A stretch of 64,000 nt of DNA, taken from assembly GCA_017642585.1 (NCBI GenBank), contig JAGCOR010000020.1, positions 1-64,000 of the forward strand, written 5' to 3'. This DNA comes from Alphaproteobacteria bacterium. Its GTDB lineage: Bacteria > Pseudomonadota > Alphaproteobacteria > Rs-D84. Both the position numbers and the translations under genes were made by a program. Positions 1 to 64,000 of this stretch are shown here, piece by piece. Within the stretch, counting starts at the first letter, position 1. Every line of letters begins with the position of its first letter. Under the pieces are notes generated by a model. That model saw nothing but the letters and a program-made list of their open reading frames with translations, had not been told where the DNA came from and did not search any database.

Positions 1-655
1 CGCAAGCACGATCCCAATCGTTCATATATGTATTAATTCTTTTTAAATCCGATGCAGAATAAACAAATGACATCCCAAGTGTCATGGCAAGTTTTTGGTT
101 GTAAATAGTATTCATTAATTCTTGGCTTTGAGCAGACGCATTAACAACAGGTGCATTATCCACATGACCTGTGACTAAAGTGCCACCATCAGAACCACCA
201 TTGGTACCACAGTATTGAGATTTCATATATGTTGTATATTCATCTCGGGCTACTCCGTCAGCTCTGTCCGCATTTTGTTCTTTTTTTAGTAGGTATACTC
301 TTTCATCACATTCTTTGATTGTTTGTCCTGCTTCACACTCATAATATCCCGCCCCAATAATCGTTCCAGATATTTGCCCAGCCAGAGGACGTTCCAATTC
401 ATTGTTGTATTGTTCCAATAATACAGGGACTCTGGCTTTATATCTTTGTATTATTTCCATATCGTCATAAACACTTAAACTGGCAGATGATGAATGATCT
501 CGGCTCAGCATAGGTTGAGCATTGATATTTCTCCACTTGCGACCAGTGGCTGCTATAACATCAATTTCACATGAATCAGCGTAAACAGAATGGATTGGTA
601 TGATAGAAACCAAACTTAAAAATACACATATAATAAACTTTTTAACATAACGCAT
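1..655 (-). CDS. Exported cysteine-containing protein, 3' end beyond window
   Basis: An open frame of 218 codons reads leftward from an ATG at 655 and is still open at base 1, so the C-terminus is missing. The product starts with a clear Sec signal peptide (basic MRYVKK, hydrophobic core, cleavage near SVYA-DSC at about residue 26). The visible mature part is mostly polar, with scattered Cys (including C-x8-C in CEAGQTIKEC) and a Gly/Ser stretch near residue 160. It is probably periplasmic or surface-exposed. It lies 6 nt downstream of the next cysteine-rich gene and is presumably co-transcribed with it. No family was recognised; function unknown. Confidence 0.8.
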   Translation of the reverse strand, partial: MRYVKKFIICVFLSLVSIIPIHSVYADSCEIDVIAATGRKWRNINAQPMLSRDHSSSASLSVYDDMEIIQRYKARVPVLLEQYNNELERPLAGQISGTIIGAGYYECEAGQTIKECDERVYLLKKEQNADRADGVARDEYTTYMKSQYCGTNGGSDGGTLVTGHVDNAPVVNASAQSQELMNTIYNQKLAMTLGMSFVYSASDLKRINTYMNDWDRAC

Positions 656-661
656 ATCATA

Positions 662-2302
662 CTATTTTCTGGCCGCTGGCTTTCTGCCACCAGGTAAAGA
701 AATATTATTTATTAAATTGTTAACTGCATCTGCCTTGAATTCACATTTGCCGTCTCTTACTTCCATAGTATCAACACATTTTGAAGCAATACAACTATAA
801 GTCTTTGATCCATCCGCTTCTGTTTTTTCATCGACCCTTGTTTCGGTCACAGAATTTTCTACTGTGGATCTTTCGCACAGTCCTTCCCATGCTTGCAAAG
901 CACTTAGAACAGCCATGTCGCTTCCTTGGTCATGGGTCAAGTTTATTGTTTGTCCCAATGCGGTTGCATTTTGTAATTTTTTCTCGATTTCTGCTGCTTT
1001 ATCATTGGCGCTAACAGCAGTTCCTTCACCTGTTGGATTTTCCGATGGTGTATCATTTGAGGTTTCATCGTCGTTTAAATCTTCTGGTTCTTCTTCTTCG
1101 GGGTTGCCGTTATCGCTTTTGTCTTCTTCTATATCAATTTTCTTGCCATCTTTGGTCTTACATTCGCCACCTTTTAATGTACCACCCTGGGATTCGCATT
1201 CTGCCTTCAAATCTTTCTTGGCTTTTTGTGTATCCAATGCACGACCAATTGCACCAGATGTTACCAAACCAACCGCAGTACCAACACCAGAACCCAACAT
1301 AGCAGAAGATGCCGCAGTTTGTGCACGTGTTTCACGATATGCGTTTTCTTTGTAGGTTGTTACGTTGACGCCGAACCATTCTTGCATGCATGTAAATGAA
1401 CTGCCCGCATATGCTTTGCGTGAAGCCATTGGTTTTGATTGATTTTCGCCGGCAAAGAAATTAACCGTGTAAACGCAATCAAAACTGCGTTCGTCAAACA
1501 TAGCACCCAATTTTTCGCATTGACCACGCATTAAATCACGCAGTTTATACATACGTTCTTCGTCAACTTTAATATCTTTTTCTGCATCTTCGCGTAAACG
1601 ACCAATCACATTTCCCATGCGTGCGATCAATCCAGAATCTTGTTCTTTACAATTTTTTGCGATAGATTCACAGGCCTGGGCCGCGCGGTCTTCATATTTT
1701 TTACCCAAACATTTTCCAAATGTGTCACCGCATTCTTTTTGAATACACGCATTGTATTTGTTTCCACATTCTATGACCGCATTATAGGATGCCATTTGGA
1801 CATTTAATTCCATATCAGCCTTGATTTCTTTGATAAACAAATTGAATTCTTCGGTGGTGCATTTCGTATCGCGTTTACATTTATTAAATTTATCACCCAA
1901 TATAGTATCGCCATCCAAAGAACATTTTGTAAAATCATTACCACATGTTTTTTGCATGCATTGACGCAATCCTGAATCACATGCGTTTTGCCCGCCTTTC
2001 AATGCCATTTGCTGATTAGATTGAACCAGAGATGCGTTTTCACGTGCCTCTATTGCTTCCCTTTGTTTACGGATTTTATCAGCCAAATCGTTTGCAGATG
2101 TATCCTTGGATGATTCGTTCATACTGGATAAAACTTCGCCAAACTGATTTGCCTTGTTTTCAACAACAACTTTTTCTTTCTTTGGAATTGCAGCACGTGG
2201 GGCAGCCAACACTTCAAATGTTAAACATGCAAAAAACAAAGAACATGCAGTCAATACTGTAAATGATTTTGCTGTAAAAAATTTGTTCATTACATGTTTC
2301 AT
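662..2302 (-). CDS. Exported cysteine-rich protein with duplicated C-x6-C-x4-C-x6-C module
   Basis: 546 residues with an N-terminal signal peptide (about 1-34, ending EVLAA). Two near-identical cysteine modules, C-x6-C-x4-C-x6-C, lie at C108/115/120/127 and C179/186/191/198, and a further C-x6-C pair is at C211/218. A Gly/Ala-rich hydrophobic glycine-zipper-like segment covers about 335-355, followed by an acidic low-complexity stretch (about 392-425) and more Cys near the C-terminus. The spacing suggests disulfide-stapled helices in the periplasm; this is inference. It is the middle gene of a three-gene minus-strand run (gaps 13 and 6 nt). It shares its module with the genes at 2316-3179 and 17152-20070. 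No function is known to me. An alternative start is the Met four codons in. Confidence 0.85.
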   Translation of the reverse strand: MKHVMNKFFTAKSFTVLTACSLFFACLTFEVLAAPRAAIPKKEKVVVENKANQFGEVLSSMNESSKDTSANDLADKIRKQREAIEARENASLVQSNQQMALKGGQNACDSGLRQCMQKTCGNDFTKCSLDGDTILGDKFNKCKRDTKCTTEEFNLFIKEIKADMELNVQMASYNAVIECGNKYNACIQKECGDTFGKCLGKKYEDRAAQACESIAKNCKEQDSGLIARMGNVIGRLREDAEKDIKVDEERMYKLRDLMRGQCEKLGAMFDERSFDCVYTVNFFAGENQSKPMASRKAYAGSSFTCMQEWFGVNVTTYKENAYRETRAQTAASSAMLGSGVGTAVGLVTSGAIGRALDTQKAKKDLKAECESQGGTLKGGECKTKDGKKIDIEEDKSDNGNPEEEEPEDLNDDETSNDTPSENPTGEGTAVSANDKAAEIEKKLQNATALGQTINLTHDQGSDMAVLSALQAWEGLCERSTVENSVTETRVDEKTEADGSKTYSCIASKCVDTMEVRDGKCEFKADAVNNLINNISLPGGRKPAARK

Positions 2303-2315
2303 ATTTTATTCTTTT

Positions 2316-3179
2316 TTATTTTAACCTTTCGCATGCGATATCATAGAATTTGCATAATTGTTGAGCCAATGCCTTTTCAAATTCATATCCAACTTCGCAT
2401 TTATGACGCATATTGTTGTTGCATACTGTGTTAACACAGTTGTTTTTCGCGGAACCATCTTTGCATGATGCGCGTGTTCCTTCTAATTTCTTTTTGCGTG
2501 CGTCCTGGTAAGCCGTAACAATGTTGGTCAAGATTTGATCTGTGTTCTTTAATGTAGAATCACGGGTTGCCAATAATTTTGCACGTATATCTTTGGTGTG
2601 GGCATCGCATCCCTGGGATGCCAATGCACATTCTGAAAAGAATTTATCAAAGTTCGCATCGTCTTCGCAATTTTTGTAATCAGCAGAACAACGTTTTGCA
2701 TTAATCAAACAACTGCTGATTTCTGTGGAACATGAATTTGCACTTTTTTCTTTACCAATTTTTTTTGTTAAATTTGCGAAATCTGCGGCAATTCCGGCAG
2801 CTTTACATGATTGTTCAATCAAAGAATCATAATTATCGGTTACATCATCTGTGGTACAAGCGTCCATTTTTTCCAAGCATTTTTCAGTCGCCCAAACATA
2901 ACGTTCGCCCGGATCAGACGGTGCCTTTTTTAATTCTTTGTCAGAAATTGTATATTTCGCAGCAGACCCAGCGGTAACGCTTTTCATTCCCTGGGATTTA
3001 GCGGGTGCGCCCGCAGATGCAGAACCACAATATTGACAACGTGCAGCAGGGTTAGCCCCCATATTTATGCCACATACAGAATCTAAACATCTGGTTAAAT
3101 TTGCAATAGAACACGCACCAAAAGCAAATGTTGGCGACAACAACAACCCAATCACAGAAAACAAGGTGCGGTACTTCAT
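2316..3179 (-). CDS. Exported cysteine-rich protein of the C-x6-C family
   Basis: 287 residues from the ATG at 3179. This start is preferred over the upstream one at 3209 because AAGAGAGA lies just before it and a clean signal peptide follows (MKYRTLFSVIGLLLSPTFAFG). The mature protein has about 20 Cys, in repeated spacings: C23-x7-C31-x4-C36, C101-x6-C108, C150-x6-C157-x6-C164-x6-C171, C184-x6-C191 and C239-x8-C248-x4-C253-x7-C261. The intervening sequence looks helical and charged. It is the first gene of the minus-strand run. A periplasmic, disulfide-bonded helical protein is likely; the role is unknown. Confidence 0.85.
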   Translation of the reverse strand: MKYRTLFSVIGLLLSPTFAFGACSIANLTRCLDSVCGINMGANPAARCQYCGSASAGAPAKSQGMKSVTAGSAAKYTISDKELKKAPSDPGERYVWATEKCLEKMDACTTDDVTDNYDSLIEQSCKAAGIAADFANLTKKIGKEKSANSCSTEISSCLINAKRCSADYKNCEDDANFDKFFSECALASQGCDAHTKDIRAKLLATRDSTLKNTDQILTNIVTAYQDARKKKLEGTRASCKDGSAKNNCVNTVCNNNMRHKCEVGYEFEKALAQQLCKFYDIACERLK

Positions 3180-3317
3180 ATATTCTCTCTTGTTAAAATA
3201 GTATATCAAAATCGCGCAATCAAAGCAAACAAAAAATACCCGATTTTTTATTGGTAAAAATTCTGGACATGGTGCGATTTTTTATGGTAATATTTTTTAT
3301 AAGTAGAGAGAATTTTT

Positions 3318-6300
3318 ATGAAAAGTAGCAGGTTTTTAGGCTTTTTATTGTTTTTGATGCCTGGTGTTGCATTGGGCGCAGGGGCTGATTTTCAAAATGC
3401 GGCGAAATTATTGACCGCTGCCAGACGTGGTGATATTCAAGGTGTGCAAACTTTAATCAATGCAGGCGCAGATGTTAATTATGTTGATTCTACGGGTGTT
3501 TCATTGATTTGTACTGCCGTTATGAATAATGATAAAAAGGCAATACAAATTTTACAAATGTATGGTGCCGATGCATCAAATTGCGACAGACAAATTAAAA
3601 AATATAAACAAAAATCTACCAGGGCAACCAAGGGCGAAGAATATGGATTTTTCAGCGGATTGTCATCTGCACACATTTTGGCTTTGTCCGCGGTTGGTGT
3701 GGCGGGCATCGTTGGCGGATTATATTTGTTAACTGATGTTTTGGACAGTGATAATGGTAATTCGTCATCATCCGGTGGCGGTTCACATGGTGGCGGCGGC
3801 GGTGGTGGCAGTAGCAGTACATGGACAAAACAATTTACTGTTCCATATGGACCGGCATATCTTGATTCAAATGGTAATGTGAATACCTCATTTGATATAA
3901 CTGAAAATTTAAATACATGGGATACACAATCCGAAAGTGCGTTGCGTGTAACTGATTTTAATTATTTCAGAACATCATCAACAAATAATTATGTTTTAGA
4001 TGGGTTGAATCCTTTGTTGCAAAACTATTTATTGGTGATGCACGGATATTATTCTTTGGCCAGTGGTTATATGGGACAAAATATTTTCCGTGATTCTTCG
4101 ACAAATGCGCCATTGAAAGCCGCAATAGATGGTGCCCAGGCACGCCCTGCGCGTATTGCGTTGATAACCGGAAATGGTATAAATCCTGCGGGGTCTGCAG
4201 ATTCAGCAGACGGCATAACATATGCAATTGGAACTGGGGCAGAATCTGCCACACCAACGGTTGATAAATATTTGAATAATAATTTAACAAATGGCGTTGA
4301 AACTGAAATCAGCGGTTTTGATTTTTCAGGTTCGGGTTCCGCATTTAATCCATATGCAGATGTAAATGATTCTGCAATTGCAAAAATTGTCGCCGGATGG
4401 GAAGGAAAACGTTCCGCAGATGATGGCGATTTATATGGTTTTGTTCCAAATGCCCAGTTGGCGATTTACAGAACTGGTAATGGTTCACAATGGCAGGAAG
4501 TAACCGGGCCACAATCCAGTATTGGTTTATTCACAGATGCAGATGCGTCGGATGGATTGTCTGTGAATGATATTTTAGAAATAGGGACAAATACATATAC
4601 CATTGTAACCGCGTTAAGCCAAACCACAGTTGCGGTGCAACCAACAGTAACCATAGATGGTCATACATTTGATTTATCAACAAATTCGCAAATGTTTTTG
4701 GCACAATGTAATAATACGACCAATTGTACTGATTTTGCTATCTATGTTGGAACAGATGGTTATTTTTATGTTAATATAAATGGTGGCAATGATATAGATG
4801 CGGTATATGCGGTTGATTCTTCTAATAATATTTATGTTAAGAAGGAAAAAAATACATCTGTGGCATATACTAATTTTTCAGCCATTAAAGATGCAGTCGG
4901 CAGAATATACAGTGTCGCAGGTGATACATCGGCAACAACTGTGGATGTGATTGCAAATACAAATGTGATACCTGTGTCCAGACAAACATCTTATATAACG
5001 ACAAAGACATTTACCAAAGCAGCAAGTTTGGCTCACTATACAGATTTGCAAAACTTTTATTCTGCATTGATTACAAATAATTATGGAACATATGACGATG
5101 GGGTAAATACACCTGTTGCACAAGGTGCAGTTGCAAATAATATGTTCTTGGGTTATAACTCATCAAAACCTATGTTGATAATGCCAGCTGGGGATTATTT
5201 ATTGCAAGATGGTTCTACCGGGCAACAATATTTGGACACTTTGGATGCGACATTTGAAAATTATGCACCAATTTTATATGGCAGTAGTTTAAATCATAAT
5301 TTCATGACGGTTGTTGGTGTTTTACATGCTGATGGGACATCATCTGCATCAACTATAACCGGGTATGGGGATGGAATCAATTCTGGATATGGCAAATTGC
5401 AATTGTCATTGTGGACTGATTCAGATTCTAATTGGTATTCATCGCGTAAATGCGGAATTGCGGGGTCTGGGGTTGCGGGATCTGGTGTTGATCCATGGTG
5501 TTTCGCGGCATCTGGTCCAACGGCAGAAATGGCAACGGCATCTGCAGCAGGGGCAGTGGCTTCTGTAAAATCTGCATTTTCGTATATGACAAATGACCAA
5601 GTGTTTACATTGTTGGCTTTGACTGCAGATGGGCCATATTTGGCGGCCAGCACTTCTGGGACTTCATATTCCACAGATGCATTGGTTGCGCATTTGCAAG
5701 AAATGTATGCACTGCCATATGAATATAACGAAACAAGTTTAACAAATGATGAATATTTGGCCGCGTTCAAAGATGTGTTTGGTTATGGTTTAATCAATTT
5801 ACAACGTGCGATAAACCCAAGTTTTTCAGTATATTATTATAATGGTAATGTGAATAACATAGTTTCTTCGACTGGTACAATAAACAAGATTTGGGGTAAA
5901 TTAGCAACATCTTCAAACAGTTCACGTGCATCAACAATCTTTTCTTTGACGGGGCGGGGGGCAATTACAACTTCGTTCTATGATGTGTTGGAAAGTGTTG
6001 ATGGTTCTTTGTCTTTGCCACGTGTTTGGACAACAACTTTCGCAAACAGCAATGCAAACAAACATGGTTTATACATGGGCGATATGTTGGGTGAATTTAA
6101 TGTTTCCAGAAATCAAGATAACACATACAGACAGGGTAATTTGGAAATCAATATGGCTGTGTCTCAACGTGCCTATAACGATAATTATGGTGGATTGGAT
6201 AATTTAAAGGTTGCATTTGTATCCGAAGATTTTGATATAAATGCTGAATACCAACATCACTTAACAGATGGCGAATCCAGATTTAATGGTCGTGCAAATG

Positions 6301-7070
6301 GATTGTTGGCGTTGGCTTCAAATGCTTTGTCAACGGGCAGTATATATAAATCAGGTAATTTTGGATTTGGGGCACGTGCGTTTTCTGGAACTGTGACAGA
6401 TGAATCTTTGTTGGAAACAGATCCCGTGGCATCCGCTCAATTTGAACCGGGTCGTTTGGGGTTTGTAAATGGTGGTGCGTTGGATGCAAAATATAAAAAT
6501 GACAAAGTGTCGTTAGATTTGTCGTTTGGTATGATGCATGAATCTGATACTGTGTTGGGTGTATATTCAGACGGGTTGTTGGGAATTCGTGGTGGTAATA
6601 CCCAATATGTCGATGCAGTTGCAACCTATAAACCATTTGATAATGTAAAATTATCATTGCGCGGAACATTTGCAAATACACGCGCCGATGAAATAGGTGG
6701 GCTGATAACTAATTTATCGGATTTGAAATCTAATGCGTTTGCATTTGGTTTGGATGTCGGCGGATTTGGTTTGACTGTTGCGATGCCTTTGGCGGTGGTT
6801 GATGGTCGTATGGGGTATGGATACGCAGAATTTGAAGTTGTGGAAAATAATGGCTCTTATGATATTGCAATGAATAATGCACATACTGAATATGTTGACG
6901 TGTCTGCACAACATCGTGAATTAAGATTTGGTACAACATATAAAACAGCCCTGGGCGCTTTGACCGATGCGGGTGTTGAATTTATGTACCGTGTTAACCC
7001 AAACAATACCAATGTATTTGGTAATGAATCTGTGTTGATGTTCAAAGTTCAACACAGGGTGGGTATATAA
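3318..7070 (+). CDS. Ankyrin / degenerate subtilisin-fold / beta-barrel surface protein
   Basis: 1250 residues, start supported by AGAGAG upstream. Order: signal peptide (1-21, ending ALGA); two ankyrin-like repeats (about 25-95); a hydrophobic Gly-rich helix (about 119-142); a Gly/Ser linker (about 143-168); an S8-like domain (about 200-835); and a C-terminal region of amphipathic strands (about 890-1250) like an autotransporter barrel. S8 landmarks are recognisable but the catalytic residues differ. The Asp motif reads IALITGNGIN (Thr284). The His motif reads VNDSAIAKIVAG, followed by GFVPNAQLAIYR (Asn350). The oxyanion region reads MPAGDY, and the Ser motif reads PTAEMATASAAGA (Glu737). 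GYGLINLQRAINP closes the domain as in S8 autotransporters. I infer a non-proteolytic surface passenger. The internal hydrophobic helix is hard to reconcile with a simple autotransporter. Confidence 0.75.
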   Translation: MKSSRFLGFLLFLMPGVALGAGADFQNAAKLLTAARRGDIQGVQTLINAGADVNYVDSTGVSLICTAVMNNDKKAIQILQMYGADASNCDRQIKKYKQKSTRATKGEEYGFFSGLSSAHILALSAVGVAGIVGGLYLLTDVLDSDNGNSSSSGGGSHGGGGGGGSSSTWTKQFTVPYGPAYLDSNGNVNTSFDITENLNTWDTQSESALRVTDFNYFRTSSTNNYVLDGLNPLLQNYLLVMHGYYSLASGYMGQNIFRDSSTNAPLKAAIDGAQARPARIALITGNGINPAGSADSADGITYAIGTGAESATPTVDKYLNNNLTNGVETEISGFDFSGSGSAFNPYADVNDSAIAKIVAGWEGKRSADDGDLYGFVPNAQLAIYRTGNGSQWQEVTGPQSSIGLFTDADASDGLSVNDILEIGTNTYTIVTALSQTTVAVQPTVTIDGHTFDLSTNSQMFLAQCNNTTNCTDFAIYVGTDGYFYVNINGGNDIDAVYAVDSSNNIYVKKEKNTSVAYTNFSAIKDAVGRIYSVAGDTSATTVDVIANTNVIPVSRQTSYITTKTFTKAASLAHYTDLQNFYSALITNNYGTYDDGVNTPVAQGAVANNMFLGYNSSKPMLIMPAGDYLLQDGSTGQQYLDTLDATFENYAPILYGSSLNHNFMTVVGVLHADGTSSASTITGYGDGINSGYGKLQLSLWTDSDSNWYSSRKCGIAGSGVAGSGVDPWCFAASGPTAEMATASAAGAVASVKSAFSYMTNDQVFTLLALTADGPYLAASTSGTSYSTDALVAHLQEMYALPYEYNETSLTNDEYLAAFKDVFGYGLINLQRAINPSFSVYYYNGNVNNIVSSTGTINKIWGKLATSSNSSRASTIFSLTGRGAITTSFYDVLESVDGSLSLPRVWTTTFANSNANKHGLYMGDMLGEFNVSRNQDNTYRQGNLEINMAVSQRAYNDNYGGLDNLKVAFVSEDFDINAEYQHHLTDGESRFNGRANGLLALASNALSTGSIYKSGNFGFGARAFSGTVTDESLLETDPVASAQFEPGRLGFVNGGALDAKYKNDKVSLDLSFGMMHESDTVLGVYSDGLLGIRGGNTQYVDAVATYKPFDNVKLSLRGTFANTRADEIGGLITNLSDLKSNAFAFGLDVGGFGLTVAMPLAVVDGRMGYGYAEFEVVENNGSYDIAMNNAHTEYVDVSAQHRELRFGTTYKTALGALTDAGVEFMYRVNPNNTNVFGNESVLMFKVQHRVGI

Positions 7071-7130
7071 TACAAATTGACAAACAAATTTTTGTGTGTA
7101 AAATATTTCCCAAATAACAAAGGTATAATT

Positions 7131-7559
7131 ATGAACACAAATAATACAAAGTCCCGTGATGGAAAGTTTGATTTTTCTGGCACTGAAAAGGAAGAAGTTG
7201 GTTTGTTGGCGGTTATGTGCGCGCTGTTCAGACCTTGGGTTGTCAAGGGACGTTTGTTTAAAAAAACATATGCTTACTATATTTTGAACGACGACAGAGA
7301 TATTGATTTTGCGCGTTATTTGTTTAGCAAGAATAATGTACAAACAGAAAAACACGAATCGCGCATTATGGGTCGTGATAATAAAAAAATAGTGTTAAGA
7401 ATGAAATATACAAATTTTTTTGGACAAAACACGGACTTTATTGAAGATGTGTATGCCAGATTTTCTGCATTTGGGTTAAAAGGTATGGATGCAGAATGGA
7501 AAAGGTTAAGTGATGTGTTAGAAAGAGAGCGCGAAAAATATAATGAATTAGAAAAATAA
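7131..7559 (+). CDS. Unknown 142-residue cytoplasmic protein
   Basis: The ATG at 7131 follows an AAAGG Shine-Dalgarno at a good distance; the frame is open further upstream but has no better start. The product has no signal peptide, is rich in charged and aromatic residues (a GLLAVMCALFRPWVVKGRLF stretch near residue 25), and ends in a charged helix. No domain was recognised. It follows the large surface protein by 60 nt and is closed by a strong terminator. Confidence 0.65.
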   Translation: MNTNNTKSRDGKFDFSGTEKEEVGLLAVMCALFRPWVVKGRLFKKTYAYYILNDDRDIDFARYLFSKNNVQTEKHESRIMGRDNKKIVLRMKYTNFFGQNTDFIEDVYARFSAFGLKGMDAEWKRLSDVLEREREKYNELEK

Positions 7560-7561
7560 AA

Positions 7562-7587
7562 AAAACCGCCAAAATTGGCGGTTTTTT
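7562..7587 (+). terminator. Rho-independent terminator
   Basis: Perfect inverted repeat AAAACCGCC / GGCGGTTTT around an AAAATT loop, followed by a T run, immediately after the stop at 7559. Confidence 0.9.
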
Positions 7588-7643
7588 AGTGTTTGGAATA
7601 CGTTCTTATGGTTTTTATTTTTGAAAAACATACAATAAAAATC

Positions 7644-8720
7644 ATGACAAAGAAAACTTTAATTTTACCGATGATTCTGGCAATGGTTGGAATTCATCAT
7701 CAAGCAGATTCCTGTACAGGAATCACGTTAAAATCTGCTGACGGTGCAAATATTGTTGCACGTAGCGTAGAATGGGCAAACGGCGAAAGCCCCAGTGATT
7801 ACATAATTATTCCACGCGGATATGAAAAGCAATCTGCATTGCCAGACGGCACACATGATGGTATGAAATACAGTGCCTATTATGGTTATGTTGGTTTGGC
7901 ATCCGAAGATTATGTTATCGAAGGGCTGAACGAAGCAGGGCTGTCTGCGGGGCTGTTTTATTTCCCACAATTTGGTTCGTATCCGCTGTATAATGCGGCG
8001 GACAAAGATGTAACAATTTCTGATACAGAATTTGTTGCGTGGGTGTTGGGAAATTTTGAAATGGTTGATGATGTCATCGCAGCATTGGCAACTGTTCGTG
8101 TTACATCCACCGATCCACGTGCAGAAACACTGCATTGGCGCGTTGCTGATAAAACAGGACATCAAATCGTCATAGAATACATAAACGGTATTCCTATGGT
8201 AACAGAAAACAAATTGGGTGTGTTGACTAATTCACCTGAATACAGTTGGCATATAACTAATTTAGATAATTATATAAATTTGCATGCTGGCGGGGTTGAT
8301 GAACATGGGTTTGGTAATATCATGGTTTCGCCATTGGGACATGGAACAGGCCTGTTAGGATTGCCGGGCGATTATACGCCGCCATCCAGATTTGTTCGTG
8401 CTGCATTTTTACAAACCAGTGCGCCAGTTCTGGAAACCGCGCAAAAAACAGTGGAACAAGCATTCGTGATATTAGAGGCATTGACCATACCGACAGGCGC
8501 ACAATTTGAAAACAGACAGCAAGTCCCAGATATTCCGTCTGCGACCCAATGGACTTCGGTTACAGATATGACAAATGGCAAATTGTATTACACGACTATG
8601 TATAATCCTACTATTCGCAGATTTGATTTGAACACGATAGATTTCACAAATGTTTCGTATCAAAAATACCCATTGGATACAAACAAATCGCGACCAATCA
8701 TAGATGCGTATGTGGAATAA
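7644..8720 (+). CDS. Choloylglycine hydrolase / penicillin-V acylase family (Ntn hydrolase), exported
   Basis: 358 residues from the ATG at 7644. TTG and ATG starts at 7593 and 7608 exist, but only the 7644 start places a signal peptide at the N-terminus. Cleavage before Cys (QADS-CTGITL) would expose the N-terminal nucleophile Cys of this Ntn-hydrolase family. Other family residues visible are the Arg in ARSVEW (with Glu where many members have Asp), the Asn in VLTNSPEYSW, and the Arg in PSRFVRAAF. Family members hydrolyse amides such as conjugated bile salts, penicillin V or N-acyl homoserine lactones; the substrate cannot be decided here. Location is periplasmic or extracellular. It is a single gene between two terminators. 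Confidence 0.88.
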   Translation: MTKKTLILPMILAMVGIHHQADSCTGITLKSADGANIVARSVEWANGESPSDYIIIPRGYEKQSALPDGTHDGMKYSAYYGYVGLASEDYVIEGLNEAGLSAGLFYFPQFGSYPLYNAADKDVTISDTEFVAWVLGNFEMVDDVIAALATVRVTSTDPRAETLHWRVADKTGHQIVIEYINGIPMVTENKLGVLTNSPEYSWHITNLDNYINLHAGGVDEHGFGNIMVSPLGHGTGLLGLPGDYTPPSRFVRAAFLQTSAPVLETAQKTVEQAFVILEALTIPTGAQFENRQQVPDIPSATQWTSVTDMTNGKLYYTTMYNPTIRRFDLNTIDFTNVSYQKYPLDTNKSRPIIDAYVE

Positions 8721-8737
8721 CAGTTTCCCCTGTTGAC

Positions 8738-8768
8738 AAAATACCGCCAATTCGGCGGTATTTATTTT
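8738..8768. terminator. Bidirectional terminator
   Basis: The stem ATACCGCC / GGCGGTAT with a 5-nt loop and A/T tracts on both sides sits between the convergent hydrolase gene and grpE, and can serve both. Confidence 0.8.
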
Positions 8769-8782
8769 TATGTTTTGATTTT

Positions 8783-9337
8783 TTATTTTGATACAACGAC
8801 CATTGCAGTGCGCAGAACCGTATCGCCAAACATATATCCCGCCTGCATTTCATCAACGACCGTGTTGGTTGGTGTTTTTTCGTCTGGTTTATCAACCATT
8901 TGAATTGCGTTATGAAATTGTGGGTTTAATGGTTCGCCGATAGCTTCGATTTTAACTATGCCAATTTTGGCAAATGCGTTTTGCAATGCCAATTCCATAG
9001 ATTTAATACCTTCGTCATCTGGGTTGTGTTTCAAAGCGGCGGTAACGGCATCCATAACCGGCAATATTTTTTCAGCAACACTCATTGCGCGATTACGCGA
9101 CACAGATTCAATATCCAAAGTTGCGCGACGGCGTGTGTTTTCCAATTCAGCCGCAACACGTAAATATCTGTCATTCAATTCTGCAATTTTAGTATTTAAT
9201 TGTTCTATGATTTTATCTTTTTCGTCCAATTCTGGTTCGGCCTCAGTTTGTTCGGCTTTTTGTTGTTTATCCATAACATCCGCGACCGATACAGATTCTA
9301 TATCAACTGTTTTTTTATCTTCTTGATTTTCTGGCAT
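8783..9337 (-). CDS. grpE: GrpE nucleotide exchange factor
   Basis: 184 residues. The N-terminus is acidic, followed by a long coiled coil (LNTKIAELNDRYLRVAAELE, about 46-70) and the conserved C-terminal beta domain (LNPQFHNAI, MQAGYMFGDTVLRTAMVVVS). GrpE releases ADP from DnaK in the cytoplasmic chaperone cycle. The ATG at 9337 is preferred because AACAGG lies 9 nt before it; the ATG at 9346 would abut that sequence. dnaK and dnaJ are not in the window. tpiA lies just upstream on the same strand. Confidence 0.95.
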   Translation of the reverse strand: MPENQEDKKTVDIESVSVADVMDKQQKAEQTEAEPELDEKDKIIEQLNTKIAELNDRYLRVAAELENTRRRATLDIESVSRNRAMSVAEKILPVMDAVTAALKHNPDDEGIKSMELALQNAFAKIGIVKIEAIGEPLNPQFHNAIQMVDKPDEKTPTNTVVDEMQAGYMFGDTVLRTAMVVVSK

Positions 9338-9360
9338 AACTGTCATCCTGTTGTTTTTTA

Positions 9361-10059
9361 TTAACTGATTGAATCTATTATAGGTAAGAAAGTTTTAGTT
9401 TTCAAGGATGCACCACCAATTAATAGTCCATTAACATGTGGAATTGATATAAATGATTTTGCGTTGGTTGCATTTATACTGCCACCATATACGATTGGTG
9501 ATGTGCCCTGGTTGTGTTTTTTCAGGTATTCATAAATCATATTTATAATTTGTGCAGTTTGTTCTGGGGTTGGGGTTAAACCTGTTCCTATCGCCCAGCG
9601 CGGTTCGTAAGCCACAATGAATTTGCCGGATATTGGCAGGGTTTCCTTCATCATTTTTGTTATGACGGCTTTTGTTGCACCAGATTTATGTTCAGCCAAA
9701 GTTTCCCCGATGCAAATTATAGGAATCAGTTTATTTTTGATTGCGTTTTCCGCTTTTGTTTTAATCATTTTATTTGTTTCATCGTGATTTGAACGGCGTT
9801 CGCTGTGTCCCACCATTACATATTTTGCGCCAGTTTCAGCAATCATTTTTCCGGAAATATCGCCAGTATATGCACCATTATCGTGTTCACTGATATCTTG
9901 GGCGCCAATCAAAACACCATGATTTTCGCCAGATAACAATGTAAATGGCAGGCATAAAATAACCCGCGCAGATGTTTTTTTACGGGATATTGCGGCGGTC
10001 ATAGTGTCTTTTTCTTTCCGTGTCCCGTTCATTTTCCAGTTACCGATAATAAATTGCAT
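9361..10059 (-). CDS. tpiA: Triosephosphate isomerase
   Basis: 232 residues, a little short for the family (about 250). Hallmarks are GNWKMNG (catalytic Lys), VMVGHSERR (His electrophile), YEPRWAIGTG (catalytic Glu) and YGGSINATNA with LIGGASL for phosphate binding. It interconverts dihydroxyacetone phosphate and glyceraldehyde 3-phosphate in glycolysis and gluconeogenesis. AAAGGA upstream supports the start. It is followed by grpE and diverges from the PpiD-like gene. Confidence 0.96.
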   Translation of the reverse strand: MQFIIGNWKMNGTRKEKDTMTAAISRKKTSARVILCLPFTLLSGENHGVLIGAQDISEHDNGAYTGDISGKMIAETGAKYVMVGHSERRSNHDETNKMIKTKAENAIKNKLIPIICIGETLAEHKSGATKAVITKMMKETLPISGKFIVAYEPRWAIGTGLTPTPEQTAQIINMIYEYLKKHNQGTSPIVYGGSINATNAKSFISIPHVNGLLIGGASLKTKTFLPIIDSIS

Positions 10060-10124
10060 ATTCTTTTCCTTTTTTATTGATTTTTTGTCTTGTTTGTTGC
10101 TATGGTATCACAAAAGGTGAAAAA

Positions 10125-11537
10125 ATGTTAGAATATTTACGTAATGCAGCGGATAAACCGTTAGCGAAAGTTTTGATGTTTGTTTTAATTTTCAGTTTTG
10201 TGGGCTGGGGGGCTGCCGAATGGATTTTTGGTGGTGTTTCCCGTGATACGACACTGATTCATGTTGGGGATGCTGAAATTTCGTTACAGCAATTTAACGA
10301 AGAACGTTCAAATCAATTGGCAACTATGACCAAAGATGAACAACGTGCGGCATATACCGATCCTGCAAAATCTGCAGAATTAACACAAAATGTTATGGCA
10401 AAATTGACAATGAATCAATTGATGGCTAATCGTGCATATGATTTGGGATTTATTGTTTCTGATAAACGAATCGTAGATGAAATTCGTGCAACAGAACAAT
10501 TCCAATCAAATGGTGAATTTATGCCTTGGATGTTTGATTCTGCGTTAAGAAATGCAGGATTGACCGAACAAGATTACATAAATGCTTTGCGCAGTGGTAT
10601 GTTGCGTCAAATGACTGTTGGGGCAACAAATGTTCCTGTGGCTGTTCCTGAATTTGCGGTTGATGCAATGTATAATGCCAGATATTCCACACGCGATATT
10701 AAATATATTGGTGTTAAATTTGCTGACTTTAAAATTCCAGAACCAAATGAAGAACAATTGCAAAGTTTTTATGTGCAAAATCCAAAAGTTGTTCCTGAAA
10801 CACGTTCTGTGTCTTATGTATTTGTGGCTGCTGATAATAACAAACCTGATGAATACGACGAAGGTTTCAAAAAGGCCCAGACAATTGAAGATATGATTAT
10901 ATCAGGCGAAAGTATGAAAGATTCTGCTGAAAAATACAAAGCAAAATTTGTTAAAATAGACAATGTTAAACGTGGCGATAAATTGTCTGATAAAATTTTA
11001 ACAGATGATTTGGTTGCAAAATTGTTTTCTATGGAAGCAGGTGTTGAAAGCGAATTGTTGGAATTGAAAGAAGGTTTCGCAATTTTGCGTGTTGACACTG
11101 TTGTTCCAGAACACAATGCAGATTTCAAAGATGCCAAGAAAGAAATCATTGGAAAATGGAAAAAAGCTGAACAACGTAAAAACGCATATATTGCTGCAAA
11201 TGATATGTTAATCAATTTGAACAAAAACGGTTCATTGAAAAACACTAAATCTGCATCAGTTACCAGAACAGAGGGCGCACCTTTGTCTGTGTTGACTGCA
11301 ACATTTGCAGGTCAAGAAGGAAACAATTTAATTGTCGAAGATAATGATGCGTTCTATGTTTTGCATATCGGTAAAAACGTTATGCCAAAACCAGACAGCA
11401 AAAAGAAAGAAGCTATCCGTAAAGAATTGGAAAAAATGTCCAGCAAATATGTTATGGATGATTATTCTCAATTCTTGAAAAGGCATTATCCTGTCGAAGT
11501 TAATGAAAAAGTTTACAGAAGATTCATAACAAAATAA
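10125..11537 (+). CDS. PpiD/SurA-like periplasmic chaperone, membrane anchored
   Basis: 470 residues from the ATG at 10125, which has AAGGTG upstream; the open frame starts at 10077. The N-terminus MLEYLRNAADKPLAKVLMFV with its following hydrophobic helix is the typical PpiD inner-membrane anchor. A SurA-N-like helical chaperone region follows (about 40-230), then a region at the position of the PpiC/parvulin domain. The usual parvulin landmarks (the S-x-D and GGDLG-type stretch) are not evident, and the protein is shorter than typical PpiD (over 600 residues). It probably assists folding of exported proteins without strong prolyl isomerase activity; this is inference. Confidence 0.8.
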   Translation: MLEYLRNAADKPLAKVLMFVLIFSFVGWGAAEWIFGGVSRDTTLIHVGDAEISLQQFNEERSNQLATMTKDEQRAAYTDPAKSAELTQNVMAKLTMNQLMANRAYDLGFIVSDKRIVDEIRATEQFQSNGEFMPWMFDSALRNAGLTEQDYINALRSGMLRQMTVGATNVPVAVPEFAVDAMYNARYSTRDIKYIGVKFADFKIPEPNEEQLQSFYVQNPKVVPETRSVSYVFVAADNNKPDEYDEGFKKAQTIEDMIISGESMKDSAEKYKAKFVKIDNVKRGDKLSDKILTDDLVAKLFSMEAGVESELLELKEGFAILRVDTVVPEHNADFKDAKKEIIGKWKKAEQRKNAYIAANDMLINLNKNGSLKNTKSASVTRTEGAPLSVLTATFAGQEGNNLIVEDNDAFYVLHIGKNVMPKPDSKKKEAIRKELEKMSSKYVMDDYSQFLKRHYPVEVNEKVYRRFITK

Positions 11538-11538
11538 A

Positions 11539-11562
11539 AATCGCCCAATCGGGCGTTTTTTA
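11539..11562 (+). terminator. Rho-independent terminator
   Basis: Stem CGCCC / GGGCG with a 4-nt loop and T6, directly after the PpiD-like gene. Confidence 0.85.
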
Positions 11563-11585
11563 TTTATCATTTTTTCTTTTTTATT

Positions 11586-11597
11586 TATAATCGTAAT
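11586..11597 (+). promoter_or_regulatory. -10 box for a leaderless recO transcript
   Basis: A perfect TATAAT at 11586-11591 is followed by 6 nt and then the recO ATG at 11598, with no Shine-Dalgarno. Transcription would begin at or next to the A of the ATG. Confidence 0.6.
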
Positions 11598-12245
11598 ATG
11601 AAAATTGAAACCTATGGAATTTTGATAAATATAAAACCGTTTTCAGAACGGGATGCTGTTGCACATATTTTTACAAAAGATTCTGGGGTGTTGGTTGGTA
11701 TGTTGCGGGGTGCTGTATCGGCCAAGAAAAATAAACCATTGGTTGGGCAAATTGGCAATGTTTCGTGGAACGCCAGGCTGGATTCACAATTAGGGGTGTT
11801 TCATTGGGAAGCAGAAAAAAATTTGGCTGCGCCTTTGATGTTTAATGCTGATTTATTAAAGATTATGAATTCTGCATTTGCATTAATATATACTTTGATA
11901 CCGGAACGCGAATCGTACAATGAATTATATGAACATACTGTTTTGTTGTTACAACAAATTATAGATAGCCCAGACCCATACAATGAATATTTAAAATGGG
12001 AAATCAATTTATTGGGCAATTTGGGATACGGGCTTGATTTAACAAAATGTTCTGGGTGTCAAAAAACCGAAAATTTATGCTATTTATCGCCAAAAACGGG
12101 CAGGGCTGTATGTGCAAAATGTGGCGAACCATACCGGGATAAATTGTATAAATTGCCTGTTTCTTTGATGGTAACGGGCATGTTTATAAACCATATTTGC
12201 AACATCCAAGGCGTTGAGGTTCCAACCGCCAGAAAAATATTTTAA
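11598..12245 (+). CDS. recO: DNA repair protein RecO
   Basis: 215 residues. The N-terminal OB-fold half contains the family pattern ILINIKPFSERDAVAHIFT and MLRGAVSAKK. The C-terminal half carries a CxxC...CxxC zinc site (CSGC, CAKC). RecO loads RecA onto SSB-coated DNA with RecR in the RecF pathway. No Shine-Dalgarno precedes the start; a TATAAT sits 6 nt upstream, suggesting a leaderless mRNA. It is slightly shorter than usual. Confidence 0.93.
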   Translation: MKIETYGILINIKPFSERDAVAHIFTKDSGVLVGMLRGAVSAKKNKPLVGQIGNVSWNARLDSQLGVFHWEAEKNLAAPLMFNADLLKIMNSAFALIYTLIPERESYNELYEHTVLLLQQIIDSPDPYNEYLKWEINLLGNLGYGLDLTKCSGCQKTENLCYLSPKTGRAVCAKCGEPYRDKLYKLPVSLMVTGMFINHICNIQGVEVPTARKIF

Positions 12246-12320
12246 AATCTGCGTTTTTTTTGTTGCGCGGGTAAGTTTTTTTTTCTATTATCACACTGTT
12301 CAAACACAAAGGAGAAAACT

Positions 12321-13166
12321 ATGACTTGGACAATCTTAATCCTGATTTTGGCAATTGCGTTGTTTGTATTTAGCAGCTTTATTGTTAGATCTGACAGCAA
12401 GAAAGCTTCTGTTCAGGGTATCATCATGCACAGATTAATATCTGTAGTCGCTATTGCATTGATTGCAGGTTGCGTGTGCCGTTTGTGGACACCTGTGTAT
12501 TTAACAAAAACAAATCCTGAAATCTTGCAGGAAATGGTTGCTTCTATGCAAGCACAACAGGAAGCAGAAAAATCAAAAGAACTTCGCAGATTTGTTGAAA
12601 AACATATGGACGATATGATTGGATTTGCTCCAATCGCAGGTAATGTAGATGCAGGAAAAACAATCTTCTTATTCTCTGACTATTCTTGCCCATTCTGCCG
12701 TAGAGTTCACGCTGAATTATCTCGTGTTTTGAAAGAACGCAATGATGTTCGCGTAGTTTTGAAAAACTTCTCAATCCACGGTGCTTTGTCTGATGCACCA
12801 GCGAAAGCTGTTATCGCTGCAAAATTGCAAGGCAATGAAAAAGCAGCTGCATTGGATAAATTGTTGATGGATAGAGAATATTATGGTCAAGAAGAAGCTA
12901 AGAATGCATATAGCAAAGATAAGAAAGACCAAGAAAAAGCAGCTAAAGCTGTCGAAGCTAATGTCATGAAATTGGCAAAAGAAGCCGGTTTGGACACAAA
13001 GAAATTAGCAGACGACATGAAAGGCGACACAGTTGCTATGGAATTGGATAACGTTCGTGATTTGGCAGAACGTTTCGAAATCAGAGGAACACCATTCTTA
13101 ATCATTGGTACAAAATCATTCCCTGGTGCGATTCCATACTCCAAAATTATCGAAGCTTTGAAATAA
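12321..13166 (+). CDS. DsbA-family thiol-disulfide oxidoreductase, membrane anchored
   Basis: 281 residues, AAAGGAG upstream. Two hydrophobic segments (about 2-23 and 36-60) precede a thioredoxin fold with active site CPFC in FSDYSCPFCRRVH and the cis-proline loop in RGTPFLI. The helical insertion contains a Lys/Ala-rich stretch (about 195-220). It belongs to the DsbA/BdbD-like group and would oxidise or isomerise disulfides of exported proteins, on the periplasmic side if the anchor topology is as expected. It is a natural partner for the cysteine-rich exported proteins in this window; that link is inference. Confidence 0.9.
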   Translation: MTWTILILILAIALFVFSSFIVRSDSKKASVQGIIMHRLISVVAIALIAGCVCRLWTPVYLTKTNPEILQEMVASMQAQQEAEKSKELRRFVEKHMDDMIGFAPIAGNVDAGKTIFLFSDYSCPFCRRVHAELSRVLKERNDVRVVLKNFSIHGALSDAPAKAVIAAKLQGNEKAAALDKLLMDREYYGQEEAKNAYSKDKKDQEKAAKAVEANVMKLAKEAGLDTKKLADDMKGDTVAMELDNVRDLAERFEIRGTPFLIIGTKSFPGAIPYSKIIEALK

Positions 13167-13182
13167 TTTTGTGATTGATATT

Positions 13183-13212
13183 AAAACACCCACGATTGTG
13201 GGTGTTTTTTTA
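13183..13212. terminator. Bidirectional terminator
   Basis: An 11-bp perfect stem AAAACACCCAC / GTGGGTGTTTT with GATT loop and flanking T tracts lies between the convergent dsbA-like and polA genes. Confidence 0.9.
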
Positions 13213-13227
13213 TTTATTATAATTTTT

Positions 13228-16005
13228 TTATTTATCCCATACGGTTGATATTATTGATTCTGCCAATAAAGGCACAGACAACTTTGTTACATTTTCCATT
13301 TCTGATTTAATCAAATTAGAAAAGTGTTCGGCATCTTTTTCGCCACATTCAAATATGATTTCATCATGAACTTGTAATAACATTTTGATTTTATCGTTGT
13401 TTGGTTCAATTATTTTATTATAGATATTCACCATTGCGCGACGCATTATGTCGGCTTCGAATCCTTGGATGGGTGCATTGATTGCGGCGCGTGTTGCATA
13501 ACCGCGCAGACGTGGTACACGTGATTCTGGAATTTCAATTTTTCTGTGCCAAGGGGTATAAACACAATGGTTTTCAAAAACAAATTTAGTTATATTTGTT
13601 ATATATTCTTGTATCTCTGGTAATCCATCCATATAGGAATCTATGATTGATTTGGCTTTTTCTCTGGAAATGCCCAATTGGTTTGATAAACCAAATGCAG
13701 ATATTCCGTAAATAATAGAAAAGTTAATTGTTTTCGCAGCACGTCTTAAATCGCGTGGTACGGGTTCATTATTTGGAATGTTAAATATTTTGCGTGCGGT
13801 TTGTTCGTGAATGTCCAAACCTTGATTAAAGGTTTCTTTGAACACCGCCACATTTGCGACATCTGCCAATAATCTTAATTGAATTTGTGAATAATCTATG
13901 GCGATCAAGGTGTTGCCAGGCGACGCCACAAAACATTTCCTGATTTCTTCACCCAATTCTGTTTTAACAGGTATATTTTGTAAATTTGGTGCGCGACTGG
14001 ACAGACGACCTGTGTTGGTGCTGGTCTGTAAATATGTGGTATGAATACGACCGTCCCCAGCAATTTGATGTGGCAAGGCATCAGCATAAGTGCCAGCCAA
14101 TTTAGATACAGAACGCCAATTCAATATTTTTTCAACGACAGGGTGTTCATCTATCAAATCATTTAATTTATCTGCATCTGTGGAGCGCTTTTTATCGGTT
14201 GGCAAATGCAATTCATCAAATAATACAGTTGATATTTGCTTTGGACTGCCGATATTAAATTCATGTCCAATAATTTGATAAATTTCTGCCTCTAAATCAG
14301 ACAACTGTTTATGGAAAATGCCAGATAATTGATTTAATTTTTCGCGATTGACATATACACCATTTCTTTCCATTTGCATCAAAATAGGGCACAAAGGTAA
14401 ATCGCATTCTTCATATAATTTCCGCAAATCAGGATTCGCATTCAATTGCGGACGCATCAATTTGTATAAAGCCATACAAACAACTGAATCTTCGCCTGAA
14501 TATTTTGTGGCGGTATCTATAGATAGAGTTTCAAAATGTTTGTCGCAATCTTTTGTTTTTTCATCAAACAAATCATCAAATTTAATATTGCTGTGTCCCA
14601 GATATTTCACCGCCAATTCGTCCAGCCCATGACCATGTAAAGATCCATGCAATATATATGACAACAGCATAGTATCATCAAAAGGTTTAATTTGATGAAC
14701 ATCCCAACCTTCGTTGCTTAAAATATGTAAATCGTATTTAAGATTATGTGCAATTTTAACAACGTTTGGATTTGTGAATACGGGCCACAGTTTTTTATAA
14801 ACAACATCCACAGATAATTGTTTTGGTGCCAATGTGTCAGAACCGAATAAATCCATGCTTTTTGATATGTGTCTGATTGGAATATAAGCACCGTGAGATT
14901 CATCATAGGCCAATGATAAACCAACAATTTTATCTGTGATTTGATTTAAACCGGTGGTTTCTGTATCAAACGCCAAAACATTTGTTACATGTGATAAAAA
15001 TTCATCCAGTTCTGATTCTGTCGATATAGTAACCAGATTCATTTCTGGTAATGTGCGTTTTTCATCTTCGATTGATGTGGGAATATCAACCACAGGACAA
15101 ACAGATTTTGCATATTCTGGCACGGGGTGTGAATCAGGAATGTCTTTGTATTTTGCAAATAATTTTTCTATTTTTGCCACCAAAGATTTGCTTTCTATCT
15201 TGGTGGTTATGAAATCCATAGTTGCATTATAATTAAATTTAAATGGTTGAATATTTAACCCTTCTAAATCAACATCGCGTTTCAAAGTTACCAGTTGTTT
15301 TGAAATGTATGCAGATTCTTTATGTTCTAATAACAGGTTGCGAATTCTTTCATTTTTTACAGAATCTAAATTTGCATACAGATTATCCAGAGTTTTAAAT
15401 TCAGCGATTAATTCTGTGGCGGTTTTTGGACCAACACCACGAACGCCCGGAACATTATCAGTTGAATCACCCATCAAAGATTGAACATCAATAACTTGGT
15501 TTGGGGCAACACCAAATTTTTCAAATACTTCAGGTTCGTGAATTTCGCGTTGTTTCATACCGTCATACAAAAACGTGCAATTTGATACCAATTGCATTAA
15601 ATCTTTGTCGCTGGTGATTATGCGGGTGCCACCTTCGTTATTACAATTATTAGTAGCGATTGTTGCGATAACATCGTCCGCTTCGACCCCGGGGATACAC
15701 AGAACAGGTATGCCCATTGCATGAACACCTGTTTTAATCAATTCTGATTGGGTTAATAAATCTGCGGGTGGGGCAGAACGATTCGCTTTGTATTCTGGGT
15801 AAATGTCTTGACGGAAAGAGATTCTTGATGCGTCAAACACGCATACAAAAGAATCATTTTCTTTGGCGGTTGCCAGTATAGGTAAAATCATATTGAAAAA
15901 ACCATATACCGCCCCCACAGGCATGCCATCCGACCGGGTCAAATTTGCATGGACTCCGTAATAGGCACGAAATACCAAAGAATTTCCGTCAATTAATGTC
16001 AGCAT
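13228..16005 (-). CDS. polA: DNA polymerase I
   Basis: 925 residues with all three domains. The 5' nuclease (1-about 290) has LIDGNSLVFRAYY, VFDASRISFR and GVEADDVIA. The 3'-5' exonuclease (about 340-520) is intact, with FDTETTGL, HNLKYDLH and YSGEDS. The polymerase domain has RRAAKTINFSIIYG and the catalytic LLQVHDEIIFE. Motif A reads DYSQIQLRLLA, with Gln where family-A polymerases have a near-invariant Glu (steric gate, Glu710 in E. coli). It functions in repair and Okazaki-fragment maturation. AAGGA precedes the ATG. The OMP gene upstream ends 9 nt before it, so the two are probably co-transcribed. Confidence 0.97.
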   Translation of the reverse strand: MLTLIDGNSLVFRAYYGVHANLTRSDGMPVGAVYGFFNMILPILATAKENDSFVCVFDASRISFRQDIYPEYKANRSAPPADLLTQSELIKTGVHAMGIPVLCIPGVEADDVIATIATNNCNNEGGTRIITSDKDLMQLVSNCTFLYDGMKQREIHEPEVFEKFGVAPNQVIDVQSLMGDSTDNVPGVRGVGPKTATELIAEFKTLDNLYANLDSVKNERIRNLLLEHKESAYISKQLVTLKRDVDLEGLNIQPFKFNYNATMDFITTKIESKSLVAKIEKLFAKYKDIPDSHPVPEYAKSVCPVVDIPTSIEDEKRTLPEMNLVTISTESELDEFLSHVTNVLAFDTETTGLNQITDKIVGLSLAYDESHGAYIPIRHISKSMDLFGSDTLAPKQLSVDVVYKKLWPVFTNPNVVKIAHNLKYDLHILSNEGWDVHQIKPFDDTMLLSYILHGSLHGHGLDELAVKYLGHSNIKFDDLFDEKTKDCDKHFETLSIDTATKYSGEDSVVCMALYKLMRPQLNANPDLRKLYEECDLPLCPILMQMERNGVYVNREKLNQLSGIFHKQLSDLEAEIYQIIGHEFNIGSPKQISTVLFDELHLPTDKKRSTDADKLNDLIDEHPVVEKILNWRSVSKLAGTYADALPHQIAGDGRIHTTYLQTSTNTGRLSSRAPNLQNIPVKTELGEEIRKCFVASPGNTLIAIDYSQIQLRLLADVANVAVFKETFNQGLDIHEQTARKIFNIPNNEPVPRDLRRAAKTINFSIIYGISAFGLSNQLGISREKAKSIIDSYMDGLPEIQEYITNITKFVFENHCVYTPWHRKIEIPESRVPRLRGYATRAAINAPIQGFEADIMRRAMVNIYNKIIEPNNDKIKMLLQVHDEIIFECGEKDAEHFSNLIKSEMENVTKLSVPLLAESIISTVWDK

Positions 16006-16014
16006 TTCATTTCC

Positions 16015-16581
16015 TTAGAAAATATAACGCATTTTTACACGAACATTATATTCCATCATATCTGGTGTGATATTTGTGCCTGGAACTTTGTAAATATCTG
16101 GGGCATATAATACGCGACCTTCGACATCGAATTTCAAAGGAACTGCCAAAATATCGATTGTTGCACCCAACATACCTTGGTAGGCAGCGGTTGTTTTAAT
16201 ATCAAATGTTGTGTCGATACCACCAGTTGTTACAGTATGATCACCATTAAACACCATGCCGATACCACCACCGATATAAGGCAAAATGATTGTAGATGGA
16301 ACTTTGAAGTACGCATTAACCATTGCTGCGTTTGTGTTCAAATCAGAAGAATCAATATAGTTATATTCTGCTTCAATTCTGAATACAGGGATATCCATAC
16401 CTGCGATTGCACCCAATAATCTGGATGTAGAATTGTCATGATTATCCTTGGTAAACAGGGTTTGTCCGCCCGCACCAACCATACCCCCAATATAAAAATC
16501 TGCAATTACACCAGCGTTCGCTGTGGATGCACAAGTTAATACTGCAAGTGTTGAAATTAAAGATAATGAATTTATTTTCAT
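16015..16581 (-). CDS. Small outer-membrane beta-barrel protein
   Basis: 188 residues: signal peptide (about 1-23, ending STANA), alternating amphipathic strands, and a C-terminal VRVKMRYIF ending in Phe as required for BAM-dependent insertion. Length and Gly-rich turns fit an 8-stranded OmpA/OmpW-like or porin-like barrel. AAAGGAG precedes the start. It lies directly upstream of polA. Specific function unknown. Confidence 0.8.
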   Translation of the reverse strand: MKINSLSLISTLAVLTCASTANAGVIADFYIGGMVGAGGQTLFTKDNHDNSTSRLLGAIAGMDIPVFRIEAEYNYIDSSDLNTNAAMVNAYFKVPSTIILPYIGGGIGMVFNGDHTVTTGGIDTTFDIKTTAAYQGMLGATIDILAVPLKFDVEGRVLYAPDIYKVPGTNITPDMMEYNVRVKMRYIF

Positions 16582-16628
16582 ATTTTTCTCCTTTATATGA
16601 TATTATAGTATAAAACAAAGGTTATAAC

Positions 16629-17147
16629 ATGCAAGCAAATAAAACTTTTTTAATAGTCGGTTTGGGTAATCCTGGGGCCGAATATGCCAAGACACGTCAT
16701 AATGTTGGGTTCATGGCAATCGATGCGTTAACCCCTGCGGATGCAGTTTGGAAAAATGAAAAAAAGGCATTAACCGCACATTGTGAAATAGGGGATAATA
16801 AAATTATTTTTGTAAAACCCCAAACTTTTATGAATAACAGTGGCGAAGCGGTTGGGCCTTTGATGGCTTTCTATAAAATTCCATTGGAAAATTTGATTGT
16901 TATTCATGACGATATGGATATTAAATTGGGCGAATTTCGCGAAAAAGTGGGTGGTTCCAGTGCCGGACATAACGGAATAAAATCTATAGATGCCGCTGTG
17001 GGCAAAGATTATAAACGCATTAGAATAGGTATCGGTCATCCGCGTGATTTCGATTCGCCAATTGATCCTGTGGATTGGGTGTTGGGTAAATTCGACAAAG
17101 ACCAATTAAAACAAATACAGTCGGTTATAGAATCTTTAGAAATTTAA
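16629..17147 (+). CDS. pth: Peptidyl-tRNA hydrolase
   Basis: 172 residues, AAAGG upstream. Conserved blocks are VGLGNPGAEYAKTRHNVGF (with Asn and the catalytic His), FVKPQTFMNNSG, VIHDDMDIKLG (Asp) and GGSSAGHNGIKSI. The enzyme recycles peptidyl-tRNAs that drop off ribosomes. The C-terminal lid tail is shorter than in many homologues. It ends 4 nt from the end of the convergent cysteine-rich gene. Confidence 0.96.
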   Translation: MQANKTFLIVGLGNPGAEYAKTRHNVGFMAIDALTPADAVWKNEKKALTAHCEIGDNKIIFVKPQTFMNNSGEAVGPLMAFYKIPLENLIVIHDDMDIKLGEFREKVGGSSAGHNGIKSIDAAVGKDYKRIRIGIGHPRDFDSPIDPVDWVLGKFDKDQLKQIQSVIESLEI

Positions 17148-17151
17148 ATAT

Positions 17152-20070
17152 TTATTGATACGATATCTTGAATGTATGATGGTTCGTTGGTTTGGGTGAT
17201 ATACCGTCATCACACTGTTCTGTGGTTGATCCATCCTTATACCATCCCCATGCACCATTTATATATTTGCGTCTGCATTGTCTCTGTGAATTATTATTAT
17301 AATACATATATGGTTCGTGGTTAGATATACCCTGTGGGGCAATATAATTGCCATATCTATCTACCAACACGATTACATCACATTGCAGGCTGAATATAGA
17401 TGTTGTTGCATCTGATGTTACATTCAGAGGCAAATGATGGTTCTCGTCCACGGTTGTTAAACAGTATAGCGAATATGAATTAGAGCCGTCCCAGCAATAA
17501 TAATCAGTACTGTTGTTTGTGTTAGTGGTAGAACAAATTCCTTCTTGGATAAGTAGTGCTCTCTGGCCAGGATGGTGAACACAGATGCCATTGTCGACAT
17601 ATGCGGCACCATTATGTTCAGGACAACAGTTTCCGAATTTATCCTTGGCCGCATTACCCAGTGGACAATCATTGGTTATTACAGGTTCGTCGGTTGACAC
17701 ATACAAAATTTGATCTGTTGTTGATATCGTAACGTTATTAGTTGTTGTTATATTATTGGATGTGATAACTTCTTTGCAGGTTCCATTATCATATTTGTAA
17801 TTCACAGGGCAATTATATGAACTGCAACCGTCAATACTGTCTGTTGTACCTGTGTTTGTTGCAAACCAAGATAACAAAGTTGTTCTGTCGGCACTGATAG
17901 GTGTCAAAATTTTATTTTCACTGATAAACCCACCGTTCAGTGATTGAATCAAACTGGTATTGGTTGTAATTGCAGAATTTGGTGCGTTTTCACAATTACC
18001 CCAAATTTGTTCGGCAATATAGCATGCTTTTTTCTCGTCTTCGGACAATTCTGAACATATGTCCGGAACTGTTTGAAAACCAGTGGCATCCATTTCGTAG
18101 ATACTGGTGTAATAATTTTCACGTGTTTCATCGGTTATCTGTTGGTTTATAGCAGCTAAATTACTGGATTGATTGATGCAATCTAATACTTCTTGCCAAC
18201 ATACATTGCGGTTTAATATAGAACGTCTTGGTCTGGATCCAAAATTTTCACATAAACCAAAGTTACCAGAAGTTCCGTTGCATTGTTGTATGATGCAATC
18301 TTTACCAACGGTTGTACATGTTTCAATGATTGTATCATATGATGTTTCTGCAGAGATGCCGTCCATCCCAGATTGCCATTGAGCAGAGCCACCACCAGAT
18401 GCAGCCATTAAACTGACGCAAGATAATTCAATATCTGCACATATTTGATTTACAGTTGTATCTGTTAACACACCAAATGTTGACAGTGCACGTGAATCAA
18501 ATTCACTTAAGTTTTCTTTTGAAGCGGTTTTACATTCTGTTACCAATGTAACACAACTTTGTCTGACTTCTTCTAATTTCTTGTTTTGTGCCAATTTGAT
18601 TTGTGCCAAAGCATCGCTTAAAAATTCAGTCCACACAGTATCCGCGACATCTTGACATTGTTCCATGGCGGGTTGTAAGAACTTTTTCTTAGAATTCAAA
18701 AATGAAACAAATTGTGAATTTTGTGTCATGCTGGCCCATGTTTGATCGCCATAAGGTTCTGTCAACAATGTTGTCATGCCATACAAATTTTCAGATAAAA
18801 ATACAGAGCCATCCGCAGGATTTATGTATTGTCCCGAAATATCCAAACATTTATATAAATCTGTTCCACAAACAGAAGCATCTGATAATTGAGCCAAAAT
18901 CTTTTTCTTGCATGTTAATACATCATCAGAATTTCTTTGTTGATAAGCATTTAACCGTGCCATGTCCAACAAAGCGCCACTTTCGTGAATTTTTTCAATG
19001 GCATTGTTATATTGGGTATTATACGCTTTGGCGACAGTGTTACAATCTTGTTGTATGGCCAATTTATAATTATCTTGGATAATGTTGATTTCATCTTCGG
19101 AACAAACCTCTTTTGCCATTTCCAAACACACTGGTAATACAGCATTGTATAATTCCAATCCAGATTTCGCAGATGTAGATATTCCAGATGTTGAATCAAT
19201 GGTGTCCCATGCGCTGTCGGTGTCCAAAGATAAGGAAACAGGGGATAAACTGTTGCTGATTTTTGAATCAGAAGAATTGTTCAAAGCATCGGTTATTTTC
19301 TTTAACAATTTTTCAGATGAAGATGTATCTGCCTGGGAATATCCTTCTTCACCTTCAGATGCGACTTTGACAACAGCAACATCTTCCTTGTCCATGCCGA
19401 CCAATAACAATCTTTGGTTGAAATCCAACATTTTTGTTTCGGCCGCACTGAGTTGCTTTTTCAAATTGTCAAATTCATGGGTTCTGGACGAACATGCGCA
19501 TCTGCGTAAATTTGTATCTTTTGTGGCACAAAATTCATCCATACAGTCGTAATAAACCGTTTTACATTTTGATATGTCGCGTGATTTAATGTCCGATATT
19601 TTTTCTTCGTTAACTTCGGCGGCACGAACATTACGTGATGAAACAGTTGCGTTGGTAACAGAGCGTCTGGTGCTGGCTTTGACAGGTGTTGTTGACGTGC
19701 CAGATCGAGATAGTGTTACACCACGTGGTGTGGTTGATATATTTCTGGTTTGCTGTTTGTTATTTGAATCAGAAACCTTTGGTCTTTGTTTTACGTTTTT
19801 TCTGTCATTGTTGGTGGTTGCAGACGTTGTCTTTCTGCTTTGTACAGAAGGTGTATTGTTCCTTTGATTTTTTGATACGGAACGGGTGTTTTCTGTCTTT
19901 TTTGAATTTTGTTTTGCAGATGCACGTGAACCCGCAGTAGTGGCAGATACAATATTATTAACAACATCGCGTTTTGATGTGTTGCGAACCGTTTCTGCAC
20001 AGTAAACAGATGTCGTCTGAAATACAGACAAACCAAGGCATACAACGAAAAACGGTATAATCCTTTTCAT
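17152..20070 (-). CDS. Large exported cysteine-rich protein of the C-x6-C family
   Basis: 972 residues: signal peptide (1-24, ending SVYC-AE or nearby), a basic Ser/Thr/Asn/Lys-rich low-complexity region (about 25-155), then a long Cys-rich part. The family signature C-x6-C-x4-C occurs at C169/176/181, and further C-x6-C pairs recur (CGTDLYKC, CVTLVTEC, CADIELSC, CTTVGKDCIIQQC, CWQEVLDC). The C-terminal third has short CxxxC and CC elements around Asn/Thr-rich segments. AAGGA abuts the ATG with no spacer, so the start is somewhat uncertain. Probably surface or periplasmic; unknown function. It is the largest of the family here. Confidence 0.82.
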   Translation of the reverse strand: MKRIIPFFVVCLGLSVFQTTSVYCAETVRNTSKRDVVNNIVSATTAGSRASAKQNSKKTENTRSVSKNQRNNTPSVQSRKTTSATTNNDRKNVKQRPKVSDSNNKQQTRNISTTPRGVTLSRSGTSTTPVKASTRRSVTNATVSSRNVRAAEVNEEKISDIKSRDISKCKTVYYDCMDEFCATKDTNLRRCACSSRTHEFDNLKKQLSAAETKMLDFNQRLLLVGMDKEDVAVVKVASEGEEGYSQADTSSSEKLLKKITDALNNSSDSKISNSLSPVSLSLDTDSAWDTIDSTSGISTSAKSGLELYNAVLPVCLEMAKEVCSEDEINIIQDNYKLAIQQDCNTVAKAYNTQYNNAIEKIHESGALLDMARLNAYQQRNSDDVLTCKKKILAQLSDASVCGTDLYKCLDISGQYINPADGSVFLSENLYGMTTLLTEPYGDQTWASMTQNSQFVSFLNSKKKFLQPAMEQCQDVADTVWTEFLSDALAQIKLAQNKKLEEVRQSCVTLVTECKTASKENLSEFDSRALSTFGVLTDTTVNQICADIELSCVSLMAASGGGSAQWQSGMDGISAETSYDTIIETCTTVGKDCIIQQCNGTSGNFGLCENFGSRPRRSILNRNVCWQEVLDCINQSSNLAAINQQITDETRENYYTSIYEMDATGFQTVPDICSELSEDEKKACYIAEQIWGNCENAPNSAITTNTSLIQSLNGGFISENKILTPISADRTTLLSWFATNTGTTDSIDGCSSYNCPVNYKYDNGTCKEVITSNNITTTNNVTISTTDQILYVSTDEPVITNDCPLGNAAKDKFGNCCPEHNGAAYVDNGICVHHPGQRALLIQEGICSTTNTNNSTDYYCWDGSNSYSLYCLTTVDENHHLPLNVTSDATTSIFSLQCDVIVLVDRYGNYIAPQGISNHEPYMYYNNNSQRQCRRKYINGAWGWYKDGSTTEQCDDGISPKPTNHHTFKISYQ

Positions 20071-20157
20071 TCCTTAGATTCATGTTAGCAAATTTATAAT
20101 TTTTTGGGCAAGCACAAAATTAAAAATTTTTGTGTTTTTTACGAATAAAAAATGTAT

Positions 20158-20242
20158 TGGTGTGGACGGGGGGAATTGAACCCCCAAGGATTGCTCCACA
20201 GCATCCTTAGTGCTGCGCGTCTACCAATTTCGCCACGCCCAC
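20158..20242 (-). tRNA. tRNA-Leu (anticodon AAG)
   Basis: A complete class II cloverleaf with a 7-bp acceptor stem (one G-U), a D arm, and an anticodon stem CAGCA/TGCTG around loop CTAAGGA. That gives U33, anticodon AAG and G37. There is a long variable arm (GGA GCAA TCC), T stem GGGGG/CCCCC, discriminator A and an encoded CCA. The adenosine at position 34 is unusual for a bacterial Leu tRNA; GAG is expected for CUY codons. Confidence 0.93.
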
Positions 20243-20332
20243 ATATTTTTTTTGAACCTTATTACAAAAGTATTTTTTTTTCAACTGTTTTTATGATATA
20301 ATATACCCAGAAAGGAAGACAAAGGTTTTATC

Positions 20333-21814
20333 ATGATGAAAAAATATTTTGCTTTTTTAGGTGCTTGTTTAGTGGCTGTGTTGCCTGAATTTGCTGGTGC
20401 TGCGGGAACTTACTATAACAATAATCTGTATCAACAGCGTTATGGTAATACTGGTAATTATGCATCCAGTCGTGGTTATGGCTATGCGTCTACGTATGGT
20501 CAAAACACAACTACAACTACGACCAGAACGGTGAAGAAAACCAAAAAGACAAAAACTGCAACCAGAAAATCAAGTTCTGAAAAACAGGGATTTGTGTTGG
20601 ATGCTGGTTTTGAACATCAACTGGCCAGTTGGAAGTTCGATATGAACAGCGCAAAATCAAAATTACATTATGATAATTTGATGTGGAATGTTATTGGTGC
20701 CGAAGGAACTTATTATTTCGGGGACAGCACTCCTATGCAAATCAAAGTTGGTGGTCGTTATGGTGTGCAATATGATGAATCTCCAATGGTTGATGACGAT
20801 ATTTCCCAGGGGGGGTATGGTATTATGAGCTGGACAGATGAAAGCGGTAATGTCATAGGAACTCAATCTGGTCATGCGTTGTCTGTTGGAACCAGTAAAG
20901 GTGGCAGTCAATTTGGTTTTAATGCGGCATTTGGATTGACTGATTTCTTTACTGCGGGTCGTGTTAAATTTACACCATCTGTTGGGTACAGATATTTGAA
21001 ATATAAATTAACAACAAAACAAAATTATGGGGTCGCAGTTGATATATTTGATTCCACAGATGCACATCCATATGTAACATGTATTTCCGGATATTTGGGC
21101 GAAATACAATGTGATCCGTTCTTACTGTTTTATTCTACGACTGGGCAAATTACTATCACAGGTCGTGTAATTGATGAAGATGGTAATTTATCCGATGTTA
21201 TCCAGGCGCCTGGTATTGCAGGGTTTACTGTTGCTGGGGTTAATACTGGTGGAACATATTATTATGAACAATCTGGAACCAGCCACGAATATGAAACAAC
21301 ATGGGCGGGTCCATATATCGCATTGGATGCTGAATATGAAATTGACAGTATGAATTCGGTTACTGCAGGTATCGAATTAGGATTACCTATATACACAGCA
21401 GAGGGTAACCAACCATATCGCTATGATTGGGAACATCCAAAAAGTGTTGAAGATAAATCAACTTTGGGTGATGCAATCCATTTTGGGGTAAATGCGAATT
21501 GGATAACAGACATTTCTGATTCTATGTCATTGACAATTGGGTTTACATATGATTATTATTCTGTATCAAAGGCAACAGCGAATACTTATTTGAACAGTAC
21601 ATACTATTTGAATTTGTATCATGCCTATGAAGATGCATATACCGAAGGTATGAATAATGGTACTTTGACTGAATATCAACAAAGCGTCTTGGAAGAAGAG
21701 ATGGCTGCAATCGAAGGTTATGAATCTGACGGTTGGAAGTTGAAAACAGACAAAGAAATCAATTCTGTATACAGATCTATGGGTATACGCGTTGGTGTAA
21801 ACGTTAAGTTTTAA
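20333..21814 (+). CDS. Outer-membrane beta-barrel protein with basic linker
   Basis: 493 residues: signal peptide (about 1-23, ending FAGA), a Tyr/Asn/Gly-rich segment, a Thr tract followed by a Lys/Thr/Arg-rich stretch (about 63-83), then about 400 residues of alternating strands ending in VGVNVKF. A terminal Phe and Gly/aromatic girdles point to an outer-membrane barrel. AAAGG precedes tandem ATGs at 20333 and 20336. It is first in a three-gene envelope cluster with the genes at 21826 and 22466. The family was not recognised. Confidence 0.75.
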   Translation: MMKKYFAFLGACLVAVLPEFAGAAGTYYNNNLYQQRYGNTGNYASSRGYGYASTYGQNTTTTTTRTVKKTKKTKTATRKSSSEKQGFVLDAGFEHQLASWKFDMNSAKSKLHYDNLMWNVIGAEGTYYFGDSTPMQIKVGGRYGVQYDESPMVDDDISQGGYGIMSWTDESGNVIGTQSGHALSVGTSKGGSQFGFNAAFGLTDFFTAGRVKFTPSVGYRYLKYKLTTKQNYGVAVDIFDSTDAHPYVTCISGYLGEIQCDPFLLFYSTTGQITITGRVIDEDGNLSDVIQAPGIAGFTVAGVNTGGTYYYEQSGTSHEYETTWAGPYIALDAEYEIDSMNSVTAGIELGLPIYTAEGNQPYRYDWEHPKSVEDKSTLGDAIHFGVNANWITDISDSMSLTIGFTYDYYSVSKATANTYLNSTYYLNLYHAYEDAYTEGMNNGTLTEYQQSVLEEEMAAIEGYESDGWKLKTDKEINSVYRSMGIRVGVNVKF

Positions 21815-21825
21815 GGTATAAAAGC

Positions 21826-22446
21826 GTGAGGTTTAATTTAAAAACATTATTTGTTTTAAGTTGTTTTGCTTGTTTATTGCCCTTTGTTGCCAGTGCAGTT
21901 GATTTATCTGCTGTGGTCACTGTGAATCAAACCAGTGATACGGCAACAAAAGCAAAAAGCGAAGCAATTAATGATGCCAGACGCCAGGTTTTATTCAAAG
22001 TTTTATCAAAATATGCAGATCCAGATGCGTTAACTGAATCGCTGAAAAATACATCTGATGATGATTTGGTTAATTTTATTGTATCGACCAGTGTTGCAAA
22101 TGAACATATATCATCAACGGGCTATTCTGCAAACATCACTATGGACATAGATGGCGGTGCGGTTAAACAATGGTTGGGACAAAATAATGTTCAAAATTGG
22201 ATACCAAATACCGAAGTCGCTGAAAAATTTTCCATGTATATATCGTTGTCTAATGGGCTGAATGATTGGGCCGAATTAAAAAGAATTGCGCGTGAAATGA
22301 AAACAGAAATAGAAACTGTGGTTATGTCTGGTAATCAGATTTTGGCAAAAATGCCATTAAACCAAAGATCGAAATTTACTGTTTTGGTTCGCAGTGCGGG
22401 TTGGAAATATTCAGACAATGACGGTATTTTACACATTTGGAAATAA
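21826..22446 (+). CDS. Exported protein, DUF2066-like
   Basis: 206 residues starting at a GTG 11 nt after the preceding stop; TAAGGTA lies upstream. Signal peptide about 1-23 (ending VASA). The following stretch VVTVNQTSDTATKAKSEAI and ARRQVLFKVLSKYADPDAL resembles exported proteins whose N-terminal domain has a conserved AR-x-x-al-x-x-vl helix (DUF2066-type); this is a weak resemblance. Probably periplasmic, working with the flanking barrel proteins. Confidence 0.65.
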   Translation: MRFNLKTLFVLSCFACLLPFVASAVDLSAVVTVNQTSDTATKAKSEAINDARRQVLFKVLSKYADPDALTESLKNTSDDDLVNFIVSTSVANEHISSTGYSANITMDIDGGAVKQWLGQNNVQNWIPNTEVAEKFSMYISLSNGLNDWAELKRIAREMKTEIETVVMSGNQILAKMPLNQRSKFTVLVRSAGWKYSDNDGILHIWK

Positions 22447-22465
22447 AAATTAAGGCAGGAAAAAC

Positions 22466-23323
22466 ATGAAAAGGTTGTTTTGTTTGTTTATGTTATTGCC
22501 AATGATAGCGATGGCAGAAGAATCCCCGAAAGATGATAAATTTAATTTGAACATCAGAAGAATAGGGCTGGATTGGACCAAAACCACAATCGGTAATGCC
22601 GGGGAATATCAAAATTCTACGGTTGCAGCGTTGAAAGCGACCAATCAAGAAAATGTCAAAGGTGTGTTAGATGTCTCTTTGGAATATGGTTTTGACAGAT
22701 TCAAATGGGATAATTCTGTGTTTATGGAATATGGTAAACAGACCATCAAACCGTATAACGAACCCAGTACCGTTGACGAAAGCGCGGATAAAATATTGTT
22801 GTCTTCGGATTTAGCATATGCATGTTGGGATTTTGATTCCTTTAAATTGGGCCCAATTATGAGAGCACAATACGAAACAGAATTTGCCGGTGACCCACGA
22901 AACAGAGTTGTCCGTCCAAATGCCGGTTTTTCGTTGTTTGACCATGATATTATAAAAAGTTTATATATTGTGGGTGTGTACGAATATGATTTTACTTATT
23001 CAGACAACAAAGTTAATAAATCTGCATACGAAACAGGTTGGCGTATTGAATATCAAATCAGAGATGGTGTAAAATTCTCGTCTGATGGATATTACAGAAA
23101 ATACCTGTCATTTTCTGCATATGAAGGCGAAGATTTAAAGAACGATTTTTATGCGGTCGCCCGTTTGGATACTAATATCTGGGGCGATTTGACTATGGGA
23201 CCATACATAAAATACAGAAGGGCGCATTCACGTCAGGCCGAACATTGTGGTTCTAATACTTCTATCGGTGTATCGTTCAGTTATATACACAATTTCGATT
23301 TGTTGTATAAAAAATCTGAATAA
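22466..23323 (+). CDS. Putative outer-membrane barrel protein
   Basis: 285 residues with a short signal peptide (1-17, ending AMAEE) and regularly alternating aromatic/polar strands (for example YGFDRFKWDNSVFMEYG and YIVGVYEYDFTYSD). It lacks the classic terminal Phe, ending DLLYKKSE. GCAGGA precedes the start. Third gene of the cluster, 19 nt after the previous one. No specific family assigned. Confidence 0.65.
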   Translation: MKRLFCLFMLLPMIAMAEESPKDDKFNLNIRRIGLDWTKTTIGNAGEYQNSTVAALKATNQENVKGVLDVSLEYGFDRFKWDNSVFMEYGKQTIKPYNEPSTVDESADKILLSSDLAYACWDFDSFKLGPIMRAQYETEFAGDPRNRVVRPNAGFSLFDHDIIKSLYIVGVYEYDFTYSDNKVNKSAYETGWRIEYQIRDGVKFSSDGYYRKYLSFSAYEGEDLKNDFYAVARLDTNIWGDLTMGPYIKYRRAHSRQAEHCGSNTSIGVSFSYIHNFDLLYKKSE

Positions 23324-23441
23324 TCTGCGAAATACCCCCGTGGGCAGGGCAGGTGATTTCTTGAAAAAAACAAGTTTCAATCAAGCATTGGGCGATGTCA
23401 GTATTTTTGAAAGAGTCAGGTAAATTTTTTTTAATTTTTTC

Positions 23442-23470
23442 TTGATTTTGTGGGAAATATTGTTTAATAT
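23442..23470 (+). promoter_or_regulatory. rpsB promoter
   Basis: TTGATT at 23442 and TAATAT at 23465 with a 17-nt spacer, about 115 nt upstream of the rpsB start; the leader begins near 23477. Confidence 0.55.
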
Positions 23471-23475
23471 GGTGG

Positions 23476-23583
23476 CACGCACCTTGGTGCGAAGAACACA
23501 GGCAGTGGATATAATTTCTGTCCAGAACATCTGGTTTTTTACATCTACTGACCGAGGATAACAACAGAAAAAAGGATAAAATC
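23476..23583 (+). promoter_or_regulatory. rpsB leader with two hairpins, candidate S2 autoregulatory/attenuator element
   Basis: A roughly 105-nt untranslated leader. It starts with the hairpin CGCAC-CTTG-GTGCG (23478-23491). Farther on, CCAGA-ACA-TCTGG (23522-23534) is followed directly by T6, which looks like a weak attenuator, and then an AAAAGGA ribosome site. Ribosomal protein S2 is known to repress its own operon in other proteobacteria. Assigning that role here is inference. Confidence 0.4.
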
Positions 23584-24435
23584 ATGGCATTGCCAACTTT
23601 TACTATGAAACAATTGATGGAAGCGGGTGTTCATTTTGGACATCATACACGTCGCTGGAATCCATTGATGACACCATATGTTTATGGCGTTAAAGATAAA
23701 ATTCATATTATCAATTTGAATAAAACTGCACCTTTGTTGCATCGCTCTTTGGTTGCTTTGGAAGCAATCGCAGCAGCTGGTGGAAAAATCTTGTTTGTTG
23801 CTACTAAACATCAAGCAAAAGATATCGTCAAAGATGCTGCTGAACGTTGTGGTCAATTTTATGTAAACAATCGCTGGTTGGGCGGTATGTTGACAAACTG
23901 GACAACGGTTTCACAAAGTATCCGTCGTTTGAAAAAGATGGAAAATGATATTGCTAATGCTGACAAATTGGGTTTAACCAAGAAAGAAGTCGGTGTTATG
24001 ACCAAAGAAGTTGCTAAATTGCGTGAAATTTTCGGTGGTATTTTGGAAATGCACGGAATTCCACAGGCAATGATTGTTATCGATGTGCCACGTGAATTGA
24101 ATGCTGTTCATGAAGCAAAGAATTTGGACATCCCAACAATCGCTATTTGTGATACAAACGCAAACCCAGAATTAGTCGATTACCCAGTTCCAGGAAACGA
24201 TGACGCATCACGTGCAACACAATTGTATTGCGATTTGTTCGTAGATGCTATCTTGTCTGGTATTGAAAAAAGATTGGGTGGCGCTGCCGGTAAAAAGGTT
24301 GAATCTGATAATGCAGAAGCAGCCGCTGAAGAATACGAACACGACATCAAAGTGAAAGAAGCAAAACAAAAATCAAAAACTTCTGAAGCTCGCGAAGTTC
24401 GTCGCAGCAAATTGGCAGACAAAGCAGACAAATAG
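23584..24435 (+). CDS. rpsB: Ribosomal protein S2
   Basis: 283 residues. Typical blocks are MKQLMEAGVHFGHHTRRWNP, YGVKDKIHIINL, FVATKHQAKD, NNRWLGGMLTNW and PTIAICDTNANPELVDYPVPGNDDA. A charged C-terminal extension (about 240-283, Glu/Lys/Ala-rich) exceeds the minimal S2. It is part of the 30S subunit head. AAAAGGA precedes the start. The usual rpsB-tsf pairing is interrupted by one small unknown gene. Confidence 0.98.
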   Translation: MALPTFTMKQLMEAGVHFGHHTRRWNPLMTPYVYGVKDKIHIINLNKTAPLLHRSLVALEAIAAAGGKILFVATKHQAKDIVKDAAERCGQFYVNNRWLGGMLTNWTTVSQSIRRLKKMENDIANADKLGLTKKEVGVMTKEVAKLREIFGGILEMHGIPQAMIVIDVPRELNAVHEAKNLDIPTIAICDTNANPELVDYPVPGNDDASRATQLYCDLFVDAILSGIEKRLGGAAGKKVESDNAEAAAEEYEHDIKVKEAKQKSKTSEAREVRRSKLADKADK

Positions 24436-24456
24436 TTATTTCAAAAAGGTAATTTT

Positions 24457-24813
24457 ATGAACGTACAACATGAATTAAATGTAGTTCAAGATAAAGAAAT
24501 GATTCCTTTTTTGGAATATAACCAATATGCCAAAGATGTAGCCACTATCCAAACAAAAAACGGCAAAAAACATAAGGTGAAATTTGTTGAAGTTGGAACA
24601 ATGCACCATTATGGAATTATGACTGTATTCGATTGTTTGGGTGAAGACGGTAAAATATACGGTTCAATTGCCATAAGCCCAAGAAAGAAAATTATTGGGC
24701 CTGTGGTGAACGCCGTCAGTCCAAAAAATATACAATGGGACAGACATTCTTTGGCGCGTGTTCGTTTGATGAATATTATTGATACTTTGATGAACGAACA
24801 ACAAAAACATTAA
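24457..24813 (+). CDS. Unknown small protein between rpsB and tsf
   Basis: 118 residues, AAAAAGG before the start, 21 nt after rpsB and 17 nt before tsf, so translation is expected within the same operon. The product is basic, with a probable small beta-rich domain (KNGKKHKVKFVEVGTM, GIMTVFDCLGEDGKIYGSIA) and a C-terminal helix. No signal peptide and no recognised family. Position suggests an RNA- or ribosome-related role, but that is only inference. Confidence 0.75.
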   Translation: MNVQHELNVVQDKEMIPFLEYNQYAKDVATIQTKNGKKHKVKFVEVGTMHHYGIMTVFDCLGEDGKIYGSIAISPRKKIIGPVVNAVSPKNIQWDRHSLARVRLMNIIDTLMNEQQKH

Positions 24814-24830
24814 ACAAATGGGAGATAAAA

Positions 24831-25700
24831 ATGGCAGAAGTAACAGCAAAATTAGTCCAAGAATTGCGTGAAAAAACATCCGCAGGTATGATGGACTGTA
24901 AAAAAGCATTGGTCGAAAACAACGGTGATATCGAAGCTGCAGCTGATTGGTTGCGCCAAAAAGGTATCGTCAAAGCCGCTTCCAAGGCCGGTCGTGTCGC
25001 TGCATCTGGTTTGGTAACTGTTGTAAAATGCGACAAAATGGGCTGCGTTGTTGAATTGAACGCAGAAACAGATTTCGTTGCCAAGAACGACAAATTCCAA
25101 GCATTAGTTGCAAATGTTGCAAACAAAGCAATGGAATTGGCTGGTGATTTCGATGCAACTTTGAATGCAGTGAAAGATGATATTGCTGCAACAATTTCTA
25201 CAATTGGTGAAAATATGAGTTTACGTCGTATCGCCAAAGTTGATGGTGATCACATTTACACATATGTTCACAATGCTTTGGTCCCAGGTATGGGTCAAAT
25301 CGGTGTGGCAGTTGCTATCAATGGTGATGATCCACGTATCGACGAAATTGGTAACAAAATTGCAATGCATGTCGCTGCAAACAAACCTGAATTTATGACA
25401 ATCGCAGATGTTGATCCAAAAGCAGTTGAACGTGAAAAGAAAGTGTTCATTGAATCTGGCGCAACAGCTGGCAAACCTGAAAACATCGTTGAAAAGATGG
25501 TTGAAGGTCGTATTAAAAAATACTATGGCGAATCCGTATTGGAAGAACAACCTTTCGTTATGGATCCATCAAAAACTGTGAAAGAAGTTATCGCAGAACA
25601 TGGTGGTAAATTGGCCGGTTACGCGTATTATGTATTGGGTGAAGGCATCCAAAAACGCGAAGACAATTTGGCCGATGAAGTTGCCAAAATGTTGCAATAA
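24831..25700 (+). CDS. tsf: Elongation factor Ts
   Basis: 289 residues. The N-terminal UBA-like domain shows LVQELREKTSAGMMDCKKAL and GDIEAAADWLRQKG. The core contains ELNAETDFVAKNDKFQ, whose TDFVAKN motif contacts EF-Tu. EF-Ts regenerates EF-Tu-GTP. GGGAG precedes the ATG. It is followed by a terminator-like hairpin. Confidence 0.98.
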   Translation: MAEVTAKLVQELREKTSAGMMDCKKALVENNGDIEAAADWLRQKGIVKAASKAGRVAASGLVTVVKCDKMGCVVELNAETDFVAKNDKFQALVANVANKAMELAGDFDATLNAVKDDIAATISTIGENMSLRRIAKVDGDHIYTYVHNALVPGMGQIGVAVAINGDDPRIDEIGNKIAMHVAANKPEFMTIADVDPKAVEREKKVFIESGATAGKPENIVEKMVEGRIKKYYGESVLEEQPFVMDPSKTVKEVIAEHGGKLAGYAYYVLGEGIQKREDNLADEVAKMLQ

Positions 25701-25726
25701 AATTTATTGTAATAATATGTTTTTGT

Positions 25727-25780
25727 TTCGGGATTGGTTGTCAGAAAGAAAAAATCTGCCGATTAATCCCGAATTTTTTT
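25727..25780 (+). terminator. Long-loop terminator after tsf
   Basis: Nine perfect pairs, TTCGGGATT (25727-25735) with AATCCCGAA (25765-25773), enclose a 29-nt loop and are followed by seven T. A 24-codon ORF with an ATG overlaps it but is probably fortuitous. The hairpin could also act as an attenuator for the next gene. Confidence 0.6.
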
Positions 25781-25798
25781 ATCAAAAGGGGTAGACGC

Positions 25799-26266
25799 AT
25801 GGAATCATACAAAATTAAAAATATAGTTTGTGATGATTTTGGCTGTTCTGTTGTTATTGGCAAACAAAGTAAAAAATGCTTTAAGTTAGGTGATGCAACG
25901 GTTAAAGGAAAAATGTCTGTTTCCAAAACTATTGATTTGCCTGCAAAAGCAGAACCAAATTTAAAGGTCGGCCAAAAAATAGTCGCTTTACAGGATAAAT
26001 ATTTTGGAATTGAAGATTATGTGTATTTGTACAATGGTGGTGTCAGTTTTAATATGAAACCTGCCTCTTATGATAAATATTCATGCAAATGCTATATTGA
26101 AAATTTACCAAATTTGTTCAAAGACGGAAAATTGGACAGAATGAGATTCAAAATGGTAATGGTGCGCGAATGTTTGCGTCGCGGGTTGGTACCTTCTGTT
26201 GTTGCGTGGCGCAATTTGCGTAATGTATTTTTATGGGATACTTATTCGCCATTGGTACGGGAATAA
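25799..26266 (+). CDS. Unknown 155-residue protein
   Basis: AAAAGGGG lies upstream of the ATG. There are four Cys in the first 70 residues or so of scattered spacing, a basic middle, and a helix RMRFKMVMVRECLRRGLVPS near the end. No signal peptide or membrane segment. It follows tsf after the long-loop hairpin, where pyrH would often be found in proteobacteria. Family not recognised. Confidence 0.7.
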   Translation: MESYKIKNIVCDDFGCSVVIGKQSKKCFKLGDATVKGKMSVSKTIDLPAKAEPNLKVGQKIVALQDKYFGIEDYVYLYNGGVSFNMKPASYDKYSCKCYIENLPNLFKDGKLDRMRFKMVMVRECLRRGLVPSVVAWRNLRNVFLWDTYSPLVRE

Positions 26267-26325
26267 TTTGCAAATTTTGGTTAAATTTGCTATCATATAC
26301 GAAAGAGAAAATAAAGGTTATATAA

Positions 26326-26445
26326 CAGGGTGGTATCCAAATCGACGGCGAAAAGATCACTGACAAAGAATACATTGTGCAACCAAAAGAATCAATTATG
26401 GTTCAACGTGGCAAAAAGGTATTTTTGAAAGTAGTAAATAAATAA
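26326..26445 (+). pseudogene. 3' remnant of tyrosyl-tRNA synthetase (S4 domain end)
   Basis: Read from 26326 (directly after an in-frame TAA), 39 codons give QGGIQIDGEKITDKEYIV... MVQRGKKVFLKVVNK and a stop at 26445. This matches the last part of a bacterial TyrRS S4 RNA-binding domain (GG-x-x-I-x-G-E-K-I-T-D, then GKKKF-x-x-V). No start codon fits at its 5' end and no catalytic domain precedes it. AAAGG and an AT-rich promoter-like stretch lie just upstream. Most likely a fragment left by recombination or duplication. Confidence 0.6.
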
Positions 26446-26493
26446 TAAGTTGTTGATTTTGTAATAAATATATTATAAAATCTGCGACATGTT

Positions 26494-26570
26494 GCGCCCA
26501 TGGCTCAATTGGATAGAGCAACAGATTTCTAATCTGTGGGTTGCAGGTTCGAGTCCTGCTGGGCGCGCCA
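26494..26570 (+). tRNA. tRNA-Arg (anticodon UCU)
   Basis: Complete cloverleaf: acceptor GCGCCCA/TGGGCGC, D arm, anticodon stem ACAGA/TCTGT around loop TTTCTAA (anticodon TCT), T stem GCAGG/CCTGC, discriminator G and encoded CCA. TTGATT and TATAAA upstream (26453 and 26474) may be its promoter. Confidence 0.95.
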
Positions 26571-26645
26571 GGAATAAAATTTAGGCCTTGCAAAAGGTCT
26601 AAATTTTTTTATATGGTGTTTTATAGCAACCAAAGGGAAAAATTC

Positions 26646-27296
26646 ATGAATTTACAAGAATTGGAACGCATTGTCGCTGAAATATTACAAAGGGCGGAAT
26701 TAACCCAGGGAATAGAACGCTATCAAGAATTGCTGTATTTATTAAAAGAAAAACATGTAAATGTGGCCGATGATGAACATTTTCAACATCTGTATCGAAA
26801 TTTTTATGCATTAAGTCATCGTGTTGCGCCTTTTTATCCTGCGTATTTCAATGCTTTTCAGGATGCGTTGACCACCCCAGATATGTCCCATCGGGAAATC
26901 TTTGACACAATCAGCGAAATATCGCATTTTTGTGAGATATCATTCAGTTCCAAAATATTACATAATTTGAACCAAAATATTCCAATTTATGACAGTATTG
27001 TTGGATGGTATCATTTTGGTTTCAAATTTATAAAATCACAAAAATTAGATTTTGCCGGCAATAAACAAATAGCATGGGATATGTATTTGGAATATCAAAA
27101 ACAGTTTATGGAATATATGGAATCAAATGATGCAAAATTGATTGTGCAAATGTTTGATGATGCATTTCCGCAATATAAGACACTGTTTACAGCGGTTAAA
27201 AAGGTTGATTTTGTTTTATGGCAGGACAGAATCAAAGTTGATGGAAATATAATTACCAGAATACAAATTCCAGACCAATATAAATGTCAACGATAG
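26646..27296 (+). CDS. Unknown 216-residue protein
   Basis: The open frame begins inside the tRNA, but the ATG at 26646 with AAGGGA upstream is the realistic start. The product is soluble, rich in aromatic residues and predicted helical throughout (LQELERIVAEILQRAELTQG near the start, NIPIYDSIVGWYHFGFKFIK in the middle). No motif was recognised. It has its own terminator downstream and no obvious operon partners. Confidence 0.7.
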   Translation: MNLQELERIVAEILQRAELTQGIERYQELLYLLKEKHVNVADDEHFQHLYRNFYALSHRVAPFYPAYFNAFQDALTTPDMSHREIFDTISEISHFCEISFSSKILHNLNQNIPIYDSIVGWYHFGFKFIKSQKLDFAGNKQIAWDMYLEYQKQFMEYMESNDAKLIVQMFDDAFPQYKTLFTAVKKVDFVLWQDRIKVDGNIITRIQIPDQYKCQR

Positions 27297-27304
27297 ATTA
27301 ATAA

Positions 27305-27333
27305 CAAAACCGGTCTTTTTGGCCGGTTTTTTA
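27305..27333 (+). terminator. Rho-independent terminator
   Basis: AAAACCGGTC pairs with GGCCGGTTTT (one G-U pair), followed by T residues, 9 nt after the preceding stop. Confidence 0.85.
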
Positions 27334-27371
27334 TATCATATTATATATGATAAATTTTTTTGACAAAATGC

Positions 27372-27399
27372 TTGACAAATTATTTTTATTGTCTATAAT
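27372..27399 (+). promoter_or_regulatory. Consensus sigma70 promoter
   Basis: TTGACA (27372-27377), 16-nt spacer, TATAAT (27394-27399): both hexamers match consensus perfectly. It drives the membrane protein gene at 27428. Confidence 0.85.
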
Positions 27400-27427
27400 A
27401 TGGGTAACTACAAACAAGAGGTTTAAT

Positions 27428-28177
27428 ATGAACAAAGCACAAAAAATGAAAACCGCTACACGTAAAACACGTAAAAGCGCATTTTGGAACAAAGTTAAAA
27501 AAGTTATTTTGTTCCCTGTGAAAGTATTGAAAAAAATATGGAATTTCATTGTCCGTATGTGTACAGCATTATGGCGTTGGTTGAAATCTATCGATATTGT
27601 CGGTATGATTAATTTGACCTTGTTAGTCGCCATTATTGTTTTATTTACCAGTTTAATTGTTGATGTCGTTTGTTGCAAAAAACATGTGGTAAATACAGCA
27701 AAAAATAATAATGTTGTTGTAACTGAAACAGCAAAATCTAATAAAGTTGATAATCGTAAAGTAGTTCAAAGAAAATTTAATACCGCGTTGCCATTAAAGG
27801 CTGATAAAGAAACAGGTATTACCCCAAAAATTAAGGTTGTTGGTGTTAAAAAACCAGTTGTTGTGAAACAAATTTCTTTGCCTGCCAAAGAATTGCCACA
27901 ACAAAAATTGTTCGGTGATGTTATCGTTGATTCTTATCCTGATGCACCAATGTTGTCAAACGGTGTAGATATCAATGGTAATTTGTTCGTTCAAAATTTG
28001 CGTAAATATACTTTGCCTTGTGATGCTAAAATTTCAGGTCATTTATTCATTCGCAATGTCGAAAGATTAAATTTCTGTGGCAAATTCACAGTCAAAGGTA
28101 ATATTTATGTTAATCGCCAATCTTCTTTTGGCCCATTGCCAAAACAAGCAAGAATTGGTGGCCAAGTTGTTTTATAA
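27428..28177 (+). CDS. Membrane-anchored protein with bactofilin-like beta-solenoid end
   Basis: 249 residues from the ATG at 27428 (AAGAGG upstream; the earlier open frame overlaps the promoter). The N-terminus is strongly basic (about 1-50), followed by one transmembrane helix (MINLTLLVAIIVLFTSLIVD, about 60-80), a Lys/Val-rich linker, and a C-terminal region of repeating short strands: GNLFVQNLRKYTLP, GHLFIRNVERLNF, GNIYVNRQSSFGP. The repeats suggest a small beta-solenoid like that of bactofilins. It may be a cell-envelope scaffold; that is inference. Confidence 0.75.
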   Translation: MNKAQKMKTATRKTRKSAFWNKVKKVILFPVKVLKKIWNFIVRMCTALWRWLKSIDIVGMINLTLLVAIIVLFTSLIVDVVCCKKHVVNTAKNNNVVVTETAKSNKVDNRKVVQRKFNTALPLKADKETGITPKIKVVGVKKPVVVKQISLPAKELPQQKLFGDVIVDSYPDAPMLSNGVDINGNLFVQNLRKYTLPCDAKISGHLFIRNVERLNFCGKFTVKGNIYVNRQSSFGPLPKQARIGGQVVL

Positions 28178-28200
28178 AAACATAATGGTATTTGTTCTGT

Positions 28201-28235
28201 AAAAAGTGCCATGGTTAATCCAGGCACTTTTTTTT
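28201..28235 (+). terminator. Rho-independent terminator
   Basis: AAAAAGTGCC / GGCACTTTTT with an inner TGG/CCA extension and a long T run, 23 nt after the stop. Confidence 0.88.
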
Positions 28236-28304
28236 ATTGTGGCTTTTTTATTTTTTGTGTTATAATTAATTATGCCATAGGGTAAAAACAAAGGGAGAAT
28301 ACAA

Positions 28305-28562
28305 ATGAAATTTTTCGATAAATTATTCACAGTTTTGGTAAAAAATTCGATTTATTCGATTGTTTTATTGGCTGCGTTTATTTTGTTTATGCATTTTGCT
28401 GATGGTCACTTCTTGAACGGCGTTTTAACAGCGGTGTCTGCATTGGTTATGTATGTATGCATTGTGTTGTTATATCAAGAATTCAAGAAAACACCAGATC
28501 CAAAAAAGCCAGCAAAACCAGTTGCGAAGAAAGCTGGTAAAAAAACTGCGAAAAGAAAATAA
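28305..28562 (+). CDS. Small membrane protein
   Basis: 85 residues, AAAGGGA upstream and a TATAAT about 45 nt before the start. Two predicted hydrophobic segments (about 12-32 and 40-60) are followed by a Lys/Pro/Ala-rich cytoplasmic tail (about 65-85). No family recognised. It stands alone between two terminators. Confidence 0.7.
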   Translation: MKFFDKLFTVLVKNSIYSIVLLAAFILFMHFADGHFLNGVLTAVSALVMYVCIVLLYQEFKKTPDPKKPAKPVAKKAGKKTAKRK

Positions 28563-28564
28563 AA

Positions 28565-28592
28565 AAAATCCCCATTTAATTGGGGATTTTTT
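28565..28592. terminator. Bidirectional terminator
   Basis: AAAATCCCCA / TGGGGATTTT around TTTAAT, located between the convergent small membrane protein gene and secG. Confidence 0.88.
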
Positions 28593-28607
28593 AAATCTGT
28601 ATTTTTT

Positions 28608-28961
28608 TTATTTAGCTGCTTTTGTTTTTTCTATCAAACTTTCCATATCAATTGGTTCTGTGGCTGTTTCTTCCACCTGAGGTGCAACCAATTCATTATG
28701 GATTCCAGATTGTTCAGGACTGGAAACGTTTGTTTTTGCAACCACCAAAGACAACAATGCACACAATATAAAGAACAATGTTGCCAACCATGCGGTCATT
28801 TTTGTTAAGAAATTGCCAGCAGCAGAGCCAGTCAAAGCCCCACCAAACATAGATGCAGCGGTTGAACCGGACATACCAGAACCTTCAGATTTTTGTAATA
28901 AAATCAAACCTGTCATCAAAACTGCAACGATGATTAATAATACTAATAAAACAGAGAACAT
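28608..28961 (-). CDS. secG: SecG, protein-export translocase subunit
   Basis: 117 residues. The first transmembrane helix is followed by the family stretch LILLQKSEGSGMSG and the Gly/Ser/Ala-rich loop (SMFGGALTGSAAGNFLTKMT), then the second helix (ATLFFILCALLSLVVA). The acidic C-terminal tail is typical of SecG. It works with SecYE in the inner membrane. AAAGGA precedes the start. Confidence 0.93.
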   Translation of the reverse strand: MFSVLLVLLIIVAVLMTGLILLQKSEGSGMSGSTAASMFGGALTGSAAGNFLTKMTAWLATLFFILCALLSLVVAKTNVSSPEQSGIHNELVAPQVEETATEPIDMESLIEKTKAAK

Positions 28962-29007
28962 AATTTTTTCCTTTATTTACTTTGTTGCGATTGTAGTAAC
29001 CAAAACC

Positions 29008-29637
29008 TTAAAAATCAAGAATTTTTAATAGTTTTTCGGCTGCGTCCAAACTGGCTGTCTTTTTTGAAGAGCCAACGCCAGTTGCAGATTTACCCATTGC
29101 GGAAACCGTAACTGTGAATTCTGGGTTGTGGGAAACGCCAACAGGTTCGTGATATTCATACACGGGCAGGGCCCCAGAATCCCGTTTTTGAACATATTCT
29201 TGTAATGTTGATTTTGCATCTTTTGGTGCAATGATTTCGGCGGCAGCCAATCCCGACCATATATCTGTGATGATTGCGCGCGCTGTTTCAAAATCAGAAT
29301 CTAAAAATATTGCGCCCAAGACCGCTTCCATTGCGTCCGCCAAAACATTATCAATTTTTCCGCCAGTCATATGACCATGGCGAATATGTTGTTCCAATTC
29401 AATATCGCGTGCAACATTTGCCAATGTTTCCGCAGAAACCAAAGTCGCATGACGACGGGACAGGCCACCTTCGTTGTCATCTGGATACATTTTATACAAA
29501 ATTTCCGCCACAGACAGACCCAAAACCCTGTCGCCTATGAATTCCAAACGTTCGTTATTGTTTTTCGAATCGATACCACTTTGGGTCAAAGCCAATTCCA
29601 ATAACTTTTTATTTTTAAATTTATAATTCAATTTCAT
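29008..29637 (-). CDS. rnc: Ribonuclease III
   Basis: 209 residues. The catalytic signature NNERLEFIGDRVLGL and the second metal-binding block DAMEAVLGAIFLD are intact; a C-terminal double-stranded RNA-binding domain follows (about 145-209, STLQEYVQK and ending KKTASLDAAEKLL). It processes rRNA precursors and double-stranded RNAs. The ATG overlaps the lepB stop by one base (TAATG), which indicates translational coupling and argues against the upstream start at 29670. Confidence 0.96.
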   Translation of the reverse strand: MKLNYKFKNKKLLELALTQSGIDSKNNNERLEFIGDRVLGLSVAEILYKMYPDDNEGGLSRRHATLVSAETLANVARDIELEQHIRHGHMTGGKIDNVLADAMEAVLGAIFLDSDFETARAIITDIWSGLAAAEIIAPKDAKSTLQEYVQKRDSGALPVYEYHEPVGVSHNPEFTVTVSAMGKSATGVGSSKKTASLDAAEKLLKILDF

Positions 29638-30521
29638 TATTGTTTCCGTCCCATACCAAATCTGTCCCAACGCATTTTATCACCCCAATTCCATACAGCA
29701 ATCATAGGTGAATAATAATTGTGGGAATACCAAATAAACCATACGCGCCCCAATAAATTGTCGCGTGCGACATAAGATACTGCTTCGGTTCGGCTGTCCG
29801 CGCTGTTGTCGCGATTGTCACCCATGAAAAAGAAATGATTTTCAGGCACAACAAATGCTTCTGTGTTGTCCAAAGGATAATTATCTGTTATTTCTACAAT
29901 ACTGTGTTTTACACCGTTTGGTAAAATTTCAGTATATTCAGTTGCTTTGATAACACCACATTCATATGGTTGCGCTTTACATAATTCATCTGGTTTATAT
30001 TCAATTGTGTAATTAAAATCTGCAGGTTTATTATCAATCCAAATTTTGTTGCCTTTGATAGACATATCGTCTTTATAAAAACCAACCCTGCGTAATGATT
30101 TTGGCAATCTGGCAATTACATAAGGGTGTGGATCGGTGCGTTCTACGATTTTATCATTTATGTATAAACGACCGTTTTTCATTTGAATTTTATCGCCAGG
30201 TTTTCCAATCAATCTTTTGACATATTCAATATTTGCATTTGGTTTTCTGAATACAATTATGTCGCCAACCTCAGGTTCTTTGATTGTGAAGAAACGTCCG
30301 TTCCATAAATTCCAAGAACCAAATGGAAAAGAATATCTGGAATATCCATATATCCATTTTTGAACAAACAGATGATCCCCAACATGTAATGACGGAATCA
30401 TAGAACCAGATGGAATATTAAATGGTTCCAATAATAAACTGCGGAAAATGATAGCGATCAGGCCACCATAAAATATTGTGTCAAACCATTCGCGTGCGGC
30501 ATTTCTTTTTTTAAGAGGCAT
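29637..30521 (-). CDS. lepB: Signal peptidase I
   Basis: 294 residues. An N-terminal transmembrane helix (about 14-33) is followed by box B with the nucleophile Ser (NIPSGSMIPSLHVGDHLFV), the general-base Lys box (VKRLIGKPGDKIQ) and box E (FFMGDNRDNSADSR). It cleaves Sec and Tat signal peptides on the periplasmic face of the inner membrane and would serve the many exported proteins here. TAAGG lies 9 nt before the start. It forms a coupled lepB-rnc pair. Confidence 0.97.
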   Translation of the reverse strand: MPLKKRNAAREWFDTIFYGGLIAIIFRSLLLEPFNIPSGSMIPSLHVGDHLFVQKWIYGYSRYSFPFGSWNLWNGRFFTIKEPEVGDIIVFRKPNANIEYVKRLIGKPGDKIQMKNGRLYINDKIVERTDPHPYVIARLPKSLRRVGFYKDDMSIKGNKIWIDNKPADFNYTIEYKPDELCKAQPYECGVIKATEYTEILPNGVKHSIVEITDNYPLDNTEAFVVPENHFFFMGDNRDNSADSRTEAVSYVARDNLLGRVWFIWYSHNYYSPMIAVWNWGDKMRWDRFGMGRKQ

Positions 30522-30598
30522 TTTTGTTAACCTTAATTTGTATTCGTGTCGTTATTTTAGACCTTGAAAACAATCTGTGCAAGTTTTAATATGACCAT

Positions 30599-32122
30599 AT
30601 GATAAATTTAAATTCAGTTATTTTTAATGGTATGGATATCACACACATAGATGTCCAAGTTCAATTGTCAGCAGGATTCGCAAAACCTGAATTTAATATC
30701 ATTGGTTTGGCGGACAGGGCGGTCAAAGAATCTGCGGAAAGAATACGCAATGCATTGTCCGCATTGAATTTATCTTTACCGTCAAAGAAATTGACTGTGA
30801 ATTTGTCGCCTGCGGATATTGAAAAGACAGGTTCGCATTTTGATTTACCAATTTTGTGTGGAATTTTATGTGCAATGGGTGTGTTGCCTGAAAATGAATT
30901 GTCAAAATATGTTATTATCGGCGAAATAGGTTTGGATGGTGCAGTTGTCAGAACTGGTGGTGTTTTGGCGGCAAGTGTTTGGGCAAATAATAATAATTTG
31001 GGAATAATTTGTCCTGGTGTCCAGGGTGCAGAGGCACGTTGGGCGGGACATTCAAATATATTGGCCCCAAATCATGTTTTGGATTTAATAAATCATTTTC
31101 ATGGTACGCAAATTTTACCTTTGCCATCTGCGTTTCAACCCATAGAGGCCGAAGTCAAAGTTGGTGATTTATCCGAAGTGCATGGCCAAGAAAGTGCAAA
31201 ACGTGCGCTGGAAATCGCAGCCGCAGGCGGACACGCAATGTTGATGATTGGACCACCGGGATCGGGCAAAACTATGTTGGCATCCAGATTGCCTTCGATT
31301 ATGCCGGAAATGACCCCGAAAGAAATATTGGAAACATCTATCATTTATTCGATTGCAGGTAAATTGGACAGCCAATCTTTGATTTCAAATCGTCCGTTCC
31401 GCAGTGTTCATCATACCGCCAGTCCTGTTGCGTTGGCAGGTGGGGGCAGTGATGCAAAACCTGGGGAAATATCTTTGGCTCATAATGGTGTTTTGTTTTT
31501 AGATGAATTGCCTGAATTTAATCGTGCAACATTGGAAATTTTAAGACAACCTATGGAATCAGGGAAAATAGTTATATCGCGTGCGAAACGCAATTCTACA
31601 TATCCTGCACATTTTCAATTGATTGCGGCTATGAATCCATGTCCGTGTGGGCATTTGGGAAATGCGGCGTTGTCTTGTTCTAAAGCGCCACGTTGTGCAG
31701 AAGCATATCAAAATAAAATCTCTGGGCCATTATTAGACCGAATCGATTTGCATGTTGATGTAGATGCGGTCAATCCATGGGAAATGAAAAACGATGTGGA
31801 TAAACCGGCTGAATCCAGTGAAACGATTCGCAAACGTGTTGTTATGGCACGTGAAAAACAAATGTCACGCCAAGGTTATGTCAACGCATTGCTGGATGGT
31901 GCAGATATGGATAAATATGTTGTATTAAACGACGAATTAACAACATTTTTAAATACAGCAGCAGAGAAAATGGGTATGTCTGCGCGTGGTTATAATCGCA
32001 TAAAAAAGATTGCCAGAACGATTGCTGATTTGCGTGGTGATGACAATATTATTATGTCTGATTTGGCAGAGGCATTATCATATCGACCTGTAAACCGCGG
32101 AAAATATGGGGTTAAACATTAA
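30599..32122 (+). CDS. comM: ComM/YifB family Mg-chelatase-like AAA+ ATPase
   Basis: 507 residues: an N-terminal ribosomal-S5/Lon-protease-like domain (1-about 170, with GLADRAVKESAERIRNAL), a chelatase AAA+ domain with Walker A (GPPGSGKTMLASRLP) and Walker B (GVLFLDELPEF), and a C-terminal Mg-chelatase helical domain. Homologues promote branch migration in natural transformation and recombination. No Shine-Dalgarno is visible; TTTAAT ends 8 nt before the ATG, so a leaderless start is possible. A strong terminator follows. Confidence 0.95.
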   Translation: MINLNSVIFNGMDITHIDVQVQLSAGFAKPEFNIIGLADRAVKESAERIRNALSALNLSLPSKKLTVNLSPADIEKTGSHFDLPILCGILCAMGVLPENELSKYVIIGEIGLDGAVVRTGGVLAASVWANNNNLGIICPGVQGAEARWAGHSNILAPNHVLDLINHFHGTQILPLPSAFQPIEAEVKVGDLSEVHGQESAKRALEIAAAGGHAMLMIGPPGSGKTMLASRLPSIMPEMTPKEILETSIIYSIAGKLDSQSLISNRPFRSVHHTASPVALAGGGSDAKPGEISLAHNGVLFLDELPEFNRATLEILRQPMESGKIVISRAKRNSTYPAHFQLIAAMNPCPCGHLGNAALSCSKAPRCAEAYQNKISGPLLDRIDLHVDVDAVNPWEMKNDVDKPAESSETIRKRVVMAREKQMSRQGYVNALLDGADMDKYVVLNDELTTFLNTAAEKMGMSARGYNRIKKIARTIADLRGDDNIIMSDLAEALSYRPVNRGKYGVKH

Positions 32123-32150
32123 GAAAATCGCCGTAAGGCGATTTTCTTGT
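32122..32150 (+). terminator. Rho-independent terminator
   Basis: Eleven perfect pairs, AGAAAATCGCC / GGCGATTTTCT with loop GTAA, starting at the comM stop. Confidence 0.9.
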
Positions 32151-32297
32151 TAGTTAGACAACCGAAACAACCGCATGCCACGATTACTTCGCCATATATT
32201 ATATCATAAATTTGCATCGATTCCTAAGAAATCTTTCCAATATGTATAATTTTTTATTACTGGTATAATTTTGCACAAGAAACAAAAGGAGAGAACG

Positions 32298-32777
32298 ATG
32301 ACAGTTTTTAAATTTATTTTGGCAATGTTTTTGTCTTTCTTGCCAGGAATTTTAGGTGTAATGGTAGCGCCGATTTCTGCGGGTGAAAATGCATGGTACA
32401 ACACATTAAACAATTCAATTTATACACCTGCTGGATGGGTGTTCAGCGCGGTGTGGACTTTGTTGTATTTTTTCATTGGTTTGGCTTTGTTTTTAATAAT
32501 GCAAAAACACCAGGTTATAAATCATCATGACAAAGTAAGTGCATATACTTTATTCGCGGTCAACATCATATTAAATTTAATGTGGTCTTACGTGTTCTTT
32601 GGTGCCCAGATGCCTGAATTGGCATTGGTAACATTATCAGCATTGTTGGTGATTGCTATATTTATGGCGCGCGCGTTTTTCAGAATCAGCGTGCCTGCAT
32701 TTTGGTTGGTGTTGCCATATGTTGTATGGTTGATGTTTGCGTTCTATCTTAACGCGACGATAGTGTATTTAAACTGA
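32298..32777 (+). CDS. tspO: TspO/MBR family tryptophan-rich sensory protein
   Basis: 159 residues from the ATG at 32298, which has AAAAGGAGAG upstream. Five transmembrane helices and the family landmarks WYNTLNNSIYTPAGWVFSAVW, NLMWSYVFFG and PYVVWLMFAFYLNATIVYLN. TspO proteins bind porphyrins and related hydrophobic ligands and are linked to stress and tetrapyrrole handling. Gene symbol by family only. It converges with the ftsB-like gene (10 nt apart). Confidence 0.9.
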   Translation: MTVFKFILAMFLSFLPGILGVMVAPISAGENAWYNTLNNSIYTPAGWVFSAVWTLLYFFIGLALFLIMQKHQVINHHDKVSAYTLFAVNIILNLMWSYVFFGAQMPELALVTLSALLVIAIFMARAFFRISVPAFWLVLPYVVWLMFAFYLNATIVYLN

Positions 32778-32787
32778 TTTTGAAATT

Positions 32788-33120
32788 TTAATATTTTAAT
32801 TCTTTGAAATTGGGGTCGCCAAGATTTAATGTCTTTAACCCCATTTCTTCTATGTAATCAGAAGATGTATTTGGATGTTGTAATAAATAAACGTGATTTT
32901 TCATTTTTTCCAAATTTTCTTTGGCGATTTTTAATTCTTGTTCCTGGCGGTTCAAACGAATTGCGGTTTTAATACAACTTTGCGGTGTGGTGTCGCCAAA
33001 GAATATTCTGACGAATAAAAAGGCAGAGAAAAGCATCAAAGCAATGCCGATTTTTCCACCCATGCCACCGACCCAGGCATCTCTTAAAAATATAAAGAAA
33101 TTTTTGATTTTTTCCTTCAT
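32788..33120 (-). CDS. FtsB/DivIC-like septum protein
   Basis: 110 residues: a short cytoplasmic N-terminus, one transmembrane helix (about 23-42), a heptad coiled coil (about 55-80) and a terminal DYIEEMGLKTLNLGDP element like that closing FtsB/DivIC proteins. These form the FtsQLB-type divisome subcomplex in the inner membrane. No Shine-Dalgarno: TATAAT on this strand ends 7 nt before the ATG. It is divergent from dus with only 19 nt between the start codons. Confidence 0.78.
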   Translation of the reverse strand: MKEKIKNFFIFLRDAWVGGMGGKIGIALMLFSAFLFVRIFFGDTTPQSCIKTAIRLNRQEQELKIAKENLEKMKNHVYLLQHPNTSSDYIEEMGLKTLNLGDPNFKELKY

Positions 33121-33139
33121 AACGTCTATTATATCACAA
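33121..33139. promoter_or_regulatory. Overlapping divergent -10 boxes for two leaderless genes
   Basis: The 19-nt gap contains TATTAT (33127-33132) reading right, 7 nt before the dus ATG, and TATAAT on the minus strand (within the same bases), 7 nt before the ftsB-like ATG. The -35 regions would lie inside the opposite genes. Neither gene has a ribosome site. Confidence 0.55.
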
Positions 33140-34054
33140 ATGTTTAAGAATAATCAAATTTTTGCTGCACCTTTGGCGGGAATTACTGACAAGCCTTTTC
33201 GTCAGCTTATTCGTTCGTTTTCCCCAGATGTTTCGTTGGTAACCGAAATGATATCATGTCATTCTTTGGTTGGGCAACATAAAAATTGTATAAGAAATTT
33301 TGATAATTATGCCGATGAAGGAAATATTGGTGCACAAATATTTGGGGCAGAACCTGAATTAATGGCAACGGCTGCAAAAATATTACAAGATGCCGGCGCC
33401 AAATGGATTGATATAAATATGGGATGTCCTGTGCCAAAGGTTGCAACGCGTGCAGGGGCGGGGGCATTTTTAATGAAAAATCATGTTTTGGCCGGAAAAA
33501 TCATAGAAGCATGTGTTAAATCTGTGCAAATTCCTGTGTCGATTAAAACCAGATTGGGATGGGATGAAACACATAAAGATTGGCTGGATTTGGTTAGTGT
33601 TGCGGCACAATCTGGGGCTGCATTTGTTGCGTTGCACGGTCGAACCCGCGCCCAAGGATATACTGGCCAATCGCAATTACCACAAATATCTAATTTGCCA
33701 TTACCAATCATAGCAAATGGCGATTTAACAAATATTGCAGACATAGAACGCGTTGAAAAACTGGGATATTCTGGGGCTATGTTGGGACGTGCTATGTTGG
33801 GAAAACCATGGATTTTCGGTCAAATTTGTCAAAATATAGATGCCCCACAAAATGTTGGTGAAATCGTATTAAAACATCTGGATTTGATGATAGATTATTA
33901 TGGTGCCAAAGTTGGTATTCCTATGTTCAGAAAACATGTTATGTGGTATTCCGCAGGTATGCCAAATTCCGCCCAATTTCGCATAAAAATCAATCAAATT
34001 TTAGATGAAGGGGATCTCAAAAAAAATATAAAAGAATTTTGGCATGTTAATTGA
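33140..34054 (+). CDS. dus: tRNA-dihydrouridine synthase
   Basis: 304 residues from the ATG at 33140; the longer open frame overlaps the divergent gene. TIM-barrel FMN enzyme with FAAPLAGITDKPFRQLI, the catalytic-Cys block DINMGCPVPKV, the Lys in VSIKTRLGWDE, HGRTRAQGYTG and IIANGDL / GAMLGRAMLGKPWIF. It reduces uridines in tRNA D-loops. DusB-like by overall motif set, but the subgroup was not decided. Probably leaderless. Confidence 0.93.
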   Translation: MFKNNQIFAAPLAGITDKPFRQLIRSFSPDVSLVTEMISCHSLVGQHKNCIRNFDNYADEGNIGAQIFGAEPELMATAAKILQDAGAKWIDINMGCPVPKVATRAGAGAFLMKNHVLAGKIIEACVKSVQIPVSIKTRLGWDETHKDWLDLVSVAAQSGAAFVALHGRTRAQGYTGQSQLPQISNLPLPIIANGDLTNIADIERVEKLGYSGAMLGRAMLGKPWIFGQICQNIDAPQNVGEIVLKHLDLMIDYYGAKVGIPMFRKHVMWYSAGMPNSAQFRIKINQILDEGDLKKNIKEFWHVN

Positions 34055-34101
34055 CAATCGCATGTTTCTATCATAACATATGGGTATTAAAGGATTTGAC
34101 C

Positions 34102-34977
34102 ATGGAAGAAAAACAAGAAATTTTATCACCAATCGCAGAAATGACCGCAGGGGAAATGTTGCGTAATGCACGTACAACCGGTCGCAGAAAACGTGAAATT
34201 GCCACGATTTCCAGAATTTTGTACATCAGGGAAGATTTTTTAACTGCATTGGAAGAAGGTAATTATCGTGTTATCCCAGAAGATGTGTATATTTTGGGCT
34301 TTGCGCGCAGTTATGCTGTGGAATTAGGTTTGGATCCAGAAGTAGTTATTAAAAAATTAAAACAAGAATTGGGCATAGCTCCAATCGAAGAAAAAACAGA
34401 AACACCAGAACCTGTGAAGAAAGAGGTTGTAAAACCTAATCGCCCAACAGAAACAGTCAAGAAAGACAGATTGAAATTCGTTAAAGTGGCTGTTCAATAT
34501 ATCAAAAAACATTGGATTTGGTTTGCATCTGGTTTTGTTGCTGTGTTGGGAATAATTGCTTTGGTTTTGGTTTTGACAAGTGGCGGTGCAGACAAAGCAC
34601 AAGAATCTGTGGCACAACCAGAACAACAAGAAGTTGTGGAACAAAAAGTTACAGGCCCAGATTTTAGATATCCTGTGCGTGAAAAATTTAATGAAAAAGC
34701 AAGCAAGGAATCACGCGTAGTGTTGCAGGCCGAAAAAGAATCTTGGGTAAAGATTGAAAATGCACGTGGTGATACTGTGTTTTCCCGTGTGTTAGTGCCA
34801 GGTGATGTGTATTACATGCCATTGGGTGATAAATTCAAAGGAACATTTGGAAATGCAGGGGCAATAGATGTTTGGGTTGATGGTCAATTAATCAAAAAAT
34901 TAGGCCCAGCAAATACCAGAAAGACAGGTGTTTCTATGTCCCCAGATGCGTTGAAAGCACTTGGTTTTGCCCAGTAA
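34102..34977 (+). CDS. RodZ-like cell-shape protein
   Basis: 291 residues from the ATG at 34102, preceded by AAAGGA; the earlier frame overlaps dus. The N-terminal RodZ-type helix-turn-helix (about 13-85: MTAGEMLRNARTTGRRKREI, LTALEEGNYRVIPEDVYILG) is followed by a basic juxtamembrane stretch, one transmembrane helix (about 142-162) and a periplasmic beta domain (about 205-285, DUF4115 type). RodZ links MreB to the elongasome. A shape role fits the nearby bactofilin and M23 genes. Distant from E. coli RodZ in length. Confidence 0.85.
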   Translation: MEEKQEILSPIAEMTAGEMLRNARTTGRRKREIATISRILYIREDFLTALEEGNYRVIPEDVYILGFARSYAVELGLDPEVVIKKLKQELGIAPIEEKTETPEPVKKEVVKPNRPTETVKKDRLKFVKVAVQYIKKHWIWFASGFVAVLGIIALVLVLTSGGADKAQESVAQPEQQEVVEQKVTGPDFRYPVREKFNEKASKESRVVLQAEKESWVKIENARGDTVFSRVLVPGDVYYMPLGDKFKGTFGNAGAIDVWVDGQLIKKLGPANTRKTGVSMSPDALKALGFAQ

Positions 34978-35029
34978 TTTTGTTGCCAGACATTGAAATT
35001 ATTGCTGTCGTAACTATATCACAGATATC

Positions 35030-37888
35030 ATGACCGGATTTATAAAAATTCGCGGTGCGCGCGAAAATAATCTTAAGAATATTGATTTGGATCTGCCAAA
35101 GAACAAATTGGTGGTGTTGACTGGTGTATCTGGATCCGGAAAATCTTCATTGGCTTTCAATACTATTTATGCCGAAGGACAACGCAGATATGTTGAATCT
35201 TTGTCCAGTTATGCGCGTCAATTTTTAGATATGCAAAAAAAGCCTGATGTTGATTTAATCGAAGGTTTATCCCCAGCAATTTCCATAGAACAAAAAACTA
35301 CATCAAAAAATCCACGTTCAACCGTGGGGACTGTGACGGAAATATATGATTATTTGCGTTTGTTGTGGGCGCGTATAGGGGTTCCTTATTCGCCTGTAAC
35401 GGGATTACCAATTAAATCGCAAACTATTGCTGAAATGGTTGATTGGACTTTGAAAATTCCACATGGGGTTAAATTCTATATCATGGCGCCAATGGTTCGT
35501 GAAAGAAAAGGCGAATACAAAAAAGAAATTGCTTTCTTGATTAAACAGGGATACCAACGCGCAATCATAGATGGCGAATTATATGAACTGTCATCTGTGC
35601 CACCGTTGGATAAAAATAAAAAGCATAATATTTTCATAATCATAGACCGTGTTGCGATGCCTGATGCAGATTTATCGGGTGATGATGCCGATGAATTTCG
35701 TTCGCGTTTGTATTCTTCGTTCGAAGCATCTTTACGTCTGGTGCCAGGTGCGGTAATTGTTCGCAGATTAGATACAAATCAAGATACTTTATATTCCCAA
35801 GAATACGCATGCCCGGTCAGTGGTTTTACTGTTCCAAAAATAGAACCCAGATTATTTTCTTTTAATGCACCATTGGGCGCGTGCAGTGCTTGTGATGGTT
35901 TGGGTGTGCAATTAAATATATCGCCTGATTTAGTGGTGCCTGATCCTTCGAAATCTATATTAGGTGGTGCAATTGCACCGTGGTCACGTGGTGGCATGTT
36001 AAGCCAATATGAAAATGTTATAGATGCATTACATAAAAAATACAAAATACCTTTGTCAAAACCATGGCATACATTAACTCAAAAAGAAAAAGATATTATT
36101 TTGTATGGTACTGGGGACGAAGAAATCAAAATCAATTGGAATGGGTATGTTTATGAAAAACCATACGAAGGTGTAATTCCAAATTTGGAACGCAGATTGC
36201 GCGAATCTGATTCTGAATCTATGCGTGCAGATCTGGCAAAATATCAAACAGAAAAAACATGTCCTGAATGTCATGGTAAACGTTTGAATATCCAAGCATT
36301 ATGTATAAAAATAAATGATTGCGACATTATGGATGTTTGCGAAATGTCTGTGGAAGATTCTTTGCGTTGGTTTATGGAATTGCCTGAACATTTGACAGAC
36401 AAAGAAAACGAAATTGCAGGTATTATTTTACGCGAAATTACGACCCGTTTATATTTCTTGAAAAATGTTGGGTTGGGATATTTAACTATGTCGCGTATGG
36501 CGGGAACTTTGTCAGGTGGCGAAGCACAACGTATAAGATTGGCATCCCAAATCGGCAGCGGTTTATCGGGGGTATTATATGTATTGGATGAACCATCAAT
36601 TGGTTTGCACCAAAGTGATAATGATAAATTGATAGAAACACTGAAAATGTTGCGCGACAAAGATAATACTGTGATTGTTGTGGAACATGATGAAGATATG
36701 ATGCGGGCTGCTGATTATTTGGTTGATATTGGTCGCGGTGCAGGTATCAATGGTGGAAATGTGATTGCATGTGGAACTCCAGATGAAGTTATTAAATGCG
36801 AAGATTCTTTGACTGGACAATATTTATCAGGCAAAAGAAAGATAGATGTTCCCAAAAAACACCGCGAAGGTAATGGAAAATTCATAAGAATAGAAGGCGC
36901 ACGTGCAAACAATCTTAAAAATATATCTGTTGATTTCCCATTGGGTAAATTTATTGCATTAACTGGTGTGTCGGGGTCTGGTAAATCGACTTTGTTATTA
37001 AATACTTTGTATCCTGCGATTATGCGTGTGTTGTATAATTCTAAATTAGAAGCGGGTGAACATGATATTATTTATGGCATAGAAAACATAGACAAGGTTG
37101 TTGACATAGATCAATCACCAATTGGGCGCAGTCCACGCAGTAATCCTGCAACTTATGTGGGGGTGTTTAATAATATTCGTGAATTTTATGCTGGATTGCC
37201 AGAAGCCAAAGCACGCGGATATGATGCCGGCCGTTTTTCATTTAATGTCAAAGGTGGCAGATGTGAAGCATGCCAGGGTGATGGACAAATAAAAATTGAA
37301 ATGAATTTTTTGGCTGATATTTATGTGGAATGCGATAAATGTCATGGACAAAGATATAATGACGAAACTTTGGCTGTGAAATACAAAGGCAAATCTATTG
37401 CTGATGTGTTAAATATGACGGTTGAAGAAGCATACAGATTTTTCATCAATGTCCCACAAATTGCACGCAAATTGGAATTATTAAAACGTGTCGGTTTGGA
37501 ATACATAAAGTTAGGACAAAGTTCATTAGATTTGTCGGGTGGTGAAGCCCAACGTATTAAATTGTCCAAAGAATTGGCAGCGCGCAGTACTGGTCAAACT
37601 ATATATATATTGGATGAACCAACAACAGGATTGCATTTTGAGGATATAAAATCGCTGTTGTCTGTGTTGCATGAATTGGTCGACCAGGGAAATACCGTAA
37701 TTGTCATAGAACATAATTTGGAAGTTATAAAAACAGCCGATTGGGTTGTAGATTTGGGCCCAAGTGGTGGTGCAGGTGGGGGCAGAATTATTGCAACAGG
37801 AACCCCAGAAGATATCGCCAAAAATGAAGAATCTTTGACCGGTCAATATCTTAAAAAGTATCTGGACAAACCGAAAAAAAGCAAATAA
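35030..37888 (+). CDS. uvrA: Excinuclease ABC subunit A
   Basis: 952 residues with both ABC modules: Walker [13 protein letters not shown] (about 31) and [12 protein letters not shown] (about 640), and signatures [13 protein letters not shown] and [13 protein letters not shown]. There are zinc-finger pairs CSACDG / CPECHG in the first half and CEACQGDG / CDKCHG in the second. UvrA finds bulky DNA lesions and loads UvrB. There is no good ribosome site; TATATC ends 9 nt before the ATG. It begins a run of genes extending to lysC. Confidence 0.98.
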
Positions 37889-37926
37889 TATAAACAATAT
37901 AAAAACAAACACCAAGGAGATGAAAA

Positions 37927-38421
37927 ATGTTTGGATTTGGAAAAAAGAAAGCAACTCAAGAAACTGAAAACAAAGAAGCAGAATCTGTGAAAATGCCAAC
38001 AGGTATGAAAGCTACCGCTGAACGTATGATGTCTGGTCAATTCGATATGAATGATATGTTGGCACAATTAAAACAAATCAAAAAGATGAGCAATTTCAGT
38101 GGATTATTGAAAATGGTTCCGGGCATGAAAGATGCTGTGGCTGCTATGAAGGAAAAAATTGCAGATGGCAGTGTTGATATGCAAATCAGAATTTTGGAAG
38201 CTATGACAGCCGAAGAACGTGCTGACCCAGAACGTGTATTTGCAAATGCTAAAAATCGTATTGCTGAAACCGCTAAATGCACAGTTCGTGATGTTGAACA
38301 CATCATCAAACAATACACAAAAATGAAACAACAAATGGCTATGATTCAACGTATGGGCGGTATGGAAGCTGTTATGCAACGTATGCAACAAGCCGGTGGT
38401 GTTCCAGGGGGAAATAAATAA
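37927..38421 (+). CDS. Stand-alone SRP54 (Ffh) M-domain-like protein
   Basis: 164 residues, AAGGAG upstream. After a charged 30-residue N-terminus, the whole protein follows the Ffh M domain: SGQFDMNDMLAQLKQIKKM, LLKMVPGM, ILEAMTAEERADPERVF, RIA, VRDVEHIIKQYTKMK and a Met/Gln-rich tail (RMGGMEAVMQRM). The NG GTPase domain is absent, and the upstream sequence is uvrA, not a broken ffh. In true Ffh the RNA-binding segment is S-R-x-R-R-I-A-x-G-S/C-G; here it reads ANAKNRIAETAKCT, so the Gly-Ser-Gly loop is lost. It could bind hydrophobic helices or RNA, but function is unknown. It lies 38 nt after uvrA. Confidence 0.82.
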   Translation: MFGFGKKKATQETENKEAESVKMPTGMKATAERMMSGQFDMNDMLAQLKQIKKMSNFSGLLKMVPGMKDAVAAMKEKIADGSVDMQIRILEAMTAEERADPERVFANAKNRIAETAKCTVRDVEHIIKQYTKMKQQMAMIQRMGGMEAVMQRMQQAGGVPGGNK

Positions 38422-38422
38422 A

Positions 38423-38779
38423 ATGGAAGGTATCGTTCGGGTTGGTGAACAATCTTATAATATTGTCCCAATTGAAATAAAACATTTTGGACCTTTGTAT
38501 GACAGATTCCAAGATTTGGAAGGGTGGCGCATAACCATCAATTTCAAAGGAAATATATTAGGTTTGGCGCATCAGCCAGAATTGTGCAGACGATATGGTA
38601 TTTGTCCTCGTGGTGCAGAAATGATATATCGTGATTACAGTTCAACCAGAGATATCACGCAAATCAGATATATGTTCAACAGCGGTTTATTCAAAAAACG
38701 TTGTGAAAAACGCGCAACACAATTCAAGCAAGAAATTCAAAATAAAATGAATTCTGGACAACAACACGCGGGGCGTTGA
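38423..38779 (+). CDS. Unknown protein, single-unit member of a tandem family
   Basis: 118 residues from the ATG at 38423, one base after the stop of the M-domain gene; GGGGG lies upstream within that gene. Soluble and basic. It shares a pattern with the next gene: LEGWRITINFKGN here against LKGFRVTVTYNGR there, and IRYMFNSGLF against VDYIFRDGLF, each followed by a basic helix with F-K-[QK]-[ED]. No known family recognised. Confidence 0.7.
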   Translation: MEGIVRVGEQSYNIVPIEIKHFGPLYDRFQDLEGWRITINFKGNILGLAHQPELCRRYGICPRGAEMIYRDYSSTRDITQIRYMFNSGLFKKRCEKRATQFKQEIQNKMNSGQQHAGR

Positions 38780-38795
38780 TAACGGGGGTAATAGC

Positions 38796-39452
38796 ATGAA
38801 AAAACGGATAGACATTTTACAGCCAATTAATGTGTCGGGTGTTTATACCGTTTTGAAAGACCCACAAACTTTAAAGGGTTTTCGGGTTACTGTTACTTAT
38901 AATGGTCGGTCAAATATTAAACAAAAACGTTCAAATAAAATTGATGTGTTTCCAACTAAACGCGGATGCAAATTTGGCAATGTAGTTTATGGTGATGATA
39001 AAACATCCGTTGATTATATTTTTCGTGATGGTTTGTTTTTGCCTGATTCTATGGCGCGTGCCAATGATTTCAAAAAAGATGTAGAACAAATCGTTAATTC
39101 GCAACCTGTCGAAGCAAATGGGGTGGGGAAATGTTTCTTTTCACTGCGTTTGAAAAAATGGTCTATGTGTAAACCAATCGGTAATGACAGTATGTCTGTG
39201 GGATATGGTGTAACGGTCAATTATCCTGGGAATTTAACCTTAAACCCTTTGTTTAAATATCATATCGAAGAACCGGATGTTAATGTTGCGAGTGTAACAT
39301 ATAATCCACATACAAAAATGACAGAAGTTTTATATTATGTCAGCCAAAAAGATTACATGAATGCGAAAGACGCTTATACTGTTGCGAATGTGTTTCACAT
39401 CATGATATGTTATCGAATAGCCGGTACACAAAGAAATGAAAATATTAAATAA
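38796..39452 (+). CDS. Unknown protein, two-unit relative of the preceding gene
   Basis: 218 residues; GGGGG lies 8 nt before the ATG. The N-terminal half (about 10-105) resembles the preceding protein (GFRVTVTYNGR, YIFRDGLF, FKKDVEQIV). The C-terminal half (about 118-210) appears to be a second, more diverged copy (GYGVTVNYPGN). No signal peptide. Its 3' end overlaps the rlmE start by 17 nt, so the two are in one transcript. Function unknown. Confidence 0.7.
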   Translation: MKKRIDILQPINVSGVYTVLKDPQTLKGFRVTVTYNGRSNIKQKRSNKIDVFPTKRGCKFGNVVYGDDKTSVDYIFRDGLFLPDSMARANDFKKDVEQIVNSQPVEANGVGKCFFSLRLKKWSMCKPIGNDSMSVGYGVTVNYPGNLTLNPLFKYHIEEPDVNVASVTYNPHTKMTEVLYYVSQKDYMNAKDAYTVANVFHIMICYRIAGTQRNENIK

Positions 39453-40095
39453 AAAAATTGCAGCACATAAATCTTCGGTTGCATGGCTTCAACGTCAGGC
39501 GGCCGATCCTTATGTTGCGCGCGCCCAGAAAGATGGGTATCGTGCGCGTGCTGCATATAAAATCATAGAAATAAATGACAGATATCATTTCTTTCGTGAT
39601 GGCCAGGTTGTTGTTGATTTGGGTGCAGCGCCGGGTTCTTGGTCGCAATATGTTGCTCACGAATTTCCAAAATCAAGAATTTTTGCTATGGATTTGTTGG
39701 AAATTAAACCTATTAACGGGGTTGAATTTTACCAGGGAGATTTTACAACCGATGAAGCGTTGCGTTGGTTGGAAGATAAATTAAATATTCCACATGATGA
39801 AATCGGTGGCGGCACTGCGGATGTTGTTATGTCTGATATGGCACCGAACACTGTGGGACACAAAAAAACAGACCATTTACGTCAAATGGTTTTGTTGGAA
39901 TATGCTTTTGATTTTGCATTACATGCGTTGAAGCAGGGGGGGACGTTTGTTGCTAAATCTTTCACGGGTGGTACAACAAACGATTTGTTAAAACAAATCA
40001 AAGAACATTTCGAAGATGTGCATCATATAAAACCGCCATCTTCACGCAAAGATTCTGTGGAAATGTTCATTGTCGCCACTGGGTTCAAAGGGTAA
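39436..40095 (+). CDS. rlmE: 23S rRNA 2'-O-ribose methyltransferase RlmE (FtsJ)
   Basis: 219 residues. The SAM-binding motif VVDLGAAPGSWSQY and the K-D-K-E catalytic set are visible: Lys in RARAAYKIIE, Asp in VMSDMAPN, Lys in FVAKSFTGG, Glu in SVEMF. RlmE methylates U2552 of 23S rRNA in a late 50S assembly step. It overlaps the upstream gene by 17 nt and is 17 nt from the aspartate kinase gene. Confidence 0.96.
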   Translation: MKILNKKIAAHKSSVAWLQRQAADPYVARAQKDGYRARAAYKIIEINDRYHFFRDGQVVVDLGAAPGSWSQYVAHEFPKSRIFAMDLLEIKPINGVEFYQGDFTTDEALRWLEDKLNIPHDEIGGGTADVVMSDMAPNTVGHKKTDHLRQMVLLEYAFDFALHALKQGGTFVAKSFTGGTTNDLLKQIKEHFEDVHHIKPPSSRKDSVEMFIVATGFKG

Positions 40096-40112
40096 TGTAG
40101 AAAGGTCAAAAC

Positions 40113-40838
40113 ATGAAAATTGTTATGAAATTCGGTGGAACATCTGTCGCCGATATAGCAAAAATTAAAAATGTAGCCAACATAATAGCAAAACAAAGTA
40201 AAACTGCGGATGTTGCAGTGGTTGTTTCTGCTATGGGAAAAACGACAAATGCTTTGACTGCATTGGCACATCAAATCACCGACAAACCGAATTTGCGTGA
40301 ATTGGATGCGTTGTTATCAACGGGTGAAAATACATCTGTCGCATTGTTGGCATTGGCATTAAATTCGATAGGTGTTCCTGCAAAAAGTTTTAATGCTATG
40401 CAACTGGGAATTATAACAAACGATAATTTCGGTGATGCAGAAATTATGCATATAAATACGTGGAGTATTCCATATAAAGTTATTCCTGTGATTACGGGTT
40501 TTCAAGGCATGACCGAACATGGCGATATAACAACATTAGGACGTGAAGGTTCAGATACATCTGCAGTTGCGATTGCTGCGGCGATTGTAGCCGATTATTG
40601 TGATATTTATACCGATGTAGATGGTGTTTATACTGCCGATCCAAATGTTGTAAAAGATGCCAAAAAATTAGATTTCATTTCGTATGACGATATGTTGAAA
40701 ATGGCAAACAACGGTGCAAAAGTTCTGCACCCGCGCAGTGTTTCAACCGCACAAAAATACAATGTTCCAATTCGTGTGCGTGGAACATTTACACCAAATG
40801 ATTTGGGAACTTTGGTTGCAGCATCAAAACGAAGATAA
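40113..40838 (+). CDS. lysC: Aspartate kinase catalytic domain without ACT domains
   Basis: 241 residues, GAAAGG upstream. The kinase domain is complete: [10 protein letters not shown] (ATP/aspartate site), [42 protein letters not shown] and [15 protein letters not shown]. It then stops near the end of the catalytic domain ([14 protein letters not shown]), where standard enzymes of about 400 residues continue into two ACT domains for lysine/threonine feedback. The stop is 2 nt from the end of convergent rnhA, so no hidden ACT region can follow. It makes aspartyl phosphate for the lysine/diaminopimelate and threonine/methionine branches. Confidence 0.9.
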
Positions 40839-40840
40839 TT

Positions 40841-41269
40841 TTATTTATAACTTTCGGCCGCAGTACGCGCCAAATCATCAACGCGTTCATTAAATTCTTC
40901 GCCGTTATGACCCCGCACCCAAACCCAATGAATTTTAATCTGGGATGCCAATTCATCCAATTTCTGCCATAATTCTTTGTTTTTTACAGGTTTTTTATCT
41001 GCGGTCCGCCAATTATTTTTCTTCCAATTTTTTATCCAAGATTCCATACCATTTTTGACATATTGGCTGTCGGTATGAATTTCAATTTCTTTGTGTTTTT
41101 TTGCAGCCGTCAAAGCACGAATAACAGCAGTCAATTCCATTTGATTATTGGTAGTATTTTTTTCGCCACCGCAACGTTCCGCAATATTCACACCATCAGT
41201 AGCAATAAATCCCCATCCGCCTGGTCCTGGGTTACCTAAACAACTGCCGTCTGTCCAAATTTTTAGCAT
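40841..41269 (-). CDS. rnhA: Ribonuclease HI
   Basis: 142 residues. Catalytic carboxylates lie in IWTDGSCLGNPGPGG, NQMELTAVIRAL, IHTDSQYVKNG and VDDLARTAA; the basic handle (KNWKKNNWRTADKKPVKN) is also present. It removes RNA from RNA-DNA hybrids. AAGGA precedes the start. Divergent from transketolase, with a 37-nt gap. Confidence 0.97.
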   Translation of the reverse strand: MLKIWTDGSCLGNPGPGGWGFIATDGVNIAERCGGEKNTTNNQMELTAVIRALTAAKKHKEIEIHTDSQYVKNGMESWIKNWKKNNWRTADKKPVKNKELWQKLDELASQIKIHWVWVRGHNGEEFNERVDDLARTAAESYK

Positions 41270-41292
41270 TTTATTTAATATCCTTTTTGTGA

Positions 41293-41306
41293 TATAATAT
41301 CATAAA
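41293..41306 (+). promoter_or_regulatory. -10 box for a leaderless transketolase transcript
   Basis: A perfect TATAAT at 41293-41298 is followed by 8 nt and the ATG at 41307, with no ribosome site between. Confidence 0.55.
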
Positions 41307-43082
41307 ATGAAATTCAATGCCAAACAATTACAGCAAATGTCAAATGTTGCACGCTCTTGCGCGCTGGGTGCGATTTTGTCTGCACACAGCGGACATATTG
41401 GAATTGTGCTGGATGCGGCGGAAATGATGACATGCGTTTTTGCGAATCATTTACGCTCTGGCGTGGACAGGTTTATTTTATCCGCCGGCCATGGCAGTGC
41501 TCTGTTGTATTCTGTATTAAAATTATCGGGCTATAAAATTGGTGATTTAAAAAAATTCAGGAAATTTGGCGGATTGCCCGGCCATCCAGAATATGGAATT
41601 GACGGTGTTGATGCAACAACTGGGCCGTTGGGCCAGGGTGTAGGAAATGCGGTAGGTTTGGCTTTGGCTCAAAAAATTCGCGGAATATCTGGGTTTACAT
41701 ATTGTATTTGTTCAGACGGCGATTTAACCGAAGGTGTATCATACGAATCGCTGGCATTTGCAGGTCGTATGAAAATAAATAATTTGATAGTCCTGTGGGA
41801 TGACAACAAAATGTCCATAGACGGTGTCGCCCAAATTGATATAGATGTAAATTCCCGTATGCGTTCAATGGGTTGGAATGTTATGTCTGTGCGTGGCAAC
41901 GATATTACATCTATTGAAAATGCTTTGGACAGGGCGAAGAAATCTGGAATGCCTGTGTTTATCCAATGCAAAAATGTTTTAGGTCGCGGATCGTCTTTGG
42001 AAAATGATCACAGGGCGCATGGATATGCTTTGTCTGATACTGAATTATTAGATTTGATTGCAAAAAATACATGTCCGGACGGCGTTGCATTATGGGATAT
42101 AGTTGCCAGTCGGCCAAAGGCAAAAATTGATAAAATGACCGCGGTTTTGCCACGTGTAAAGATACCAGTAACCCCGGAAAAAATTTCCACACGTGAATTG
42201 TCGGGTGTGTATCTTGATTTGTTGATGCGGGCGGGTGCAGATTTGGTTACGGGGTCTGCTGATTTGGCGGAAAATACACGCGTTAAAACATCTGTGTCCA
42301 AAGATATCAAAGTTGGTGATTTCAATGGAAATTATATAAATTATGGTGTTCGCGAACATGGTATGGGCGCGATGATGAACGGTTTAGTTGCCGGTGGTGT
42401 TCGTCCTGTGGGTGCAACATTTTTGGCGTTCAGTGATTATATGCGCCCCGCAATTCGAATTGCTGCGCTGTCTGGGTTGCCAACAATTTATGTCTTTTCA
42501 CACGACAGTATTTGTGTTGGTGAAGATGGTCCAACGCACCAACCAATTGAACAATTACCATCTTTGCGGTTAATCCCGAATTTCCAGGTTTATCGCCCAT
42601 GTAACATGGCAGAGGTTGCATATTCATGGAACGCGATGATTCGTGATTTGAAAAATCCATCTGCGCTGATTTTGTCGCGCCAAAAATTCAAGCAAATTCC
42701 AACACCAAGTGATTCAGAAATTTCGCGCGGGGGATATGTGATATATCCTGCAAAATCAGGTATCGCAAAAACTACATTGGTTGCGACAGGATCAGAGGTT
42801 CCGTTGGCGGTTGAAATTGCCACGCGGTTCAAACATGTCCAGGTTGTATCTATGCCAAATGTTGGCGTGTTCAAAGCCCAAGATGATAAATACAAAGATA
42901 AAATATTGCGTGGGTGTGTAATCGCCATAGAAGCATCGGTCCCAGACAGTTGGTTTGAAATTGCAGATGCGGTTATCGGTGTTGATAAATTTGGTGCTTC
43001 GGGGCCAGCAGATACAGTTTATAACGAATATGGATTTGATGTTGATAAAATAATAAGTGAAATAAAATCGTACATAAAATAA
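41307..43082 (+). CDS. tkt: Transketolase
   Basis: 591 residues, shorter than the usual 650-670. The thiamine-diphosphate region has SAHSGHIGIVLDAAEMM, SAGHGSALLYSVL, TGPLGQGVGNAVGLALA and CSDGDLTEGVSYESLAFAG. The pyrimidine-binding half has NYGVREHGMGAMMNGL and ICVGEDGPTHQPIEQL. It moves two-carbon units in the pentose phosphate pathway, matching rpiB elsewhere in the window. The stop overlaps the next start (TAATG). It has no Shine-Dalgarno but a TATAAT 8 nt upstream. Confidence 0.95.
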   Translation: MKFNAKQLQQMSNVARSCALGAILSAHSGHIGIVLDAAEMMTCVFANHLRSGVDRFILSAGHGSALLYSVLKLSGYKIGDLKKFRKFGGLPGHPEYGIDGVDATTGPLGQGVGNAVGLALAQKIRGISGFTYCICSDGDLTEGVSYESLAFAGRMKINNLIVLWDDNKMSIDGVAQIDIDVNSRMRSMGWNVMSVRGNDITSIENALDRAKKSGMPVFIQCKNVLGRGSSLENDHRAHGYALSDTELLDLIAKNTCPDGVALWDIVASRPKAKIDKMTAVLPRVKIPVTPEKISTRELSGVYLDLLMRAGADLVTGSADLAENTRVKTSVSKDIKVGDFNGNYINYGVREHGMGAMMNGLVAGGVRPVGATFLAFSDYMRPAIRIAALSGLPTIYVFSHDSICVGEDGPTHQPIEQLPSLRLIPNFQVYRPCNMAEVAYSWNAMIRDLKNPSALILSRQKFKQIPTPSDSEISRGGYVIYPAKSGIAKTTLVATGSEVPLAVEIATRFKHVQVVSMPNVGVFKAQDDKYKDKILRGCVIAIEASVPDSWFEIADAVIGVDKFGASGPADTVYNEYGFDVDKIISEIKSYIK

Positions 43083-43786
43083 TGTCATCCGATATGTTTT
43101 TTGTTTTGTCAAATGGGGAAAAGGTTCCTGTGGTCATAGAAACACGGCGCGGAATGCGTAATGTAACTTTGCGACCAAAAACCACTCCGCATTTTGAAAT
43201 ACATATATCAAAGCCATGGACAACATCGGACAGTTTTGTTTTGAAATTTTTGGAATCTAAACGTAAATGGATAGAAAAGATTTTTAGTACCGCACCAAAA
43301 AAAGAACATTTGATGCCTGGGGACAACATAGAATTTTTGGAACATACAGTATCTTTGGTTCATAACCCTAAATTTAAATCAGATAATTATTTGGATAACG
43401 ACAAAACGATATTATGTATTGGGGGCGGGGCGGATATGTTTGAAAGACGTGTTCGCGATTTTATCAAAAATGAATTTTTGAAATCTGTAAAGCAAATTAT
43501 AAAAACAACGCCACGTGAATTTTGGCCGAATCGTATCAGTTTGCGTGATACTACTTCGCGGTGGGGGTCGTGTTCTTCGAACAAGAATATTTCTTTTTCG
43601 TGGCGATTGGCTTTTGCTCCATATGAAGTGATGCGATATGTTATTATGCATGAATTGGCGCACACCAAACATATGGATCATTCACCGGAATTTTGGGCAA
43701 CTGTGGCACAACTGTATGGTTTCGGTGTTGAAAAAGCAAAAAGATGGTTATCAAAAAACGGTGGAAGTTTGCATAAGTATTTTTAA
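43082..43786 (+). CDS. YgjP/SprT-like zinc metallopeptidase
   Basis: 234 residues. Family blocks are RDTTSRWGSCSSNKNISFSW and YVIMHELAHTKHMDHSPEFW, with the HExxH zinc site and a downstream His. This is the widespread YgjP (DUF45) group, often annotated M48-like. Its cellular substrate is not established. The start codon overlaps the transketolase stop by one base, so translation is coupled. Confidence 0.9.
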   Translation: MSSDMFFVLSNGEKVPVVIETRRGMRNVTLRPKTTPHFEIHISKPWTTSDSFVLKFLESKRKWIEKIFSTAPKKEHLMPGDNIEFLEHTVSLVHNPKFKSDNYLDNDKTILCIGGGADMFERRVRDFIKNEFLKSVKQIIKTTPREFWPNRISLRDTTSRWGSCSSNKNISFSWRLAFAPYEVMRYVIMHELAHTKHMDHSPEFWATVAQLYGFGVEKAKRWLSKNGGSLHKYF

Positions 43787-43811
43787 TTGAAATTTTTATT
43801 CATAAAAGGTG

Positions 43812-43840
43812 TTGAATCAATGGTTGTTTTTTGATATAAT
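43812..43840 (+). promoter_or_regulatory. Sigma70-type promoter
   Basis: TTGAAT (43812-43817), 17-nt spacer, TATAAT (43835-43840), 26 nt before the ATG of the exported cysteine/glycine-rich protein; AGGATAGGAG provides the ribosome site. Confidence 0.75.
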
Positions 43841-43866
43841 CATGACAAAAGGATAGGAGAAAAAAT

Positions 43867-45621
43867 ATGTCTTTGAAAAAACTTTTTGTTATACCCGCAG
43901 CTTTGACAATCGCTTTTGGGGCTGTTAATACTGCCTCTGCAGGTGACGTTGTCAGTGCTTGTAAAGTCGTAAATGAAAGAGATCATTGGATGTTTGGATC
44001 TAAATGTGGGGCAAGAGGAGATTTAAGATGGATTTTAGGTGCCGCTGGTTTGGGAACTGGTGCCGCAATAGGTACTGCTACGGGAACTATTTTTGGCCCA
44101 TTGGGTGCTTTGGGCGGATTGGTCGCTGGTGGTTATGCTGGCGGAAGATTGGGTGGAAGAATGGCACGTCATTACAGAGCGGACGAATATATCTATTTCG
44201 ATAATGGTGACTGTATTGAATGTGATAAACACCAAGTTGGTGAAGATTGGGAATGCCCACAGGGGACAATCGTAACAAATGGTGTCGAAGTTTATAAATG
44301 TAACGTGGGATCTTTTAATGATAGCTGGGAAAAGATTGATTTGCATGTTTGCGGAGACAGTCCTGTCCAACAGGCTTCTTTGAAAAGTGATCATAGATAT
44401 AGATCGTATATCAAAGACGCAGTTACACAAAATGGTATAGAATTAAAACCAGGTGTCAGAAAATATAGTGGCGCTGCATGTATTTGGATTGAAGAAATTC
44501 CTCAGCAACAGAATCAAAATACCGATCCAACTAACAGCAATACCAACACCAATATCAATAGCAACAGTAGTAGTTCTTCTTCTAGTTCAAGTATTGGTGA
44601 TATTAACATTATTATAAATTCTTGTATAGATGCAAGTAGCGATTCACGTTGCCGTGATATGAAACAAGAACAAGATTGTGAAACACAATACAGAGGGTTC
44701 CCAGAATTGATTGCTTGTTGTATCCATGAAAAGGTTCATTTGACTACAATGCAAACAGGACGTAATTGTCAATGTACAAATCCTGAATATCAATGGGATG
44801 ACGAAAAATGGACATGTGTCAAAAAATCACAAAGACAAAATCGTCAAACTTGTGAACAAAGATATGGCGCATATCCAGAACGTTTGGCATGCTGCAAAGC
44901 TGGAAATCTGACATATTGGGAAGGTGATGTTGCAACTGGTAAATGTATCTGTGGTAACAGTAACACCAGAGTGCCAAATGGTAAGAAATGGATAAGAAAT
45001 GGAAATACGGGTTATTGCACTGATGTGACAAACCCAGATCCACATGATCCAGATCCACACAATCCGGATCCACATAATCCAGATCCACACAATCCGGATC
45101 CACACGTAAATACCAGTGTCACATGTAATTATAATTTTGGTGTCAAAGTTAAGTGCAAAAATGGCGCATCATTGGAAGCAGCACAATCTTGGAGCTTTAC
45201 ATTCAGTTCAACAGATGGCGTTTCTGTGAACCAAAATGGTATGTGTGTATTGCCTTTGACAAACAACCTTATTACTGCAAGCACATTGATGCAACGCTTC
45301 TGTGCTGAAAAAGGTAGTGTCGTTTATGACGGACCAGATGATGCCGCAGTTGAAGCAGCAAAATCAAGTTTACAATCTTTCTTCCAGACCGCTCAAAGCT
45401 CAGCCAGTGTTTGGAAGAATGCAGATGGTCAATTTAATACTGCACGTTTGGCATCAGATGCCACAGCTGGTATTGTGTTAGGTACTGTCGGTGGTATCGT
45501 ATCTGCCAAAGTTATCAAAAAGAAACAACTGGAAAAAGGTTATGATGCTTTGAATTGCACAATTGGCGGTCAAAAGATTGCTGATTGGGGTGATGAATTC
45601 CAGGTAGGTTACAGCAGATAA
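43867..45621 (+). CDS. Exported protein with glycine zippers, duplicated Cys module and NPDPH repeats
   Basis: 584 residues. Signal peptide 1-25 (ending TASAG). A glycine-zipper hydrophobic segment (about 56-98) resembles membrane-inserting zippers of envelope proteins. Then come Cys pairs, an Asn/Ser low-complexity run (about 222-242), and two copies of one Cys module at residues 271-317 and 329-384: CE-x2-Y-x2-[FY]-P-E-x2-ACC, then C-x-C and a final Cys. Five NPDPH-type repeats follow at 389-413, then a C-terminal domain with a second Gly-rich helix (TAGIVLGTVGGIVSAKV). Probably envelope-associated; function unknown. It has its own promoter and terminator. Confidence 0.82.
   Translation: MSLKKLFVIPAALTIAFGAVNTASAGDVVSACKVVNERDHWMFGSKCGARGDLRWILGAAGLGTGAAIGTATGTIFGPLGALGGLVAGGYAGGRLGGRMARHYRADEYIYFDNGDCIECDKHQVGEDWECPQGTIVTNGVEVYKCNVGSFNDSWEKIDLHVCGDSPVQQASLKSDHRYRSYIKDAVTQNGIELKPGVRKYSGAACIWIEEIPQQQNQNTDPTNSNTNTNINSNSSSSSSSSSIGDINIIINSCIDASSDSRCRDMKQEQDCETQYRGFPELIACCIHEKVHLTTMQTGRNCQCTNPEYQWDDEKWTCVKKSQRQNRQTCEQRYGAYPERLACCKAGNLTYWEGDVATGKCICGNSNTRVPNGKKWIRNGNTGYCTDVTNPDPHDPDPHNPDPHNPDPHNPDPHVNTSVTCNYNFGVKVKCKNGASLEAAQSWSFTFSSTDGVSVNQNGMCVLPLTNNLITASTLMQRFCAEKGSVVYDGPDDAAVEAAKSSLQSFFQTAQSSASVWKNADGQFNTARLASDATAGIVLGTVGGIVSAKVIKKKQLEKGYDALNCTIGGQKIADWGDEFQVGYSR
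45031..45105 (+). repeat. Five tandem 15-bp repeats encoding NPDPH
   Basis: Five consecutive 15-bp units of the type AATCCAGATCCACAC, differing mostly by synonymous or single changes, encode N/D-P-D-P-H. Near-identity of neighbouring units implies recent slippage or recombination, and length variation between strains is likely. Confidence 0.9.
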
Positions 45622-45628
45622 TCAAAAT

Positions 45629-45655
45629 AAAAAACCCGCGATTGCGGGTTTTTTT
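45629..45655 (+). terminator. Rho-independent terminator
   Basis: AAAACCCGC / GCGGGTTTT with loop GATT and a T tract, 9 nt after the stop. Confidence 0.9.
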
Positions 45656-45692
45656 ATTGCATATAAAAAAAATTAGATTACAATTATGTATT

Positions 45693-45758
45693 ATGATTAA
45701 ACAATTTGTATTTTTTACAAATATCTTGCATCACGCCCGCATGGGTGTGTGTTTCTAG
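45693..45758 (+). promoter_or_regulatory. hisS leader with 21-codon ORF and hairpins
   Basis: In the 190-nt region before hisS, an ATG at 45693 opens a 21-codon frame containing adjacent His codons (...NILHHARMGVCF, stop TAG). The His codons enter a hairpin CACGCCC-GCAT-GGGTGTG (45732-45749). A second hairpin, ACTGTT/AACAGT, lies near 45784-45801. This could be a translational or attenuation leader, but two His codons are few and no ribosome site is evident. The remaining leader is AT-rich without other features. Confidence 0.3.
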
Positions 45759-45842
45759 CGTCTATATATTTTTATGTGCAATAACTGTTTATAATAACAG
45801 TATTTAAGATTTAACCATTTAATTAACCATAGGAATAAAAAA

Positions 45843-47141
45843 ATGGATTTAAAACCAACAAAACCTTTGTCGGGTTTCATAGAATTACTACCGGCACAAC
45901 AACGTTGCTTTGACGAATGTTCATACCGTATGTTGAATGTGTTGCGCGAATGTGGTTTTTCAATGCTGGATTTGCCGGCCATTGAACGCGCAGAGGTATT
46001 GACAGACAAAGATAACTGGGATGAAATCGAAACACAAATGTTTCTGTTTCAATACGGCGATACAAAAATGGGATTGCGCTATGACGGAACGGTTGGACTG
46101 TCGCGCTATGTCGCTGGTCATTTGAATGATTTGACTTTCCCTTTTCGTGCCAGCCAATTTTCAAAACGTTACCGCGGGGAACGTCGTCAACGTGGTCGTT
46201 ATCGCGAATTTTATCAAATGGACATGGATATTATGGGTATCAATACTCTGTCCACAAATTATGATGCAGAAATTATCTCTGTGATTCAACGCACTTTGAA
46301 TTCTGTATCTGAATTTATCGGCGATAATTATGTCCGCATTGGCAGTCGTCCTTTCTGGGATGCGTTGTTCGATTGGTTGGAAATGGACGCAGAACAAAAG
46401 AAAGCGGTTTTCGTTTTGATTGATAAAAAAGACAAAATGGAACCTGCTGAATTTGTTGCGGGCATTGCAGATACTTTGAATAACCCTGAAAAAGAACAGG
46501 CAATACATTCTGTTTTCGAAAACGGGTATGACGGATTACAAAATAAAACACCGGCTTTGGATTCTGCGATTGCAGAGATAAATGGATTTATGCAAACTTT
46601 GTCCGTGATGGGCGTAAAAAATGCAAAAATCGATTTGTCTGTGACACGCGGTTTGGCTTATTATACCGGTTTGGTATTTGAATTTGGATTAACAAATTAT
46701 CCAGAATTGGGTACCGCGGCCGGCGGTGGCAGATATGCTGATTTGGTTGGTAAATTTTCCAAAACCAAAATTATCGGTGTTGGCGCTGCTATCGGTTTTT
46801 CCAGAATATTTGTCGCTTTGATGGAAATGGGCAAAATTGATTTATCTCGTTTTGAATCTGGTACTGATGTTGCAGTATTGGTCATGGGCGATAAAAACGT
46901 GCCATATGCTATGTCTGTGTTGAACACTTTAAGAGATGAAAAAATTCCATCTGTGGCATATTTAGATACCGATAAAAAATTCAAAAACCAAATTGAATAT
47001 GCTGATAAAATCATGGCGAAATTCAGCATGATTATCGGTGATGACGAAGTTGCAGGCAACAAAGTTGCCCTTAAAAATATGGCATCAGGTAATCAAGAAA
47101 TTTTGTCTGTGGCAGATGCTATCAAAGTCATCAGGGGTTAA
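45843..47141 (+). CDS. hisS: Histidyl-tRNA synthetase
   Basis: 432 residues. Class II motif 2 reads [20 protein letters not shown], the histidine-binding block is [13 protein letters not shown], and motif 3 is [10 protein letters not shown] with [10 protein letters not shown]. The C-terminal anticodon-binding domain is present (about 345-432, [25 protein letters not shown]). It charges tRNA-His. prfA follows after 2 nt, so the two are co-transcribed. Confidence 0.95.
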
Positions 47142-47143
47142 TC

Positions 47144-48208
47144 ATGATTATTGAACAAAAATTACGCGATATTCAAACACGCGCAAAAGATATTGAAACC
47201 AAAATGAATTCTGGGGAAATTTCTGGCGATGAATTAACAAGATTGTCAAAAGAATATTCCCAGATGTCAGAGGTTTTGCCACTGATAGATAAATATTTGC
47301 AAACCCAACAGGGCATCAAAGACGCAACAGAAATGTTGAACGATCCTGAATTAAAATCTATCGCGGCAGAACAATTGGACGAATTGAATCATGTGTTGCC
47401 TGATTTGGAACGTGATTTACAGATTGCGTTGTTGCCACGTGATGACGCGGACGATAACAGTGTTATTATGGAAATTCGTGCAGGGGTAGGTGGCGAAGAA
47501 TCTGCGCTGTTCGCAGGTGATTTGTTCAATCAATATAAATCTTATGCGTTGCGTCATGGGTGGAAAATTGAAATCATCGAAGAAAATGCAACTTCGCTTC
47601 GCGGATACAAAGAAATCATTTTCAAAATCGACGGTGTGGGTGCATATGCGCGTATGAAATTTGAATCTGGAATTCATCGTGTTCAACGTGTTCCTGAAAC
47701 AGAAGCGGCAGGTCGTATTCATACATCTGCTGCGTCTGTTGCTGTGATGCCAGAAGCAAAAGATATCGACGTTGTTATCGAAGATAAAGATATTCGTATT
47801 GATGTTTATCGTGCTTCCGGGGCAGGTGGACAACACGTTAACAAAACAGATTCTGCGATTCGTATAACCCATTTTCCAACAGGTATTGTTGTAACATGTC
47901 AAAACGAACGTTCCCAATTGCAAAACAAAGCAACCGCAATGGCTGTGTTGCGTTCCCGTTTGTATGAAAAACAACGCAACGAACAAATGAACGCTTCGAA
48001 CGCATCTCGTCGCAGTATGGTTGGATCTGGTGATCGCAGCGAAAAAATCAGAACCTATAATTTCCCAGAACAACGCGTAACCGATCATCGTATCAAATTA
48101 ACTTTGTATAAATTGGACGATATTTTGGCGGGTGGCGAAGGTCTGGATGAAATGATAGATGCCTTGATTTCCGCCGACCAATTGGAAAGATTGGCAATGA
48201 TGGAATAA
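47144..48208 (+). CDS. prfA: Peptide chain release factor 1
   Basis: 354 residues. The peptidyl-hydrolysis GGQ is in [18 protein letters not shown], and the PxT anticodon-mimic is PET in [19 protein letters not shown], identifying RF1 (UAA/UAG) rather than RF2. The N-terminal helical domain is coiled. prmC often follows prfA; here an unknown gene follows instead. Confidence 0.96.
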
Positions 48209-48278
48209 TGTTTTTTGTTTGACAAATTATAGAATCAGTGTTATTTCTTGGTTAATGTTTTAACCAAAGGCATTGTTC

Positions 48279-49394
48279 ATGATAGACAGAACCACATTTT
48301 TGACGTACAGCAAAGAAGAATACAAAGAATATCTGTTTCCAGACAAAAAAGAATTTTATCGTTTTCGTGATATGTTTTTAGCATGTAAAGCGATTTCATT
48401 TTGTCGCACTAATGAAATGGTTGGCTGGGTAAATCCAAAGACAGTTCAATTTTGTGATTTGTATAAAAAAGAAATTACGAATAGTATTGAAGAATTCCAG
48501 GGCGTTCGTGAAAAATATGGCTATTTATTGCCAATGCGCCAAATGCGTGATAATTTGGAATTTCAGAAAAAATTTAAAGAACATACAGAATATCTGGCAA
48601 ATATAATGCGCAATTGTATCGTGGATTATAATCCTGCTGAAAAAGTATTAAGTGAACCAGAAATTTGTTTTGTGTTATATAGTCATCCTGAATTGGTTAA
48701 GTATGTCAAGAAACAAACACGCGATATGCAAGAAATTCTGTTCAAGAAAGGCAAAGCACGTTATGTCAAAAATCCAGATTCATCAATTTTGCGTAATGCT
48801 AATGCAAATACGGTGCAATCTGTGCCTTTTAATCAACGCGATATTGATTTTGAAGTCAGCGCGGTTATGGACGGCAAATTACCAATCAAAGATATTCATT
48901 TCAAAAAATTACCAGAATATCTTACGAAACATATCAATACAATACCAAGTTACCGTTTTGATACATTGGTTAAAGGAATCGAAGAATTAGGTGTTCCAAC
49001 CTTTGGGGAAAATGTTATGGAACAAATGCGGCTGTTGTTTGTTGAACACGAAGATCCTTTTTATGACACGGGTTGTTGTAAATGGGGCACTGAACCTGTT
49101 TTGACATATATGAAGAACCCATCTAAGAAAGTCAAAGAAGCCAGTGTCAGAAAAAATCCGTATTCGGTTGGGGTTATAAAATATCAATATGATGCAATTC
49201 AAGATTTGGCATTGCACAGATGTAAAGAATTGCACGATGTATACTTTAATACTTGGAAAAACTCTTGGCATTATAACGATGACAGAGAAAATCCTTGGAA
49301 TTTGTTGGTGTTGTGGGAATGTATGATAAAAAATCCATCTGTAAAGATTCAAAAAATTTATAAAGAACTGACAGGGGACAAACAATATTGGTAA
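48279..49394 (+). CDS. Unknown 371-residue protein
   Basis: The ATG at 48279 follows AAAGG at a good distance; an upstream TTG frame is unlikely. TTGACA at 48219 may be part of its promoter. Soluble, no signal peptide, rich in Lys, Tyr and Phe, with a Cys pair CCKWG near residue 265 and Trp-rich C-terminus (NTWKNSWHYNDDRENPW). No motif of a known family was recognised. It is a single gene ending at a bidirectional terminator. Confidence 0.7.
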   Translation: MIDRTTFLTYSKEEYKEYLFPDKKEFYRFRDMFLACKAISFCRTNEMVGWVNPKTVQFCDLYKKEITNSIEEFQGVREKYGYLLPMRQMRDNLEFQKKFKEHTEYLANIMRNCIVDYNPAEKVLSEPEICFVLYSHPELVKYVKKQTRDMQEILFKKGKARYVKNPDSSILRNANANTVQSVPFNQRDIDFEVSAVMDGKLPIKDIHFKKLPEYLTKHINTIPSYRFDTLVKGIEELGVPTFGENVMEQMRLLFVEHEDPFYDTGCCKWGTEPVLTYMKNPSKKVKEASVRKNPYSVGVIKYQYDAIQDLALHRCKELHDVYFNTWKNSWHYNDDRENPWNLLVLWECMIKNPSVKIQKIYKELTGDKQYW

Positions 49395-49397
49395 AAA

Positions 49398-49424
49398 AAA
49401 ACGACCCGTTCGGGTCGTTTTTGT
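49398..49424. terminator. Bidirectional terminator
   Basis: AAAACGACCC / GGGTCGTTTT with loop GTTC, between the unknown gene and the convergent barrel gene. Confidence 0.9.
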
Positions 49425-49425
49425 T

Positions 49426-50433
49426 TTAGAATAAATATTTCGCTTTTATATTGCCGGCCCATCCATCAAATCCGCCGATTTGTTTTTGAATCGCGCCAGT
49501 AAATGTAAAGTTTTTGTAATTATATTCCACGTCTGTGCTGATTTGGGTGTAATCATCAACAGATATGCCATCCATGGCGATATTGTTTATATAAATATCA
49601 TTTGAGTTATTAAATGTTGCAACATATTTCACAGACATTGCACCATACCAATCGTCTATAATATGTTTTACAAATCTGGCCGATGGGGCAACATTCAAGA
49701 ACATAGAATTTTTAGATGTAACCGTTTGTCCGCCAATGTATAAATCATCCGATGAAACCCATGTATATCCCGCATAGATACCCGGTTGAAAATATAATGT
49801 GTTGTCTATTTTGAATTTTACATGTGCATCCATTGCAACATTAAACCATGCGTTGTTAAAATTGATGTGTTCTTGTTTGTTATTCACAGAACCATTGTTT
49901 AACATCAGGCCTGCATCAAATTGTTTGTAATTATATTTGGCAAATATTCCCAATGAATTTCCGTATGTATCTGTTCCTGCTGTATTTCCGCTGATTCCTG
50001 CAACAAAAGCACCGAAAGATAAATCACCATATTTCAAATTTAAATCTTTTGTTGTTGTACCAAATCCAAATAAATTATATCTGGTTCTGGCAGATCTGTG
50101 ATTTGAATAATGGACATTTGCATTTATATGTTTGGCGTCAATCCAGACGCCTTTTAATAATTGTCCTTTTTGGGAATGACTGGCCAATATGGCGGAATTA
50201 TCAAAACCATCGCCACCATATTCGTTCAACCGATTCATAGTCCCATATTCATTTATTCTTTTGAAAAAATCAGATAACCTATCAGAATTATGTGTAAATG
50301 ACATAATTTGTTCCGACAGCATATTTATATCTATAGCAGATGCATTGTTAACCCACACAGGTGTCGCATTTGCAGAACATACGAATACAGATGTTAACAA
50401 AAAAGCAGTTGCAAAGATTTTTTGATTGGACAT
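49426..50433 (-). CDS. Autotransporter-type outer-membrane barrel protein
   Basis: 335 residues: signal peptide (1-23, ending SANA), a short helical stretch (about 35-70), then about 250 residues of alternating strands of autotransporter-barrel character, ending NIKAKYLF with terminal Phe. There is essentially no passenger, so it is either a stand-alone barrel or a truncated autotransporter. AAGAGAA precedes the start. Its divergent neighbour is aroK. Confidence 0.8.
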   Translation of the reverse strand: MSNQKIFATAFLLTSVFVCSANATPVWVNNASAIDINMLSEQIMSFTHNSDRLSDFFKRINEYGTMNRLNEYGGDGFDNSAILASHSQKGQLLKGVWIDAKHINANVHYSNHRSARTRYNLFGFGTTTKDLNLKYGDLSFGAFVAGISGNTAGTDTYGNSLGIFAKYNYKQFDAGLMLNNGSVNNKQEHINFNNAWFNVAMDAHVKFKIDNTLYFQPGIYAGYTWVSSDDLYIGGQTVTSKNSMFLNVAPSARFVKHIIDDWYGAMSVKYVATFNNSNDIYINNIAMDGISVDDYTQISTDVEYNYKNFTFTGAIQKQIGGFDGWAGNIKAKYLF

Positions 50434-50538
50434 ATTAAATTCTCTTTTTTCTTGGTTATATGTGTATTATATCACATTTTTATGACTTTTATGAAATTTT
50501 TATTGTCAGCTTTATTATTTTTATATACAATGATTTGC

Positions 50539-51102
50539 ATGAGAACAAAGATAAAAATAGAGTTGGATAAACCTATTGTTATGGTTGGTTTAATGGGGGC
50601 AGGCAAGACCAGTGTCGGTCGTGCATTGGCCAGAAATCTTGGTATTCCATTTGTTGATTCTGATAAAGAAATTGAAAAAGCTGCGGGGTGCAGTGTCGTT
50701 GATATTTTTGCCATGTATGGTGAAAAAGAATTTAGACGCGTGGAAGAAAAAGTTATTGAACGGTTAATCGAAACACCACCTTTGGTCAAAGTGATATCAA
50801 CGGGTGAGGGTGCATTTATAACTGACGCTGTGCGTGAAATGGTTTTGAACAAAGCATTATCTGTTTGGTTGCGCGCAGATTTGGAATTGTTGGTTAAACG
50901 GACTAATTTCAGACAGACCCGTCCACAGTTATTAAACACAAACAGTCGTGAAATATTGGCCCAGTTAATCAAAGAAAGATATGATACATATGCTTTGGCA
51001 AATATCATGGTTGAAACAAGAGATGAGAATATTCATAAAACTTTGAATAAAGTTTTAGGTGCAATTGAACAATACAAACAAAACAAGGAGACAAAAAAAT
51101 GA
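50539..51102 (+). CDS. aroK: Shikimate kinase
   Basis: 187 residues from the ATG at 50539. Starts at 50530 and 50482 are possible, but the latter would add a hydrophobic N-terminus not expected in this cytosolic enzyme. The P-loop is GLMGAGKTSVGR, the shikimate-binding Asp is in PFVDSDKEIE, Arg in GEKEFRRVE, and the lid in FRQTRPQLL; ERYDTYALANIMVET closes the domain. The usual GGG motif reads STGEGAF, with Glu in the middle position. It makes shikimate 3-phosphate for aromatic amino acids. The stop overlaps mscL (ATGA). Confidence 0.9.
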   Translation: MRTKIKIELDKPIVMVGLMGAGKTSVGRALARNLGIPFVDSDKEIEKAAGCSVVDIFAMYGEKEFRRVEEKVIERLIETPPLVKVISTGEGAFITDAVREMVLNKALSVWLRADLELLVKRTNFRQTRPQLLNTNSREILAQLIKERYDTYALANIMVETRDENIHKTLNKVLGAIEQYKQNKETKK

Positions 51103-51758
51103 AACTGTTATCAGAATTTAAAACATTTATAAGCAGAGGTAACGCAATCGATATGGCTGTTGGTATCATCGTAGGTTCTGTGATGACCAGCGTTGTTAAT
51201 TCTTTGGTTAAAGATATTATCATGCCACCAATAGGATTGTTAATCGGCGGAATTGATTTTTCTCAATGGTTCTTTGTTTTGGGTGGGGGCGAAGCTGGCG
51301 CAACATATACAACTATGGCGGCAGCCCAGGCAGCAGGTGCGACCACTTTGAATTTGGGAACATTTTTGAATACGGTTGTCAGTTTCTTGATAACAATGTT
51401 TGCTATATTTATCTTTGTAAAGATTGTTAATTCGGCACGTGCAAAACAACCTGTGAAAACAAGAGCATGTCCATATTGCCAACAATCTATCAGCAAATTG
51501 GCTACTAAATGCCCATATTGTTGTTCTGATGTTCAACCTGAACAAATAGAATCTGTTGTTGAACCAGAATTGTACAAGAAAGTAAAAGGTTTGATTTTGA
51601 AAGATAAGAAGCCTTCTATTTCTTATATTCAACGTCGTTTGGGTATCGGTTATAACAAAGCTGCAAACATGATGGATAAAATGGAAGCTGATGGAACCGT
51701 CAGTGCGCCAGATTCCACAGGTCAGCGCAAGATTTTAAGCAAGAAAAAATCTAAATAA
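51099..51758 (+). CDS. mscL: MscL channel fused to zinc ribbon and FtsK-gamma-like winged helix
   Basis: 219 residues, one uninterrupted frame overlapping aroK by 4 nt (ATGA). Residues 1-115 are MscL: EFKTFISRGNAIDMAVGIIVG with TM1 (about 16-43), a Gly-rich periplasmic loop and TM2 (about 87-112). A zinc ribbon follows, C124-x2-C127...C138-x2-C141. Residues about 155-212 read as the FtsK gamma winged helix: PSISYIQRRLGIGYNKAANM, MDKMEADGTVSAPDSTGQRKIL. MscL opens under membrane tension to release solutes, and FtsK gamma binds KOPS DNA and XerD. Both C-terminal domains would face the cytoplasm. DNA or protein binding by the channel pentamer is inference. Confidence 0.9.
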   Translation: MKLLSEFKTFISRGNAIDMAVGIIVGSVMTSVVNSLVKDIIMPPIGLLIGGIDFSQWFFVLGGGEAGATYTTMAAAQAAGATTLNLGTFLNTVVSFLITMFAIFIFVKIVNSARAKQPVKTRACPYCQQSISKLATKCPYCCSDVQPEQIESVVEPELYKKVKGLILKDKKPSISYIQRRLGIGYNKAANMMDKMEADGTVSAPDSTGQRKILSKKKSK

Positions 51759-51778
51759 AATAAATCCAAAGAATAATA

Positions 51779-51806
51779 AAAAACGCCCAAAAATAGGGCG
51801 TTTTTA
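51779..51806. terminator. Bidirectional terminator
   Basis: AAAAACGCCC / GGGCGTTTTT with loop AAAAATA, between mscL and the convergent MFS gene. Confidence 0.9.
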
Positions 51807-53021
51807 TTTCAAATATTTTTTCACTTTGTTTAACGACCAGAATAATAATGCAGTCATAAGTAATGTGAAAATCATTGTTGGTTCCATTCCAAAATTATCC
51901 AACAATAATTTCGCACATGATAACATTACTGCACCAAACACAGTTCCAACCATTGCACGCGTTGATAATACTGTGCCACGTTCTTTTGAATCTATGTCGT
52001 GGTGAATCAAAGTGTTATATTGCAGATTATTTAATATTCTGATTGCCGGAACAATCGCCATAATTGCACAGGCGGGATAAATAATCATCATGTTCGTTGT
52101 ATTTAATACAATCAATGTTAATACTGCGCCCAAAATGATAGAAAATATCGTCAATAAAGATACTGTCTTTTCGCCCAATTTTGCGCAAATTTTATATGCG
52201 AATTTTGAAAAAACAATGCACGAAAATTGATTGATGCCGAAATATACGCCGAACAGAGCCAGTGGAATATGGGCTGATTCCATAACTGGCTGTAATATCC
52301 ATAACAAAATGATTGTAAATCCGCCAAACAGGGCCGGAAACAATATAAAATTGCGTAATTTTGGATTTTTCAAAGTGTTATATGTAATACCAACTACATC
52401 GGCTATGTCCGATTTGTTCTTTGCTTTTTTGCGTTTAACTTCGGTCAATTCCGGGATAAACAATAACAGCCCAATTGTTATGAGACAAAGCAGGGCTTCT
52501 GTCCATAAAATCGCGGAACCACCGATAATTGGAAATAAAATTCCACCCAATATGGCTGCACTAAAAGATGCTGCTTGGCTGTAAGTGGTAATAGAGCCAA
52601 ATTCTTTCAAGAAATTTTTTTGTGCATTATCGCGTTTTAATAAATCGTATGTGTATGCTTCCAAAGTGCCAGAGAACAGGGCGCTGGCAACCCCTAAAAT
52701 TGCTTCACCCAATACGATTTGCCAAAAACCATAAGCCATTGCCAATGTGGCATAACCAAACATATGGACAATTACACCCAGAATTAAAATGCGCCGGCGG
52801 GAAAATCTGTCCGATAAATAGCCAGACGGTATTTCAAACAAGAACGCAGAAACGCGGAACAGGGCTTGGATAAGGAAAAAATCGCCAACTGTGATGCCTT
52901 TCTGGGTATATACCAAAACGATAACAGGGGTGATCATCATAAAGAAATTAAAAAACCAACCAAATCTTAATAAATTTAAAGTTCTTTCCACAGAGCGATG
53001 CGTATCTTTGTTTTTCTTCAT
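51804..53021 (-). CDS. Major facilitator superfamily transporter
   Basis: 405 residues with about 12 transmembrane helices and the MFS loop 2-3 motif GYLSDRFSRRRILILG. AAAAGGA precedes the start. Inner-membrane secondary transporter; no substrate-specific motif is recognisable. It stands alone at the edge of the repeat-filled gap at 53022-53819. Confidence 0.88.
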   Translation of the reverse strand: MKKNKDTHRSVERTLNLLRFGWFFNFFMMITPVIVLVYTQKGITVGDFFLIQALFRVSAFLFEIPSGYLSDRFSRRRILILGVIVHMFGYATLAMAYGFWQIVLGEAILGVASALFSGTLEAYTYDLLKRDNAQKNFLKEFGSITTYSQAASFSAAILGGILFPIIGGSAILWTEALLCLITIGLLLFIPELTEVKRKKAKNKSDIADVVGITYNTLKNPKLRNFILFPALFGGFTIILLWILQPVMESAHIPLALFGVYFGINQFSCIVFSKFAYKICAKLGEKTVSLLTIFSIILGAVLTLIVLNTTNMMIIYPACAIMAIVPAIRILNNLQYNTLIHHDIDSKERGTVLSTRAMVGTVFGAVMLSCAKLLLDNFGMEPTMIFTLLMTALLFWSLNKVKKYLK

Positions 53022-53245
53022 TTCTTTTTTCCTTTTGGCTTCAATTATATCATAATCAGGAATCTTTTTCTATATTTTCAATTTCCCCCAGGGCAGTCGA
53101 TTTTATATATTATACAAAGGCGCATAATATATATTATGTATAGTTTGGTATGTTAAAGGTGGTATAATTATGGATGTTAATATATTTGTTTTTTATATGT
53201 ATAAACAACGTGTTATATGGTTTAGATTTGAATTTTATACACACA

Positions 53246-53431
53246 AAAACAAATTCAAATAATTTTTATTTGTTTTTTATTGGCGACCAGAATTTTATAA
53301 ATCATATATTTGTATGCTCAGCTCGCTGAAAATCGATTGAATAAAAATTTTGTAAAAACAGCCCTTTTGCTGTCAGCCAGCAAAATTTCAAAAAGCATAT
53401 ATTTATATGTCCAGGTCGCTGAGAATCGATC
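53246..53431 (-). repeat. Two imperfect 93-bp tandem units
   Basis: On the minus strand, unit 1 (53431-53339) and unit 2 (53338-53246) align from their first bases; the most similar part includes GATCGATTCTCAGCG against AATCGATTTTCAGCG and AAATATATG in both. Read in one frame they encode related peptides: RFSATWTYKYMLFEILLA and RFSAS(stop)AYKYMIYKILVA. The unit length of 31 codons keeps the frame, and unit 2 has TGA where unit 1 has TGG. Confidence 0.65.
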
Positions 53432-53491
53432 GGGTAAAATTGGGCATCGGGCGGTATGGGCGAAAAATTGGTAAAATTCGCCCTGATTCAT
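53318..53491 (-). CDS. Possible 57-residue ORF within the repeats
   Basis: ATG at 53491, stop TGA at 53320-53318. The peptide begins MNQGEFYQFFAHTARC and ends FLFNRFSAS. The frame stays open 12 codons upstream of the ATG, and there is no clear ribosome site. Frame-preserving repeats favour former coding function; it may be a decayed or mobile small ORF rather than a live gene. Confidence 0.3.
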   Translation of the reverse strand: MNQGEFYQFFAHTARCPILPDRFSATWTYKYMLFEILLADSKRAVFTKFLFNRFSAS

Positions 53492-53509
53492 GTGCTTAAA
53501 ACGTATAAA

Positions 53510-53604
53510 ATGCCGGTTTTCTGGGCTTTACAGCTATTTTTGTTGTTCGTAATTTTATTCAAATTTTTATAAAAATTTCTAAAAAAATGCCGAATTTCTG
53601 CGGT
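53510..53604. repeat. Second pair of short imperfect direct repeats
   Basis: AAAATGCCGGTTTTCTGGG (starting 53507) recurs as AAAATGCCGAATTTCTGCGG (starting 53584), 77 bp apart. As peptides on the minus strand the copies read PENRHFIR and AEIRHFFR, but in different frames, which is consistent with decay. Confidence 0.5.
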
Positions 53605-53692
53605 TTTTATGTTTTTTGATGGTTAACTAATTATATTTAGCGTTGGATAATGATACATAACTGCAATCATATAATCACAGAATTTGATAATT

Positions 53693-53759
53693 TTGACAAA
53701 TAATCCCTATTTTTTATAAATGTTGACAAAAATATTTTGACAATAAGACTGTGTTTTAT
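53693..53759 (+). promoter_or_regulatory. Promoter cluster upstream of the sugar aminotransferase gene
   Basis: TTGACA (53693-53698), 16-nt spacer, TATAAA (53715-53720). Further TTGACA hexamers at 53723 and 53738 are present, the last with a TATAGG-like -10 about 16 nt on. All point toward the gene at 53820. Confidence 0.55.
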
Positions 53760-53819
53760 AGGATTTTAGATTTGACAACTATAAATTTCAAGATTATTTT
53801 GATACAAAGGTGTAAAAAA

Positions 53820-55040
53820 ATGGATAAAATCCGATTTGCCAATCCTGATGTTGGATTGTTAGAAAAACAAATCATAGAATCAGCTATTGATACGCACCAA
53901 TTAACGTTTGGTGATTATGTTCGTGATTTTGAAACCAAGATAGCAGAATTAAGTTGTTGCGACAAGGCGGTTTGTTTTGACAGTTGTACTGCCGCTTTGG
54001 AAATGTCTTTGCGTGTGTTGGGTATTGGGCCTGGGGATGAAGTAATTACCACCCCTTTCACCTATTCTGCCACAGCAGAAGTTATTCGTAACACTGGGGC
54101 GAAAATCGTATTTGCTGATTTGGCACCAAACGGTTTGGAAATGGATTACAACAAAGTTGCCAAATTGATTACAGAACGGACCAAAGCCATAATTCCCGTG
54201 GACTATGGCGGTAAATTGTGTGATTATGATACCCTTTATAAAATATGCATAGCACACAAAAATGTATTCCACCCCTCTTCTGATATTCAATCTGCCATTG
54301 GGCGTATAGCGGTTGTTGCGGATGCAGCACACAGTTTCACAGCTCAACAAGATGGAAAAGTTTGTGGACAGTTTGCAGATTTTACTTGTTTTAGTTTTCA
54401 TGCCGTCAAGGTTATTACGACGGGTGGCGAAGGTGGTGCGGTGGTTTGGAAAAACATTTCTGGGGTGGATAATAATGAAATTGAACGAAAATTCAGATTG
54501 TTGGGTGATCATGGCCAAACATCACGGAATAAAAGCAAAGGATGGGAATATGATATCGCATCGTTTGGGTATAACCATATTATGACAAATATTGATGCTG
54601 CGATGGGTTTAGGCCAGATTGCCAGAATTGATGAGTTGCGTGAAAAACGCCGTGCTGTGACGTCACGATATGATTTATATATCCAAGATATGTGTGCTCC
54701 ATATGGCATAAAACAACAGATTTTGCATTTCGGGCCAAATTATGAAAGTGCGATGCATTTATATCCGATTTTTATACCGTCATGTTCTTTGTTGGGTGAT
54801 GAAAAGCGGAATAAAATGTATAATATATTGGCAGAATGTGGTGTTCCGTGTAATGTGCATTACAAACCATTACCAATGATGACCGCGTACAAAAATATAG
54901 GATTTGATATAAAAGATTTTCCACAGGCGTATGAACGATTCAGAACTCTGTTGACAATACCATATCACACAGAATTGACTGAAGAAATGCAGATGTATAT
55001 TGTCGAAAATATTATCAAAGCGATGAAAATGTGTGATTGA
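53820..55040 (+). CDS. DegT/DnrJ/EryC1/StrS-family PLP sugar aminotransferase
   Basis: 406 residues from the ATG at 53820 (AAAGG upstream). The fold-type I aminotransferase has FDSCTAALEMSL (PLP phosphate site), DEVITTPFTYSATAE, VVADAAHSF (Asp) and the Schiff-base Lys in SFHAVKVITTGGEGG. The family makes 3- or 4-amino sugars on nucleotide-linked keto sugars for LPS or glycoproteins. The following formyltransferase suggests an N-formyl amino sugar product; the dehydratase that would supply the keto sugar is not in the window. Confidence 0.9.
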   Translation: MDKIRFANPDVGLLEKQIIESAIDTHQLTFGDYVRDFETKIAELSCCDKAVCFDSCTAALEMSLRVLGIGPGDEVITTPFTYSATAEVIRNTGAKIVFADLAPNGLEMDYNKVAKLITERTKAIIPVDYGGKLCDYDTLYKICIAHKNVFHPSSDIQSAIGRIAVVADAAHSFTAQQDGKVCGQFADFTCFSFHAVKVITTGGEGGAVVWKNISGVDNNEIERKFRLLGDHGQTSRNKSKGWEYDIASFGYNHIMTNIDAAMGLGQIARIDELREKRRAVTSRYDLYIQDMCAPYGIKQQILHFGPNYESAMHLYPIFIPSCSLLGDEKRNKMYNILAECGVPCNVHYKPLPMMTAYKNIGFDIKDFPQAYERFRTLLTIPYHTELTEEMQMYIVENIIKAMKMCD

Positions 55041-55060
55041 AAATAAAAAGGTTTTTTTAT

Positions 55061-55717
55061 ATGCAAAAATTAACAATAAATATATTTACTACTAAAAACA
55101 GTTGGATGAATCCTTTTGATGAAAAACTTAAAGAATGTTTGGAAAATCGAGGGCATATTGTTCATTGTATTTCAAATAAAACAGAATTACATGATGCGGA
55201 TATTTCACTGTTGCTAAGTTGTCTGGAAATTCTGGAACCAGAATATTTGGAAAAAAGCAAGCATAATTTGGTTGTTCATGCCAGTGATTTACCACATGGC
55301 AAGGGTTGGTCGCCTGCAACTTGGCAGATTATAGAAGGAAAAAACAATATCCCATTAACATTGTTTGAAGCAACCCAGCAAGTGGATTCGGGGCCTGTGT
55401 ATATTACGGACAATATCCAACTGGATGGGGCGGAATTAATAGACGACTGGCAAAAATTAATGGGGAATAAAATCGTCGATATTTGTTTGCAGTTCGTGGA
55501 TAATTATCCACAAATTATATCAAATGGGCGTAAACAATCTGGACACGAAACATTCTATCCCCGCCGGCGCCCCCAGGATAGCGAATTAGATATAAATAAA
55601 ACAATTGCAGAACAATTTAATTTATTGCGTGTTGTTGATAATGAAAAATACCCTGCTTTCTTCATCAAAGATGGTAAAAAATATATTATTCAAATTTCCA
55701 AGGATAAAAACGAATAA
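55061..55717 (+). CDS. Formyltransferase-family protein (probable sugar N-formyltransferase)
   Basis: 218 residues from the ATG at 55061 (AAAAAGG upstream). The tetrahydrofolate formyltransferase core shows VVHASDLPHGKGWSPATWQI (the His and the loop following Asn-x-His in the family, here with His-Ala-Ser-Asp) and TLFEATQQVDSGPVY with its conserved Asp. It lacks the C-terminal OB domain of methionyl-tRNA formyltransferase. Together with the aminotransferase just upstream it would formylate an amino sugar of the cell surface; inference from pairing. Confidence 0.78.
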   Translation: MQKLTINIFTTKNSWMNPFDEKLKECLENRGHIVHCISNKTELHDADISLLLSCLEILEPEYLEKSKHNLVVHASDLPHGKGWSPATWQIIEGKNNIPLTLFEATQQVDSGPVYITDNIQLDGAELIDDWQKLMGNKIVDICLQFVDNYPQIISNGRKQSGHETFYPRRRPQDSELDINKTIAEQFNLLRVVDNEKYPAFFIKDGKKYIIQISKDKNE

Positions 55718-55817
55718 TATAAAATTTTTCTGTCGCATAGATTTTGTATAAAATCTTGATTTTTTGTGTATGGTAGTATAGAATTCTTGTGATTTTTATA
55801 ACCCAAAAGGCTCTATT

Positions 55818-58217
55818 ATGGCAGACGATATCAAAAAAATACTTGAACGCGAAGCAAAATGGCAAAAACGTTGGCGTGATGAACGCGTTTTTTCGATAAA
55901 AGACGATGGTTCAAAACCCAGATTTTATAATTTGGTGGAATTCCCCTTCTTGTCTGGTGCGGGAATGCATGCTGGCCATATGCTGAATTACAGCGGTATG
56001 GATGTTATGGCACGTTTCCGTCGTCATTTGGGTTATGACGTGTTGTTTCCTATGGGATTTGATGCAATGGGTATTGCTGCTGAAAAATATGCGGCCAAGG
56101 TTGGTAAACACCCTGCTGATGTTGCTAAAGATTTGGTAAAGGGATATTCAGAAATGATTGATCGTGTTGGTTGGTCTGTGAATCCTGAAACGCGTGTTGC
56201 GACATCTGATCCTGAATATATCAAATGGACGCAATGGATGTTTATTCAATTCTTCAAAGCTGGTTTGGCTTTCAAATCTGAATTACCAATGAATTGGTGT
56301 CCAAATTGCAAAACTACATTTACAAACGAAGAATTGGAAGATAATAAATGTCCAAGATGCCAAGGTGTAATTGAAAAGAAAGAAAAATTACAATGGAATC
56401 TGGCATTGTCTAAATATGCAGAAAAATTGCTGGACGGTTTGAAAGATTTAGATTTTGACGACAGAATCAAGAAAGATGAAATCAATTTGATTGGTAAATC
56501 AAATGGTGCCGATGTTGATTTTCGTGTTGGCGATGATGTTATGACTATTTATACAACACGCGTTGATACTATATTCGGTGTGACATTCTGTGTTATTGCA
56601 CCTGAACATAAATTGTTAAGAAAATGGTTGGATTCGGGTCGTATTGAAAACAAAGAAGAAGTCGAAAAATACATCAAAGATTCTGCTGCAAAAACAGAAA
56701 TCGAAAGAACTGATGCGACCAAGGAAAAGACCGGTGTTGAATTAAAGGGAATCAAAGCAATAAATCCATTTACAAATACGGAAATTCCTGTGTTTACATC
56801 TGATTATGTGTTGGTAGATTATGCATATGGAACAATTATGGCGGTGCCTGCACATGATGAACGCGACTGGGATTTTGCAAAGAAATTTGGTTTGGAAATA
56901 ATTCCTGTGTTGGCGGGTGGCGAACCTGATAAAGTTTGGGAAGGCGACGGTGAACATATCAATTCTGATTTCTTGAATGGTATGGGCAAAGAAGAAGCAA
57001 TCGCAACCGCTATTAAATACGGCACAGAACATGGCTTTGCGCGTGGCACAACAAAATACAAATTGAAAGATTGGGGTTTTTCACGCCAAATGTATTGGGG
57101 TGAACCTATTCCATTGGTTTATTGTGAAAAATGCGGATGGCAACCTGTACCTGAAGAATCTTTGCCATTGTTGCAACCATATATAGAAGATTACAGCCCA
57201 ACAGACGAAGGCGAAAGTCCATTGGCGCGTGCAACAGATTGGGTTAATACAACCTGCCCTGTGTGTGGTGGTCATGCAACACGCGAAACAGATACTATGC
57301 CACAATGGGCTGGATCTTCATGGTATTTTTTAAGATACATTGATCCGTCCAACGACAAAGAATTTTGTTCAACGGAAAAAATGAAAAATTGGATGCCTGT
57401 GACTCACTATAACGGCGGACACGAACATAACACACGTCATTTGATTTATTCAAGATTCTGGCATCGTGCATTGTTTGATTTAGGTTTGGTAAATACCCCA
57501 GAACCATATCAAAAACGCACTGCCCAGGGATTATTGATGGGAAATGACGGTTATAAAATGTCTAAATCACGCGGTAACGGATTTATGGTTGCCGAATTGA
57601 TAGACAAAGTGGGTGCCGATGTCGGTCGTGTGACTGTGTTGTCTTTGGGACCATGGAAAAACAATGTGATTTGGACCGAAGGAACATTGGCTGGTGTTCA
57701 GAGATTCTTGAAACGTGTTGAAAATTTCTCTGATAATTTGACAGATGATGATTTGACACCAGACCAGGATAAATTGGTTAACAAATTGATTGCAGATGTC
57801 ACAGAACGTATTTCCAATATGGGATTCAATACATCTATTTCTGCAATGATGGAATTTATCAATGAATTCCCAGGTGGTAAAATGCCACGCCGTGCATATG
57901 AAGTTTTGATTCAATTGTTGAATCCGTTTGCCCCTCACCTGACCGAAGAAATGTGGGAAAAATTGGGGCACAAAGATGTATTGGTTTTCGAGCCATGGCC
58001 AACATTTGATAAATCTAAATTGGTTGATACAGATATGACGATTGTTGTTTCTGTGAACGGAAAACGTGCAAAAGATTTCGTTGTCCCCGTCGATATAACC
58101 GAAGCTGATTTGGTAGAAAAAGCCAAAGCCGTGGCGGAAAAACAATTAACCGGTGCAACAATTATCAAAACCATAGTTGTTCCAAAGAAATTGGTTAATT
58201 TCGTGGTAAAAAAATAA
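55818..58217 (+). CDS. leuS: Leucyl-tRNA synthetase
   Basis: 799 residues, somewhat short. HIGH-type motif MHAGHMLNYSGMD, KMSKS loop YKMSKSRGN, zinc-binding CPNC...CPRC and CEKCG...CPVCGG, and the CP1 editing domain (about 225-420). In the editing site TTRVDTIFG replaces the usual TTRPDT, and DYAYGTIMAVPAHDERD replaces the usual YGTGA. The catalytic Asp in HDERD is kept. The insert style (RQMYWGEPIPLVYCEKCG) seems unlike typical alphaproteobacterial LeuRS. AAAAGG precedes the start. Confidence 0.96.
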   Translation: MADDIKKILEREAKWQKRWRDERVFSIKDDGSKPRFYNLVEFPFLSGAGMHAGHMLNYSGMDVMARFRRHLGYDVLFPMGFDAMGIAAEKYAAKVGKHPADVAKDLVKGYSEMIDRVGWSVNPETRVATSDPEYIKWTQWMFIQFFKAGLAFKSELPMNWCPNCKTTFTNEELEDNKCPRCQGVIEKKEKLQWNLALSKYAEKLLDGLKDLDFDDRIKKDEINLIGKSNGADVDFRVGDDVMTIYTTRVDTIFGVTFCVIAPEHKLLRKWLDSGRIENKEEVEKYIKDSAAKTEIERTDATKEKTGVELKGIKAINPFTNTEIPVFTSDYVLVDYAYGTIMAVPAHDERDWDFAKKFGLEIIPVLAGGEPDKVWEGDGEHINSDFLNGMGKEEAIATAIKYGTEHGFARGTTKYKLKDWGFSRQMYWGEPIPLVYCEKCGWQPVPEESLPLLQPYIEDYSPTDEGESPLARATDWVNTTCPVCGGHATRETDTMPQWAGSSWYFLRYIDPSNDKEFCSTEKMKNWMPVTHYNGGHEHNTRHLIYSRFWHRALFDLGLVNTPEPYQKRTAQGLLMGNDGYKMSKSRGNGFMVAELIDKVGADVGRVTVLSLGPWKNNVIWTEGTLAGVQRFLKRVENFSDNLTDDDLTPDQDKLVNKLIADVTERISNMGFNTSISAMMEFINEFPGGKMPRRAYEVLIQLLNPFAPHLTEEMWEKLGHKDVLVFEPWPTFDKSKLVDTDMTIVVSVNGKRAKDFVVPVDITEADLVEKAKAVAEKQLTGATIIKTIVVPKKLVNFVVKK

Positions 58218-58234
58218 TAAAAACAGATTAGTTT

Positions 58235-58270
58235 TAACCTGTCTGAATATTCAGGCAGGTTTTTATTTTT
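58235..58270 (+). terminator. Rho-independent terminator
   Basis: AACCTGTCTGAA / TTCAGGCAGGTT (one G-U pair) with a 2-nt core loop and a T-rich tail, after leuS. Confidence 0.88.
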
Positions 58271-58282
58271 ATATATAAAATA

Positions 58283-58312
58283 TTGACAATTTATATTTTT
58301 GTGCTATATAAT
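58283..58312 (+). promoter_or_regulatory. Consensus sigma70 promoter
   Basis: TTGACA (58283-58288), 18-nt spacer, TATAAT (58307-58312), upstream of the YcgN-type gene. Confidence 0.82.
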
Positions 58313-58341
58313 ATAGGAGAAAAAACAAGGATAAAACTATT

Positions 58342-58827
58342 ATGACAAACAATAACATTATCGAAGGCAGCCCAGAATGGGAAAAAATATGTGAACAATG
58401 CGGAATGTGTTGTTTGTTGAAATATCATGACAGTTGTGGCAATGTTTATTTAACCCGCGTCAGATGCGCTGCGTTGGACAAAAATACCCACAAATGTAAA
58501 TGCTATGCGCCAGAAATGCAAAATCGCGATAATGGTCATGAAAATTGTAGGGTTTTGGGTGGCGAATGCGTAACCAGATTGACATTAAATGATGCGTATG
58601 CTGTGCCCTCTTTCTGTCCGTATGCACAAAGGTTTTGCAACAATCCAAAAGTAAAAAAAGCAAAGCACAGGCCAGATTTTGATTGGGAAAATACTATTTC
58701 CGAAACCGAATTGAAAGTTGGCGATTCTTTGGCAAATTATGTTGTCCCAAATTCAAACAAATATTTTAAATATAACCCACATGTAAACCAAAGAATACAT
58801 GATGAAATGAAAATTCAAACCAGATAA
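58342..58827 (+). CDS. YcgN-type cysteine-cluster protein (UPF0260)
   Basis: 161 residues. The family pattern is clear: WEKICEQCGMCCLLK, VRCAALDKNTHKCKCY, CRVLGGECVTRLTLN and PSFCPYAQR, giving the conserved Cys set thought to bind iron-sulfur or zinc. Cytosolic; biochemical role not established. AAGGA lies upstream of the ATG. It stands alone between promoter and terminator. Confidence 0.9.
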   Translation: MTNNNIIEGSPEWEKICEQCGMCCLLKYHDSCGNVYLTRVRCAALDKNTHKCKCYAPEMQNRDNGHENCRVLGGECVTRLTLNDAYAVPSFCPYAQRFCNNPKVKKAKHRPDFDWENTISETELKVGDSLANYVVPNSNKYFKYNPHVNQRIHDEMKIQTR

Positions 58828-58854
58828 AAAAACCGCCATTTTGGCGGTTTTTGT
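58827..58854. terminator. Bidirectional terminator
   Basis: AAAAACCGCCA / TGGCGGTTTTT with a short T loop, between the YcgN-type gene and convergent rpiB. Confidence 0.9.
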
Positions 58855-59304
58855 TTAGGATATTTTTTTCAATCTTCGAACACGTTTTTCGCAATTATCA
58901 AATGGGCTTTCTAAAAAAGCCTGGACACATAAAAATGCAATTTCTATGTCTATGTCATCGGCAGCCAAAGCCAAAACATTTATATCATCATGGAAACGAT
59001 CATCACGTGCCTGTTCAGGTCTTTCGCATCTGGAAGCACGCAAATGTCTGTAACGATTTGCCGCGATTTCCATACCAGCACCCGTGCCACAAATTAAAAT
59101 ACCACGTGCATCGGCATCATCCAACATGGCATTCGCCATTTTTTCTGCGATATCTGGAAAATCAACAGGTGTATTCAAATCGTCTGTACCCAGATTGACA
59201 ACCTGATAACCCGCAGCCATCAACATTTCAGACAAATATAATTTCACACCAACACCGCGGTGATCTGCGGCAATATATATATTTGAAATCTTTGGTTTCT
59301 TCAT
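58855..59304 (-). CDS. rpiB: Ribose-5-phosphate isomerase B
   Basis: 149 residues from the ATG at 59304, which overlaps the bactofilin stop (ATGA); the longer frame from 59337 lies inside bactofilin. Family blocks are IYIAADHRGVGVKLYLSEML, ILICGTGAGMEIAANRYRHL (catalytic Cys, anion hole) and RASRCERPEQARDDRFHDD. It interconverts ribose and ribulose 5-phosphate. It belongs to the same operon as bactofilin and the M23 gene. Confidence 0.94.
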   Translation of the reverse strand: MKKPKISNIYIAADHRGVGVKLYLSEMLMAAGYQVVNLGTDDLNTPVDFPDIAEKMANAMLDDADARGILICGTGAGMEIAANRYRHLRASRCERPEQARDDRFHDDINVLALAADDIDIEIAFLCVQAFLESPFDNCEKRVRRLKKIS

Positions 59305-59651
59305 TTTTTTTCTTCCTTTATCTTTGCCAATTTGCATTCCAATCCTGTGTTACCAGTTATGTTTATGGTCTTATAATACAATGTTCCAACCATTTTTGCA
59401 TTTGAAAAAACATTTACATAGTTAACTGACGCGTCGCCTTCGATTTTACCATGTAAAAACAAAGTATTTGCTTTGATATTTCCAATAACACTGCCACCGC
59501 GACCGATAACGATTGTTTCTGCTGAAACATCACCGTGAACTGTGCCGTGAATTTGAACAGTGTGATCGGTTTTTATATTACCTTTGACATTACAACCCGC
59601 GCCAACGATAGTCGGGGTTTGTTTTTCATTAGAATTTGTAAATGCCAACAT
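59301..59651 (-). CDS. Bactofilin
   Basis: 116 residues forming the beta-helix repeat of bactofilins (GAGCNVKGNIKTDHTVQIHG, GDVSAETIVIG, GNIKANTLFLHGKIEGDA). Bactofilins polymerise without nucleotides into membrane-associated scaffolds that direct cell-wall enzymes. It lies 30 nt downstream of the M23 peptidase gene, the classical partner arrangement, and overlaps rpiB by 4 nt. AAAGGAAAGGA precedes the start. Confidence 0.94.
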   Translation of the reverse strand: MLAFTNSNEKQTPTIVGAGCNVKGNIKTDHTVQIHGTVHGDVSAETIVIGRGGSVIGNIKANTLFLHGKIEGDASVNYVNVFSNAKMVGTLYYKTINITGNTGLECKLAKIKEEKK

Positions 59652-59681
59652 TTTCCGTTCCTTTCCTTTGAATTTGTTTTC

Positions 59682-60965
59682 TTATTTTCCCTTCACAAAA
59701 TTTGTTGGGTTAAAAGGTGTTCCTTTGTATCTTATTTCATAGTGTAAATGTGGTCCTGTTGAACGACCGGAAGAACCGCCCAAACCAATAACAGAACCAG
59801 GTCTGACCCAATCACCACGCGCAACCATTATTTTTGACAAATGGGCATATAATGTTGTGAACCCAAGTCCATGATCAACTTCGACTGTGGTGCCATAACC
59901 ATAACGTTCCCCAGCAGAAATTACGCGCCCTGGCGCAACTGCGTATAATTCAGTCCCTACTTTACCCGCAAAATCTATGCCTTTGTGTTTTTTATTCTTT
60001 TTTGTAAATGGATCTTGGCGCATGCCGTAATTTGATGTGATAACTGTTTTTTCAACAGGTGCACCAATTGGCAAAATTTTAACAAGGCGGTTCAAACCAT
60101 GCCATTTTTCAAGTTCTTGCGCGATTTTTTGATATTTAGGATTTGCATTTTTATCAACTTTTAATGGAACGAAAGCATCCCCAATGAAAGCATTAGAATA
60201 TTTGTTGGCTTGTTCTGTCAATTTGCTTTCATTTAAGCCCAATTTTGTGATGCTGGTATTGATGCGTTTCATTTGTTTTTGCAAATCAGCGATATTATCA
60301 GATGTTATTTGTGATACCATATCTACGATTTGATTGTCGGCATCTGTGATTTCTTCCAAAGATTTTACAATCTGTTCATCGCGTTGTTTGATAAGTGTAT
60401 TTTCGTTTTTGACTAATTCATATTCTATGGACATCGCAGATATTTTTTCAAATTCAGGCGAATAATCTTCGTTGCCCATCACTTCGTTGATACGTGTTTG
60501 CAAGAAATCCAATTCCCCAATAATTTTTGATTTAGAATTTAATAAATTATCTTTTTCTTTGTCAGACATCTTGCCTTTGTCTGCTTTCAATATTTTATCA
60601 TCAATAATATTCAAATCGCGGGTCAAATCATTGTATTTTTGCAGATAAGTTTTCAAATCAACCATTTGACGATGATGTTGGTTTTTTACCTGTTCTAATT
60701 GTTGGGTGCGTTTTTGCAACAAAGGTCTGTGATACACATAAATATATGTTGACCATGATGCCCATATACACATAGTGATAACGACACAGAATTTTGTAAA
60801 GCGCCAAAAACTGCCCTGTTGATAGGTTTCGACATTACCGTCTGTGTTCATAACTGTGAAATCACGAGCGGGAAATAATATTTCAATCAAACGCCATACC
60901 GCACGAAACGGTGCAGTGATTAACGCCCAAAATGACGAAAAATATCTTGCTATAAAATCAATCAT
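59682..60965 (-). CDS. M23-family peptidoglycan endopeptidase, membrane anchored
   Basis: 427 residues. One transmembrane helix (about 56-76), a long coiled coil (about 85-245) and a C-terminal LytM domain with zinc ligands HKGIDFAG and HLHYE, plus VDHGLGFTTLYAHLSK. It would cut peptide cross-links in the periplasm, probably steered by the bactofilin encoded next (as for LmdC/BacM-type pairs known elsewhere). The start overlaps the methyltransferase stop (ATGA). Confidence 0.94.
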   Translation of the reverse strand: MIDFIARYFSSFWALITAPFRAVWRLIEILFPARDFTVMNTDGNVETYQQGSFWRFTKFCVVITMCIWASWSTYIYVYHRPLLQKRTQQLEQVKNQHHRQMVDLKTYLQKYNDLTRDLNIIDDKILKADKGKMSDKEKDNLLNSKSKIIGELDFLQTRINEVMGNEDYSPEFEKISAMSIEYELVKNENTLIKQRDEQIVKSLEEITDADNQIVDMVSQITSDNIADLQKQMKRINTSITKLGLNESKLTEQANKYSNAFIGDAFVPLKVDKNANPKYQKIAQELEKWHGLNRLVKILPIGAPVEKTVITSNYGMRQDPFTKKNKKHKGIDFAGKVGTELYAVAPGRVISAGERYGYGTTVEVDHGLGFTTLYAHLSKIMVARGDWVRPGSVIGLGGSSGRSTGPHLHYEIRYKGTPFNPTNFVKGK

Positions 60966-61648
60966 AGTTTTCTTAGTGTAGCCAAAAACATATCAATAGT
61001 CAAGCCAGAGCGCAAAATTGCGTCAGTGTTCATGGATATGCCCTGAAATACGGTTGTGCCAGTTTTTACGGCCTTTTTAGCACGAATCAGGACACGTTCT
61101 GCGGTGTTTTTAGCCCCAAATAATGGCAATATTTGTATGTTGCCCATGTGTTTATCACATAAAACCGATATAACCTTGTCCAAAACCAGTGCGTCAACTA
61201 TGGTGCAAAAATACCCATTTGGTTTTACACGTGCAACGCAACGTTTTGTCCATGATTGAATATCTGCGTTATGGTGGGCGTTATGTTTAGCTGGTGTCCC
61301 ATTAAAGTAAGGTGGATTTGTAATAACTAAATCAAAGGTGTCTGGGGTCGACCAGGTTAAAATGTCTGCGTTAATCAAATTTATATTTTTATTATTTAAA
61401 TCGATATTTTTTTTGCATGCTTCCAGCATTTCTGGGGCAATATCAATGCCCGTGATTTCGGCATCTGGGCAATGGGTCAACAAACACAAAGATACCCCAC
61501 CCGTTCCAATACCTGCATCCAATACGGTTTTCACATTTGTTGGTGCAAACGCAGCCAACCAAACTGCATCTGATGTTGGATTATAAATACTGTTGGACAT
61601 AATAACCCGTCCATTAAGCAGTGTAAAATTTGCTTGTTTTTCAGACAT
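60962..61648 (-). CDS. TrmN6-like N6-adenine methyltransferase
   Basis: 228 residues from the ATG at 61648 (an ATG at 61666 is the alternative). The SAM motif is VLDAGIGTGGVSLCLL, and the N6-amino methyltransferase motif NPPY is in DLVITNPPYFNG. N-terminal NFTLLNGRVIMSNS fits the tRNA1(Val) A37 methyltransferase group. It likely modifies tRNA; the substrate is by family only. First gene of the operon methyltransferase-M23-bactofilin-rpiB. Confidence 0.87.
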   Translation of the reverse strand: MSEKQANFTLLNGRVIMSNSIYNPTSDAVWLAAFAPTNVKTVLDAGIGTGGVSLCLLTHCPDAEITGIDIAPEMLEACKKNIDLNNKNINLINADILTWSTPDTFDLVITNPPYFNGTPAKHNAHHNADIQSWTKRCVARVKPNGYFCTIVDALVLDKVISVLCDKHMGNIQILPLFGAKNTAERVLIRAKKAVKTGTTVFQGISMNTDAILRSGLTIDMFLATLRKL

Positions 61649-61686
61649 ACCTATATCATAATTCATAAAAACGAAAAGGCAAGTTT

Positions 61687-62682
61687 ATGTTTAATGATAT
61701 GTTAATTGTTACTACTGCAATCAGTTCTTTTAATAATGCGGCCCTGTTCAGTCCTTTGTTCTTGGTAATCGGGCTGTTGATGTTGCCTTTGTTCGTTATG
61801 GTTGTCGTTTATGGCCGTGATTTCGTTACAAAATTGGGTTGGAACGACAAAAATGTTGATAATAATGTCAGTTTTTGGACATCTTCCACCGTTTTATTGT
61901 GGTTAATGTTATTCGGTGGCAATTACGCGGTAATCAGGGATGGCATATCTTTGTTGCCTTTATTGTTGGCCGTTGTTTTATTGTTGTTGATGATAATCGT
62001 ATCCCAAAAATATACTATGTTGGGTTATGCTAATAAAATACGCGATAAAAAAACGAAGTTGGCACTGTTTGGTTTATTGTTGTTAATGGCTGGTTTTTCT
62101 GCAATTCATAATTGGTATGGTATTTTATTGCAAATCAGCGCGGTTGTTTGTGGTTTTATTATTGGAAGCAGATTCAAAAAAAATATTGCCCTGGTTCCTT
62201 GGAATATAATTATGTTCTGTGCGGTTTTGATTTTGGTTTTAATGCAACCTGAATATTTCAGATTTGGCCAATTGGGCAATTTAACTGTCGTTCATTTATT
62301 AAGCGCTGTATTTGTTGCATTATGTGGTGTAACTGCGTTGGTTACAAAATATGTGCATGCGCGATCCAAAGTGCATCAAAGCGCCTATGTAAAATTAAAA
62401 TGGTTTTTCCGTATTTTGTCGCTGTTGGCTTTGGTGTTGTTTATATCAACTGAATCTATTCCTGTATTCATAGGGTTGATGGGTGCGGTGGCATTGTTGG
62501 AAATGCTGTCTGTGTATCATTCAAAGAACTTAGATTCCAAATTGTCAAAACAGGCATTTTCTTTGTTTTTAATTGGGTTTGGAATAATCATAATCTGCCC
62601 AGTGATAAGTGCCATCGGTATAACCTATGCTGCTATGACTGCGACAGGAATAAAAGCAAGAGATTTCTTGAGTTTGTTATAA
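61687..62682 (+). CDS. Polytopic inner-membrane protein, unknown
   Basis: 331 residues with about nine hydrophobic helices and very few charged loops; AAAAGGC upstream. The first loop after TM1 contains YGRDFVTKLGWNDKNVDNNV. No transporter or enzyme motif was recognised. It precedes lpxA by 88 nt, a position where lpxD/fabZ would be expected in many proteobacteria, but it resembles neither. Confidence 0.8.
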   Translation: MFNDMLIVTTAISSFNNAALFSPLFLVIGLLMLPLFVMVVVYGRDFVTKLGWNDKNVDNNVSFWTSSTVLLWLMLFGGNYAVIRDGISLLPLLLAVVLLLLMIIVSQKYTMLGYANKIRDKKTKLALFGLLLLMAGFSAIHNWYGILLQISAVVCGFIIGSRFKKNIALVPWNIIMFCAVLILVLMQPEYFRFGQLGNLTVVHLLSAVFVALCGVTALVTKYVHARSKVHQSAYVKLKWFFRILSLLALVLFISTESIPVFIGLMGAVALLEMLSVYHSKNLDSKLSKQAFSLFLIGFGIIIICPVISAIGITYAAMTATGIKARDFLSLL

Positions 62683-62770
62683 TTTGTTATATTTATTGAA
62701 TAACATTTTTCAAAGATTTAATGTATATTTGGTTCGAAATTAATCGGTTATAACAAAATGGAATAAAAAT

Positions 62771-63577
62771 ATGGCAACTGTTATAGATCCAAGTGCAATC
62801 ATTCAACCAGGTGCAGTCATAGGAAATGACTGTAAAATCGGTCCTTTCTGTATTATCGGTCCAAATGTTGTTTTGGGCGACAGGGTTGAATTGGTTTCAA
62901 ATGTTGTGATTGGTGGTAAAACATCAATTGGTGATGATTCTATTGTATACCCTTTTGCAGTGTTGGGCGTTATGAGCCAAGATTTAAAATGGCAAGATGA
63001 AGCGGCTATGACTGGATTACGCATTGGCAAAAGATGCAAAATTCGTGAATATGTAACTATCCATTCTGGAACCCCTGCATCGGATGGAACAGAAATTGGT
63101 GATGATTGTCAAATTATGGTTAATGCACACGTTGGACATGATTGCAAAATTGGTAACAGCGTTGTTATGTCCAATTTGGTTCAAGTTGCAGGCCATGTGG
63201 AAGTTGAAGATTTCGCAATATTGTCTGGCGGTGTTATGGTATTGCAGTTTTCACATATTGGACGCAATGCATTTATTGGTGGTATGAGTGGTGTTGGTAA
63301 TGATGTATTACCATATGCTATATATGATGGCGCACGTGCAGTTTACAGAACTATTAATCGTGTTGGATTGATGCGCCATGGTTTCACAAACGAAGATTTA
63401 CACGCAATACATTCTGTGTATTCTGCTGTGTTTAATGAAACCGAAGGAACGGTTTTGGAAAGAATAAATAAAATCCGCAAAGAAGTTAAAAATAACAAAT
63501 ATGCTATGGATGCGATAGATTTTATTGAAAATCGTTCAAAACGCGGTATCGGAACGTCAAAAAATGACTCGCACTAA
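62771..63577 (+). CDS. lpxA: UDP-N-acetylglucosamine O-acyltransferase
   Basis: 268 residues: left-handed beta-helix of hexapeptide repeats (IIQPGAVIGNDCKIGPFCII...), with the catalytic His in VNAHVGHDCKIGNSV and the C-terminal helical domain (FTNEDLHAIHSVYSAVFNET). First step of lipid A synthesis, indicating an LPS outer membrane. It overlaps lpxB by 14 nt. Confidence 0.97.
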   Translation: MATVIDPSAIIQPGAVIGNDCKIGPFCIIGPNVVLGDRVELVSNVVIGGKTSIGDDSIVYPFAVLGVMSQDLKWQDEAAMTGLRIGKRCKIREYVTIHSGTPASDGTEIGDDCQIMVNAHVGHDCKIGNSVVMSNLVQVAGHVEVEDFAILSGGVMVLQFSHIGRNAFIGGMSGVGNDVLPYAIYDGARAVYRTINRVGLMRHGFTNEDLHAIHSVYSAVFNETEGTVLERINKIRKEVKNNKYAMDAIDFIENRSKRGIGTSKNDSH

Positions 63578-64000
63578 AACCAATTTAAAGATTTTTATTA
63601 TTGCAGGTGAAGTTTCCGGGGATGTGTTGGGTGCAAAGATAATGCATGCAATGCCAGATGTAGAATTCATTGGTATCGGCGGAAAAAATATGGCTGATAT
63701 GGGATTAAAAACTTTATTCCCTATTTCTGATTTGGCCGTCATGGGCATTTTCGAAGTATTGGCGCACGCACGGACTTTGACAAATCGTATTAAACAAACT
63801 GTGGATGCGATAGCCAAAGAAAAACCTGATATTGTTTTAACCATAGATTCCCCTGGATTTGCTAAAGCTGTTGTAAAGGGTGTAAAAAAACAAAAAATAT
63901 TAAACAAAACAAAATTTTATCATGTTGTTGCCCCCCAGGTTTGGGCATGGGGTAAAAAACGTGCGAAAAAATATGCAAAAATATTTGATAAATTGTATGC
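63564..64000 (+). CDS. lpxB: Lipid-A-disaccharide synthase, 3' end beyond window
   Basis: 145 codons are visible from the ATG at 63564, inside the end of lpxA; the frame is open at base 64000. Family motifs are FIIAGEVSGDVLGAKIM, FIGIGGKNMADMGL, LTIDSPGFAK and VVAPQVWAWGKKR. The enzyme joins UDP-diacylglucosamine and lipid X. The overlap with lpxA implies coupled translation. Confidence 0.96.
   Translation, partial: MTRTKTNLKIFIIAGEVSGDVLGAKIMHAMPDVEFIGIGGKNMADMGLKTLFPISDLAVMGIFEVLAHARTLTNRIKQTVDAIAKEKPDIVLTIDSPGFAKAVVKGVKKQKILNKTKFYHVVAPQVWAWGKKRAKKYAKIFDKLY

What the first reader, a model, noticed from the sequence alone, without database searches (positions are those of the whole stretch)
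37927..38421. Free-standing SRP54 M domain with lost SRP-RNA motif
The 164-residue protein aligns by eye along the full Ffh M domain (FDMNDMLAQLKQIKKM, VPGM, MTAEERADPERV, VRDVEHIIKQY, Met-rich tail) but has no NG GTPase. The RNA-contact segment RRIA-x-G-S/C-G is changed to NRIAETAK. The upstream gene is an intact uvrA, so it is not simply a broken ffh. It could be an SRP-independent chaperone for hydrophobic segments, a decoy for signal sequences, or part of a new targeting factor.
Basis: partly seen in the sequence, partly recalled or inferred. Interest (0 to 1): 0.75.

Follow-up and report, generated by a model that had tools for sequence, protein, structure and literature searches.

The report
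Bacteria keeping only SRP's signal-binding domain
A large group of small-genome gut bacteria appears to have lost the signal recognition particle's GTPase, its receptor and its RNA, yet keeps the signal-binding piece as a small, strongly conserved stand-alone protein, much as mitochondria did independently.

Summary
ORF 37927-38421 (+) is a complete 164-aa Ffh M domain without the NG GTPase and without the SRP-RNA motif. It is the only SRP protein found in this genome (Candidatus Enterousia, order Rs-D84, Alphaproteobacteria). Across 183 genomes of the family, 164 genomes (seven genera) lack Ffh-NG, FtsY and SRP RNA. 154 of these carry the free M protein; the best-assembled genome without it has the region masked. 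The other 19 genomes (six genera) keep the normal system, apart from gaps in incomplete bins. In those genera ffh sits between uvrA and rlmE, exactly where the M gene sits here, so this is ffh truncated in place. The M core is under strong purifying selection (dN/dS about 0.04), an N-terminal octapeptide (MFGFGKKK) is nearly invariant, and 82 of 84 copies have a Shine-Dalgarno site. It is not a relic, an assembly split or a decoy. Most likely it is a GTPase-free, RNA-free signal/TM-segment receptor working with SecA/SecYEG/YidC (inferred). The closest precedent is the mitochondrial M-domain-only protein MAP67/mL105 at the mitoribosome exit tunnel. I found no bacterial precedent in the literature searched.

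The parts
37927..38421 (+). free-standing SRP54/Ffh M-domain protein (164 aa), the genome's only SRP protein
   Evidence: PF02978 E 3.8e-21; only PF02978 match in genome; 80 orthologous loci
37927..37950 (+). N-terminal octapeptide MFGFGKKK, nearly invariant in the genus (MSWFSKKKK / MAWFSKKKK in sister genera); putative docking or membrane peptide
   Evidence: M1-F4 and K7 85/85, other positions 77-84 of 85; sister genera; function inferred
37951..37992 (+). variable, weakly constrained linker (about residues 9-22)
   Evidence: dN/dS about 0.88 versus 0.04 in core
38038..38337 (+). SRP_SPB signal-binding core (residues 38-137), with finger loop SNFSGLLKMVPGM
   Evidence: PF02978 1-91/91; AF2 model matches signal-bound M domain 4xco_D Z 13.6, rmsd 1.6 over 93 residues
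38242..38280 (+). former 4.5S-RNA binding motif, now ANAKNRIAETAKC
   Evidence: mean net charge about +1.1 versus +4.6 in Ffh; motif absent in 85/85
37913..37920 (+). Shine-Dalgarno sequence (AAGGAG) upstream of the ATG
   Evidence: GGAG in 82/84 orthologues
35030..37888 (+). uvrA, conserved upstream neighbour marking the ancestral ffh slot
   Evidence: uvrA next upstream of M in 81 of 84 loci; uvrA-ffh-rlmE in g18, g20, g21, g22
39436..40095 (+). rlmE, conserved downstream neighbour marking the ancestral ffh slot

Best explanation
SHOWN: in an ancestor of Candidatus Enterousia and neighbouring genera of family Rs-D84, ffh was truncated in place. The N and G domains were removed, the signal-binding M domain was kept behind a short new N-terminus, and FtsY and SRP RNA are gone as well. 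The resulting protein changed quickly once (long stem branch) and has since been held under strong purifying selection in about 150 sampled species. INFERRED: it works as a GTPase-free and RNA-free receptor for signal peptides and transmembrane segments. The Met-rich groove captures hydrophobic segments of nascent chains. The conserved MFGFGKKK-type N-terminus, on a flexible linker, docks the protein on the membrane or on the ribosome. Cargo then passes to SecA/SecYEG/YidC without a GTP-controlled handover. Targeting would thus be by tethering and proximity rather than by a GTPase cycle, as proposed for the mitoribosomal M-domain protein mL105/MAP67.
For: Positional orthology uvrA-[ffh or M]-rlmE. 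M proteins are one clade (100/100) nested in the family's Ffh M domains (98/99), stem 1.28 changes per column, short tips. No NG GTPase in 164 genomes of the M-only genera apart from weak Der-type hits; a lineage-specific NG profile gives at most 17 bits in G003 and G132 against 227-348 bits for held-out positives. The family's own SRP-RNA 22-mer is found in 17/19 Ffh-bearing genomes and in none of 164 M-only genomes except one 3-mismatch chance-like hit. dN/dS core 0.04, N-terminus nearly invariant, linker 0.88. Groove and Met content kept (11.3% vs 10.3%) while the RNA motif's charge falls from +4.6 to +1.1. Model fits signal-bound M domains at rmsd 1.6. Sec, SecB, trigger factor, YidC and YidD are present in G003, and about 50 predicted proteins with four or more spans remain. 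mL105/MAP67 precedent.
Against: No binding, localisation or interaction data exist. The MFGFGKKK function is a guess from composition. YidC has no Oxa1-like tail that would point to a ribosome tether. A free M domain could have taken on an unrelated role. Organisms are uncultured and genomes are metagenome bins, though some are in 1-8 contigs.
Confidence: 0.62

Rival explanations
1. A soluble post-translational chaperone (holdase) for transmembrane segments or preproteins that feeds SecA or YidC, without ribosome or membrane tethering.
For: SecA, SecB and trigger factor are all kept; no NG domain, so the known N-domain contact to the ribosome is gone; Met-rich groove kept.
Against: A nearly invariant basic and aromatic N-terminal octapeptide beside an unconstrained linker suggests docking to something; mL105 precedent is ribosome bound.
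Confidence: 0.2
2. New function unrelated to protein targeting (for example binding another RNA or a protein through the altered helix-turn-helix part).
For: Long stem branch (1.28 changes per column) shows a change of constraint; former RNA face strongly rewritten and then fixed.
Against: The most conserved parts include the finger loop and groove helices that bind signal sequences; the RNA face lost positive charge.
Confidence: 0.13
3. Decaying relic of ffh without function.
For: Genome-reduction lineage; NG, FtsY and SRP RNA gone.
Against: dN/dS 0.04 in the core; PF02978 present in 114 of 115 high-quality genomes of the family (the last one is masked there); Shine-Dalgarno in 82/84; about 90% coding density reported for these genomes (PMC12306168).
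Confidence: 0.01
4. Assembly or binning artefact: the NG half, FtsY and SRP RNA exist but were missed.
For: Own genome is 89% complete in 30 contigs; Rfam's RF00169 under-detects the family's RNA.
Against: Same result in 156 genomes of the genus, including a 1-contig genome of 1.0 Mb (99% complete, G041) and a 2-contig genome read in full; related genera assembled the same way do show the components.
Confidence: 0.02

Closest known systems
MAP67 / mL105 (eukaryotic mitochondrial M-domain-only protein; PMC8321541, PMC7326499, PMC9576764)
   Same: Ffh M domain without NG GTPase; proposed to have arisen by internal deletion in an ffh copy; works without SRP RNA; the profile of the free M proteins hits 6z1p_AT at E 1.8e-5 and the model matches it at Z 10.1.
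   Different: Mitochondrial protein of eukaryotes, very divergent, proposed to come from a duplicated mtFfh, seen on the mitoribosome. Here it is a bacterial gene in the original ffh locus, with SecYEG and SecA still present.
Bacterial Ffh (SRP54) with 4.5S RNA and FtsY
   Same: M domain fold, finger loop, Met-rich groove, gene locus.
   Different: No N or G domain, no RNA motif, no SRP RNA, no FtsY.
Chloroplast cpSRP54 of seed plants
   Same: SRP RNA lost together with mutation of the RNA-binding motifs (as stated in PMC8321541).
   Different: cpSRP54 keeps its NG GTPase and cpFtsY.
Laboratory SRP-deletion strains (Streptococcus mutans, PMC8546722; suppressed E. coli, PMC8299109)
   Same: Cells live without SRP using the remaining Sec and YidC machinery.
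   Different: Artificial and impaired, and without a free M domain; here the loss is natural and clade-wide.

Membership tests
Pfam SRP_SPB (PF02978), M-domain superfamily | Full-length profile match above gathering score | tested here: met
   75.7 bits vs cut-off 27, profile 1-91/91; 38/38 orthologues
Bacterial Ffh (signal recognition particle protein, TIGR00959) | N and G (SRP54 GTPase) domains | tested here: not met
   164 aa, TIGR00959 80 bits vs cut-off 473 and only positions 310-427; no PF00448 above cut-off in genome
Bacterial Ffh (signal recognition particle protein, TIGR00959) | 4.5S-RNA binding motif and a partner SRP RNA | tested here: not met
   motif absent 85/85; no RF00169 and no family-specific RNA 22-mer
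Bacterial Ffh (signal recognition particle protein, TIGR00959) | FtsY receptor in the genome | tested here: not met
   E. coli FtsY no hit at E 0.01 in fully read G003; family-wide PF00448; lineage NG profile
MAP67 / mL105 | M domain without NG domain | tested here: met
MAP67 / mL105 | Common descent with the mitochondrial protein rather than separate truncation | tested here: inconclusive
   free M proteins nest inside the family's own Ffh (98/99) and sit in its ffh locus, which argues for separate truncation; MAP67 itself was not placed in the tree
MAP67 / mL105 | Bound at the ribosomal tunnel exit | not testable with these tools
   needs cell material or reconstitution
Signal-sequence binding factor | Binds signal peptides or TM segments | not testable with these tools
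   only groove conservation and model fit to signal-bound structures

The most novel reading that the evidence does not exclude
A natural, clade-wide bacterial protein-targeting pathway that runs on a GTPase-free, RNA-free M domain with a built-in N-terminal docking peptide, evolved independently of but parallel to the mitochondrial MAP67/mL105 solution; that is, the SRP GTPase cycle, SRP RNA and receptor are all dispensable in living bacteria if signal recognition itself is kept.
Probability: 0.55. Interest if true: 0.9.

Novelty: new variant of a known kind. Interest (0 to 1): 0.83.

Why it matters
SRP is usually treated as universal and its two GTPases as the heart of targeting. Here evolution separated recognition (M domain) from the GTPase timing device in a bacterial clade of about 160 sampled species, and shows which part selection would not let go. 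It repeats, in Alphaproteobacteria, what mitochondria did, so it offers a bacterial model for how mitochondria lost SRP. It also gives a directly testable question: can an M protein of some 165 residues replace Ffh, 4.5S RNA and FtsY for membrane protein insertion?

Tried and rejected
(1) A complete ffh elsewhere: none in own genome or in 164 genomes of M-only genera. (2) Weak PF00448 hits of 17-23 bits: the one read is the Der/EngA GTPase; the others match the same profile stretch. (3) RF00169 alone as proof of RNA loss: rejected as too weak, since it also misses most Ffh-bearing family members; replaced by a family-specific motif. (4) G132 (100% complete, no M protein) as a true loss: 72 kb of its contig 2 reads N, and uvrA, rlmE and tkt are missing with the M gene. 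(5) Compensation by an Oxa1-like YidC tail: YidC C-termini are about the same length in M-only and Ffh-bearing genera. (6) N-terminus borrowed from FtsY: FtsY of relatives starts MFG(K)LGKK.. or MGFFSKIF.., suggestive but far too short to claim. (7) Downstream ORFs 38423-38779 and 38796-39452 as partners: no family, relatives in only a few loci. (8) Single origin in the species tree: the M-protein tree says one clade (g16 not included); the YidC tree leaves g16 unresolved, one clade not rejected (p-AU 0.30).

Full report
WHAT IS THERE. The window's ORF 37927-38421 on the + strand encodes 164 residues from an ATG preceded by CAAGGAG. It matches the signal-peptide-binding domain SRP_SPB over its whole length (75.7 bits, E 3.8e-21) and the bacterial Ffh model only over its M part. 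AlphaFold2 on an alignment of 38 orthologues gives the M-domain helices at mean pLDDT 72, core blocks 74-93. The model aligns best with M domains solved with a signal sequence: 4xco_D Z 13.6 and 3ndb_B Z 13.3, both rmsd 1.6 over 93 residues.

IT IS THE WHOLE SRP OF THIS ORGANISM. The genome (0.97 Mb, 30 contigs, 89% complete) has one PF02978 match, this gene, no SRP54-type GTPase above cut-off (the weak hit is Der) and no bacterial SRP RNA by Rfam. The orthologues belong to Candidatus Enterousia and relatives, order Rs-D84 of the Alphaproteobacteria: gut bacteria with reduced genomes, described in PMC12306168, a paper that does not mention SRP. The relative G003 was read in full (2 contigs, 945 kb). 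E. coli SecA, SecY, SecD, SecF, YajC, YidC, YidD, SecB, trigger factor and GrpE all find their counterparts, Ffh finds only the M protein (query residues 329-449), and FtsY finds nothing at E 0.01. An NG profile built from relatives' own FtsY and Ffh scores at most 17 bits in G003, against 227-348 bits for held-out positives.

CLADE-WIDE PATTERN. In 183 genomes of the family, SRP54 GTPases are found in genera g15 and g18-g22 (18 of 19 genomes; the exception is a 54% complete bin) and not in g1 (the window's genus, 156 genomes) or g11-g14, g16, g17. Two g1 genomes score a marginal 23 bits on the same profile stretch as the Der hits. Free M proteins (frames 150-273 aa) occur in g1, g11, g12, g13, g16 and g17, in 154 of 164 genomes; full-length Ffh frames occur in g15 and g18-g22. 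For g16 the match was tallied but its frame was not listed or read. Of 115 genomes at least 90% complete, 114 have PF02978; the remaining one, G132, has 72 kb reading N, and its uvrA, rlmE and tkt are missing with the M gene, so it is not a counter-example. The other genomes without a match are 54-87% complete. Outside the family, all 16 order relatives sampled have Ffh and FtsY.

SRP RNA. Rfam's model proved too insensitive here: it detects the RNA in only 6 of the Ffh-bearing family genomes and always below the gathering score. Those hits share an apical motif GGTCAGGGGGAAACCAGCAGCC, with small changes. Searching this 22-mer with up to three mismatches finds it once in each of 17 of 19 Ffh-bearing genomes and in none of 164 genomes of M-only genera, except one 3-mismatch hit in G104 that I regard as chance. 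Gapped versions of the motif find nothing in G003 or the window.

ORIGIN. In Ffh-bearing genera of the same family the order is uvrA - ffh - rlmE - rnhA - transketolase, sometimes with one small gene between (loci L208, L209, L211, L212; gene names from the sequence by inspection). In the window and in nearly all of 84 M-bearing loci the order is uvrA - M - rlmE. So the gene is ffh itself, shortened in place. The M proteins tested form one clade (100/100) inside the family's Ffh M domains (98/99), on a long stem (1.28 changes per column) with short tips: a burst of change, then stasis. A YidC tree groups g1, g11, g12 and g17 (100/98) and leaves g16 unresolved; a single origin is not rejected (p-AU 0.30).

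WHAT WAS KEPT AND WHAT WAS LOST. Kept: finger loop (SNFSGLLKMVPGM), helices of the groove, Met-rich C-terminus, Met content 11.3% vs 10.3%. Lost: the RNA-contact motif [SAG]R[KR]xRIAxG[SAC]G, replaced by NAKxRI.. in 85/85, its mean net charge falling from +4.6 to +1.1. The same coupling of RNA loss and motif loss is reported for chloroplast SRP54 and mitochondrial Ffh (PMC8321541). New: an N-terminal octapeptide MFGFGKKK, nearly invariant in the genus, with MSWFSKKKK, MAWFSKKKK or MAWFGRSKK in g12 and g13, followed by a linker under almost no constraint (dN/dS 0.88) and a core under very strong constraint (0.04; dS is near saturation, so these are rough). 82 of 84 copies carry a Shine-Dalgarno site.

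HOW IT MOST LIKELY WORKS. Shown: presence, near-universal retention, selection, loss of partners. Inferred: the protein binds signal sequences and transmembrane segments in its groove and is held near the site of action by its N-terminal peptide, handing cargo to SecA/SecYEG/YidC without GTP. The peptide's aromatic-glycine-lysine make-up would suit a membrane surface or ribosomal RNA; the data do not decide. A crude hydrophobicity count gives about 50 proteins with four or more membrane spans in G003, so the need for insertion remains. YidC shows no extended ribosome-binding tail. Confidence: in-place truncation and functional retention about 0.95; a role in targeting about 0.75; tethered GTPase-free receptor as worded about 0.6.

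RELATION TO WHAT IS KNOWN. The closest known thing is mitochondrial MAP67/mL105, an M-domain-only protein found widely in eukaryotes (PMC8321541), seen at the exit tunnel of the Tetrahymena mitoribosome without an NG domain (PMC7326499) and proposed in Polytomella to contact the insertase (PMC9576764). The free M profile reaches it by sequence (6z1p_AT, E 1.8e-5) and fold (Z 10.1). By locus and tree the bacterial case looks independent, though MAP67 was not placed in the tree. Even a smaller insect endosymbiont (Moranella) keeps Ffh, 4.5S RNA and FtsY (PMC3620526). Searches of the open library for natural bacterial SRP loss with a retained M domain gave nothing; subscription papers are not covered.

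LIMITS. All genomes are metagenome bins; no expression or binding data; SRP RNA absence rests on motif and model searches; g16's M protein was not read; no gene-content comparison for compensating gains was possible.

Noticed in passing
L223 1875-1971; L224 1687-1766; L225 1777-1856 (-); L226; L227; L231-L247: SRP RNA of the Ffh-bearing genera of family Rs-D84 has an altered, shortened apical hairpin (GGTCAGGGGGAAACCAGCAGCC) that drops it below Rfam's gathering score; it would be missed by routine annotation.
   Followed up: partly
class-wide genomes G215, G346 (0.6 Mb, one contig), G252 (1.7 Mb, one contig), G280, G307, G272, G247, G327: Several near-complete alphaproteobacterial genomes outside this order show no PF02978 match at all: further SRP losses, masked stretches or very divergent M domains.
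   Followed up: no
window 38423-38779 and 38796-39452: Two uncharacterised ORFs inserted between the M gene and rlmE, without Pfam or NCBIfam match; weak relatives lie in the same slot in only a few Enterousia loci.
   Followed up: partly
genome G177 (genus g14, 78% complete): Neither M domain nor SRP GTPase found; may be incomplete or a further step of loss.
   Followed up: no
window 40113-40838: Aspartokinase-like ORF of only 241 aa, by eye a catalytic domain without regulatory ACT domains.
   Followed up: no
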